A stretch of DNA of 64,000 nt from Sphagnum magellanicum (taxonomy: Eukaryota; Streptophyta; Sphagnopsida; Sphagnales; Sphagnaceae), in the NCBI GenBank assembly GCA_021904315.1, contig CM038919.1, positions 10,416,001-10,480,000 of the forward strand. Direction: 5' to 3'. The notes below the pieces were generated by a model. It made no database searches. It was not told the origin of the DNA and worked only from the letters and a program-made list of their open reading frames with translations. This document shows positions 1-64,000 of the stretch, one piece after another. Each line of letters opens with the position of its first letter. The stretch's first letter is position 1. A program made the translations under genes and the position numbers.

Positions 1-2447
1 AGAGGATTAGGTCTTCTCCTCTCATTGAAGTAATTAACTCCATTATACTTAACATGGATCTTGGTTGTCCATATCATTAGGTTTTCTTCATGTTTGTTTT
101 TTGGGTCCACTCTTTGGGAGGAGAGTATGACACCTTTATGCCATTTTGCCAAGCCTCACATGATTTTAAGATGATAAAAAAGGTCTTTTATTATACAATT
201 AAAACAATAAAAAAATCATGTGAACAATCTTAATAGTTAAATACCATGATTGGTATTTAATTTAAATACGTTTGGAATGGGAGATTACACACATTGGAAC
301 CATGTAAATTCCCTTAAATTGGAGCAATGGAATGCCATGTGGATCTTGATGACATAGAAAAATATTCTCATGTGTTAAAGAATATGCCCTTTGACATGGA
401 TCGAATATTTTAAGAATATTCTTTCATGTTTATGTTCATGGGCTCATATTCATGAGCTCACAAAATAACATTCCCCAAATGTAAGTGGAGTTAAAGTTGA
501 ATTAAAGTGTCATGTAGAATGTTGGGAACTTGGATGGGGTGTGGGTGGAATGTATGCGAATTCATAATGGATCCATATTAGTGTAATGCAAATGTTACCA
601 TGTCAAACTAGGTGGGATACACTTGTAAAATGACATTGGAATAATGTAATCTCACATGGTGCTTAGTTATGGTGCTAATGCTTCACATCTTGTGAGGTAG
701 TTGTCATTAAAAAGGTAGGCCATATAATTGGTATCATGATGTAATATTTGATGTGTCTTGATATTGTATGCATATGGTTAGTTTTCAACCGGTATGTCCC
801 TTTAATTCATACTAACTTAAGACTATAAACATGTGTTTTTTTAATGTGGAGATTTTTGAAATGTCATGATCCAAGTTTAGAAGTCTAGTGAACTCCAAAT
901 GGAATGTAGGTGGACATAGGGTGGTTGGAAATTTAATGCATATGGAGTTGAAATGAGGTGTACACTATAAATTACATGCAAGTGAAACCCAAGTTGAAGG
1001 CACTTGGTCAATGTTGGAATCTATATTATGGATTTTGGGTGGAATGAAAGTGGACCTAGAATGGATCCAAATGGAACCAAAGTGAAACATAAGTGGAATG
1101 TCAATGGAACCCCAATGGAATTTTGGTGGGGCTATATGTGGAAGCAATATTTTTTTAATAAGGTACTTGTTAGTAATTAGGCAAGGCAATACCTAGGTAG
1201 TTGTCTTTTTCATGCATTGGTTGATGTGTGTGTTTGTTGATTGGTCAATTTATAGTTGATATGTTGATAAATCTAGTTCGGACTAAACTAAAATTATCTT
1301 CATTGGCTTTAATTTACGTTGATATTGTTGAAGTGCTTAGAATTCGTGTCATTTCAATGATGTTTGGGTGGGCTAGAATTAAACCTGTAATGGATCTAAA
1401 GAGGGACGTAGGTTGATTCAAAGTAAAATATTTAGATGGGTTTTTAGCAAAGTCAATGTGTTGCATTTGATGGGCAATTGTCACCAAGAAGGTAGGGACA
1501 TTTAGTTGTTATGATAATGTTGATGAATTGGTGGGTCTTTATGTTTGTTGCTTTAGGCACATGAATGGTTTGTGTATGTTTTTTTTTCAATAAAACTGCC
1601 ACCTACATCCAAAGGTGATGTAGATGATGGGAAGGGTATAGTCATTAACATAGGGAAGGGACAAGACCAGAACACAAAAAAGTCCTTTTTCAGGGTTCAA
1701 TTTGATAGAAGGAGTGAATTATGAACACTTGGAGACATGGAGGTATTCTTTACATATGTTACACATCCATGTGATAACCAATAGTCAAATACCCAATTGG
1801 TGGGATACACCATTATTCATGTTAGGGCTATTGTGCATGATGGTCAACATTTGCCGAATTTAGGACAAAAGAATATTAGGATGGCAACCAAGACTAAGTC
1901 AACATCAAGCTTTGGTGGTGAGTGACATTTTGGCCCCACTGCCAAAAAATAGACTACCATTAATTCGTAATTCAAATCCAAACAAAAGACAAATCAATTA
2001 GTTTTCAGTGGGTCCTTAAGTTCATTTCATTGATTGTATGGAAATTAAATTGATAGTCGGTACATCCCACTTGTAGGAAAGAAGCCACTAACATTCAAGG
2101 TTAATGGGGAGAAGGGGAATGAACTAGTTGGAACAAGTACACATGTAGACATTTCAACTTGTCGGGGAACCCAAGCTAAGTTGGAATGTTTACGAAAAAT
2201 TACCCAAGGGAAAACCCTTGGCCAATACTAATGTTATTGTGTCCAACCAATTTGTGCTATGAGTTGATGTGAAGGACCACCTATTTTCCAACTTAGTTGG
2301 GGCTAGGCCATGATGATGAATGTGGGTGCTAAAACGTTGTGTTCATGACATAACTTGCATGTGTGTTTTTTCTTGGGTGTGTGGTGGTTAGTTCCATTGA
2401 AGATTAGTACAAAATGCAACATCTTCCACCCCAAGTTTAAGGGGAGG
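1..2447. other. AT-rich intergenic DNA, no gene seen
   Basis: No open frame here reads like a protein. The stretch has many loosely repeated words around 'tggaatg' and 'aatggaac', densest near 880-1120, which suggests an old degenerate tandem repeat or decayed transposon sequence. I could not assign a family. Confidence 0.5.
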
Positions 2448-3550
2448 TGTCGCAACCCTAGCCTTTGGCTTACGACCAAGGCAAAGGGGTTGCAAGGTTG
2501 CGAGCCTAGTAGTAGACCCGGGAGGCACATCACATGCTCCCGGGAGTGCAAAGAGTGCAAAGAGTGCAAAGAGTCCAGAGAGTGTGAGGGAGTGAACCCT
2601 CACACTCCCAAGTGAACTCCCACATTGGGAGTTGGTGAGAGTTGGAGTCCCGTAGGAACTCCCGAAACTTTAGAGCGCGTTTTGAGGGGTCAAAACTCCA
2701 TGGCTGGTTACGATCTTTATATCAATGGAAAGCTTTCAAAGTTTAGATATCCAAAATGGGCTCGCATTGCTCATTTGGATATCCGAAACACAAGTTATGG
2801 CCAAAAGAAGGGGCGAGAGTCGAATTCCCGGGAGTCTCCCAGTTTTGACTCCCGACCACTAAAAGTCGGGAATCGACCCGAAATACTTGGGTGCAGAAAA
2901 CGTGCGACATACCGTTGAAAAGGTCTCGACGAGATCTACAACTTTGCTTCAGACGGCGAGTCGATCGGAGGTCTGCTCCGAAAGTTATGAAGCTTCAAAG
3001 TCGCGGGAGTCCCGAAGTTGCGCGATTTCGGGACTCCCACGCGGGAGTCCCGGGACAAAAAGGCCATTTGGATGCCACCCCCGCGGCGAGTCACAGAGTA
3101 TACTATAAAGGGGAAGTGGTTGGCTTCCCCAAGGGGGAAGGTGCCGGCTTCCCCACCAAAGGGAGTGAGGTGGTGGCTTACTCCCGAGCTCGGAGTGTGT
3201 GTGTGTTCAAAGTGAGTCCGAGTTCACCCGTGGCTTGTCCCAACACCAAAAGGATTCAACATGAGTCCCAAGGAGGAAGGTGATGGCTTCCCCCAAGGTT
3301 CGGGCCGTGGCTCTTCCTAGCACCAAAGGTGCTCCAACTTTGGACTAACCACTTGGAGTGGTTCATGGAGGGTCCGTGTGAGTGAGTCAAGCTTGTCCAT
3401 TCTTCCTAGTCTTTCCCGGGATTTCTAGCACGCCCCTCTCACCCCTTTCTAGTGCTAGAAGTCGGGATCGTGCCCCAGGTTCCAACCGCTTCCGCATTGT
3501 CGCATACTTGGACCCTCGAGGGGGTCCACAAGGAACTTGGGGGCGCGACA
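2448..3550 (+). repeat. 5' long terminal repeat
   Basis: The LTR opens with TGTCGC and closes with GCGACA, a perfect 6-bp inverted end pair of the TG...CA type. It is G+C richer than its surroundings and carries repeated 'gggagtcccg'-like words. A TATA-like 'tatactataaag' near 3098 could be its promoter. The reverse complement of 51089-52013 aligns along its whole length. Confidence 0.85.
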
Positions 3551-3564
3551 TTTGGTATCAGAGC
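3551..3564 (+). other. Primer binding site, initiator-Met tRNA
   Basis: The bases right after the LTR read TTTGGTATCAGAGC. TGGTATCAGAGC is the standard plant retrotransposon primer site complementary to the 3' end of initiator tRNA-Met. It fixes the right end of the LTR and the direction of the element. Confidence 0.85.
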
Positions 3565-4500
3565 TCGGGGAAAGCTCGATCCACTTCTTGGAGAGTCCTG
3601 ATGGCACCAAAGAAGACCCGCAAGCTAGTCCAAGAGACCGTGGTGGAAGAAACCACCCAAGACCTAGATGTTCCTCCCGAACCTTTGAGGGAGGAGGAAC
3701 AAGACCATTCCGAAGATAAGGAAGACCGTGTTAGCCTTGAGGAGCATGAAAATGAAGAGGAACAACCAAATGGAGTCCTCTTCACCCCGGAACAATTGGA
3801 GGTCCTACTCAAGATGAATAGGCCCGATTTTAGTGAGTTGGTTGCGGCCCTCAAGGGAGGTGCATCCAAAAGTGTGGGATTCATGCCCGCTAGGCTCGGG
3901 AACTTTGAGGGGGCCCGGGATCGAAAGGTTGTGGATCCTTGGCTTGCGGAGATAGAGGATTACCTTCATGCCGCCAAGGTTGGTCGGCATTCGACTGTGG
4001 AACTTGCCCGATCATATTTGAAGGGCTATGCCTCCACATGGTGGAGGACGGTGAGACAAGAAAAGGGGGAAAAACCCAAACAATTCCAAGGTTCGGGTTT
4101 TAAACCCAAGGGAAATTTTATTAAGAAGGGGGCTCCTTTCAAAGCGAGCTAACCCAAGAAAGTGCCCAAAGAATGGAGCTCCGGTTGGAGGAGCTCAAGG
4201 CACCCATAGAGGTGCACTTTGCGGATGGGATTCCCCATCCCACCAAGTTGCAAGGAAAAGATGTGCCCCTCCAATTGGGGAATTGGAGAGGCAAGGTGGA
4301 TTTGTTGGTTTCCACCTTAGGATCCCATCCAAGAATGGGATTGTGCAAGTGAAGGCACATGAAGTGCCTAGTGTGGGTGGGACCACCATCCAATTGTGCC
4401 CACGACTTGGGTTGGGCAACCCCCGAGTGATGCAAATGAGGAAGTGCCCATGGTCACACAACTTGAAGAAGCAAAAGAAATATATACCATGATGAGGACA

Positions 4501-5435
4501 TCACCTTTCTTTTGGAAAAGGCATTGCAAGTGTCAACCATGCACTAGGGGGTTTAGAAGCAACTCTCTTGCCTAATTGTGTGGGCTAGGTAGGAAAATGG
4601 TCATGTTGACCAAGGTTTACAAGCCCAACATCAAGCTCATGGTTGAGGAGGTTGATTGAAACCCCAATGTTTGGACATTGGATGAAGCATGTGTGTCTTC
4701 AACAGCCAACAAGACCTACATCCTATGGGAATGCAAATGGTTGCTAGAAAATTTAAGCAATTAAGCATATACTAATGGGCAACAATAGCAAGCATGCTAT
4801 AATTTCACAGCATGGACATTTTTGCATTAGGTTGACTCATATTTTTGGGCCACATGACCATGCTTTCATTTTTTTTTGATGCAATGTAAGTGGACTTTTG
4901 AATAAAATTTTATAAAAAATTTCATTCACATGTTTGGGTACAATATGCATGACATTAAATAGAATGAACCTTTAATTTGATTGGTGGTATAGTGATGTTA
5001 AGCATGGTGATGCAATCCATTTGCAAAATGTAATATTAGAGGTGTGCAACAAAAATTGACTTGAATTTTTCTAGCTACCCAAAAATAATATTCCTTTGAA
5101 AATTTCCACAAACACCTATTCCATTAAAAAATAAATGGTGACATTAATTCCATTAATGAAACTTGCCCAAAAAATCCATTAAATAGGCACATTCCACTAT
5201 ATAATGGTTGCATTTAATTAAATTACAATTTTTTTGTGAATTATTTAATATTAAATAAGTTGGGAAATTTTGTGGCACATTCCATTCGAAACATTCCATT
5301 TGGGGGTGACATGACTTATTCCACTAACATATTCCACTAAAAATGCTTCATTCCATTTTGGGCTTTCCATTGCATTGGAATTGGCACATCCCACTTAAAA
5401 ATGGGTGGAATTACATGGAATGGAATAAGAAGCGA
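4501..5435. other. AT-rich intergenic DNA
   Basis: No coding frame recognised. It may include further decayed interior of the retrotransposon upstream, but nothing protein-like can be read after about 4500. Confidence 0.4.
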
Positions 5436-5867
5436 CATTAATAGAAACACCCCCCCCCCCCGGTTCGCAACTACGTTTTCAAGTACATCTTGACTATAAA
5501 ACATAATTGAAAGTGATAAAAATAATTGCAAAATATTTTTTGCAACTAAAAATGTTCATTTCAACTATAAAATAAAAAAATTAACAAATACAAGTCGATA
5601 ATGACATTTCGGTTGAAAAAGTTTCCCACAAGTCAACACCACATCAATAGCCATAATTAATTATTTTAGTTGCAAACTATTTTACCAATCTAGTCGCAAA
5701 ATGTTGTCAACTTCCTTCGATTAATGGATGAACTTTATTTGTTGATTGCATATGACATCAGTAAAATATTTAGTTACAATTTTGATTACATTTCAATTAA
5801 GTCAATTGAATTTTTATCCAATGATGTGGTGACATGTGGTACACTCAAAACATTCCACCATTAATCA

Positions 5868-6670
5868 GGTGAAAGCACACTAATTCCCTCCAAAATTGTA
5901 ATCATGAGTATAATATTTTTATAATTAAAATTTTTGGTAACGTATGGACATCACATCTTGGATTATTTTTACTTGTTTTAAGTATATTTGATTAGCTTTA
6001 GACTTAATCTAATCTATTATTTTGAAAATTCCAACAAACATTGAAGAATTTGAATGTATGGAGCATATTTGTGACCAAATAATACCCATCATAGAATTTG
6101 AAAATAGAATGTGTATTTTAAAAGTATGGTTGTTGATGGAATTTTTGGGTGAATTTTTTTGTGATGTATGATATTGATATACATCAATTAAATATAGAAT
6201 AATTTGAAAATTAAAAATTTTGGATGAAATTCCATTCAAAAATTGTGTTTTTTGGCATTTTTTTAATAATGAATGCATGATAATATTTTCCTTTTAGGAA
6301 ATAACCAATACCATATCAAAGAGAAGGAGATTTTATAGATGGACATTGCATTATTTTTTCAATTTCCTTTTGTTTGGTAATGTTTCATGAATCACAAACA
6401 TGAGGCTTCATGGCCGTTGAAAAATTGTAAGTTATATACTATGTGTACATTGATTTTATTCAATCCTTTTCATTGAATCATTGGATCAAGATTAATTTTG
6501 ACTCAAAGTTGCTTTTGAGTTCCAAAATGTTGTGCAAATTCTAAAGTTTTTTGCTTGTGTTTAAGTTCACCAAAGGATGCCATCAAAATTTTAGTTTACT
6601 TTGTTCTATAATACTTGTTATACATCACCTTTTTTTAACAAAAGTGGTTCACCTTTAGTGTGCTTTCACC
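5868..6670. repeat. Segment bounded by a perfect 16-bp inverted repeat
   Basis: GGTGAAAGCACACTAA at 5868-5883 has its exact reverse complement at 6655-6670. The ~770 bp between hold no readable protein. It lies inside the CACTA-like element and may be a nested MITE. 'aatca' lies just outside both arms, one base out of register on the right. Confidence 0.4.
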
Positions 6671-7194
6671 CAATCAGCCATAGTAGAAATTAAGTCGAAA
6701 AGAAATTATGTTGCAACTATGATGGTCAATGCATTTGGCCAATGGTGGGATGACACGTGTGGTATTTTTATAAGGTTTGGAATGAACTTAGTTAAATGAC
6801 ACGTGGCATAACCTAGGCTTATCCATGTATGTTGTGCCTAATTGTAGGCAACCATTTAATTACTTAGGCATGGGTTAAGTCTAAACTTAGGCATGAACAT
6901 ATGCATTTTTTTCAACTTATATATCAAAGTTTTGTTTAATTTTATTTCAAGTTTTGAAATATTATTGTCTAAAAGCACCCAAAAAATTACATCAATGATC
7001 ATACATAATTGTCCATTTTCACAAATAAACTTACAGGTATTTTAATGTTTGATGAATTTCGATCATAATTTATAATAAATATTAAGCTATCACATGAAAA
7101 GAAATGAATAGAAATTAGAATTTCACAGTTTAATCATTAATTATATTAGTTTTATCATGTCTTCAACTGATTTTTCCTTCCAAAACCTGGTTTT

Positions 7195-7565
7195 TTGGAA
7201 TTTATTTGAATTTTCAGTGGCAGAAATCACTTAAAAATCAATATTTCCCACATTCTGAATCTAGATCTTACCAAATAAATTCCATTAAATCCTGCTCATC
7301 AAGATCTTTCAAGCAACACCAAAGGCTTATTCCAATTCCTCTGAAATTTTCAGCTACAATTTAATTTCATTCTTAGTGAAAAAATCATTCAATATTCTAA
7401 GACTTTTGCACCATATGTCCAAACGTCATGGAACCAGGCCCATGCACCCCTTGTTCTCAAGAGCTTTCCAAAGTGTCCAAGAACGTGATCTAAAGCATCC
7501 TAGTTTGGTGGATCTCATAACTACGAACAAAAGAAAACAAACAAACAACCTTGTTTCATAGATAG
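7195..7565 (+). repeat. Dispersed repeat family A, copy 1
   Basis: This stretch aligns by eye with 23200-23545 in the same orientation. The shared order is: 'cccacat', 'cc(a/t)tttaa', 'cctgctcat/cctactcat', 'caa(g/c)a..accaa(a)g', 'aattcc', then 'gtccaaac/gtctaaac', 'gcacccct', a pair of 'accaag'/'gtccaag' words and finally an A/C-rich 'aaacaaac' tail ending in 'atagatagat'. No coding capacity is seen. Family unknown. Confidence 0.55.
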
Positions 7566-8262
7566 ATATCATTATTTGATATGTTGTAACCTAAATTTTG
7601 TCCACATAAAAATCAAATATTAGATGTATGAACATTTACTAATTTATATATTAAAAAAATATTCAAATTTTATATGCATTACAAAAATTATATTAAACAT
7701 AACTATTCATTTATACAAATAAATTTACATATAATTTAATGTTATTATAATTTAGCATAGATATTAACATATATCATACGTATAAAAACAAAGTCACCTA
7801 TTAGTTGTTTAGTTGAGTTGACAAATGATTGTAACAAAGTTGCAAATGAAATTGCATTTCATCCATCCCTTAATACATTTTATCATTCACACATGTGTTG
7901 ATGGTGTCATCAAAATAGTTGAACTTTAGTTACCATCTAGATTATGTGCCAACTAAAGAATTTTAAATATTAAAAAAATTCCAAGAATGACCCATTAATC
8001 AAGACATGTTTTTCACTATTTGCCAACATAGTAGACATTTCAATTTGGAGGCATTGTTGATGCCAAAAATATTCAGTGGATTTGACAAAATATCACCTAA
8101 TTGAAAATTGCTTTCAACTATATACCAATTTAATTGTTCAATTGATTTAATTGATAATTTTCATTATTCTATTTATAAATGAAAAAGTTCTAGTAGCAAC
8201 ATAGTTGGAAATCACATCTAGTTGAAAACTTTTTGGTAAAAAATGGGGGTTTTTTATTAGTG

Positions 8263-11200
8263 TGATTTGTTGTAATATCCATTCCAACAAAAGGCATAAT
8301 TGAAAACAACATTCCCAAAATATTTTACTTTTTTTTTCTAAAACCTTTATCCAAGAAAAATAACATTCATTAAATTTTTTAATACATAAAAATTGGCATT
8401 TGTTTTATCTTATTTTGTGACCTTACCTTTAACCATCCCTAATTATGGGGTTCTTCACTACACTTTTGGTGTTTCAAAAAGCCCTTGACAAGGCAGTGTG
8501 CATGTTTTTCATTTTGCAAATTTCATATTATTTGACCAAAGGTTATTGAGTGGGTGAAAATACACACAAACGAGCCAATGGGATTATTTTATAAAAAAAA
8601 ATTGTGAATCTTTTTTTACTTTTTCATACAATTTTCTTTTAAATGAAATCTTTTGTAACATTATTAAAAATACATGTATTTGCCCCAATAGAACACATGT
8701 TTTTTGTTAATCATTGTTAAATAATATGACTTTTTCAAAATGTGTAGATTTGGTTAGATTTAAGGTTTCATTTTGAAATTTTATCATAGTTTTTATCATA
8801 CCAAAATATGCTAATTATTTTAGGTTTTTGTTCATTGTATCATAAACTACAACTTTGTTTTGTATGCCATGCACATTACACCCCATTTACATGTGATAAA
8901 AGACTTTTGAATTTTAAATTTTTTATAATACTTTGAATTTCAAAAAAATTAAAATTCCGTGTCTTTTAATTTTGAGTGTTTTTCAAATGCAAATAATAGG
9001 TTTATATCATATAAATTTTTTTATCGTCAAAATTATTTTATTTAAAAAATCCTTTACCTAATCCTTTGCAAAATTAACCACATTTGATCTAACTATTTAC
9101 AAAGTTCAAATGTCTTTTATTGAAACCAAAAATCGAGATTTAATTTAATTATTTTAAAATTTGAATACCTCAACATTCATATTAGTCATTTGGAATGATT
9201 GAGATACCTTTAAAATGTCAAAAAAAAACATACATAAAAAATTTGATAGTTGTGGCCACTCTTCAACATGGTTTTTGGCTCCATAATGTGTATTTGCAAT
9301 TGAGTATATAGTGATTTTTTCTAATGAAAATAATATTTAAAAAAAAACAAAACTTAAATGATTATTTAATGTTATTATGTAGCCTTGTGCAACAACTCTT
9401 GGGTTAAGATGGTATGCAAAATAGTAATATTGAGTGTAAGGTGTGTGATGGTAAGGTCTTGGTCTATATTGAAAACATGTCATAATAGGTTTTTTTTTTT
9501 TTTGCAAAGATGTGTGTAATCATCAAGAACATTGAAAATGATGAACTCAATTTATATTGAGTAGTTTTAGGTCACAAATTATCACAATTTCACATTTTGA
9601 AAATTGGATTTTGTTTCTCAACATAGTGTACATATTGTAGATCAAATTCCAAAAAGAGATATTTTTGTATAAGGAGAACACCATTTCAAATTGCATTCTA
9701 AAATGTGAAATTAGAGGGTTGGGAATGCTAGTCCAATTCATCCACTTATGCAACACATCTGTACATGCATTTGTATATGTTGGTTTGAACCAATGTTGGG
9801 CTATTCTCAAATTTTTTATTTTTCATTTTTTAATAACTTTTTTGAAAAATGTTGATTTCGGTTTTCATTTAACATTTTAAGAATTGAATCGATTTTTAAC
9901 AGTTTTTTTTCTCCATAAAAGAGAACCAATCAAGATATCAAACTTTTGAAAAACAAATTCAACTAATTCTCTAAGTGTTGATTCTCGCAACCTTAAGATT
10001 AGTTTTTAAAGTGTTGATTGTCACAAATTTAAAATCAGTAAGTTTTCCTAGGTGGTTCTCACATAATGGTTTTCAAAAGGTCAATTATATCCAGCAAAAT
10101 TATTTTTAGTTTTAAAAAATAAAAAAATGGTAAAAATAACAAAGAATGAAAAAAATAAAAAACTTTTTTTCTTCCATAAATTCATATGTTCACAAGTTTA
10201 TCCTCTTCTAATGAATCTTAAAATTGCTTTAGTTCTTTTTCTAACTCTAAATCCTTTCTAACTAATTCCACCAAATTAGAAGGTGATTTCTAATCAATTT
10301 TTAAATTACTAAGTTAACTTTTATTTACAAATCAAAATTTTCAAATTGGTTGTTTGTCAATGACATTTTAAATATATTAATATGTTGACTAAAGAAAAAA
10401 CCTTCTTTGTCTCAATTCAAAATCTTAGGATGTTTAATATTTAGAAAGCCAAAAAAATCAATAGTGAGAAACCAAAAGAAGCATTAGTGACAAAAGGAGT
10501 TGAGCAATAGGAAGAGAAGAACTAAGTGACAAGAGAAGGAGTTAAACAATAACAAGAAAAATCAAGTAGCACAATAAGAGGAGTTCAACAATAACAAGAG
10601 CATTTAAGTAATAACAAGAGGAGTCAAACAACAACAAAAGGAACTAAACAACACAATAAAAAAAATCGACTAGTACAACAAGAGGAGTTGACCAAACAAT
10701 TTTTAAAAAACTAGCAACAAAAGAAAAATTGACCAACAACTGAATAACAACACAAAAAAAAGTTGGAAGAAGAATCTAAAAATAATGCTGCAAGAGGAGT
10801 TGAGCACCAACACAAGAAGAATGAATAGTGAGTAGCAATGCAAGAGGTTGGAAGAGGAGTTGAGCAACAATGTCACAACAAGAGTCGAACATCGACACAA
10901 TAAGAGCCCCCCAAAAAAAACTCAACTTACCAATAAGAAAAAAATAAAGACAACTTTAAAAAAAAACAAATAAATTCTTGAACTTTAGAGGATCATAAAG
11001 CTTTAATGCATAAGCCCAAAACATAAAACAAATTGAATAACAAAGTGAGGCCACATGTTTTTTTTTTTTTTCCCTAGAGAATGAAGAAACGTGAAAAAAA
11101 AGTTTCAATGCTCAATAATTGTGGTGTTGTTGCATAAAATCTTATATTTTTTCTTTTGGAAACTCAGGATACCAAGCTGAGAATTGAGAATAATACCTTG

Positions 11201-14200
11201 TTCTATTTTAAATACCGTGTTAGAGTATCCATGTTTTGAGATTTATATAAGGGGACAAAGGTTTAAAGATCAGTTTTCACTTAATTGAAACCTTATGGGT
11301 CAAACAAACATCAACTCAAATATCTTTGTGAATGATATCCAACAATTTTCTTAATGAAAACTGGTTTAAACTCCTAGTCAATTCTCATTCCATTTCTGAT
11401 ACCTGCCCAACACTCATTTTGAACTTGCTAGAAAAGGCCATAGCCTTAATATGATGAACCACTTGCTTACATAGGGAATTCGTATCCCCACCACTTCATG
11501 GATTCGACATTATGATATCTCATTTTTCTTTTCAAACTCTCATCTTGTGCATTTTAAAAATTTAAAAATCTAGTCTAAATATGATTTGATTTTTTTTCTT
11601 AAATTTGAAAAATTTGCCAAAGTGTTGAATACCCCAAAATTGAAAAATAACCCTCATTCTTTGAACTCCAAAATGCAGCAGATGCAGTTTTCTTTGACAT
11701 GTCCAATAGTGCATATGTTGTAAAGGTTGTTGAATTAAATGACATCCCTGTGACTGATGCAATGATTCATGTTGGCCCCTTCATGCATGCTGCACTGCTG
11801 TTGACTTGCACAAGAGGGACAAAAATAGGGTTTGCTGGCCATGGAAACAGTAATTAGCTCAATTCCAAGGGAGCTGCTGTTTCTTATCTGTTGGAGCTTT
11901 TGCTGCATGCTGACTTGTTGTGTTGTCCATTTAAAAAAGAAGACAATAAATAAATTTCTGCTCTCTTTTGTGAATTTTTTGTGAGGGACTATTATTATTG
12001 TGCACACAAATATTTCCATGTTCAAAAGTTTGCCACTTTCAGACTAGCTCCATTAGGTAGGGTTTGCATAGTAATATTTAAATGTTGATTTTGGGCAAGT
12101 AATAAATCTTCATATGATAGAATGCTTATAGAAGACATCACACAATACTATTACTATTATTTATTTATTTATTTATTTACTGGTTATAATGATTGACGCA
12201 TTTATCATATGTTTATATGGGTGGATTGCTATTAGAACACCTGCACCAACAGCAAATAATATGACCTGTTCACACTCCTTTGGATAGCATTGAAATAGTG
12301 TCAAACGCAGTTTCTGCTCCAATGGTCTGGCAAAGGGAAATAACTCTCCTTTATTAGCCAACCATAATGACTGGGCCCAGGTGATGACATTTAAATAATC
12401 TGTTACTTTCTGTGTTTTTTTTTGGGGCTGTCTCGCCATTTTTTGTATGGAAATTGAGAAAAAATTGGAAATTTTTTTTTCTGCTGAAAGTTTGACTAAT
12501 TTGCTAATTTTTTTGTTAAAATTTTGCCAAAAAATGGATACCAAAAAAAGAAAAAAGAAAAGAAAAACAGTGGTCACTTCATCCTACATGGAGAAGGATT
12601 ATGCTGAAACTAGCTATGGGTCTAAAACAAGGATCTAATCTCGAGCTTGGAAATGGGGGGTCTCAGGCCAGCTGGAGGAGCAATAATGTGAAGAATGTGG
12701 GACCACTCATACTATTTCAGAGACCCACTTGCTTGATGCAGGAGGAAGTACCTCGCCTAGTTTGTTTCCTTATTTTGTAGGAATGCAAACTATTGTACTC
12801 TTCAAAGTCCTACCCATGTTGGCCAGTTCTTGACTTTAGATTGGTTTTGGTTCCACAAAACAACAGAACCCCGTCCATTTCTGCTCCATTCCTGAAATAA
12901 AAATAATTCAGGTTCTGGTTCGAAGCAATCTGTTCTGAAATCGATCATTAACTGCCAGTTAACCCTCAATTCCAAAACTTCAAAAAAAAAAAAAATCCAT
13001 TTTCTATAATTCCAGTTCTGGTTTCTAGATTTTTTGACATCTAGTTTGTGCTACCTGATGGCCTTTAAATTCTTTCTTGTTTTTAATACCTTTCGACATT
13101 TTCCAAATGTTTATAAGAATTTTGTAGGGTTTTAATAAAATTAATCCAGTTCCAAAAATCAGACTCAGTCATGAACCAGAATCACACATTCTAATTGGCC
13201 AAACTGGGCAACTACCCAACACTGGTACTAACTGGGCTTACAGCATCCAACCAAGAAACTCAAAATATCATGCCTTTCTCAAGACTACTTTTGCACAAAA
13301 TTTCTCTCAACATGAGAAATTTGACAAAGATAGCAAACGACCTTCTCCTTCACTTCTCCTTTAGGCCATAAATAGATCATTATAATAGTGCTCATGACCC
13401 AATGCTGTTGTGACATGATGGTGTGCATGCAAGCATCTCCTGAATGGATAGCCTGGTGGAATAGGTTTGGGGCATGTTTTTTGTTTGTCCCATAAAAAAT
13501 GTTTCTGGACACCCAGAAGATCCCTACACCTTGTTTTGGAAACAAAGGAAGAAATGTGTTATACTTGGATCTCCCCTTCCCCCTCGCCCTACATGTTAGG
13601 GGGGCCACACCAAAAAGTTGTGACAAAAGAGGGAAAGTTGTGAAAAAAGCATAAACTTGAAATTATACAGAAGGACGACAAAACCAAAGAAATATCCAAG
13701 GACATATTTAATAGTGAGGATCTTGTATCATAAATTCATGATAGCTTGGCAAGCCACGCACTTCAGGGCCAAAAAAAGCCCAAAGGCTGAACAATACCTT
13801 CAGTTATATGCTGCAAAGAGTATTATTCTCTTTCCTTTCAACTCACATTTTGGAGAAAGAGCTTGGACAAAGAAGTACAGCGTTCTATAATATGGAACTT
13901 GCCATATGGTACTTCTAACCTGGGAAAGAGACCCTTTTTTTTGGACATTTCAATAAGGTGGAAAGTGCAACAAGAGCAAAACCACTTTGATTTCAGTTTG
14001 AGGCAGAAAAAAATGTTAAGTACTATTTTCAGGCTTTTTTTTTTTTTTTCCCCCCCCTCTTTTGTTAGATGGTTTGCCCAAAGTTTCCCCTTCACCTACA
14101 TAAGTGGGCCAAAGTGTCGCCACTATATCTTCACATACAAACTTTTATTTTGGGGGAGCTTATAAAGTTGCAGAGTTTTAGTTTTTGTTTAGGTTTTAAT

Positions 14201-14370
14201 TTCTTTTTTGGTTGTTGGTGTGAGGAGCCAATAAAAAAGAGAGAGGGGTGGGCTGGGTACTCGTGAAGCACATTATCTAATTAATGGAAGGATACCCCCT
14301 GTGTCAATTATTAATCGAAGGCTACAGCACTTCTTTTTAGCACTTTTAATTTTCAATTTCGCTATTTGGC
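8263..14370. other. AT-rich intergenic DNA without a supported gene
   Basis: Very A+T rich with long poly-A/T runs and no frame resembling a known protein. 10500-10900 is a low-complexity 'aacaacaagag'-like tract that gives a spurious Leu/Ser-rich frame on the reverse strand. 12156-12179 is a TTAT/TTTA microsatellite. 8800-9110 is a copy of dispersed repeat B. Confidence 0.5.
8800..9110 (+). repeat. Dispersed repeat family B, copy 1
   Basis: It shares with 28300-28610, in the same orientation, an ordered set of words: 'cacatgta'/'tacatgtg' before 'ataaaagacttttga' or 'gtaaaagacttttga', then a poly-A/T stretch, 'gtgttttt/gtacttttt', 'aaatg', 'atcgtcaa/atcatcaa', and 'cctttgcaaaa'. No protein reading. 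Family unknown. Confidence 0.4.
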
Positions 14371-14391
14371 TATATATATATTTATATCGCC
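14371..14391 (+). promoter_or_regulatory. Candidate TATA box of the first LEA_2 gene
   Basis: A tatatatatatttatat run sits just before the composition changes from AT-rich to a pyrimidine-rich, CpG-containing leader. Position and composition fit a core promoter for the downstream gene, though the distance to the start codon (about 1.75 kb) would need a long or intron-bearing leader. Confidence 0.35.
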
Positions 14392-14399
14392 AGGAAAAA

Positions 14400-16134
14400 A
14401 ACAAATGCTGGTACTTCCTTCCGGGCGAGAAACATTAGTCTCCTGTGTCCACTGAATGTTCCAAACAAGGGGCTTCCTTCTTGTGAGTCGCAAGCGCGGC
14501 CCTGGCTATGGCGGTCGCGTCTCTCTTGCGCGCTTCCTAATGCGCTCGCTCCGCTTTCCTTTCTCGTCTCCGGTCTGTCTCTCGCTCTCCAACAAAAACA
14601 ACGCAGTGTCTTCTTCAGATAAACCTTCTGCTACACAACTCGTCATTTGAGTATGCATTATTTTCGCACCTCTCTGGTTCTTTGTTTTTTATTTTGATGC
14701 TGTATATGCCGTTGGTTCCGTTGTTGTTGTTGTTGTTTTCTTTTCTTTCCTCGCATTTTTTCTTCGTGTTTCTTCGGTTTGACTTGCCGGGGGGTAATTT
14801 TCTGTTGAGTATCGGCATTGAATATCGAGGTGACTGGTAGACTCATGAATAGGGAGTGTTGTTGTCGTTGTTGATTGCGGTACTTGTCGGTCTAATTCGT
14901 TGACAATCTTGTAGAAGAAGCAGGTTCGGTACTCGTTCTGCTTTCCTGTGCGGAGTTTCGCGTTGCGGCGGGGGGCATGCCTTTGGCTTCTAATCGCCTT
15001 TTTTTCTCCCCCTTTTGCAGAATCGGTAACAGCAGGTCCTCTTTCTTCTCTGATAGACCTTGTGATTTTCTTTCCCTATCTGTGAGAGCTGAGAATGAGA
15101 GAATATTGTGTGCTAGTTTGAAGTATGATGTTGCGGGATCTGGTCAGTTTGGAGCGACGTGACCTCGCCCATCGTTGAGCACTGAATTTCTCGAAGCAGA
15201 ATATGATCGAGTTTATGTTCAAATCGTGATCACTTTGTGTCTAGACCGTTGATGAGACTAAACAAGAGATATTATTTAGATTGTTGTCGACCTACTCACA
15301 GTTGCACGAGTGATGATCCTTCAGCTGAGAAACGAAGGTTTAGTTTTCAGAGGACAAGTTAGTCTTTGTGAGAACACGAGAGCAGCGAGCGGGGCCTTGC
15401 TAATTTTCGCAGAAGTCGTTTCCATGCGAGAGCGCAAAACTGAAGCCGATTCAGCCAACTGCTGTTTTCTTGGTCTTTTTATGTGCCCTGAGGGTTTGAG
15501 CGAAAGATTTAGCAGCCGCTTGAAACAGGTCGGTGGCATGCACTGGTACGCTGAACATTGCTTTTTTCCCTTGACCTCTTCACGGATTGTTGTTAATGAA
15601 GTCCTGGATGTTTGCGGCAGATAATTGCTTGGAGTCACAAGTGGTGAGGGAGGTCCGTGGACGATTACTATGTTGAATTCGGCTCAGCTAGTCCCCTCCT
15701 GCTGCAGCTCAGGGAGCTGTGTGGCGTGATTGAGGTAGCCTGCCAGATCTAAACATGACATGCCCACACTAATGTTAGTACAGAGATTTTAGTTTTTACA
15801 AAGCTCTTGAATTACATCATTGAGAAGATGTCAATCACTTTTTATGAATTTCGTCGAGGAGACATGACCTTCCTGAAAAAGTAGAACTCACCACATGGAA
15901 GAAGAAATTGCTAGAGAATTGGGGTCTTGCTCTGAAGATTGCCTCTATCTTCATCCCTCACATTTGTTTTGTGTTTTCCCCTTCCTGCCTTGTGTGTCCA
16001 TGCTCAGTCAATCAGGACTGTTAGAATGGGTTTCACCCAATATAATCCCTCATGTGCTTGCCTGCATGCAGTGTGACAACCACGCAATATTATAGAGCAA
16101 AGAAATCACTGGGGGATACTGCTTTATACATCAA
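14400..16134 (+). promoter_or_regulatory. GC-richer leader/promoter region of the first LEA_2 gene
   Basis: This stretch is clearly richer in G+C and CpG than the DNA before it, with CT-rich patches near 14530-14600 typical of plant 5' leaders. Open frames inside (for example 15310-15624) do not resemble known proteins and lie on both strands over the same bases, so I take them as chance. A leader intron is likely but I cannot fix its sites. Confidence 0.4.
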
Positions 16135-17106
16135 ATGGGTGATAAGGTCCATCCTGTCACACCAGAGAGCGATTTGAATGCTTCTGAAGAAATTTCTACA
16201 GATCATACAATGACAGATAGGGTCCATCCTGTGACAATAAATAGTGACCACTATGAAGATATCTTGTCTCCGAGTTCATTGGCAGATAGCTTCCATCCAA
16301 CAGCACCTCCTGCACCTTATGAGCCACTTAGTCCTTCAGGAAGATCTGATACAACAGGCTATAGTCAAGCAACTTCAAACTTTCAACCACTCAAAGCATA
16401 CACTGCTCCAGGCTATTTGAGTCCTCCCCACCCCCCACCAACAGTAGTAGGTCGACCTCCTCTGCAATCACCAGCTCACAAGCGAGGTCGAAATGCGTGT
16501 TTCTGTTGCTTGATTGTGTTTTTGTCTATATTTCTGTTGCTCATCCTTGCTGTGGGTACAGCAGCTTTGGTTCTCTGGTTAGTTTACCATCCCAAAATTC
16601 CACATTATAGTGTAGAAGATGCCCAGGTCATAAAGCTGAAGGTCACATCAGGCAATGGTGATAGTTCAAATGTTGGGCAGCCAATCCAGAATCCCATCTT
16701 GAACACTGACATTCTTCTCACTATTCAAGCTCAGAATCCCAACCACAAGATTGGCATATCTTACAGCCAAATCAGCATTGATGGAACTTACCAAGGAGCA
16801 AGCGTTGGGCAATGCAACATACCTGGATTCTATCAGGCTGTTGACAATACAACAACCTTGAGTGCTCGACTGAATGTCACAAATTCTCAGCTCACAGACA
16901 GTCAGGGAACTGCGTTGCAGACAGATATAAGCAACAATGACATAGGATTGCTAGGTAGAGTAGATGTCAAGGTAGGTATGAAAATAGGGAGTTGGACAAC
17001 CCCTCATGTCTGGATCCATGTAGAGTGCAACATTCAAGTTAGCCCCCCTACTTCTCCTCAGGGCGCAAAATTATTGAGTAAGAGTTGCCACTGGAAGTGG
17101 AAGTGA
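16135..17106 (+). CDS. LEA_2 / NDR1-HIN1-like (NHL) membrane protein
   Basis: A complete, intronless 323-residue protein starting at an ATG. In order: a Pro/Ser-rich cytosolic N-terminus (1-118) with a basic stretch 'HKRGR'; a single membrane segment at about 121-150 preceded by cysteines (C122, C124, C125); the family's 'YHP+IPHYSV' junction at 151-160; and a LEA_2 beta domain from about 160 to the end, with the hallmark 'NPN+KI.ISY' at 201-210 and possible N-glycosylation sites. NHL proteins are plasma-membrane proteins linked to defence and stress; the exact role of this one is unknown. The N-terminal '(D/E)RV(H/Y)P' motif known from plant NHLs occurs three times here (residues 3-7, 28-32, 51-55), which is unusual. 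It is convergent with a second family member at 20805-21491. Confidence 0.92.
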   Translation: MGDKVHPVTPESDLNASEEISTDHTMTDRVHPVTINSDHYEDILSPSSLADSFHPTAPPAPYEPLSPSGRSDTTGYSQATSNFQPLKAYTAPGYLSPPHPPPTVVGRPPLQSPAHKRGRNACFCCLIVFLSIFLLLILAVGTAALVLWLVYHPKIPHYSVEDAQVIKLKVTSGNGDSSNVGQPIQNPILNTDILLTIQAQNPNHKIGISYSQISIDGTYQGASVGQCNIPGFYQAVDNTTTLSARLNVTNSQLTDSQGTALQTDISNNDIGLLGRVDVKVGMKIGSWTTPHVWIHVECNIQVSPPTSPQGAKLLSKSCHWKWK

Positions 17107-17815
17107 GAATGTAGTTTTAATCCTCTTGGGGAAGTGCAAAGGTTCAAATGGTTATAGAGGAGTGGGCATGCAAATTAGCCCATCCACTATGGTTCTATAG
17201 AGAACTGTTGCCACAAATGTGCATAGTTGCAGCTGAAAAGGATGGATTTATATGAGGGATTTTGCAAGATCATCCCTAAATTCTACTCAAATTTGCTGCT
17301 GTGTGGGTTGCAATCCATCACAACCATTTGTGAGGATAGCATACTCGTCATTGCCTCAAATGTTCCCAAGAAAAAGTTGAAGATGGCTCCTTTAGATCCC
17401 AGATACAAAGCAGAAACCTAGCATCAGAAAGCTGTCATCAAGGGTCTTGGTCACAACAAGAAGTTTATGATGCAAATTGAATGCTATATGTGCAACTACA
17501 GATTCAGAAAAAGGGTACAACAAAAAGATTTTATGCTCCACAAGACACTGAACTCTTGAAGTTTTTCAAAGCCAGTAAAATTCTCAAAAGCCAGGGCTCA
17601 ACTCCCACTGGAACCAATTCAGTGAGGGCTGCTTATCTGAAGTGAAGTGAAGTGCCCTCTTCTGCAATGTCAACCCAGAGTCCACGTTGTGGTTGCTAAA
17701 AAAGTGAGTTTCCCATACGATTCAATGCCTTACTTTCTGCACCGTACCCATTCTATGCTAGGCGTATATACTCGAACACTTGTAGACAACCATGCCTACC
17801 ATGGTGATCTAAAGT

Positions 17816-17879
17816 ATGCATACATCACAGCAAAGCCATGTTCACCTCATTATTATGCATACATCCCAGCAAGGCCATG
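17816..17879 (+). repeat. Short direct repeat
   Basis: 'tgcatacatc.cagcaa.gccatg' occurs twice about 39 bp apart. In the overlapping open frame the two copies translate to near-identical 'YAYI.A+P' peptides, but I see no further support for a gene. Confidence 0.5.
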
Positions 17880-19224
17880 AGGAACATGACGATGCACATT
17901 CACACAGTCCAGTAGGGGCATGAATTGATATCACAATGCTTGCCTCTTTATTCAAATTGGGAAAGAGGAGCTCCATATGTGGCTTGCATGACACATTTAT
18001 ATGCATGCCAGTTTGAGCTAGTAAATGTCATTTGGGTTAGTAAACCTGCTTGTAAAAAGTCATTGCACTGTAGAATGACTATTCTCGATTAGTTGATTAT
18101 AATGATTGGTCTAGGTGATTAACTTTAAATGATCTCTCACCACATCACTCTTCCATTTTCAACATTTGTCAGTGAGGATTGGAAAACAACTTTACACAAT
18201 GTTGGATGTCATAAACATTGCTACAAGGCCAAATAGTACAGGTGGAGTTGCTCTAAGACATAACCTTTGACGCATTCAAAAAGACGTCCAAGATTCAATT
18301 GTTTCTGACTACAACTGAGCATGGAAGCACCGAGGATAGCTTGCTTCACCATGCCCATCAGCTCCCTCAACCTCCCTCAAACTCCAACTTCTCTCCCCTC
18401 CCGTTTGAAGACCATTGCAACTGCTTGTGGGGGCTTCATCATCACCTGCAATCAAGGTCCCGCAATCACATCTCATTACAAGGTTTTGAAATATATCAAG
18501 TCTCAAACCTTATGTACAATATTGAATGTTGTGATGGTATTCAAACATTCTCTTTTAGTGATGATTTGAACCTGATCCATGAAGATAATATTTTCTAATG
18601 ACTTTATTCACCAAATTGTTGGTCTAAAACAGTGTTGGGCGCTTCTTAGAATTAGGGAAAGATACCGTTTGGTTATCAATCTAGGTATACACCCACTTAC
18701 CCCGTTGGTTTTTGAAATATTCAAAGAGCCAATTTTGGTATATAATAGTGGTTCTCAAACAATATAAATGAATCAAAGAACCATTGATTCTTTCATGAAA
18801 TCTGTTGATTCATTATGGTATTTGAAACAATTGAAACCGACAGTTCTTTAAAATTCAAAGATCTGCACAACACTGGTCTAAAACCTCAAGTCTTGGACCA
18901 AAATAAATTGGACCAGGCCCGTAATAAACTAGATCTTTGATCTTCGCCTACTGGCTGGGTTCAAGTCCTATTCACTGTTTTTTCATCCATGATGAGAATT
19001 TCAATCCTACCTGGGGGGGCGGGGGGGGGGGGTGTCGGAAGATGTTTTGGGTCCTTTTTGACAAACTGAATGAATGCTCGCAAACTGACTGATATGATAT
19101 CCACACAAGGGAAGATGGTCAAGGGAACAAGGTAAAGGATGCCTTCGACCCAATAACTTAGAATAACCCAATATTCTCTCTCCCTCACCAGATAATGTTC
19201 TCTGTTCAGCACCACTATTGCTGA

Positions 19225-19362
19225 CATGAATCGAAGTAGTACCATCAAACACAAAAAACCTTTGGATGACACATTGATGAATTGCATTAGTTTCATGAAT
19301 TGAAGTAGTACCCTCAAACAAAAAAACCTTTGGATAGCACATTGATGAATTGCATTAGTTTC
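19225..19362 (+). repeat. Two-copy tandem repeat, period 69 bp
   Basis: 'catgaat(c/t)gaagtagtacc' starts at 19225 and again at 19294, and the following bases match down to 'attgcattagtttcatga'. The two units differ at a handful of positions, so this is an older local duplication. Confidence 0.75.
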
Positions 19363-20665
19363 ATGACTGAATGCCTACTTTTCATCCCAAATTCATTTTT
19401 GTCAGGGATCCTAACTGGAGGATGTTGTAAACCCCCGCATGAAGATGGAATACCATATGCATCAATTGGAAGAGATTGAGTGCTGACTGGGTTACATCCA
19501 TGTCAATAGCTGGAGCCCCCTGTACAGAGGATATAGCTGACCCAATACCCAAGTAGACTCACTAGTGTGTCCCCTCACACAGGGCTCACTGAAAATCTGA
19601 ATTCTTGTCCAAATATTCATATGATAGTAACAACAGGTAATTTGAAGAACTGCTTACTCTGGAAGAACCCCAATTTACCTGTTTCATGTAACAAGAAAAA
19701 CCTCCAAATGGTCATAGAACTTACCAAATCCATTGCCTTTGTTGCCATATAGCCTCACATGAGCTAGAATGCACAATTTTGTGCATAAAAATGGTCTCTT
19801 TAAATTTGAAGTTGTTAAACATTGTTTTCTATAATAAATAAATATTTGACAAAGAAGTGCCCAGCATGAGTCATAGGTCCGATATTTACATAGAGAATTC
19901 ACTCTGTGGACACAAAGAATCTTGACATGTGCGTAGCCTAGAATTTTGTCCAAATCCTCCAAAATAATTGTCCCTGTTGCCCCTCACACAGCTAGGCAAG
20001 CCCAAAACATGCTACAATCTTCACAAGTTGTCAAACTTTGTTTTGTACAAAATGGGAGGTCTTCAATCCTGGGGCCACATTGCCCATGTTGTGAAGAAAA
20101 CCCCAATGGAATGGGAGTTGGATCTATGAACTCCATGAATACCTAACATTGTTGGAAACAAACATGAATTCCCCAAAAAATTACAAAAATCCAAGAACCA
20201 CCAAATACATGAGTGACCAAAACCCTCTTCTGATTCAACAACACCCCAACCACTTTTGAAATTACTTGAGCAGTTTTTGAAATACAAGCAAGCCAGCAAA
20301 GAGCTAGAATTCTCAAGGAAGTCCCCAGTCTGCTTTTGTGACAAGAAGAAGCACATGAAGAAAGAAGCTTGCTTCTGAAATCATGAACCAGTTTCTCTAC
20401 ATGTTCTAGTCTGGACCAAATCTAGAAAACTGTGTCTATAGATTGATCAGTTGGATGGCCGTCTTGTTTTTCCAAAACCTACATCCACTCGTAAAAAACC
20501 TACGTTTCGAAACCTTCCTTCAGAGAGAATTTTTACCAGTGAATCAGTTTACAATATTGCTCTAGATTGTTTCCAATCATCAGTTCCATGTGCAATGAAG
20601 GACTTGTGGAAGACAGAGAGGGTAGATGATCTATTCGATGTAGGTTTTTGCAAAATCAATGTTGC

Positions 20666-20819
20666 TGGGTAATCGAGATGGATGCGGAATATGGCACTAG
20701 TGGAGCAGATAGATCATGCCAGTATATGTTGACTTAGGTTATCGACGTAACTGGGTAATCCAGATGGATGCCAATTTCGACACCAGTGGAGTGGAGCAGA
20801 TAGATCATGATAGCATACG
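20666..20819 (+). repeat. Two-copy direct repeat at the 3' side of the second LEA_2 gene
   Basis: 'gggtaatc(g/c)agatggatgc' begins at about 20666 and 20753, and each copy runs on to 'gtggagcagatagatcatg'. The second copy ends at the stop codon of the minus-strand LEA_2 gene, so it lies in that gene's 3' flank. Confidence 0.7.
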
Positions 20820-21491
20820 GCAGCTATGCGACTGTAGGTGTCCAGCGACATGGCCTGACGTGGGTGGTGTCACAATAATATCACAATGAGAGTGTACCCA
20901 AAAAGAGAAGGACTTGTAGATGCCAAACTTCACTTTGGTTTTCACGTCAACATGAGTTTGGAGAGAGATGGCGTTTAGGGCGATTTGCGACAGTAACGAT
21001 GTGTTCACGGAAGGTGTGACCGGAAAATTCTGTGCCTTCACCTCAGCCACCAGAAAAGTTGTATTTTGATGACCTGCAATGAAAGCCGGCACTTGCGTAG
21101 TTTGTCCAATTTGTGTCCCGCTGAACAAAGTGTAGACATTGATCGCCTCGTAGTAAATGCTGATCTTCTTGTTGGGGTTTGTGGCTTCAATGCTGAAGAT
21201 TATGTCCACATCCACCAGAGCTGAAGTTTGATTCTTGTGACTGCCCACCGGCGGTGGTTGTATCACCTGCAATGTAGGAACCTGGACACTTTCTATGGTG
21301 AAGTGAGGCGAATGTGGGTGCAGCGCAAGCCAGATTATCAACGCCGCTATGCCCACAGAAATGATGAGAGACACCAAAAACAAGCACAGCACCGCACAAA
21401 AGCAAAGGCAACAGGCAACCCCTCGCCCAAACCTGCTACTCGCGGGCCTTTTCTGAGGCGCCAGTGGAGTACTCCCCCTGATGTTCTCCAT
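20805..21491 (-). CDS. LEA_2 / NDR1-HIN1-like (NHL) membrane protein, short form
   Basis: A complete, intronless 228-residue protein from an ATG at 21491. A short basic N-terminus (1-24) leads into a Cys-containing membrane segment at about 25-56, then 'HPHSPHFTI' at 58-66 and a LEA_2 domain. That domain has the family's 'NPNKKISIYY' at 105-114, N-glycosylation-type NTT/NTS sites, and a C-terminal 'HCDIIVTPP'. It lacks the long Pro/Ser-rich tail and the 'RVHP' motifs of the neighbour at 16135-17106. The two are clearly of one family but distant, so an old duplication or chance clustering is possible. A (GA)n tract lies about 130 bp upstream. Its role in stress or defence signalling is inferred from the family only. 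Confidence 0.92.
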   Translation of the reverse strand: MENIRGSTPLAPQKRPASSRFGRGVACCLCFCAVLCLFLVSLIISVGIAALIIWLALHPHSPHFTIESVQVPTLQVIQPPPVGSHKNQTSALVDVDIIFSIEATNPNKKISIYYEAINVYTLFSGTQIGQTTQVPAFIAGHQNTTFLVAEVKAQNFPVTPSVNTSLLSQIALNAISLQTHVDVKTKVKFGIYKSFSFWVHSHCDIIVTPPTSGHVAGHLQSHSCRMLS

Positions 21492-21616
21492 GGCGGATGT
21501 CTGATCAACCTTGAAAAACGCTGTCTTGACACTTAACCCAAAGAAAAAAAGAAAAAAGAAAAGACAGAGAAGAGAATCTCTAGTGCTGTCTTAACCCCCA
21601 AAAAAAATGAAAAAAA

Positions 21617-21620
<4 letters not shown>

Positions 21621-21662
<42 letters not shown>
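21621..21662. repeat. (AG)n microsatellite upstream of the short LEA_2 gene
   Basis: An uninterrupted AG run. Read on the gene's strand it is a CT run in the probable 5' leader or core promoter, a common place for such tracts in plants. Confidence 0.9.
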
Positions 21663-21666
<4 letters not shown>

Positions 21667-23769
21667 TCTAGCAGCCCAGTGAGACCGCGTTTGGTAATTA
21701 CACTAGAGAGATGTGGAGACTAGAGCGGAGAGCGTGGGAGGATCTCATGGAGCTACAATTACACACATCTACTACTGCCATCAACAAGATCACAAGAGAT
21801 CGTAATATTGGGTACCGACTTCTAGATATTAGTTGCATCTGGAAAGCCTGCTGAGTACATCAAGACTAACAAGCCTGTAACGAATGGATCTAACAAGTCT
21901 ATAACGAATGGATCGATATTTAACAAGCCTACTAGGAACGGGTCCAGATACCCTGCCCACAAAAGACGGTGAAACAAAGCGCGTCAAAGCGTTCTATAAA
22001 AGTAAATAACTAAACTTGGATGCGAGAAATATTTTTTTTTGTTGGCGATGCTCTAACAAGTTGGAAAGTCGTTGGAGGTGGGCAGAAAGTGGGCCACGCC
22101 TAGCAAAGATCTGATGCCTTCATTTCCTTCTTTTGTTTTGAAAACTTACGTGATTGGTACAAAATGATCGCAAAGTTCCCCGTGGCCCCCGCCTCCTCGT
22201 CTCTTGTTTCAATTCAAGAGACGCTTCAGTGCGATGTTGTTTTGCTCAATTTTGTGATGTAGCCAAAATGGAGATTATGATCCACTGGAAGACTTAGCCA
22301 AATTTGGCTACAAGCTAAATATGCAAGTAAGAAAAAGGTCAAAGATCCTTCTACATTTTTGGCTACACATACTTGAATCCATGTATAGGAAAGGACGACT
22401 TTTTTTTCAAATTTTGTCGAATTATGGCTATTAAAATCTCGAGAAGCACTTGATTTTAGAACATTTAATATTTAATATATCTTTTTGGCCATGTCTCTTC
22501 CAGGGATCAGGGAGGAGTGCGTGAAATGGAGAATCTCTCTGTTAAATGACAAATTGGTTTTTGCTGCACATGTTTTTGCTTTGACTAGAGCTTGGCATGA
22601 TGGCACAAGAGTGTAAGATTTCTGGATTTTGGGGTAAGAAAATCCTTGGAATTCTAAAGTTTGAAACCTTTACGAATTTTGATTTTCCTTGTAAGTAATA
22701 AGGCCCTCGGCCTTACCAAGACTTAGTGCTTTAGTAATAAGGTCCCTGGGCTTTACCAACACTGAAGCAGGAAGCTAATTTCTGAGTTTTAATTTTAGCA
22801 GGGAATTTTTTTAAAAACAGAAACCAGAAGTTCTGAAAAGCAATATGTGTGCATTTGAGTGCATTAGGCTATACAATTTTTGAAATTCTTGCCCTTCATG
22901 AAGAAAAATTTCTGTATAGTAAGGTGTTCTCCCACTATAGTTCAAAAAATCTGCCAAATGATTTAAAGCATAAGTGTTAACCCTAAACATAGGAGAAAGT
23001 AAAAAATACACTGAAAAAAGTGGACCAATTCTTCCACCCTGAGTTTGATGGGTTAACTCACTGGAGACACTAACAACAAGTGCAGTGAGTTTATGTTTCA
23101 AAAATTCTGACTAGTGTGGTATGTGTCGATGGCTCAAGTGTGAACTTGTTACCCAACTAATTTCTGCTTTCAAAATTAGTTTCTGTAATTTAGTTCAATT
23201 TTCAATGACAAAAATTACTCAAAATATATCTCCCACATCTTAAGTTAGAAACATTATGAAATCACCTCCATTTAATAATCCTACTCATTCAGGGCTTTCC
23301 AACAATACCAAGAGCTCATCCAAATTCCCCTATAAAAAAATTTGTTTTGATTTTATTAAGTTTTCAATGAAAAATTGTTTCAATATCCAATAACTCCTGT
23401 ATTGTATGTCTAAACATTGTCAAACCCACCTTGCACCCCTAACTCATCCAAGGCTTTTCAATGGTACCAAGAGCTTGGCAAAAGGCACCAAGGTTTGGGA
23501 AATCTCAACACAACAAACAAACTACTTTCCCAAATAGATAGATAAACCATCTTAAGCATTTTGAAGCCAAGTAAGATTACAATAATAACTTGGCAGTTTG
23601 AAATTAATTATATTAGGAATGCTGAATCTTTTTTAAATAATTTTTTTAAAGAACAGAATTTTGTGAAGGTATATAAAGAATATTTTGGACTATTCAGGAA
23701 CATTTTGCATGGAATCTCCAAAATTAATTACTCCAGAAACATGTGTTGAAGTTGTCCCTGTGCTACAGT
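21663..23769. other. Intergenic DNA
   Basis: No supported gene. The first ~300 bp are probably promoter of the short LEA_2 gene. The rest includes a copy of dispersed repeat A at 23200-23545. Confidence 0.4.
23200..23545 (+). repeat. Dispersed repeat family A, copy 2
   Basis: Aligns by eye with 7195-7565 in the same orientation (see that entry for the shared words). The two copies have diverged by substitutions and small indels, so the family is not recent. Confidence 0.55.
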
Positions 23770-23956
23770 GGTATGGATTTTGCATTTCCCTGGAAGACAC
23801 ACCTCCCTTCCCAAAGACTGATTCATGTGGGTAGTCTCAACAAGAAATCATCATGCTAAGGTAGTATGAATCCAATCCTCACATTTCTCTAGAAGACCCA
23901 CATTCCTTCCCAAACAGTGAAGTGTGTGGGTAGGGTGAACAAGAAATCATCAAGCG
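23770..23956 (+). repeat. Two-copy tandem repeat, period about 92 bp
   Basis: Two adjacent units share 'gtatg(g)att..catttc.ct.gaagac.cac', 'ccttcccaaa' and 'gtgggtag' before 'aacaagaaatcatca'. They differ at many sites. No coding sense seen. Confidence 0.65.
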
Positions 23957-24882
23957 AACAAAGAACTGATCAGGAAGAAGATGGAAAACAACTATCTGTA
24001 AAAATAATTTAGCTACAAAACTCACAAACATTAAGGGGTCTACCTATGCCATGGGTAAGCAAAGAGCATTCATTGGATTCAAGGATTGTAGTGCTAACAT
24101 CCATTGTTACTAATTAGAAGAATGTGGGGTTCAATCCACAGCAATCAGTGATAGATGCACTAAATCACCATCCAGGAGCTACATGGAACTTGACCTTGAG
24201 AGTTGATGCCTTTTGTCTGCACAATGACCAAGTTCCAGGAATTTGAATAATAAACCATTTTAGAGAATTGCCCTGGTTTGGTTATTTCATAATTCAACGA
24301 AGACAGTTCCTTACATGACCAGGTATCTATACTCCAAAACAAGCAATTATATGAAGCCGTTCTTTACTCTCAAGAGCCTTGCCATGTCACATATGTGTGT
24401 TACGATTATCAACCAGGGTTCTTTAAAATTGGGAGAATTTACAACAATCCTTGACAGTGGACACTTCACATCAAGCATCGACATTAGAGAAGTTGTTACA
24501 TCAACAAGCAAATTGGGAAGTTCTTGCAGTGTCAAAGAAGATACAGGATACACAAGTGATAATCAGCTACAAAGTGGAGTAGCAGAAGACAAAAGTTAGA
24601 TTCATGGAATTGGCATAAAACAATGACTGGACCCAAATTAATTTGTATGATTGCATGGTCCCAAGTTGCAAATCTACAAAGAATTACCCCAATTTCTCAC
24701 CATCAAATGTGTCATCTAACTTCAGACCCTAAATTCAACTCCTTGACATTTCACAATTCTCTTTTTGTGTTCATGTTGAAACTTGCCCCAAAGTTTTGTC
24801 TCCCTCTCAAACATTTTCACGCTGCATCTTGCATTAATGTGCAAAGTTACCATGGGTTTAATACTCAAACATACTTACATCA

Positions 24883-25078
24883 GACACAATGCAAATAGGT
24901 TTTTCATTGACATGATCAAAATTCGACAACTCTATTGAGACATACCAACGCATTTGGACATAATGAAAATAGGTTTCACATTAACAAGATTAAAGTTCAT
25001 CGACTTCATTAAAACATACCAATAATAGACATGATGCAAATAGGTTTTTCACTGACAAGATTAAATTTAAGCAACTTG
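24883..25078 (+). repeat. Tandem repeat, about 2.7 units of 71-74 bp
   Basis: Units start at 24883, 24957 and 25028 with 'gacat(a/g)atg.aaataggttt', followed by 'caagattaaa(g/t)tt' and 'aaaacatacca' or close variants. The last unit is partial. Function unknown. Confidence 0.7.
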
Positions 25079-28000
25079 CGTATGTTGTCACAAACTCAAG
25101 TGGAGCACTTAATTTTGCAATTATATTCAACTAATTGAGGATGGGAAAGAAAATTTTGTAATTAAACAACAATGGAGCAATTATGACCTAAAACCATCCT
25201 TGTAGAAGCTCATTGTTGAGAGGATCATACTTGAGAGTTCCTAAGTCTAACTAGAACCTGCTTTGGGAGCTTGTGGTGGCTCACCACTAGCTTGTGGTTA
25301 ACAAGAACCCACAAGAAATTAATTGTTTTGTAGACCAACACTTCTCCATTCTTTGCAATAGACACACACTACATGAATTTTAGCAAACTTGGGATATGGA
25401 CAAATAAAAAGAACACAAGCCCAGTAGGATACTTCCATCATAAATAGGAATACCCCATTCTATGTAGCAATGTCCAACCAATGTTGCTTTTGTATCAAAG
25501 TGAAATTGGTGTTGCAAAAAAATTGATTTTTGTTACTAGAGCACAAAAATAGCAAAAAAAAAAAAGTCTTTCCTATTCTCTAACAATAAGAAGCAAACAA
25601 GACACATTATGAATATGCATAATCTATCAATTGGAATCCAAATGAAGGTCATTTCAAAAACAACAATTGTTAATGTAAATAGCGAAGACCCAAAATGAGA
25701 TTACCACAACTCCTGAATGTTTCTCATTATGGCCACAATCTAGCCAAATGTCTTAAGTAGATCTAAAACATGCAAATAAAAGTATTTTCCACAAATAGAA
25801 GTCTAACAACTTGATAGAATTTCAATACCTTTGATTCTTTGCTCTTAAGGTACCATCAAAAGCCATTGACATTCAAGGCAATTCACACTTGAAATATAGA
25901 TGAATTTAAATGATCAATAAATGTCATTCAAACACTTCAAATTACAAGTATAAAAAAAAGAAGTAGCTCATTTGAACAAATAGAAATCATGTGCATCAAT
26001 TCATGTGTCATGTCCATTTCAAGGATACAACTAACAAGAGATAGTGTGCCAAACAAGGGCGTTAGAAAGGCTCCTTCAACCTTAAACTCTCACAACATCC
26101 CTCAAAGTTGTGATCTTTCCTCTCAAATTAATCATACTATCATCTTTCATGTAATTTAATTTTTCTTCAATTGATATTTTTCAAGCAAATTTGAAAGCTT
26201 CATTCTCATAGTTTGATCACTCATTTCTATAACCTCAAAACCTTAATGTAACATGTTCCAAATGCCAATTTGTAGCTTATTGATGACAATAATATCATGG
26301 GCACCCATTGAGATTTAAAGATAAAAGGCTATGTTTGTAATTTAAGCATTTAAACAAGGCAAGTAATAAATATAATTTTTTTTTTCCCCACCAAATTAGT
26401 TGAGACATTTTTTGTGAACATTTTTTTGGAAGGAAAAAGGTCCACTTTATCACACAATTGCAACCCCCAATCGCTACAATCATATGCTCAATAGTTTGAT
26501 TGGTATGATTTGGTAATAAAAAGAAACAAACCTTGTACAAAAATGTTTGTTGAACTATTCATGATTTTTCTTAAACACATATATAGAACCAAAGAATTGA
26601 AACATGGTATTGGGTCTAATTACCTTTTTTTAACAAGTTGTTCCAAAGCAATGATCATCTTGTTGTGTTGTTCACTATAGTTGTTGAACAAAGTTTAAAT
26701 GTTCAATATTTATAGTGTCTTCATGGTTTTTCACAATTGTGATGCCATTAGCTTCTAAATAGGTTATCAAACCCTTTTGACACTTAGTTCATTAAACAAG
26801 GATTGCAAAACAGGATGTTTAATTGTAACACACAATGCAACACATGACTTGAACCTTGACCATATATCTAGATCTATCATCATTCACACAAAAAATGCCC
26901 ATGTGAGGGAGGTACAATTGTATGAAACTTAACTTGTTCATGCAAAGCTTTTAAAAAATCTATTGCAATAAGTTTTTTTAACTCCACTTTCAAGCAATGA
27001 AGATGGTGCCCTAATTAAGACCATTGGTAATAATGGTCTATTATAAATTTCAATAATGTCAAGAACATGAAAGCATCCTTGGGTGGTACCAAGTGCTATG
27101 CACTTCAATTTGTTATCAAACTTTAAGACCAATCAAACTTTCACAATAAATTGTAACACACTTAAGTTAAAACTTTTTGCTTAAATTTTTTAATGACAAC
27201 ATTACCTTTAAGTTGTCAAGTAGTATTTGAAACTTTACTGGGGTCATGTATTCTTTAATTGCCAATGCATAGAATAGGTATTTAGATGTTTATGACTTTT
27301 CATAAGTGTGTGCTTAAATGGTGAAGACATAGCCCACATGCTGCAAGTCAATAAACAAATAGATAAATATTAAAATAATTTTTTTTAACTCAATTAAATT
27401 GGTCTAACTTTCCAAGTTGATCTTGGCAAAGTGGTTCATAGTGGCACCACCCATCTTGCTTATGTCCAAGAGGAATGAATGATTTATAGGCATTCAAGCT
27501 TCAACATTTGAGGATGTAAAATGCAAATAAAGATGGATTCACTCAATGCAAACTTGGGCAAGGATTTATGGACACGTGACAAGAATATTTGCACCAATTA
27601 TTTTATTCAACATTGATAAAGAAACTAAAAATGATACATTGGTAACTTGGAAATCATAATTAACCAATAATACCCATTCCAAATATTCAAAGCACAAGGG
27701 TGTAAACAAGACATTGCAAGTGTAATGAATTGATTCTTTTATCATGTTTGAAAGAGGTAGGTTAAGTTGATTTTGATTTTTTTCATATATGTTTATATTC
27801 AAAACACTTAACATATTATGGAAACATTTGGAAACTTGAAATGAGTCTAATAAGGTTTTTTTTTTAAACATTTAAAATAGTGTAACCATTGCTTTTCTCA
27901 CATATTCTTTTTTTAAAATGGTTTTGAAATGATTCAAAAATGACATATTCATATTGTAAACAATTAAATACACCAAGCTATATAGTAACATAATGTGACA

Positions 28001-29329
28001 TTCTTTTGGGTCATAAAAATCAAAATATTTTTCATGTAGGCCTATGAATTATGGATTTATCTTGAATAATCAATTCTCTTCTACCACATCAACCTAATTA
28101 ATTAACTCCCTACTTTCAAATCATTCATCCAAGTGGGCATGGATGGCTCCTATTATTGTGTTTGCCCTTTCAAGACAAGGCTATGCAAACATTGTGCACA
28201 AAAAACATTCAAGGAAAGGATGTCAACTCTTCATTAGCAATTAAGCTCTACTTCAAGTAAATTCTTTGACATAGGAAAAATCATTGAAATTTCAAATATA
28301 TCAAAATATGTTCAGTATTTTATGGATATATTTCCTCTATTATGAACAAAAATTTTACTTTGTACATCATTTACATCATACCACATGTAAATGTGGTAAA
28401 AGACTTTTGAAATTCACACATATTTTGCATTTTTTGAAATTTCAATTTGCATAATTTTTAAACTTGTGAGTACTTTTTAAATGTCACTTATAGTTCCAAA
28501 TCACCCAATTTTTTTTTTATCATCAACAAATTCTTATTTTCAAAAATTAAGGGGGCCTTTGCAAAATGGACATTATTTTGCTCAAAAGTTGATCAATTTC
28601 AAAAGTTTTAAACCCAAATCAAAATTTATAATTGGATTAAATGAATTTTGCATTCAATTTTCATATTTTTCATCTATCATAATTTGTTCATGATTACAAT
28701 GATTTTCAAATGGTAATACATAAATATATGTACAATAATTTTTTATTTTAATTAATCAATAGCTTTGACATATGTTTGTCAAATAATTAATTAATTAAAA
28801 AAGTATCATTTTGATAAATAATATATTCTTGAGATTCAATAGTTCTCTTCAAAAAACATTATTTGAATTTTTTTTGAAAACAACATTTCTAAAAATAATA
28901 TAATTAATGTCAACCTTGCCAAGGTAGTAGTAAGGTATGTTTGGACTACAGACCCATCCATCGTAATTAACTCCATTCTTATATCTTTGACCAATGACCA
29001 TTTAATAAACACATTGGAGAATGACATAGGTACTAAATGACTAGGAAGCTTTTTTTTAAAACCATCTAAAAAGCACATAAAACCAAAGAAATATTGACAA
29101 TAGTTGGCGCTATAGAACAAGTTTTATGAACTTAACTTATAGATAAGTGTGGTATTTCTTGACCTTGGCATCTTGAGTGGCCTTAAGTTTTAATGAATTT
29201 TGAATTTTTTGGGGACTGTTGAATCATATTATTACTTCAAGAAAATTCCCATATCCCCTAAACCCATCTTAAGTTCACGTTTGAAGTTGTTTTTCATTCT
29301 TCTCAATTAACAGTTGGCACTTTGCATTT
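25079..29329. other. AT-rich intergenic DNA
   Basis: No frame longer than about 100 codons resembles a known protein. It includes a copy of dispersed repeat B near 28300-28610. Confidence 0.45.
28300..28610 (+). repeat. Dispersed repeat family B, copy 2
   Basis: Matches 8800-9110 in the same orientation through the ordered words given in that entry. Family unknown. Confidence 0.4.
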
Positions 29330-29612
29330 TTGCACTCTACCAAGCTTTCACGCTTGAAATTCTTGTTTGTTTTTCTCTAGAGTTTTCTATTTCCTCATTG
29401 TCGGTAGTTCGCACTCAAAGTTCATTCTCATTCATTTCAATTGGTGTTCTACATTTTCACATTCTACCAAGCTTTCACACTCGAAGCATTCATTTATTTT
29501 TCTCTAGAGTCTTTTGTTTTTACACTTTAGGAAACTTGCATTTGAAGTTTTTTTTCAATCCACTTAGTTGGAGCTCTAGATTTTTTCACTCTACCAAGCC
29601 TTCACACTTGAA
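29330..29612 (+). repeat. Degenerate tandem repeat, about 127-bp period
   Basis: 'tctaccaagc.ttcac.c(t/c)(t/c)gaa' recurs near 29335, 29463 and 29589, with 'tttttctctagag' between units. It lies just upstream of the Harbinger transposase remnant and could belong to that element's 5' region. Confidence 0.6.
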
Positions 29613-29996
29613 ATTATAGCACATTTCACTCTAGTTCAAGATTTTCACTCATTTTCCTCACTTTTGAAGCTCTTGCTCATTTTTTTCACATTCAAAGCTT
29701 TCATTCACTTTTCACATAGCTCAAAATTCTTCTTCTTTTTCTTCCCCTCTTCTCAAACACAATTTTCTCTAGACTATCTCTTTTCTTTCTTGGACTAATT
29801 GGAAACTTTTTGCCAAATTTTGAAACCATTCATAAAAAAACAAGATAGAAACTACAAGTTATTATAATAGATATTTGAGTTTGTTATGCAATTTACTAGC
29901 TTGCACATGGTTTTTATTTTTTGACATGTAATGAATTTTTTGTAATTGAAAAGTCCATTATGTCCCTTGTGTTGTTTGAATTTGCCTTTGTTGTTA

Positions 29997-30715
29997 TTGA
30001 TGCATACTAAGATTGATTATTTGGCCTCAAGGAAAAGCCATGGTGATTTTCATGTGGAGAAGTTTAAACTATGGTGTGGTCTTCTAAATGTGCAAGGTGC
30101 AATTGATGGTACGCACATCTCTATCTTGAAACCCAAAGGTGAATATGCCAAAGATTATTATTATCACAAAACAAGTGGCTTAAACAATTGTGGATTGCAA
30201 CAAAAAGTTCACTAAAATATTTGTGGGTCTTCCAAATAATGTCAATGATACCTAAGTTTTGTCAAGTCTAGTTTGCATAGGAAAGCACAATACAATGGGC
30301 TTTTTTATATTGACAGAGGTTCACAACATGAGTTTCCTCCATACATTTTGGGTGACAAAATCTACCCTTTGATTTATTGGATAATGACCCTTTTCAAAAC
30401 AAAAAAAAATCATTTGATCCTTGAATTATTGTTCAACAAACATTTCAAAAGGTTGTCCTATTGTTGAAAATGCATTTGGTATTTTGAAAAACCTTTTATG
30501 AGCTATTAACCAAATTTGATTTAAGTGTTTCATTTCTATTGAATGTTTTCACTTGTTACACAATCTAGTACATTTTTTAAATGAATTTAGCATACAAAGA
30601 GGAATGAGGATTATCAAGTTGTACAATGTGTTTGTACAATTGGATGATCCACAAGATGTTAACATTGGAAATATGGTGCATCAATTGGTGATGAGTGAAC
30701 AAACTTTCACACAAT
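29997..30715 (+). pseudogene. PIF/Harbinger transposase remnant (DDE_4 type)
   Basis: The region reads in pieces as a PIF/Harbinger endonuclease. 'VQGAIDGTHISI' near 30090-30125 carries the first catalytic Asp. 'FVGLPNNVNDT' near 30220-30250, in another frame, is the second-Asp block. 'LGDKIYPLIYWIMT' lies near 30350-30390, and 'VENAFGILKN' near 30463-30495 is the block with the catalytic Glu. Frame changes and stops between blocks show it is dead. The N-terminal part of the transposase and the terminal repeats were not found, so element borders are open. A Myb/SANT-like remnant of the kind encoded by the second Harbinger gene lies downstream on the other strand. Confidence 0.8.
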
Positions 30716-31489
30716 AAAATGACTCAAGAAATTTTAAAAGAAAATGCATAGGGAATTGAACAACTAACTTGGGCAACATAAAATTAATCAATTCATACAC
30801 TCAAATTATGATTATAAAATTTCCTCTTGCATCAAAATTTGATTCAATAATTGTCATTTGTTAGATGTTAGATACTAGTTGGAGGTGGTTGTTGGTGCCA
30901 TCTAAGCTTTTATAATCTCTTGCAATCATAATGTTCATCATTTGTGTTAAACTTATTATTACACTAACCAAACTCTTTTGGGTGTCATTGATCTTTCCAC
31001 TTTTTTTTAAGTTATCGAGTTGTTTATCCATTATAATTTCCTAAGTTTTATGCATTTGTCCTTTAGAATCAATCAAACCTCATAAATTCAATTGATCAAA
31101 TTGACTAACATTTGACTTCCCTTTTGCATTGCCATTGTAATGTTCTTGTGCACAAATCATCAATTTTGTTTGATGCTTATGATTCCTGCAATTTTTAATA
31201 TTCCACCCCTTGCATTTCAAGATCCCTTATTCACTACATGTGGTGTTGCACACATAAGAATGTTAATTGGAATATTGTTAGGATGGCACTTGCAACTTTC
31301 GTCAATGACTTAAGTGAACGTTTTGTGATTGTGGAACTAATGGTGGTTGAAGAATTTAATTACTTGCATCATAATTTTGAAACAAAAAGTCCTCATCAAC
31401 TTGTGGTGGATTTGCTTGAAGTCCATGACTATGATCTACTTGTGATTCACAATTATGAACTTGTGGTCCATTTGCACAATTGATCCTTC

Positions 31490-31935
31490 AACTTGTTTCC
31501 TTAAACCAATCATATCTATTACATCATTTTTGTCTTTCATGAAATCACTCATGAGATCATGAACAAAAGGTTGATTGATTTTTCCAAAACAATTCCAAAA
31601 CAACATCAATGACGTTCTTATTAAAAAAATTGGGGAGGTGTACTGGGACTTTGTGTTGTAAGCTCATAGATACTAGTATTTTTTGTTTGTGTCATGTTCT
31701 TGACATATAGTCAAAAAAATTCTTGAAATCTCTAACAATTGATCGCCATTTTTCTTTACACATTGGGCCATTTTTCATGTTTTGAAATAATCTTGCAAAC
31801 ATGACATTTGTAAAAAAAAATTCCATTTTGTCATAGCAATTTCAAAGTGATCTCATGAGTCAATCTTATCAAGTGCAACAACATGTTCGTCTTTCTTGAA
31901 CTCGATTAAGGACATGGTCTCTATGTGTTCACAAT
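31490..31935 (-). pseudogene. Myb/SANT-like (trihelix-type) DNA-binding protein remnant, likely Harbinger ORF1
   Basis: Read on the minus strand in one frame, this gives 'LIEFKKDEHVVAL', a stop, then a degraded helix region and 'CKEKWRSIVRDFKNFFDYM', the third-helix signature of the Myb/SANT-like proteins that accompany PIF/Harbinger transposases. Further on it gives 'FGKINQPFVHDLMSDFMKD', consistent with the post-Myb part. Several stops interrupt the frame. The convergent layout with the transposase remnant at 29997-30715 supports one decayed two-gene element. It could also be the remnant of a related host trihelix gene. Confidence 0.5.
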
Positions 31936-34900
31936 TCAAATGTCTTGGCTTCCTTGTATGCATTTCAGCAATTCAATCAAAGTTTTAGTTCACAAGTTTC
32001 TTAAATGGTTTGTTGCATTTCTTGAAGAAAAATTGAAGAAGTTTGCAAATATGCATTGAAAAACAATTTGACAAGTGGTTTTTACTTTTGATTTCTATGT
32101 TTGGTTTTTGTGCTAAGTACTCCAAATATTTTTTAAATTGTACATGTATTTTATAAGTTTCGAAACTTGAACTTGAGCACAAATTCAAAACAATGAGCAT
32201 ATCTTCTTTATCAAGTGGGTCAATGTAGTTGTCAAAGTGTCACAACATTGCCCAAACAAATCCATGGCACAATCCATACTTCTTTGTTATTGAAAATGAA
32301 AGTTAGCAATGGTAATAGGTGTAGTAGTATTGTGGAACATCTCTATTGTTGAGAAGAAGGTTATTGATGGTGCACTATTATAATTCATGGTTTTTGAAGT
32401 TGTCCAAGTTGATTTCCTCATCCACCTTGATTAATGGACGTGTCCATTTCAACTAAATGTTTGTTGCTTGAATGACATATGTATTTTCTATCTAGTTAAC
32501 TCAATTAGAATGATTGATTTGACTATTTATCTATCAAATTGAACATTTAATTGAGTTCAACAAAAAATTGACCGCCTTGGTCAAAAAGGCTAATAGGTTG
32601 TAATCAAATGGGACATCTAATCAAGTTGAACAAAACAAAATAACATGTTTGGTCAGAATGACTAATGGCTTTTTAATCAAATTGGACATCCTATGTTAGT
32701 TAATAGGTCAAGCTAGCTAACTGGTATGTAGATCTACCTAGGTCCAACAATTTTTTTATTAGCAAATTTTCCCCAAATTTTAGCTTTAAAAATATGATTT
32801 CAATTTATACAAAAGATTTCTCATGGAAAAATGACCCAAATTTGCCAATTTTTAAAGGGAAAAATTCCAAATTGTTAAATTTGTATGATAAATTCCAATA
32901 GGTAGCCAAGAATATAAAAAGATTTTTTTTTCCTATTTTCATATTTAATATGTAACCAAATCTAGCTAAATTATTTTTTGGATGATTACTATTTTGATTA
33001 TAGCACAAAATCTTTAAAAGAAATCATGGCTAAGTCTACCTACCTTGTATTTCTTCTACCTACTTATCATCTTACAATGTATTTACCAACCTACTTCAAA
33101 CCTACTAATAATTAACTTTTTTTTTTACATTTACTTAGCATAAATAATGATTTGAAATAAACATGTGAAATAAAAAAGTTGACAAGAAATGTCATCTTTT
33201 GGGAGTGTAGTCCATTGATAAGGATTTAGTCTATCATTGTGAAGGAAACTAGTTCAATTCTTTATACTTATAACTTATGTGCATGCCTAAAGATTAAGGT
33301 AGTAAGTAGGTTAAACTAAATAGGTTAGGCTAAATTTATCACCTATCTATTGCATTTTTATAACATACATAAATTTATTTATTATTTACCTACCTAATTT
33401 TTTATAATAATAATCTCAAAAAAATTATTTAAAATTAAATAAAAATTAAACCAATCAAATGGTCCCTAGCTGCCAATTAGAATGACCAATTAAATAATCT
33501 CCTACTTTGTTAGTTAAAAAGACCACCCCAATCACAATGATGGATCCAAATCAAATTTTCCATATTTACAAGGTGATCTTTTTATGCCTATCATTTTGAA
33601 TTTTTTTACTATAAATTTGAATAAAAAAACTTATTTTTAGCATAGTGATAGGTGCAATCATAGTGCCACATGGAATGGATAACATAGTCCCATAGCATTG
33701 ACTTATAAAAACCTTTTAAGACATTTTACATAATGTTGGACATTTTCTTGTAAATCTACAATTTCATTACATTTTTTGTTAGCAAATGTTTACTTTAACA
33801 TCGCACTAACATCATGTGCCAACAAGGCATCCATGTGAGATTTCATGTTAATTAACATTTCATATGTAAGTGGTGTGTTGATCATTGGGTTCACAGCATA
33901 GAATTACCAATGAGTTGCCTCCAAGTGTGAAGGTTGTCTAAGCACCATGGTTCATATTATGCATCATTTACCAACATGGGTCTAAGGTGCTCTTGTCACC
34001 CCCACGTTGTGATTTTCCTTTTCGGTAACATGATTAAGTGATTTCTTCAAGTACATTAACATAGTTTTTTTTTTCCTTTCATACAATACAATTGGATTGT
34101 TAATTGAAAATATTAGTGTTTGGGGCATTGTTTTCTTTTGGAACCAAACTTTCTAGATATTGTTTATTGGTTTTAACTTTAACAACACTCATTTACAAAT
34201 TTTGATACCCAATTCAAATGATATATTTACAAGTTAATTAAGGAAATGTTGTCTAGTGTAAGGTACTAGGTAGGTTCTATGGGAGATTCTTGGTTAAGTC
34301 CTAAGGTATTCAAGTCAAAGGTTCAAATTTGCAAAAATTCGATTTGAATTTTGGCAATGCAATTATTGTTTGCTAAAACTCAAACCTAAACTTGGACCAA
34401 AATATTGATCATTTAAAAATAAATCCATGGTTTTTAACTATATAAGTACATTTTTTGAAAGACCAACATTCAAACCCTAGAATGGCAAGTATGATTGGGT
34501 GATAACCATAAGGAACATCACACCTTTGATTTGTTAAACCCATCAAATTTAAGGAAAATGAAAGACACACTTTAAAAAAATGTTTACAAGCAATTAATAC
34601 ACAATAGTTTAGTTTGGGTGTTATATACTAGTTGGGAAAAAATGTTCCAATATTTTTTTAAAAGTTTAGTTGGGAATGGAATGGAATTGAATTTGGTCTT
34701 CAACATGATTAGAGTCCAACTTTATTTTGAGAAGTCTCCAAAATTGAAATTTTTATAATTCCAAATAATCATTTTTAGATTCAAAAAAAAGGTTTCTTCA
34801 AAGCCCAAAAAATTAAATAAATAAAATCAAGATTGAATATTCCTTTCAAATTAAAAAAAAATGAGACAACAATGGTTGAAACTCGCATTGACCATATATT

Positions 34901-37300
34901 GAGAAATGACCTAAGTATTTGGGCAAGGTATTGGAAACTAACCTATTGGGTAGCACTTCTGATGAGAATTGGATAGTTGAAGAGACCCTACTTCCCTTGT
35001 TATTAGAAGTTGTAAAGACCGTCAAGGCCTTGTTTGGTTTTATATCACTTTGATAAAATTTAATACCCTACCCTTTATCCTCCTATGTAAGCATGTGTTT
35101 CATCCAAATTGGCTATATATCCGAACTAGTGCCTATACAATTGGCTTCCAATCACTAGTGTTTGGTCACGATTTCATAAGCTATAGACTTTGAACTTTGG
35201 ATATTCCAATTACATTACAATGAAATAATGAACATGTCACCAAAGCCCCTAAACAATGTACACTTACATTAGAGATATCCATAAAGTGGACTTGGGTTTG
35301 GCTTGAGACTTGCTCGGGTTTCAGGCCTAGATCCTCTCTTTTATTTTGAATTATTGATTATTTTTAAAGTGAAAAAATATTAATGAAAGTAAATATTAAA
35401 ATATAGCCTAAATAACATTTATTGCACATGATTTGTAAAAAAATAAAATGATTGGTTAATTATAAGAGCAAAGGATGTCAAAAGAAAATTCAAGACCCAA
35501 GGTGAAACTTAGAATATCAACAATTTTGTTGGTTGGACTTGAGTTTTGTAACAACATAATTTTTCAAAGCCTTTATGGCTCTCACATCTAAAGTTTTAAC
35601 AAACTGGAAATATTGGTAGTTCCAATTGCAACTAACTTTGCAGATAACTCAATAGCTTAGAGTAAAATTTTAGGACCACTATGTGGATACCTTTAGGGAC
35701 AAGAATCCAACAAAGCTAGGAACCATGGCCCTAAAAACTTACTTAAACCCTAGAATCGACCTTGTCATCAGACTAGGTGGGTTCAAGGCCGAGTACTTCG
35801 AGAACCCTACCCTTTTGCATGATGGGTGGCTGGGTGGGTATTAGAGGGTTCTTAGACCAAATCAAATGTGAACAGCAACTAACATTGTCAACCACCAGTT
35901 GCAAATAAAAATCGATAACCACCCAAGGGCCATCAAGGGTACAACTTCTTATTCATGAGTTGATTGCACAAAAGTGGCGAACTTTAGCAAAAAAAAAAAG
36001 AAAGTGGCAAACTTTTGCCAAAAAAACACATCATTCTAAACAGGGAAAAAAAAAAAAAATTAAATTGCAATTCCAAAATTTCCTCCCAAAACCAAATTTA
36101 CAGCTTCCCCAAAAATTGCCAAAAATATTTTTTTTAATTGCAGTAATAGGACAAGATACAAGTAGTGATAATAAAAACCATGGTTGTTGTCATTAGGCAC
36201 CCAAGTAAAAGGTAGTTCTAGCTTGGGGTCCGGTTACTTGGGTCATATTTGGGGGGGGGGGGGGGGGAGGGGGGTATTGTATCCCCATGAAACCCGCCGG
36301 GTAACATGGCCTCCAAATACACTTTCAGAACTCCCAGCAGCAGGGTTTTAGGAAGCATATTCATTCATGTGCAAAGGGCGGGAACCAAAACAGACTCAGA
36401 ACAGTCTCCCCCCAAGTTCAAATTCCCAAGTGACAGTTATTATTATTTTCTATACTTCTGGGGCTCCAAATACTAACTGACAATTATTAGTGCCTATGGT
36501 TTTGCCTGCTGATTGCTACCTAGTTGAGGTAGATTTTTTTTTTTTTTTTTTTTTTGGGGGGGAATCCAAGTGGTTTTTGGGGTTTTCTATCGCCATTTTT
36601 TTTTTTCCAAAAAAATCAAAAAAATTGCCAGATTTTTGTCAGCTTCAAAAGTAGGTAACCCAAAAAATAGAAGGATTATGCTTACTTAGATTTCTTTACT
36701 TTAATGATTCATCTATAGCCAAATTTGGCGAGGCCTTTTCATGGATGATCCCCCCAAAAAAAAAAAAAAACACTGGGTAGTCTAGAGGTGTTCTCGAATA
36801 TCTACTTAGGTAGTCCTAGGCTCCCTGTGAAATAAGTTAGTACAATAAATAAATAAATAAATAATAGCACAATGCTTATTACAGACATCCAAGAATAACA
36901 AATAATATTTAATAAAACAGCTCTTGTGTCTTATAATATAATTTCGTTGTTACCGTAATGCTCTCTTTTTGGGGGGCGCGGTTTGTTGCGGGGGTTTTGG
37001 TGATTTGAAAATCACACAAAGTTTCTGTTTCCTCAATTGAATGTGATTTTCTTCCTTTCTTTCTTTCTTTCTTTCTTTGTTTCTCCCATTTGAATGAATT
37101 GATGCACTGGTTTTTTTTCTTCACTGTCGGTCGGAGTTTGTACCAAAATTCTTCTTCTTTCTCGCTCTGACGATGTGACTCCTCCCTCTCTTTGTTTCGT
37201 TCTTTCTTCCTCTTCTGATGCTGATGATCATCATCATCTTTTTCTCCCCTCTTGGAGTTCAATGATTTCCCATACTTGTTTTCTGTTCTTCAAGTGTACT
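31936..37300. other. AT-rich intergenic DNA
   Basis: No supported gene. 36250-36280 is a poly-G stretch, 36535-36560 poly-T and 36842-36862 an AAAT microsatellite. A 'tttc' microsatellite sits at about 37050-37080, where composition begins to rise toward the next gene. Confidence 0.45.
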
Positions 37301-37500
37301 TGATTCCCTCTTCAATGATCCACTAGTTTTCAGTTTCGGGGCGTTTGTGCAAAGCTCTCCATGTTTGTGTGAGTGAGTGAGAGAGAGAGAGAGAGGATTT
37401 GCGGGATAGATTTTTTATTATTTTAGTTTATTTATGTTTTTCTGTGTTCATGAGGTTGCCATTCCCCCTTTGATGGTGCACTAGTTTGCAGTTTGTAGAA

Positions 37501-37546
<46 letters not shown>

Positions 37547-38293
37547 CGGGTTAGATTGCGGCGAGTATTGGAGTTAGAGTTGGTACTGGGTAGTTGCGTA
37601 TTGAGTAGAAATCCGTGGTATAAGCTGCGACCGGCTTGTTCGTCGTCGCGTCGTAATCCGCACGGTAGGAGGAAAGATGAGAGGTGCATCTTAAATATGA
37701 GAACTATGAGTTATCAAGAGACGGTAGAGGAAAGTTGGAAACCAACCGCAATTCAAAAGGTGGGTGGTGGGTGCTGATTTTTATTTTTTAGGGTTTTGAT
37801 GATGGTGTTTTTTTTACAGCAGCAGGAGTGAGCGAGAACCGACAAATGGATGAGTTGGGGCGCTCGTCTCTAGACACTCAGTTCACAACAGACGGTCGAA
37901 TATCAGAAACATTTTTTTTGTCAAGAAAGCATGTGCCGTTCTTCTTCTTCTCTCTGCAGACTTCATCACCACTACTAAAATTGGTATCAGTTACTTGAAA
38001 GAGAGATACAAGCAATGTCTGCTGTTGCTTCTCCTCCTTCAGAGAAGTCTTGAACAAATTCAGTTCTGCTACCGAGAAATATAATTTCCAGTGGTAAGTA
38101 GCGATCATGAGATTCAGGACCCCTTTCGAGTTTTGTCCACGTAAACTATGTTTAGGAATCAGTGGAGAGTTAGAACATTCGGTGCATCGTGGAGGGAGGG
38201 GTCGGTGGAACGACTGATTTTTCTTTTCCAACTGCAACTGTCTTGCTTGCCATCAGAGTTCTGTTCGATCTCTTGTGCACCTTGTGCACGTCC
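37300..38293 (+). promoter_or_regulatory. Promoter/5' leader region of the 38294 gene
   Basis: Composition becomes GC- and CpG-richer. Two GA tracts (about 37377-37395 and 37505-37543) and CT-rich stretches occur, as in many plant leaders. No alternative gene reads well. The transcription start is not fixed. Confidence 0.4.
37505..37543. repeat. (GA)n microsatellite
   Basis: An uninterrupted GA run in the probable leader of the downstream gene, similar in kind and position to the one upstream of the short LEA_2 gene. Confidence 0.9.
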
Positions 38294-39244
38294 ATGGCCG
38301 CCACGGAGAGTCATCGTGGGTGGTGGTCAACAAGAAGACCTGCCGGTCTCGTAATCGACCAGCAAGTGTTGCCACAAGAAATGGCCGGTCTTTGTTCATC
38401 ATCTGCAACACCGCGTGACATGCACAGCAGCAGATGGGTGATTGCAAATCCTTTGAATTTTCGGCGTGAAGAAGATGACGTTGTTGCGAGGATCTCTGGC
38501 TGCCATCATCGGAGTGACGTTGGCTTTCCTATGGACGAGGAGGTGCAAAACGAAGGAGGAGGAGGCGTGAACCGGATGAGTGACGACTTCGCTGCAGCAG
38601 AAGAAGCTCCTGATAGTCGTCGACCAGTGATGGGTGTGGACGACGACGACCGTGCCGCTCTGCTGGCTGCCGGTGCGCTCCTGGATTTGAGCACTTCTTT
38701 AGTGGACGAGGGATATAACACCAGCAGCATTGGGAGCTCGACGGGCAACGTGATCAAAACCCAAAAGCCACGGCGAAAACAGACGACGACCCAACAAGCT
38801 CAGGTCAAACTGGAACCCGGCATTTCGCAGAGCAACAACGACGACGATGACAGACACGGGAGTACGAAGAGGATTGAAGAAGAACCGCTTGTAGCAGATC
38901 AGACTGCAAAACGCAGAAGAATGAGGAAAGCATGGACAGAATTTGAGACTCCTTTGTCGGTGGGCAAGAAACGGAGCGAAGAAGAATCCGGAGAGTCTGA
39001 GAAGGGTAGCGTCATAACAACGCAAGCAGAGACGACGACCGCAACAACGACAACAGCACTTCTTCTTCCCAGGCCGACTGAACGCGGAGGAAAGGGGGGA
39101 GAAGACAAGAAGAGCGTCGTCGTCATGACAGAGCAACAGACGTCTGTTCTTCCCAGACCTGCAAACAGAAAACGCTACAGACCCCTTGAGAAATTGATGC
39201 AAGAGACTCCGGTGGTCACCTCAGTTTATAGTGAAGAGGATTGA
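38294..39244 (+). CDS. Unknown charged, probably nuclear protein
   Basis: A 316-residue intronless frame. I chose the ATG at 38294 because its context (tccATGGcc) is good and the codons before it have no upstream ATG in frame. The protein is mostly low-complexity: acidic runs (DDDD twice, at about 115 and 200), a Gly/Asp-rich middle, a bipartite-looking basic cluster 'KRRRMRKAW' at about 220, a Thr/Ala run near 265, and a C-terminal 'RKRYRPLEKLMQETPVV'. The basic clusters suggest nuclear location. 'AALLAAGALLDLSTSL' is the only clearly hydrophobic, helix-like stretch. I do not recognise the family. Base composition is far above the flanks, and the frame is open through biased, repetitive codons, which supports real coding. 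The same frame continues past the stop (see next entry). Confidence 0.65.
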   Translation: MAATESHRGWWSTRRPAGLVIDQQVLPQEMAGLCSSSATPRDMHSSRWVIANPLNFRREEDDVVARISGCHHRSDVGFPMDEEVQNEGGGGVNRMSDDFAAAEEAPDSRRPVMGVDDDDRAALLAAGALLDLSTSLVDEGYNTSSIGSSTGNVIKTQKPRRKQTTTQQAQVKLEPGISQSNNDDDDRHGSTKRIEEEPLVADQTAKRRRMRKAWTEFETPLSVGKKRSEEESGESEKGSVITTQAETTTATTTTALLLPRPTERGGKGGEDKKSVVVMTEQQTSVLPRPANRKRYRPLEKLMQETPVVTSVYSEED

Positions 39245-39451
39245 CTAACTGATGATGGATGCGTGTACTCCCCAATCTCTGCAGTTCCAACTTTGTTATG
39301 TAGCATACGACATTGGGACCCTGGTTTCTGTGGAATAGCAAGTCTTTGTACATTGGATCTGGAATCCATGTTCCCATTCTCAAACCCTATACCATTGGAC
39401 GTGCTGGGGGTTGATTCCATCTACTCAGCCTTTGAAGAGAACCCCAGTTGA
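39245..39451 (+). other. In-frame open extension after a TGA-CTA stop
   Basis: Directly after the TGA at 39242-39244 the same frame stays open for 68 codons to a TGA at 39449. The translated segment (starting LTDDGCVYSPISAVPTLL) is not low-complexity and looks like ordinary protein, with Trp, Cys and Tyr residues. The stop is followed by CTA, the context known to favour UGA read-through. It could be read-through, a recent nonsense change (for instance from TGG), or chance. Confidence 0.35.
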
Positions 39452-40799
39452 GATTTTAGTCCAAATTAGGTGTGACATCACTGCTGTGGTGTGGTGTTTG
39501 TTTGAGCCATGAGTCAAAAGATCACTCTACAACTTGCAGACTTGAAAGTCAATACCTGTCAGAATTCTGTGTTGGAATGATATGCATATGATGTCACCAA
39601 ATTTGGAAACTGCACCATCAATATTCTCTCTAGCACAAAAAAAAGGGAAGTACAGTTGTGTAGAAATATGGATCTGCACAATTTCAGAGGACCTCACAAA
39701 TCACAAATCAGATACATACAAAGAACGTGAAAACAAATGCAAGACTCAGTATGGTCATAGTCTTGTGAGTGTCATTCATGAAGTACCACACCATCAACTT
39801 CATCATGAATGGGCAGTTGCTGGTTGCACTTTCTCCCCTGCTGACTTCTTCAGCTCCTGACAGTGGGTATAGATTGAGTACCAAAAGCTATGCAACTGTC
39901 ATTTGCAATATCAGACCTCTTGAATAAAACATTATCGCAGCACCAAGGCTCCCAGTGACATACAAAATGCTGCCAGATTGCATCTGTGCCTTTTTTGAGA
40001 CTATGCCCAACAGCAAACACCTTTCTACAATTTACAGCATGCCATAAGCTTTGGAATCAGAAAACAATATTCAAGCCTGCAATGGATCTAGAGCACTTGA
40101 CTATTGACTTCCTTCCAATGTCAACTCCACCACTTTCCAATTTGGTTTTTTAGCAAATTGTCTTCTGCATAATAAGGGGAGCAGGACACCAGGGTAAATG
40201 GACACAAAGAGTGCAGCTTACATCTATTGACCATGTGATCACCTCCCATCTCATGGTGGACAGAGAGTTACAACAGGCATTAGAATACAAGTATCTCTCT
40301 CTGTGTCTGTCTGTCTTGTTCTCTTGCAGGCATTCAGATTGGTTAGGATGAAGAGGTGGTGTAGTTTCACTAATTGAATGCGAACCAAGATGATACCCTT
40401 CTGTACGAACAAAGCAACCAACTCTGACAGAACTCTTCTGTGGGTGATCACTTAGATCTTCAACTACTGATATGTCAGGTTCATATTGGAAAGCATACTG
40501 GGTGACAGCCTGCCCACTGTAACAAGGAAGAAAACTCTCCACTTGAATGGCTCAAATATGTCATTTTCTCCCCTTGTAGCAACTCAGGCCTTTGCTTTCA
40601 CTTCCATGTCCTACCATGGCAACATCCACATCAACTAACAAGAATACAATTACTGCAGGAACTGCTGAACATTGTTTACCTAGTGTAAACTTGGGCAGGT
40701 TAATTAGCATAACACTATTAACTCAGACATGTTCACTATACTTGTCTGTGCCAATGTCCAATTCTTGAACATAGTTCAACCTATCTGGAAACAAAATAC
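39452..40799. other. Region between the unknown gene and the RAE1 pseudogene
   Basis: Probably 3' flank of the unknown gene and the 3' part of the RAE1-like locus. The last RAE1 exon should lie here on the minus strand but I could not recognise it. The minus-strand frame 40150-40542 shows no family feature. Confidence 0.4.
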
Positions 40800-43700
40800 C
40801 TGAGTTGGATGGAGAAGGATGAAGTTCTGAGCTTCGGCTGGCATATGATTTTCTGCTCCCTTGCTCCAGTCATAGCTAACCTGCACCAACCTTTCAAAAT
40901 CAGGCACCTCTCTCATTCCTGATTATTTCTAACCACAACTCTCCCCTACATCTCTAGGCACCATTTTCATCAAGAGCACAGCTCATCAATCTCACATAAA
41001 ATGCAGGTTATGATGAACATGATAACAACAAGAATTCTTACAGCAAAGGCAAAAATGGTGCCATCATGGTTGAATGCACTGCACGGAATCGGCTGATTAC
41101 ACCTCTGCAGAGCCTGCCAAATATGTACAATTGCACACAAATGTAATAAATAAATTTTCCAGTGTAAAAACACATCTAGTGCAAGCTGAGAAAACCATTC
41201 ATCTGAGATGCCAAATCAATTTCTCAAATTTCTCTGAAGGTGGCAGACACACAGGAGTGAGAGATCATGGCAAATGAAACATATACCTTCAGTCTCTGTT
41301 TGCTGTCTTTATCCCAGAAATTGTAAGCTCCATCAGATCCTGAAGTAGCAAAAGTTGCATGGACCTCCACAAAGCAACATACATGTCAACTCATGATCCT
41401 AAAAAAGACCAGCTTCAAGTTTGTTTGTGTCCTGACTTCGCAACAGCCTTGTTACATTCAGGATGGAAGCTAATGGCATTGACAGCATAAATATCATTGT
41501 TATCCCTGTGGCACTTGAAAGTGAAGTTCTTTGCCTGCTGAGCCCCAATGTGCTGTACTGCAACTCTTCCTTCAATAGAACCTACCTGCCATGCAAAAAG
41601 CATCGTGATGGATTGACGTAAAACCAAGTGAGTAAAATACCTTCACAAAACATTTCTCCTCTCATCCATCCACCCTCATTTTGATTGTCACCTGCCCCAG
41701 CACACAAATCAAGTCTAAGCCAACATCATAACCATAGCTCATAGCCAAAACAGTAACAGCACATTTCCAGACTCCCTTCCATTGGCAGGACTATTTAGAG
41801 AGGTGAGGGAAGATGTGCTCAGCTTTCTGGGACCTTAAAAAAAATGGAAAGATTGTGTCAGATTTGCCTCGGTTTTAGAAATTACCAAAAACCCTTGCTT
41901 TTCAGGAAAAGTTGCAACACACCTCATCTGACACTTCAGGGGTGACTTTCTTCTCTTAAACTCTATCTGCTCACATTGAAAATAAGGTAAGTGGCCATGC
42001 AAATCTTCACTTAAACCTCTCACAACCTTTGGTAGATCATAATCACAACGACTATTCCAAGTTCAATCCGTACAAGACTACAGCCAGCATTGATTCTCAG
42101 TAACTTGGGAATCTCCACTTGCAGATGTTCTGTGTGCACATATGTCTCACTGTCTGAGAATCTCTTGACAGATATCCTCAAACTGAACAGGAGTTAGCAG
42201 TCAAAAAGCCTCCAGCAACAACAGTTTACCTGAGGGTTGGCAAGATTGTAAACAATAATGTTGCGATCCACAGTGGCCACAACCATGGCATAGCACTGCT
42301 CAGGTGATTGCTGTGTATGAGCAGGGTTCTGTTGCCCTGTGTCCCAATATCTGTACTCCTTCAAACCAACAAGCCTCAGTGCAGGTGTTTGCTTTGGTGG
42401 CTGAGATGACAACAATATCTCTAATTTGCTGGTCAATTTTAACATGATCATCATTAAGAAAAGGAATTTTTCTACTCCAGAATTATCCCACAACATGGCT
42501 TGAGAGAGAGCTCTATTCTTCCAAGTAAGTAATGACACCCATCCAGAAGAACAGCTCAAAAAACTTGAGCCTTCAGTCCACAATCAAATCTGCATGAACA
42601 CCTAGAAGGAAATAGGGAAAATCGATCGTCTCATTTCCTCCTGATCCTTCGACAATTCCTATCCCAGCATAAGCTACCATCTCCACAAAAACAACATGCA
42701 ACACTGCCAACACAAAAGGTGCTTGCACCAAGAAAGACTTACTTGATGGTTTTGTCCCAGCTACCTGTAACTAATGGGTTCATTTCAAGGACCCAAGCTA
42801 TGTCCTTAATGGGGGCATCATGCATGCCAACTTGCACAGGCTGTCCTCCTGACAACATGGGCCACATCTTCACTGCTTGTCACAACCAGCTAAAAAGACT
42901 ATGCTTCCGTCATCCTTCCATGCTGTGCACAGTACCTGCATAGTGTACCCTTCTTTGTTACCCATCTCAAAGGACCAGATAATCCAGACATCTTAAACTT
43001 CCAACTGATAAAGCAGCACTATCAGTTGAAACAACCTGGATCAAATCCTTCAGAAATGCATAAATACTTCTCTATTTCTTCTTTCTACCAAACAGTCATA
43101 GCATTCATCACCATGGGTGATGGGTATATTACACTGCTTTTGCATGGAGTGAGTTCAGAAGTCAGAAAGAAAAGCAGCTCTGAATCTTACTGGCTGATCA
43201 TGCAAGATAGCTGGTTTAGGAACACTGCTGCCCTTGGATTGAATCTCCAGCAACACACCTGCATATATTCCACAACACTTCAATATTGCATATGACACAG
43301 CCCAAATGTCACAACCTGAAAATATAACATCAACACTTTGACCATTAGAAAGCTGTCCTGATCTTGGCACCAAAATGCCCTCAAATCAAACTATGACATA
43401 ATCATGCATTTACAAGATGGTACACCCTGGAGCTGCATGAACATGAACAAGCAGCTCACATAATGGCTCTGCCCCTTAAATCAAATCCACAAGGATGATA
43501 AATATTCAACATACTCTAAATTGGAAACACATGGTGGTTACCATGGTGAAGCCCAAGTGGATACTTCAATGATGCCAATAATGTTTTTATAGTGGACTCC
43601 ATATGACCCTTGAATACAGGGATACCAAAACTTTTGGCCCATTTCTGGGTGCAACATAATGTCTCTCCCCTGAAGAGCAGAGCCAATGAACTGCAGATAT

Positions 43701-44359
43701 ATACCTGATTGTCCCAAGATGAAGCCACAAGGTAATTAGCCTTGGAGCTGAAACTCAGACTTGATATTCCATCAGTCGGAGGTGAGACCACCTGCCCTAC
43801 ATACATGATAGTGCCACAGCTTTTTTTTGAAGGCAGCTCACAAAAAATTCAGTTCTACTCACCTTAGACCATCAAGAGCTTGCTTAGAGAGACTGGCTAC
43901 CCTCTAGTGTCTATTTAGGGTTTACCCGTCCCAGCAGACGGTGATATATCCGCGCGAGTAGTCAGTTCCACAACTAATAAGCTAAGCTTCTTCATCCGTT
44001 GTGAGACAACAACAGACATTCTACTACCTAAATGGCTATGTCCTCGTCGCAACACAACACAATTGTTGCATTTTCAGCGCATCCAATGTTCCATTTCCGA
44101 ACTGAAAGATCTAAAATTGACTCCACCATTACCAGAAGAATTGGCCGATTCAAATCCAGAAAAATAATTTACCCTAACCTCGAATCCAAGACTTCGATGC
44201 ACACACACCTGCGACAGAAGACAATGCACAAACAAATAAACCTAAAACAAGCCCAAACAATTCCGGGGCCCGTGCTAAGAAAGAAGAAAGCCATGTACCT
44301 CAAAGGACTTGTTGGGATTATGTTGCTGAGTTAGTCGTCACCGTCCCAAACGTTGCCAT
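40800..44359 (-). pseudogene. RAE1 (Gle2) WD40 mRNA-export factor, unprocessed pseudogene
   Basis: Ten exons of a RAE1-type seven-bladed WD40 protein read in order on the minus strand, with plant introns kept: 44299-44359, 43705-43791, 43191-43258, 42743-42935, 42230-42350, 41886-41966, about 41456-41585, 41287-41364, 41042-41113 and 40800-40880. Typical blocks include 'GISSLSFSSKANYLVASSWDNQ', 'SWDKTIK', 'YWDTGQQNPAHTQQ', '[17 protein letters not shown]', 'GSDGAYNFWDKDSKQRLK', 'RCNQPIPCSAFNHDGT' and 'VSYDWSKGAENH'. RAE1 serves at the nuclear pore in mRNA export. Breaks: exon 1 has one extra base (61 nt, before the 'NPNKSFE' end), exon 3 lacks one G in the 'CWE' codons (68 nt), exon 4 lacks one base after 'CDKQ' (193 nt), exon 5 has lost 7 codons of a conserved stretch, and the donor of exon 7 is unclear. 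No last exon was found. Introns show it is not a retrocopy. Sequencing error could explain single breaks but hardly all of them. Confidence 0.85.
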
Positions 44360-47300
44360 ATCTAGTAGCCTCAGAAAGTTCACCCAAACTCCGAAATTAT
44401 CCAAAATCCACACACAGAAAGCAATGTATCTACAAGAGCAAAGAGGCTTTCAAACACACAAAAAAAAACACACACACATGCAAGAGCTCACGACAACACA
44501 CGCCTTCACAATCCCCACCACAAGGTAAAGGAACAAAATTAGGGTTTCAATGCCCCCCAAAATTCACGAGAAACTTTTAGGTCTCTTGTTTTGCATGGAT
44601 GGGTGTGGGTGTATTTTTTGTTTTTTTTTTTTTTCCATCTGCGATCTACATACCTTTATTTAAATTTATTGGCGTTGCCTACTACCAAGGCAAGGATATT
44701 GTGTGTAGATTCATTGTAGAGTATAGTAGCTAAAGGGATTTTGGCCCCTAGGTAATAATAGCTCTATTTTCATATGAAGATTTTTGAAAGATGATATGTT
44801 GGCTGGTGTTGAAACTTGAGATTAGTTATAAAAGCAAAATTAACTGATAACTTGTAGCAATGTAAGTTCACAAAATTAAAAATCTAGAGCAATCAAAACC
44901 ACACAAATAGATGCAAGCGCTAAAGCATCCAATATTATTTTACGTCTTCACCTTCCAAGTTTTGATTGTAGTATCAAATGGAAAGGTTTTAAGGATAAAG
45001 AATTTTTGCACATACATGTGCACAATGAGGTTGAGAATCAAGTTCACATAAACCTGAAGCAACAAGAATTGAAATTGTAAAAGTTTGTACTACACAAATA
45101 CACAAAGTAAGTAAGGTCCTTGTACTTACCTATGCATCATTAATGTCTTGTTGTTGCAACATTATTGTGAAGGATGCACCAATTTGGAGTTTTGATCAAA
45201 GCTCCAACGAGTTCATGCTCCCATCATGTGTAGATATGCAAATCTTGCTCAAAATCTACAAGCTTCAAAACTTGGAAGAACATTGGATAATATAGCCTAA
45301 AATGCAAGCTCAAGATAAATCGTGATTCACTCAAGAACTGCAAAATTGAACTCTACATAAAACAATTCAATGCATGTATTATGCATGATGGTGAAGCTCC
45401 TATGAGTGCATTAGAAAACAAATGGCTAAGCTTTAAACTTTTTGCATGAACCTGATGGCCATGGAGCTTGTGTTGAAAAAGGCAATGTTGTGAATGGGGC
45501 GTTGTTGAGATTGACAAGGAGTGACCCCCTAATCACATTCCTCAAAAAGTGGCATCTAACAACAACTAGCAATTATCTTTATGTGCAATACATCTCCATA
45601 CTTGATAAATTCAACAACCTTAAAAACTTTCCTGCCATCAAACTTAAGCAAATTTTGGCAAAGTTTTTTGCCCTAATATTAGGTAGGGAGATAGAACATC
45701 CATTTTCCACATCAAATTAATGCAAAAAAATTTCAATCTTCTAATCAAAGATTTCATTTTTGTGTTGGTGATTGGTAATGATTTGTCACAATCAAAAATG
45801 TTTCCACTATTTTTTTTATTATTGGGCATTTCCACCATCTCTTTGGCCATTAATGGGGTTTGTTAAACTGAAAACTTTTTGAAGGTGAAAATCAAAATAT
45901 TTTTTAAGGGAATTGTGTGGAATAAAATCCACATCATTTTGTATTAAAAGAAATATTATTTTTGTGTGGAGTTTACCATGTTTAGTTATAGGATATACTT
46001 CAATTGCACACGGAAAGATATGTGTACACAACATGTTAAACTATTTTTTTCAAGCCCCCTTGCGTTGGGAGGTATTATCTTGTTCATTTCAAACTCAAAT
46101 GGAGGTTTGCCATGTGAAAAATTACCTCGACCCATTGAACCTCCAAAGGTGAAAATGACAAGAAAGTGAAAGCACACTTTCTAAAAGTTTAAATGTTTAC
46201 TCACTAGCCTATCTACCTTACCCTTTCGCTTGTTGTGTTGGTGTTTTGTTTTTATATTGGCCAAAATGAACTATGGTATGTGATTAAAAAAATATTTTTT
46301 CATTGTATTCCTATCCCATATCTAGCCACATCGGTTAGTTATGTATTGACCATCCACATGTATCTACCACCTAATAGCCACTAAATGTCTTTTCTTAACT
46401 TAAAAGGCCATAATCCTTTCATTTGGATATTTGGAATGCAATTTAACATGGGCAAAAGTCATAGTAACCACAATTCTTGAAATTTGAAGAATTAAATATA
46501 TGGAACGGTCATTCTTGGTATCTTTTAGCTTTGGAACAATTGTTTTAAAGCCAAAATTTTGGGCCTTGGTAACAAACACCTCCGATAGTGGGAAAAAGGG
46601 ACACTAAACCTTTTGAAACATAATTTTGTTCCTCCTTTCCTTTTCTTGTGCAATATGAGAAAGTTGTCCTACACTTGTGTATGATGAAATCTAGACATTG
46701 GTTGAGTTTTTTTACTCAAATTTGGAAGATTTTTATAGTATGCAAAGCTTTTTTAATAAGTTTTTAATGGGCTACTTACTCAATGAAATCATTGCTTGAA
46801 ATTAACTAGTGACATTGGTGGAACAATCCATTTCAAGAGTAACTTCCTTGAACACTAATCTTCTTCCCCTCCTTCAATCTAAATGGAAAATTAAACTTTA
46901 AATAATACATTTTATGTCTTTAGCAAAGTCTCCTTAATCATAACATAGCATTTGTTAGAGGTTATCAATTGTCACATATAAACTTATCAAATCAATTGTG
47001 TGCTTCGATTGCCAAATAAATGTAATGTCTATTGGTTTATTGACAAAGGCATCATTGGTTCCATTCTAGGTGTACGATGACATGGCAACAAACAATTGGT
47101 AAGCTTTTCACTACTATCATTATATTTATTTCCTTCCATTTGGCTTCCTTGGTGATGAAATTGTTTTTCATATCATGAAACAATGGCCAATCAAACTTGC
47201 ATGAATGATTTAGTGCTAATGAATATTGTGTACACAAATTTGTATTCAATTAAGCAAATCCCAATCCCATTCAATTGTGCGTTTTTTAGATTTCTTGGCC

Positions 47301-50300
47301 TTGGAAAGATAGAAAGAGAATTAATTATATTTTGTAGTATTTGAATGGTTACAAATTGCGTAAGAAATTTTATTTATTTTGATGTTGCTATTCCTTTTCA
47401 TTGGGCCTTCCCTCTATTTTGTTTTGCACCCACGTTTGGCATTATCTATCATGGAGGCAGAAAGTTGAAAAGTTGATGTTTTGAATGGATTGATCTTAAG
47501 TCTAAGGATTTAGTGAAGTGATTGCTAGTGTATCAAAACATTTCCCCAATGGAAGATAGGTGAATAAAAAATAGGAATTAGCAATTGGAGGTGTTCAAAA
47601 AGGTATAATGTTCTTAAATTTCTATGTTGTAAATATTTGGTTTAACACTTTCAATCATCAACAATAAGTTGTGTTTACAATGTGGATAATTCCTAGATGG
47701 TGTATCCATTGTGCACATTGACAAGAATCCGTAGGCCATAACCAATGGCCTTATTTTTTGTTGAAAAGTTTATGGAATTTAAAGGTTGAATGGTTTCATA
47801 ATTATGTAATTGATGGTTTGAAGGTGTAATGGCTTTGTAAGTGTATAATTTTAACTTCTAATTTTAACTTATTTTGGAATTTGTGAGAAATTTTTTTACA
47901 TGTGTCATCCTTTTTTTCTTTTGCTATCAAATTTTGTGTTTGCAAGTTGGGCATTGTATAATATAGCCAAAAAAAAGGTTGCCATGGGAGTTACAAAATT
48001 CTACAATAGGTGGATGAATAAGTTGTTTAGAATTAAGAAAATAAATTATGCTAAATTTAAGATATAGTTGTGTTATTTAATTTTTTAAAGTTTAATTGTT
48101 TATTGAGTTACCTTTTGTAGACATCATTGCTTGTAAGTTATTCTTGTATGTAGTTGTTTATAGGTTATTCTTTGTTTTATATTTTGCATGCTTATTCTAG
48201 AATTGTCATTTTTTCATCTTGTTTTTCTAGGTAATTTATAGGAAATGTTACTAATTACCATGATAATTAATGTTTGTGGCTAGTTTAATTATATTTTCTT
48301 TTAGGTTTTTTCTTTTCAACTGTTTGGTTAATAATTTTAAAACATGTGTCTTCTACAACCTACAATTTAAACCTTAAGTTCCATCCTAAATTATTAACTT
48401 ACAAACAAGCATCTAACCTAAATCCTAAGTTTTACTTTAGTCTTCTACAATCTTAAGCTTAAAGCCTAAGCTCATCTTAAAATATTAATTTGCAAAAAAA
48501 TGAATAACTAATTAAAGCTTAAGTCCTATCTTAATTATCAATTTGTAGATAGGTGTTTAACCTAAATTTTGAACCTTAACCTAAATTTTTTTGTATTAAA
48601 ATTTAAATCTTAAAATTGAACCCATCTTTTTAACATAGCTTAAACCTTGAACTTTAGGCCCTAAATCATAATCATCTAACTATATAAAACTATTTTTGGT
48701 CTTATTATTGTGTTGAAATGTTTTTTGAGATTTTATTTAAATCTATTGTTTACATTCCAAATTATTTTGTTTTTTTATGACTAATTTTTAGATTATGGAC
48801 AAAGGCGAGTTTTTCTTTTGATTATGTATAATTTTTATCATTTTTTTTCTTTTTATATGTGCTTGTTATTATTGTTTGAATGGACAATAAACAAGATGTT
48901 TATTGACAATTTTGAGGTAACAATTAATTTTTTATGGTCTATTTGTATGTTAAGTTTTCATTTTGTTTATTATCATTTTTGGTGTTATCTATTTTTTGTT
49001 GTGAAATTCTATGTGCATTTGCCTTCTATCTTCTATTGTGAAGTTCCATTCTTTTTGCATTTTGTACATCTTCCTTTTGTTCTTTGTTGGAGGTGTATAG
49101 TTTCCTTGTTTATAAGGTTGATGTAAGTATTGGCCCCAATAAAGAAGAAGACCACAAACAACTTAAATTGTTTTGGCTATCATGGATATCCAATAAAGGA
49201 TGTAGGGAGGTTGCTTTAAAAGGTTGATAATGAATTCTTACAAGTTGTACAATGTTATAGGCAATGGTTTTAAGTTTATACATTGTGACTTAAGTGATGC
49301 TTCTAGTTATATGATGATCATGTTATTTGTGGTTTCACCTTTTGTGACTACCTTCTCATGATCACCCCATTTGAATGTTGGGTTCTACATACAAGCGCAA
49401 AATTTTGATGTCATTGTTTGAAACAAATTTGAGCAAGGGGACTAATTGTTGGTTAATTATTAAAATAAGGACCATTATTATTATTGAGCTTATAAATCCA
49501 TTCCCCAATTTGTTGGGACTTTTTGTTATTCATTTGATTTAATTCTTCATGCAAAGACATAATTTAAAAGAGTTTAGAACCATTGAGCTTGTTGTGAATG
49601 GAATTTTCCAAAGGTCTAAAAAAAACTTCATTTTGCATATAGTTGATGGCTTTGGGCCTAATGATGTGTAAGCTTTGTGTTTTTTTCTATAAGTTTTACT
49701 TACAATATGTTGAGCTTGTTAATTTGCATAATACAAAAAAACCTACCATTATGGTAATTAAAAGCATTGGGAGTACTACATTTTGTAAATAATAGTTTTC
49801 AACCAACTTTTCAAACATCTTTGTGATACATGTCATTAATGTTATTAGTCTTCAAAGATTGATGGATGTGCATGACAAAAAAAAGGGGGGGGCAAAAATG
49901 TTGCAATAAAATTTGAGGTTTGCTTGGTTTTTATTTTTTTTACCTTTTGTGTTTTTGGTCTATTTGTAGCATATGAACTTACTATTTTTTTTTTGTTCTT
50001 ACAAGTTCTTGGATAGCTAAACCCATTCAATCTCCCATTTGTAGCAAACATGGGCAATGTTTTCATTACTACAAATGTAAAAACATAATTCTAATGGAAT
50101 CTTAGGCTCAAATTCTATGCAAGATTAAATTTTAAAATTATGATGAATTTGATCGTATCCTTTGTGGCCCTTAAATCAAATCATTGTTGAGACATGATTT
50201 ATTAAGCCATGAAGACTTTAAAACAAAATAAAGTTTTCTCTTTGACTTTTCACGACAGAAAACCTAAAAGTTGATTTACTTTCAATCCTATAATTAAAGT

Positions 50301-51083
50301 TGTTATATTTTTAATGTTGAAAAAAGTTGTAATCCCCAAAAACTAAAGGTTGAGATTATTGTTTTGTTCATTACACCAATATGTATTTCATTAAATTTTG
50401 AGTGAACCTTAAACTAATTTACCATGGTGAAAGTGGCCAATCCTTAAATGAACAAGGACAAATCAACAAGTGAATTCACTAATAATTAATTGAATTTCAC
50501 TATTAATTAATTAATCTAATTCATTAATAATTAATTCATTAAAACCTTAAACCCTAAACCCTAAAACCTCCTTGTTCATGATTATACTACATTACAAACA
50601 TAGGCCAAGTTAGGCACTTACAACAATCAAATCAAAGAATTTTTTTGTTATTCAAAACAAAGAAAAAAATGTGATAACAAAATTTATTGTAAAATTTTCC
50701 TTGTTCCCCACCTATACCTTATTTACAATTTGTGAACTTAATTACTTGCTACACATATCCTCCCACACTACAATTAAGATCATCAAGGCTGAATGACATT
50801 TGGTTTTTTTCCTAAGGCTTTGCTCTCTAAAATGTTCACAAATGCATTAACAATTTTGAGAGTTTGTTATTTCCTTATATTAATGATTTTTTTTGTTTCA
50901 AATTTTTATTGTATCAATGTAAATTAACTTAACACACCAATTTAAAATGTAAATGTGAAGGTTTGAACCCATGTTGAAGAATCAAGTCCTTAAACTTTAA
51001 ACCATTATTTAAATTAATAAATGATTTGTCATCACATATTGTTATGCACATTCTTTTCCTAACCTTTGTGTAGGTTACATAAA
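44360..51083. other. AT-rich intergenic DNA
   Basis: The first ~250 bp may be the old promoter of the RAE1-like locus. Beyond that no gene is supported. 48340-48670 is rich in 'aaccttaa/acctaaat'-like words, and 50548-50575 contains two to three 'ccctaaa' units, too few for an interstitial telomere. Confidence 0.45.
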
Positions 51084-51088
51084 ATAAA

Positions 51089-52013
51089 TGACGCACTCCC
51101 AACTCCTTGAAGCATTCAAATGTGAGTTCAAGTATAAGACAACAGAAAAGGGAGAAGTCGAGGCGCGTTCCTTAGCTCACAACACTTTGAGGGGTAGAGG
51201 GGCGTGTTGGAGCTCCAGGATGGGACTAGGAAGAGTGACAAGCTTCACTCACTCACACAGGCCTGCACACAACCCACACGAAGTGGTTAGTGCATAGTTG
51301 GAGCACCCTTGGTGCTAAAACGAGACACGAGCAACACGAACACATTAGACTCACCATGGCCCAGACTTGGGGGGAACCACCACCTTTCCCCCTTATAATA
51401 TATTCTGTGGTTGGCCACAGAGCTTACATCCAAATGGTTTTTTTCTCCCGGGACTCCCGAGTGAGAGTCCTGAAATCGCCCCGGTTGGGACTCTCGCGAC
51501 TTTGGAACCCCATAACTTTGCGAACAAACCTCGAATCGAGATGCGGTCTGAAACAAAGTTGTAGCTCTCGTCAAGAGCTTTCCAACGGTTTGTCGCACGC
51601 CTTCTGCAGCTAAGTAAATCAGGTTGATTCCCGACTTTTTCTAGTTGGAAGTCAAACTGGCAGTTTGACTCCCGGCCACTCTTTTGGCCATAACTTGTGT
51701 TTTAGATGTCCAAATGAGCAATGCGAACCCATTTTAGACATCTACGTTCTAAGAGCCTTTCAATGATATAAAGAACATCACAAGACATTGAGTTTTGACC
51801 CCTGAAATTGCTCTATGAAGTTTCAGGAGTCCACTAAGACTCCATCTGCCAAAGTGGGAGTTGCCTTGGGAGTGTGATAGTTCATTCCTTCATACTCCCT
51901 CACACTTTCATACACTCCCGGGAGTATGTGATGTGACTCTTGGGCTTCTTCTTGGCTCGCACCCTTGCAAGCCCTTTTGTTTTGGTCACGAGCCCAAGGT
52001 TAGGGTTGCGATA
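51089..52013 (-). repeat. Solo LTR, same family as the LTR at 2448-3550
   Basis: A fossil. Its reverse complement follows the LTR at 2448-3550 from end to end. Both sides carry the 5-bp target duplication ATAAA (51084-51088 and 52014-52018), and no internal retrotransposon sequence adjoins it, which is the mark of LTR-LTR recombination. It is visibly diverged from the other copy, so it is not young. Confidence 0.85.
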
Positions 52014-52018
52014 ATAAA

Positions 52019-53104
52019 TTCTTATGTTACTTTTAAGTTATTGTAAGTTATTAACCTTACATTATTTTAAGTTATTTTATCCTAAATTATTTTCAATTAT
52101 TCCACCTTTGGTTATTTTAAAATATTGTACCTTAGGTTATTTTAAGTTATGACACCTTCAACTATTTTCAAATATTTTCAAATATTCTTGTTTATTCCAC
52201 CTAATGATATTTTATTTATTTTTCAATTATTATAAGCTAATCCACTATAGTTTTATTTAGGTTATTTTAGGTTATTTTAACCCATGTATTTTTGGCTTTA
52301 AAAAAAAATCCACTTTAGGTTATTTTTGAGTATTTTAAAATATTTTCAATTATTTTCAATTATTGTAAATTAATCCATTATAGCCTATTTTAAATTATTT
52401 CACCTTAGGTTTTTGAGTATTTTTTAAATATTCTAAATGATTTTCAATTATTATAAACTAATCTATTATAACCTATTTTAGATTACTTCACCATAGGTTA
52501 TTATAGGTTATTCCACCTTAAGCTATTTTAAATTATTTTAACTTAGGTTTTTTTTGTTATTCTAAGTTATTCCACCTTAGGCTATTTTAGGTTTTTTTTT
52601 GTTATTCCATTTTATATTATTATGGGTTATTTTACCTTATGATTTTTTTGATATTCTAAATTGTTCCACTGTAGGTTATTCTACTTTAAATTATTTTCAA
52701 CTATTATAGGCTATTCCATTTTAAACTATTTTTTACTCTTCCACTTTAAAATATTATTAATTGTTTTAGGCTATTCTACCTTACATTATTTTAAGTTATT
52801 TGATGTTAGGTTATTCCAAGTTATTCCACATTATGTCATTCTAGGTTTTTAATTATTCCATTGTAAGTTATTTTAGTCTATTTTACCTTAGTTTGTTTTC
52901 AACTATTTTATTTTATTCCACTTTATGTTATTTTATATTGTTATACCCTAAGTTACTTTTTAGTTATTTTAGGTTATTTCACCCTAAGCTATTTTAAGTT
53001 ATTACATGTTAAGTTATTTTTTTTTAAATTCAATTATTTCAAACTATTCCACCCTAGGTTATTTTTGGTTATTCTCAATTATTCCAATTTACTCAGTCCT
53101 AGGT
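52019..53104 (+). repeat. Degenerate short-period satellite
   Basis: A long stretch built from variants of 'ttattccaccttaggttattttaagttatt', cut here into units such as 'ttccaccttaggttatttta'. Unit length varies, about 15-25 bp, and copies are well diverged. No coding sense. It begins right at the solo LTR's target duplication. Confidence 0.75.
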
Positions 53105-53262
53105 TGGAATAACTTGAAACAATGTAGGATGAAATAACTTATAACAACAAAAAATAGCCTAGGTTTAAATATCCAAAAACAGTTGAAAATACCACAAGAT
53201 AAAATAATGCAAAATAAATTATGGTAGAATAACTTATAATAACCTAAGGTACAATAATGCTT
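53105..53262 (-). repeat. Same satellite in opposite orientation
   Basis: From about 53105 the words appear as reverse complements ('aataacttgaaac', 'aataacctaaggtacaataat', 'ggtagaataactt'). The two arms could pair as a large imperfect foldback. Confidence 0.6.
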
Positions 53263-54724
53263 AAGGCATTTAAAACAACAACATTAAAAACATATTGAAT
53301 TATTTAAATTAATGGTGAATTGTGTGTATTAATAGTGAAACATGATGATTACATAATGATCTTATAATGACATAACTTTAAGCAAAACAAAATGACTAAG
53401 GTGGGGTGAATCTATTTCTCTTTTAAAGTCCCATAATGGTTTAAGTTAATGAATTACACCTCACTTTTAGAATAATGATTGGAAAATTTTGGAAGTGTGT
53501 TGAAATTGAAGCTTGTTATAATTGCATATTGGGTTTGTACATATTGTACATATGTGGATGATGTATAAAATAGTAAAATTAAACCATAAACCTTAATTTA
53601 TTTGTTTTAAACATTGTTTATGTACTATTTTAAATGGGTTTTTTTAAAGACTTGTACATATTTTATATGTACATGGTATATTGCAATAGAAATTTTGGTG
53701 TTGGGAGCTGCAAATCATGTCTCTTTTATGTTGGAATTTTTTTGGGGTTCTTTTTAAACTTTTTTAAAAGGTAAAAGTTGACATTAAAAATTGTTTTGGG
53801 TAACTTTTTTTGGAAAGTTGATATTGATTATGGACTTTGGTCTTGGATTTTGGGGTAATTTGAATTTGATTTTGAATTTAAATTAAGGTTTTACAATTTG
53901 AATCATGGGATTTTTTCCTATTTAGCTCTACTTTACATATGGGTATATTGAGTTTTTAAACTACTTTTGAAATAAAAGTGACAATTTGAAAACTTGTAGT
54001 TGTACATGAAACAATGATACTTTATGATGCACTTATGTTGTTAACAAAAATATTTTTTATAACAAATTTAGATGCATAATCTATTATTGCATTCTTCAAC
54101 AAAACACATGAAAAACTTTATATATATTCACAATCTATAAACTATTATAAATATAAACAAACTATTTCAAATCTATGTTAAAAATTACATTAAAACAGAT
54201 GCTTGTAGATTCTTCAACTATAATAATTGGAGATTTTTACATAGACATGGTAACAAATACACCTTAGTCCACAACATTATAAAACATAAATTTAAAATTA
54301 ATTATAAAAAGAATAAAATTCTTAATAATACACAAATAAATCACATATGAACTAATGCATTAACAAAACAATGTCATGTTGGATTAACATAAGCTTACTG
54401 GACAAATAATAAACTTATATATATTGCATTCAAATTACCTACGTTCCTCAATTTATCTTACTATAAATTGAACACACAATTCACAACACAACACATTATC
54501 ATAAATCTTCATTCTTCAATTCCTAAATGGCTAGGGTCCATGTGTGTGTTTGTGACAGCCTTGTTCACTTTGCCAATTATATGAAAAAAAACCCACTATG
54601 AACCTATCTTGAATTGGATGAGCTTGATTAAATTACATGAAATCATCCATTAACCCAAATGGAGATTGATTGAAAGCTTGGGGCAAATGAGGGACATTTT
54701 GGAAAGGTTGCAAAGTTCGCCATC
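53263..54724. other. AT-rich intergenic DNA
   Basis: No supported gene or recognised element between the satellite and the hAT insertion site. Confidence 0.5.
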
Positions 54725-54732
54725 AAATCTTT
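54725..54732. repeat. 8-bp target site duplication, left
   Basis: AAATCTTT immediately outside the left inverted end of the hAT element; the identical 8 bp lies outside the right end at 58623-58630. Eight bp is the length made by hAT transposases. Confidence 0.95.
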
Positions 54733-54749
54733 CAGACCTTCTACCACTA
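54733..54749. repeat. hAT terminal inverted repeat, left
   Basis: CAGACCTTCTACCACTA; exact inverse of 58606-58622. The CAG start is common in hAT ends. Confidence 0.95.
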
Positions 54750-54836
54750 CGGTAGTTAACTACTTTAACTATTTTTTTCATCCTTGGGTTGTGACAACCA
54801 CTAAGTTAACTATGCTTATAAGGTCTAGCCTATGAC

Positions 54837-54899
54837 CACCACTATAGTTAACTAACTATTGTGAGCTCAGTGATCATGCACCACTAAAGTTAATTAGCC
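54837..54899 (+). repeat. hAT subterminal direct repeat, left copy
   Basis: Identical to 58467 onward for about 44 bp ('caccactatagttaacta' ... 'gctcagtgatcatgca'), then about 80% alike for a further 19 bp. The two copies are in the same orientation, not inverted. Contains the palindrome TAGTTAACTA. Confidence 0.9.
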
Positions 54900-54939
54900 T
54901 TGGACGGCGAATGCCTTTTATTGAACTTATACAATCTCT

Positions 54940-57497
54940 TCAGACAAGAGAATTGTCATTGTCATTGTCAGTGTCTTCTTCTTCCTTCTCTTCTTCTTCG
55001 CCTCCATCATATAGTGCCATTACTGGCCGCTTTGGAATGTTGTTTTCCCAATTCATTTTCTTGTCAAATGGGGCCACTTCGGCCGGGTTCGTCGGGGTGA
55101 GGTGCTTGTTGATCTTGAGGAACATATTGATCTTTACCAAGCCGGCACGCAACGACGATCATTTTGGAGCCAAGACATCTGACAGGCTGCCCAGGTCGCA
55201 TTCGAGTCCACCCGAGGATGGCTTGTTGGCCAGGATTGCCAAAGCAACTTGCATGAGACATGGCATGCTTGTTTGACAAGCCCACCACTTGCACAGTTCG
55301 GCTGATTCCGGCCACAACTCGATATTGGTTTCAGCGCCAATTCCTTTGAGGATTTGAACTTCGATGTTCACCATCTGTGCTGCCGTCTCGAAGCGCTCGC
55401 CACTCCCATTAATGTCCTTCTTGTCATCATCAACCACAATATCAAAAGCTGTTGACAACAACTCTAATGTCTTGACGCGCTTTGCCGGTCTTTCAAGTCG
55501 CCGAGCTGGGGTACTCCTTGCCATTTGCTGCTTCTTGAGCATAATCGGTGTTGCAACGGTCTCCGCTAAACATTTGATTTTGTTCCATATGAACTGGTTC
55601 ACGAACACAAAGTGCTGCTTCTATAGGCTCTCTTGTGTCCAGCCAACAGGAATATCAAGCCTATCAATGTTAGTCGCATTGATCAACTTCGCTAGGATCT
55701 TTCTAGACGTCATTGGCGGGTACAACATACTTTGTGCGTCGATTAAGTACGAGAACTTGAAATCGGTTTCTTCCAAGACGTTTTTCAGTAGCATGGGCCG
55801 CTCAAGGTTGTTACTGTAAATCTTCTTGGGCTGACGAAGCGCCAATATTGAATGGTACCATTTGAAGTAGCGTTCAGACATTGCCTTGCCAAGAAGCTTC
55901 CGTGCTTCACGAATGGCCGGTTGTAGTACGTCATGTGATCGCGACACTAGATCGGGGTCTTCAGAACCAAGTTGACGACGTACCGGTATTATCAACTAGA
56001 GCGGCTTGCTTACATCGAGGACAGTTGTGTACAAAGAGTATAACATGACGTACACATCGACAATGACAAATGTTTGCATAGCTTGTGCCTTGATCTGAAC
56101 GGCCCGAACCGGCTCAATCATTGAATAAAACTCGATGCACAGTGTGTGGTCCATGTCAGTCAATGGAACTGGTCGATTAAGTTTGCAGTACGCCTTCAAG
56201 AGAGGTTCCCAAGCTATTAGAATTCGCTCCAGTACAAACGCTGTAGATGACCATCGGTGCTGCGGTAAGTTAAGTAGTTTAAGGTACGTTTCCAAGAATT
56301 CAAGCATGGCTTCCTCGAAGGCTCCCTGCAAGTACTTAGACTTGTTCACAGCTTCAATGACCTTCTTGATCTTCTGGAAGAAGTAGTGCGCATCCACATT
56401 CTTACTATTGTTAGGGTCGATTGAGGTGCCAAACGTTTCCGTGAGTGCCAGGTGGATTAGATGTGATATACACCATTCCCACCAAACATCGATCAGAATG
56501 TCTAAGGTATGCTTTACATCGAATCCCGAATCTAAAGTGCTTGTCAGCACATCGAGCATCACCTTAATGCCGAACTTTTCGGGGATGCCTGAAGACCATT
56601 CGTGCAAGATTGTAGACAACTGTTCCGCTTAACGCTCATTGGTAGTCGGTGCAAATCGGCAGACGGCGAGATTGTAACCAATATTGAACCTGGTCAACGT
56701 ATTGAAGCACACTCGCAATGCTAGGTACTTCTGGTTGCTCATCTTGCTCTTTATCAGGTCCAGGTACAACGACAGGTATTTGATCGTAAAGAATGAGCGC
56801 ACCTCAGCGAGTGACATAATGATGATCTTCTTGCACGTGGTGTACAGCTCGACGTGTAGCTTGCGAATGTTGATTGACTTTATTCCACCTTCCCTGATAG
56901 GTAGTTGACGACCAATAAGTTGCCATCTACGGGTCGTGAACGCATTGTACGAGATCGACTGCTCGGCGGACCAAGCTCCCAATTGCACTTCAAACCAGCG
57001 CTTTGGGTCTTTTTTGAAAGTCGGGTCAGATAGATCAAGCTGCTTTTTGATATCTGCTAGCTTCTTGTTAGTTGCCATTGTCTTGGATGAGGTTATGTAA
57101 TTTTTTTGTTGAGGTGGGTGCAAGCGTTTGACGTTCCCATCTTTGTGCACTTAATGACAACTGGCTTGTTGACATTGAAGCACGGGTCCAGCAAGCAGAT
57201 GAACCACTCGACCTTACCCTTGTCAATTAGACGCACGTTGCATTGATTAAGGAAAGACGTTATCTTTTTTAGATCCTTAAACGCGGCGCCCTTGATGATA
57301 GCTGGGAAAATGCCAGCGTTGATGAAATTTTTGATCCGAACCGCCATGATGTCTCCACGCCCAACATTGTCAACCTCAAGTTGCGCCTCTTCATCATCGA
57401 TCTCGACAGGTACGGGTGGTGCCACTTCACCTTCAGCAGTGATATCAACAACAGTGATGCTTCCAGATTCGACGACATCATCTTCTAACCAAACCAT
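54940..57497 (-). pseudogene. hAT transposase, oomycete-like type, with nonsense codons
   Basis: Starts at the ATG at 57497. Parts: an acidic N-terminus; a BED-like zinc-finger region ('EWFICLLDPCF' ... 'CTKMGTSNACTHLN', about residues 95-130); a frame change in an A7 run at 57101-57107; then a long main frame from about 57110 to 54940. The main frame holds 'RWFEVQLGAWSAEQ', 'VLTSTLDSGFDVK' (candidate first catalytic Asp), 'CISHLIHLALTETFG', 'HRWSSTAFVLERI', and a C-terminal hAT dimerisation domain ('WWACQTSMPCLMQVALAIL', then 'PSSGGLECDLGSLSDVLAPK'), ending in an acidic tail. Four stops interrupt it: 56629-56631 TAA, 55996-55998 TAG, 55621-55623 TAG, 55159-55161 TGA. Everything else stays in frame over about 2.1 kb, so decay is slight. 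From memory the closest relatives are oomycete hAT proteins; I cannot verify this here. Confidence 0.85.
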
Positions 57498-57543
57498 GAT
57501 GTGCAGTCCAGCACCAACTTTGCGAAATGAGCAAGGGCGGGCT

Positions 57544-57650
57544 CAGTGGGTGATGATGGTCTCGCAAGGGACGTGGATCTCAGTGGGTGATGGTGGTCTC
57601 GCAAGGGACGTGGATCTTTGTGGGTGATGGTGGTCTAGCAAGGGACGATC
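57544..57650. repeat. Three tandem 37-bp units in the hAT 5' region
   Basis: Units begin at 57544, 57581 and 57618, each reading 'gtgggtgatg(a/g)tggtct(c/a)gcaa' and then 'gggacg'. They lie just upstream of the transposase ATG on its strand, so they are in its leader or promoter. Confidence 0.9.
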
Positions 57651-57885
57651 AATATCTTTGACAATCATGTTGAGATGTCAAGTTCAACTAGAGCTGACAC
57701 TCATGATGTGCGTCAATGACCGTTCTACATCGACTGGCGTGCTTAATGACCGTTTTACATTCACATCGACTGACGCGCGCACGACGATTTTTCGCCATTG
57801 TTTTTTTTTGCGGACTTGTTGCCTCTAAGGGTGTGTGTGTGTTTTGCAAGAGCTCAAGCTCTCCCCCCCCCCCCAATCTTTTCAA

Positions 57886-58135
57886 ATCATAACAAGAGTT
57901 GGATGAATATCCTATTGATTCAATAAAAATAAAATAATCAATAATTGATTGTTTGCTCATAATATTAGATCAAATATGAAGAGCAATACCGTTTGATCAA
58001 TATTTTCGACAATCATAACAAGAGTTGGATGAATATCCTATTGATTCATTAATATATATAAATTAATCAATAATTGATTGCATGCTCATATTAGATCGAA
58101 TATGAAGAGAAGTACCGATTGATATGAATATCTTC
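57886..58135. repeat. Two tandem ~126-bp units in the hAT 5' region
   Basis: 'aacaagagttggatgaatat' starts at 57891 and again at 58017. Both copies continue through 'cctattgattca', 'aatcaataattgattg' and 'aatatgaagag'. They differ by small indels. Confidence 0.85.
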
Positions 58136-58244
58136 GATATTTTAATAGTCAAAGAAATCAATAATATTATTGTATTATTCAATTTGCCAATAATAATCAA
58201 CCCAACAAAAAACGAGCTTTTTAAACTAACAACACCGTGACAAA

Positions 58245-58269
58245 GTGCGTGACGGACTCTGTCACGCAC
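58245..58269. other. Perfect 9-bp hairpin within the hAT 5' region
   Basis: GTGCGTGAC, a 7-base loop, then GTCACGCAC. A short strong stem of this kind in the transposase promoter side could be a protein site; no function is known. Confidence 0.6.
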
Positions 58270-58466
58270 ATTCTTCATACTTAAAGAATGTAAGTGTAGT
58301 AAAAAACGGTGCTTCTCACAGGAATCCCGAGGACCAAGGAGGATTCATGATGCGTTGTGAGTGGGGTACTGTGAGGGACATGGATGAACTGATATATGTG
58401 TATTAGGTACGCAAAGTCCCAGTCCTGCCTGCAGTTAACTACCTATAATGTGTTGGCGCATATATG

Positions 58467-58529
58467 CACCACTATAGTTAACTAACTATTGTGAGCTCAG
58501 TGATCATGCATCACTATAGTTAACTAGCT
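58467..58529 (+). repeat. hAT subterminal direct repeat, right copy
   Basis: Partner of 54837-54899; same orientation. Further 'ccacta'/'agttaac' motifs flank it on both sides. Confidence 0.9.
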
Positions 58530-58605
58530 TCGACAGAGGATCAATATGGCGCACCACTAGTCACCACTTAGTGTACTTAGTGACGTTTTAGTGCCAAAAA
58601 ATTTT

Positions 58606-58622
58606 TAGTGGTAGAAGGTCTG
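58606..58622. repeat. hAT terminal inverted repeat, right
   Basis: TAGTGGTAGAAGGTCTG, the exact reverse complement of 54733-54749. Confidence 0.95.
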
Positions 58623-58630
58623 AAATCTTT
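58623..58630. repeat. 8-bp target site duplication, right
   Basis: AAATCTTT, identical to 54725-54732. Confidence 0.95.
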
Positions 58631-61600
58631 GCAAGGAGGGTTTCCAAAGTTTTATGGTCGGTTGTGTCTTTCTACTATGGACAGCCTCCAAGACAAAAGG
58701 GCCAAAAAAAAAGGGTGGAAATCTTAAGATTCTTTTCCTGGAAATGGGGATGATAGATTTAGGTGTTAATGAAAGAAATTGGCACTATTGGGTGTAAGGG
58801 TGTGTGTGAACACAACAGATCAGCATATAAGAGGGCTTTCACTTTTGGCTGGCATCCTGCCACATCCACAGCCAACCTCTCATGGCCAACACCATTTGGA
58901 CTTTATGAAATATACTTAAATAGTTTTCTTTTCCATTGAGCCCACCACCTGAGCACCCTTTAAGAAAAAAAAAACATTGTAAAAAGAGAACCAGCTATTC
59001 CTGGGCATTAAAAGAGCAGAGAAAAAAAAACCCCATTCCAAAACCGTCATTGAATTGGGGATGCCTTTTTCATTTTTATTGACAAGAAAAGAAGTCATGA
59101 GGAGAACTCTGACTTCCGGAATGTTGGGTTGTATAAAGTTGAGGCTACATTAGTGGCTTGGCCTTCTCTATCAAAGACTCTTTCCAACTGGGTATATTGA
59201 ACCTGGGAAATGTTAACTTTGGACCCAGAGACTCTCATTTCGTCAAAGGGGACTCAAAAGAAAAACTTTTGGGTTTTTTGATGTAAGATATCCTCCAGAT
59301 ACACTACAAATTTTCTCCAAGTGCTTTACTTAACTTAACTTATTCACCATGGTACCAATGTACCTAGTTGCTGGTTCCATCAAAGGAGTAAAGTTGGTAG
59401 ATGGGCACTTTTTTGTTCCCAAGACCAAGTTTCCAAGTTAGTGTTGGCTTAAGATTTGCACCTAGATAGCTGCAAACAAACATCAAGCCCACAAAGGCTA
59501 AATTTACTCATACTCACTTGAACAGCTTAACTACGTGAAAGTAAAGCTAAGTGTACCTTGTTGCAGTTTGCCAGAAGGTTGGTAATGTGATCACTTCTTC
59601 TAGTAAGATCTCTTTGTTGGTGTACCTCGTGTAGGTAGTCTGCAGCAGACGTATCAACCAAGTGATTTGCCATAAGTGAAATAAAGTTAGTTTGTAGTTG
59701 GGGTCACAAGTGGGAAATTATTCCGACAAGGTAAAATTAGAGGGGGAGGGATTGGGCACCCCTTCTTCTTCATGTGTAGCTTGTGCTCTTCATGTAGGAA
59801 ATATGCATATCCCCATTTGGGACCTTTTGGTTGTGTTACGCTACTCTTAAGTTTTTGGACTATGCTCCTACAGGATCTTTAACAGCTGTTCACTTCAGTG
59901 TCACTCTTTGCCATCTCTTGGTCTTTTGGATTGTCCATATATTTTCTAAAGATCACCCATCATTTCACACATGTGCAAACTAGGCAGGACACAGGTGTGT
60001 GACATCCAGGTTCTGGGTAGAAAATTTCTGTCTACCAGCTATGAAATGGCAACTTGGAAGAGCATTCAGTCAGAGGGGTGCGCTAAATGTTCAGGTTGTG
60101 ACCTAGTCGAGGTAATTTTGAGGTTCAATTTTCTGAAGGTTGTTCATTTCCTTTTTCATTAGAATTTGAATCTGTTTATTGGGCAAAGGACTTGGAACTA
60201 ACCGACATGGGTTCTCCCCCTACATAGGTGAGAGAGGTTTGGAACAATTGGCAAAGTGTGAAGGACATCACCTATCCACTGGTTTTTTTTTGTTTTGTTT
60301 TGTTTGATGTGGTGTTCAGGGGGGTGGGGAGAGGTTTGCAGCAAGGGATGGTTGTGGAGTACATTAAAGTACCACATGTAAAGTACCTTACAAAATGATG
60401 GAGGTTGTTCCTTAAATCAGTAATACTTGGATAAAAGTGTTCACTCTTCCTTTCTCCCTTTCACACTCAATATCCCCAACTATAAAACTTGAACAACCTG
60501 AGAAGAAAATTTCCACACAAAACAACATTACCCATGAATGCTAAACATAGACCTTTCTGTTAACTCACGTTGTTTGGTTTGTGTGGATTGGGATTGGGCC
60601 TGGTGATAATTACCACTTGACAACATTTTCTTACATTCGTAATTTTTTTGAGAGACAGGTTGCTATAAAAATGTTGGCCAATGTAATCAGGTTTTTATCC
60701 ATGTAATTTGGTTCCTTCAAATGGTTCATAATCCAATATAAGGTTGCATAGAAACAATGCTCTAATGTCCATGATGAGGTAATATGTATGTAGAGTCCAG
60801 AAATTGAAACACATTAGTCTTGACTTTCTCCACTAGGTAGCTTTGGCCAAGTGAGAGTAGGAGTTGAAAACTAAGCCCTTTTCCAAAAGGGGTTACCTAT
60901 TCTGACTAATTGTGACCAACATTGGTGACATTTGGAAAGGGGTAGCTTTTGTCAACTTACTGGAAAAGATTACTGAAAACTTATTGGTGAATTTCAACCA
61001 AAGCCAGTGGAGTCCAAATCTGTCCAAGTCTATCACCTTGTGGCACCTTGCTCCACATTATACTAGTTAGGTTTAGGTAATGTCCATCCCCCTCTTACAT
61101 TCTCTATAACTGATTTTGAAACAGAAAGGTTTTTTTCATTTGTACTTGAAAAGCACAAAGCACCTCCTCACACAGAAGCTGCATCTGTAGATTAATGTCA
61201 CTACCCCTTCCCCCATTCACTTGCAGACCTTTGGACCATTAAACATTAAAAAATCACTACATAATGCTTGGGAAAGGCCTGCTAAGACACGACATAGCCT
61301 TCATGACCATAACCCTCAAATTAAGTTAGGGGAGGCCCCCCTGGAGAGCAGGCCTTCCCATAGACTTGAGTGTCATAATGAACATACGCCATCTCATTTT
61401 CTAGCTTGCAAAACTACTTTTTTTCTTACTTCAAAAGGATTCACAAACTACAGCTATTGGTTTTCTTTTTTTTAAAAAAATTTTGACAAAAAAAATGGGA
61501 AAATTATGGATTTTTTTCTTAGCGTAAATTCTACTATTCTTGCTATTTATTGAAAAAATTCCCCAAAATTATGGTATCACTAAATCTGGAAAAAAAAAAA

Positions 61601-62569
61601 ACCCTTGGTTGCCATCAATGTTGGTAAGTGAGCATTTCTTATCATGTCACTTGCCAGCCCAAGGTAAAAGACTAAAGTCCTGAGCTGATTCTTCTAGTGT
61701 AATTAGAGAGCACCTCACGCACCATGTTTTTTCTTCAAATTGTTCATGAGGCATTTCTGTGGGTATCTTGAGAAAGAATAAAAAATTGACAAAGGTTTTT
61801 AGATTGATAAAGCCTTCTGACTGTGTGGGTTGTACCAGAATGGAGTGCATGTTCAACTCCGTGTCACACATGCCCTGTAAAACCCCATGGCCTTGGGCTT
61901 TAGCCAACCTTACACAAAACAAAATTGTTGTAGAAGCTTGGCAACTTCGACATATGTCTGTTGAATAATTAGTTAATTTTGAAATTCTCATTTCAACAAA
62001 TAGGATGATCCTAAAAAATTCAATATTTTCCTTCTCAAAATTTTGCCTCTTTGAAATGGTTTTAGTTGAAAATTTCTACATTTCTGAAAAAAATACAATT
62101 GGTGTCCAAGTTGCCCAGATACAATGATGCTGGGGTACTTATTCTGTTTAACATTAATTAATTGGGGGTGCCTAACTATTCAAACTTTTTTCTTTTTTTG
62201 CAATGAACCAATATGATTGGCCCATTGCAAAGAAAAATTGGAACTATGGAACCTCTTCAAAGTGGAAGATTCTTCAGGAAGATACAGTATCTCCCCCTTT
62301 GGCCCACCTATATAGTTGAGAAGGGGAGGAGGTTGGGCAAAACATATGGGATTAAAGTGAGGTTCTATTGGGAACGCCTTTGGGGAACACGTTGGGAACA
62401 TAGTGGGAACCCATTGGGAACAAAGAAAAATTGAAAAAAATCCTTCCCCGCCCCCCCCCCCCCCCCCCCACACCACCCCTCACCCAAAAATGCATGCTGA
62501 GCCTTTCCGTTGGCTGCAATGAAAATTCTATTTCCAAAACTGTGCGTCACCATTTTTGGCCTGGGCTAC
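58631..62569. other. Intergenic DNA
   Basis: Somewhat less AT-rich than the middle of the window, but no frame resembles a known protein. A run of about 20 C's at 62450-62469 gives spurious Gly-rich frames on the reverse strand. Confidence 0.45.
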
Positions 62570-63743
62570 TACCCCCGTTATAAACTGGGGGTACGTATGG
62601 GGCACAACACACACAACATAGGCGAGTCGAAAATTTATGGGAGCCCTTCGTTTCTTCCGGTCGGTAGTTTCACGGCTGAAGAAACCGGCAGCTCCGACCG
62701 ACCAACACCACCACCACCCCCCCCCCCCAAATAAGGGGTTAAGAACCGACCCGAAGTCGCCACCACCGCGCAGGCTCCCCCTCTCGCTTGTAGAGTTTAT
62801 TTACTTTTTACCCTTTACATTTTTTGTGTCTTGGGTGTTTTTTTGGCGTGCGCGCAAAGGAGGAGTTTTGTGGCCTTGTTCTTGTCTTTCTCTGTCGCTG
62901 CTGTTTCCTGCCCATTTCCCAACTCCAATTGCGTCAAGTTTCAGCCACGGAGCCTTGCGCCCCCCACCCCCCCAGTTTCCAACAGATGCGGAGGTAGGTA
63001 GCAGCCACCCGTAGAAGGGGGGAAAAAAAACAAAGGAAAAAGAATTGTGGAGAGAGCCCCAGTAAGGGACGAGTTGTTGTTGTTGTTGTTGTTATTTTTC
63101 GGCCTCCTCAGATCCATATCACAACCGCAATGCTACGATGCCACAAAAAACCTGTGATTTTTTTGCCATGAAGAAGAAGACTCATGGGAGGAGGAGGAGG
63201 AGCGCACTTAGCTTGACTGCTGGAAGAAGAAGAAAAAGAATAGACACAACATCAGATAGGTTAGCCACTAAGTTTCGTGTTGTGGAGAATTTCCATCCGG
63301 TTTTGAGTTTGTTAGGGTTCCTTGCTACTACTACTGGGTGATGATGATGATGATGATGATGGCAAAGGTGGAATGGAAATTTTGGTGACAGAGAGAAAAA
63401 AAAAGCTTGGAGATCGTGATTACAGATTTGCAGTGATGATGTTGTCAACACATCGGAAGATTGAAATTGCAGGTTTAGTAAAGATAGAGAATTTGGGAAC
63501 TATAGATGATGATCTGGTAGAGGCGAGCTGAAGAAAGGGGGATTTTATTTTTTTTGCCGCAGCATGTTCTTCGGAAGCCAAACGTCAAGTTCTTCACGTG
63601 GGGAGGTTGAAATTGTTGCCGCCTCATAGATAATAATGCTCATATAGGTTCGGAGATTTCCAGACACATACACCCGAGAAGGAAGGCATCTGATAATCGA
63701 GGTACACGGGGGTTTGGAAGTAGTACACACCGCGTCTCTCTCC
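62570..63743 (+). promoter_or_regulatory. Promoter/5' leader of the last gene
   Basis: A CpG-rich, GC-richer stretch with several short simple repeats: C/CA runs near 62705-62728, TTG repeats at 63074-63093 and TGA repeats at 63339-63361. Open frames here (62637-63014, 63138-63341) are low-complexity and in different frames from the downstream coding exon, so I read them as leader sequence. Upstream ATGs exist and could act as small upstream ORFs. Confidence 0.4.
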
Positions 63744-63937
63744 ATGATCACTTCGTTTCAGCATGTCCGAGAGCTTTTGCAGCGCTATGTACCCTTCTTG
63801 GATGTTGATAATCCTCAAGTTCTAGGGTTGGTAATCGTGGTCTTCTTTGGCGGGCTCTCGTTTCTCTACGTTTTCTTCCAATGGCACCGCAAGATGTCAA
63901 TTCACTGGATGAAGAAGGCTGCCCTTGCCAGGCGCAG
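63744..63937 (+). CDS. First coding exon, N-terminal membrane anchor resembling DGK1/DGK2 diacylglycerol kinases (partial)
   Basis: An ATG at 63744 opens a 64-codon exon ending at AG|GTATGT, a strong splice donor, in phase 2; the rest of the gene lies beyond the window. The peptide has a membrane segment at about residues 29-47 ('LGLVIVVFFGGLSFLYVFF'), followed by 'QWHRKMSIHWMKKAALARRR'. In plant DGK1/DGK2-type kinases a single N-terminal membrane segment is followed by a closely similar 'FQW+R....W.KA.....K' stretch before the C1 domains. These enzymes phosphorylate diacylglycerol to phosphatidic acid at the ER. The call rests on this short stretch recalled from memory; another membrane-anchored protein is possible. 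Confidence 0.5.
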
Positions 63938-63967
63938 GTATGTGACCACAGACGGGGTTCAGTTCTT

Positions 63968-63987
63968 TCTTTCTTTCTTTCTTTCTT
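63968..63987. repeat. (CTTT)n microsatellite in the first intron
   Basis: Five 'ctttctttcttt'-type units just after the splice donor at 63938. Confidence 0.8.
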
Positions 63988-64000
63988 GCCACACCCAAAG

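Follow-up and report, generated by a model that had tools for sequence, protein, structure and literature searches.

The window, the whole stretch of 64,000 nucleotides of Sphagnum magellanicum DNA that was analysed, holds at positions 54940–57497 a set of coding blocks that a sequence-only reading had attributed to an oomycete-like hAT transposase. This raised the question of what the feature is and whether it reached a peat moss genome by horizontal transfer. The analyses described here indicate that it is very probably an inactivated copy of a cut-and-paste transposon, a divergent hAT that proliferated within a Sphagnum lineage.

The range 54940–57497 did hold the minus-strand transposase blocks, but was too short; the inverted repeats and the target duplication extended the hAT-type element to 3,890 bp (54733–58622). 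The left end is formed by the 17-bp terminal inverted repeat CAGACCTTCTACCACTA (54733–54749, plus strand) and the right end by the same sequence inverted (58606–58622, minus strand; TAGTGGTAGAAGGTCTG on the plus strand), both identified by repeat comparison. These ends are flanked by a perfect 8-bp target-site duplication, AAATCTTT, the left (54725–54732) and right (58623–58630) copies of which match at 8/8 positions. Repeat comparison also located a 71-nt subterminal repeat (54828–54898, plus strand) with 90% likeness to a second copy at 58458–58528 (plus strand) and, within the element and outside the gene, a 37-bp unit repeated three times in tandem (57542–57652, plus strand).

The transposase gene of the element lies on the minus strand, is broken by stops and frameshifts, and was read as a series of remnants. 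The N-terminal part (57093–57497, minus strand), delimited by frames and family comparison, carries a finger-like Cys/His stretch, and the family frame starts approximately 9 bases further upstream. The Cys/His spacing resembles by eye the BED-like finger that had been claimed, but Pfam reports no zf-BED for this stretch and found none in the family proteins searched for it. An N-terminal BED-type zinc finger is common, albeit not universal, in the hAT superfamily. Frames and alignment assigned the next two minus-strand remnants: that at 56629–57150 holds the RWFEVQLGAW block and, in LDLIKSK, the first putative catalytic Asp; that at 55996–56628 holds the second, in DSGFDVK, together with the C.SH.IHLAL and HRWS blocks. 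A middle part (55621–55995, minus strand; frames and protein matches) precedes the remnant at 55159–55608 (minus strand), in which frames, alignment and profile comparison placed a dimerisation-like region, the LECDLGSLSDVLAPK block and the putative catalytic Glu. The C-terminal end follows after a break (54940–55152, minus strand; open frames and protein matches). The 'HRWS', 'DVLTS..DSG.DVK', 'LECD.G.LSDVLAPK' and 'LKIN.HL' blocks named in the sequence-only reading were all recovered in minus-strand frames of 54940–57497.

A search of the genome (438,994,042 bases on 31 contigs) returned at least 35 matching stretches, including that of the window, and 22 of these, distributed over 12 contigs, were near full length, defined as at least 2,339 of the 2,558 query bases; the copy counts are lower bounds. 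The PDB chains most similar to a light-harvesting protein of this genome were 9vfj (a longer chain), followed by 8htu and 7xqp, both from the moss Physcomitrium, and then by 5zji and 1vcr, from maize and pea, an order in keeping with a moss host. Twenty-one copies were aligned, namely that of the window and 20 others; another near-full copy, on C4, a split copy, on C18, and all fragments were left aside. Their pairwise identity ranged from 0.899 to 0.955, with a mean of 0.919. None of the 21 retained an uninterrupted frame, the longest run between stops being 494 residues; the majority sequence of the alignment resolved into a single intronless frame of 854 aa. The element in the window is therefore not a chance likeness, since copies are dispersed in the genome and their majority sequence gives one frame of this length.

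The family tree was star-like, with end branches of median length 0.045 and firm support for only 2/18 inner branches. Ten copies formed one group, designated subfamily B, with support of 100/100 and end branches of 0.022–0.046, versus 0.041–0.061 in the remaining copies (A). Ten A elements measured 3,672–3,890 bp and five B elements 5,797–6,754 bp, with the same gene as A. The additional DNA of the B copies (for example L026:1618 to L062:1019, on one contig) lies outside the gene; 42-bp tandem repeats adjoin the left end of B elements, which also contain inner copies of the terminal repeat. In addition, nine short, MITE-like elements of 428–1,267 bp were found with the exact ends of the family and fitting 8-bp duplications (among them G000:C1:20404758-20405185, C4:20757353-20757825 and C12:427738-428207), and these look like non-autonomous derivatives of the family.

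The hAT transposases are DDE enzymes in which the Glu lies in the C-terminal dimerisation region. The putative catalytic residues were largely kept among the aligned copies, the Asp of LDLIKSK in 21/21, the Asp of SDSGSDVK in 19/21 and the Glu of LECDLGS in 19/21, and their order of Asp, Asp and Glu is presumably the hAT catalytic pattern. Homology to accepted hAT transposases was found in the C-terminal region only. With the protein of another Sphagnum hAT (L032, in which the Pfam domain Dimer_Tnp_hAT scores above its cut-off) as query, the family was reached at E 2.2e-5, with 30% identity over 146 C-terminal residues; in the reverse direction the best match to the L032 group had an E of 1.1e-3 and the others were weaker. 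Profile comparison with other Sphagnum hATs aligned 66 columns, including the Glu blocks (E 9e-4), at a probability of only 22.7%. Dimer_Tnp_hAT itself scored below its curated cut-off in the family, with 12.7 bits against 21.4, in 1/8 copies and at the expected place, the cut-off being a detection threshold and not a biological definition. The majority protein had no match to Pfam up to E 10, and structure prediction of the transposase gave a mean pLDDT of 30.

The ends of the family are likewise of hAT type. Terminal inverted repeats in this superfamily are described as short, 10–25 bp (PMC3942097), and those of the family are 17 bp long, with 74 exact repeat ends genome-wide and none for the reversed control sequence. 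Duplications of 8 bp were present in 10 of the 11 A copies examined (nine perfect and one matching at 7/8 positions) as well as in the single B copy traced to its two ends; no target duplication was found for the A copy L017. On homology, duplication length and ends, membership of the family in the hAT superfamily is well supported as a sequence-based assignment, and the earlier identification of a hAT transposase in a plant genome is supported.

The duplications revealed a marked preference at the insertion site. The ten from A copies and the one from the B copy had been accepted on the match between left and right, ignoring any motif, and nAnnnnTn, with A at position 2 and T at position 7, was present in 11/11. 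Across the genome the same pattern adjoined 67 of the 74 exact repeat ends, compared with approximately 7.5 expected by chance given the window's A+T content (0.1008 per end); the 74 ends are partly dependent, as both ends of any one element have a duplication in common and a number of ends sit within B copies. The opposite pattern, nTnnnnAn, was found at 0/74 of these ends. Among 24 different duplications, which comprise the 11 motif-blind ones and 13 found by means of the nAnnnnTn pattern (which predetermined positions 2 and 7), A occupied position 3 in 18 and T position 6 in 19. The pattern nnnTAnnn occurred in none of the 11 motif-blind duplications and in one of 24 once the pattern-found ones were added. 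Target choice in this family is thus strongly biased to nAnnnnTn, often nAAnnTTn. A literature search for either motif together with hAT and target site duplication returned no paper, a weak test given that such motifs are often published only as logos.

Target-site choice has partly been used to separate hAT groups (PMC3942097, PMC3517528), and comparison on this basis sets the Sphagnum family apart. It shares with the Ac/Hermes group the 8-bp duplication, short inverted repeats, the order of putative DDE residues and a C-terminal dimerisation-like block. Hermes, which we take as representative of the Ac group, differs in its target. It is described as integrating at nTnnnnAn (PMC2803484), the pattern absent from all 74 ends here, of which 67 show nAnnnnTn. 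The Buster group is alike in its 8-bp duplication and hAT architecture, whereas the target given for its member Mar is nnnTAnnn (PMC3517528), which none of the motif-blind Sphagnum duplications contained. Similarity to the Tip (Tip100/BuT2) group lies in the 8-bp duplication.

A second, diverse hAT group was encountered in the same genome, consisting of L032 (G000:C11:10400685-10402463) and the related loci L029–L036. It resembles the family in being hAT, in a C-terminal region that is approximately 30% identical, and in high G+C and CpG. Unlike the family, it has a Dimer_Tnp_hAT match above cut-off (61.2 bits in L032), a match to the Hermes-type DNA-binding domain PF10683 in 2/4 stretches scanned (best E 5.6e-5, with matches listed to E 1), an open frame of 652 aa in L032, and sister families at 34–45% identity.

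Sister families of this kind were not found for the nAnnnnTn family in its host genome. When the whole protein was used as query (E up to 0.001; 53 of 63 candidates scored), all matches longer than 100 residues were at least 84% identical, and identities of 69–76% were confined to fragments of 33–93 residues. For an 87-residue query from the C-terminus, with E allowed to reach 10 (39/39 candidates scored), identity fell from at least 78% directly to 26–33%. Neither query found in the genome an intermediate relative between the family and the level of approximately 30%. The L032 group by contrast formed a series of sister families, 34–45% alike, and the genome is rich in other hATs, with at least 146 Dimer_Tnp_hAT matches among the 150 of 671 candidates scored. 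The hAT lineage is real and isolated, and its target motif is unusual; the isolation fits a recent arrival by transfer and also a lone surviving moss lineage.

Base composition had been offered as a further hint of transfer. The coding part is indeed richer in G+C and CpG than its flanks (G+C 0.465 and CpG observed/expected 0.915, against 0.294 and 0.336 on the left and 0.407 and 0.275 on the right), and in the majority gene G+C reached 0.505, third-position G+C 0.617 and CpG observed/expected 1.02. The corresponding values in four other Sphagnum hAT stretches were 0.52–0.54, 0.66–0.71 and 0.91–1.30; in eight stretches of host genes, four of them UGT-like and four light-harvesting, the CpG ratio was 0.09–0.71. 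Because other Sphagnum hATs share its level, high CpG is not special to the family and its composition is no foreign mark; the enrichment is real, but as a hint of transfer it is a weak sign.

Elsewhere in the window, a 256-aa frame at 3382–4152 (plus strand), by eye a retrotransposon gag remnant with no Pfam hit, had G+C of 0.52 and CpG of 0.61, and one 2-kb interval (14001–16000) had CpG of 0.80. Two genes for LEA_2-domain proteins were also present, approximately 4 kb apart and on opposite strands (16096–17106, plus; 20805–21590, minus).

Decay of the copies was dominated by C-to-T changes, with rates at CG, CHG and CHH of 0.137, 0.159 and 0.046 in A and of 0.088, 0.099 and 0.029 in B. The rate in CHG equalled or exceeded that in CG, and changes in CHH were approximately three to four times rarer. 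C-to-T decay at CG and CHG, and less at CHH, is the pattern expected from plant methylation, and points to a family long resident in a plant genome that methylates its DNA.

Selection on the gene was assessed with a context-preserving shuffle. Values of dN/dS computed by NG86 (0.36 in A and 0.32 in B), which would indicate strong constraint, had been dropped in its favour owing to the extreme C-to-T bias. The ratio N/S was 1.32 within A versus a neutral value of 1.51 (sd 0.07), and 1.17 within B versus 1.55 (sd 0.10), in a test that treats copies as independent, which they are not fully within subfamilies. Stops numbered 51 in A where 78 were expected, and 34 in B where 46 were expected. The majority genes of A and B, compared directly, gave no sign of constraint. 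Their 50 differences comprised 32 nonsynonymous (32.5 expected), 18 synonymous (15.5 expected) and no stops (2.0 expected). The evidence is mixed: it suggests some selection on the transposase gene during the expansion of the family, and the enzyme may have been functional in the moss.

A rough age was obtained from a rate of approximately 1.7–2.0e-9 changes per site and year, itself inferred by pairing the Sphagnum Ks peak of 0.406 with the duplication at 102–122 Ma, both as given in PMC9946827. The end branches (median 0.045) then place a rough upper value near 25 Myr, and changes at A/T sites alone (0.0055) correspond, again roughly, to 3 Myr.

The history proposed for the element would start from an intronless gene for an 854-aa DDE transposase, a frame taken from the majority of 21 copies and a DDE assignment made by motif. 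By analogy with Hermes, this enzyme would have bound the 17-bp inverted and the subterminal repeats, excised the element, and integrated it at a target cut with a stagger of 8 bp. The insertion sites show a strong bias to nAnnnnTn targets, often nAAnnTTn. Two waves of spread can be seen, one of the shorter form A of approximately 3.7–3.9 kb and one of the longer form B of 5.8–6.75 kb, with shorter branches and the same gene, and small derivatives of 428–1267 bp have the ends of the family. All 21 copies are now broken, mainly by C-to-T changes at CG and CHG for which plant DNA methylation is the probable cause.

Where this transposon came from can be read in several ways. Contamination of the assembly by a plant-associated microbe would agree with a G+C and CpG above those of the flanks, but near-full copies lie on 12 contigs with different 8-bp duplications at their borders, and their decay, CHG included, is of the plant methylation type. 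Contamination was rejected on these dispersed copies, duplications and CG/CHG decay and is given next to no credence; by the same evidence the family is genuinely integrated in the host genome. An even chance is given to long vertical descent of this hAT lineage within mosses, with a single surviving master that burst in Sphagnum and no transfer from outside plants. This agrees with the many other hATs in the genome, including L032-type sister families 34–45% alike, and with the G+C and CpG shared by four other Sphagnum hAT stretches, so that composition is not foreign. A survey of plant hATs favours spread by vertical descent within the eudicots, the monocots and the green algae (PMC6027215). 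Against vertical descent stands the lack of any relative between the family and approximately 30% identity, unlike the L032 group, and the same survey reports no hAT homologue in Physcomitrella, where divergent ones may have been missed (PMC6027215); this lowers the likelihood of a broad moss lineage.

Horizontal transfer into Sphagnum from a non-plant eukaryote (fungus, animal, protist or other), followed by a burst, is a possible origin held with some reserve. It would account for the isolation of the family, its star-like tree, and the CpG ratio of 1.02 in the majority gene versus 0.09–0.71 in host genes, as if the progenitor had been little exposed to methylation, although ratios of 0.91–1.30 in the four other Sphagnum hAT stretches weaken the last point. 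Nor did a donor-side relative appear in viral, prokaryote, plasmid, phage or PDB collections, which are not eukaryote genomes. Specifically, none was found in part of viral_contigs and in genome_contigs (prokaryote) by a search that needs short exact peptides and reaches only close relatives, in the plasmid search with one 149-aa piece, in the phage search with the whole protein, or in the PDB sequence search. The donor having been specifically an oomycete, a special case of such transfer, is quite improbable. P. infestans is described as carrying hATs (PMC3522703). The Ac/Daysleeper yardstick is one of flowering-plant hATs, whereas the host here is a moss. Our impression is that similar blocks occur in Phytophthora hATs. 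The fullest version, a separate major hAT group defined by the palindromic nAnnnnTn that a non-plant eukaryote, possibly an oomycete, passed horizontally to peat mosses, where it then burst, is regarded as unlikely.

Reference genomes within the genus are described for two Sphagnum species (PMC9946827). A moss genome here harbours a hAT lineage set apart even from its other hATs. Its clean preference for nAnnnnTn, the opposite of the Hermes nTnnnnAn, would add a third pattern beside the Buster nnnTAnnn, and the family would offer a handle on how hAT transposases read their target.
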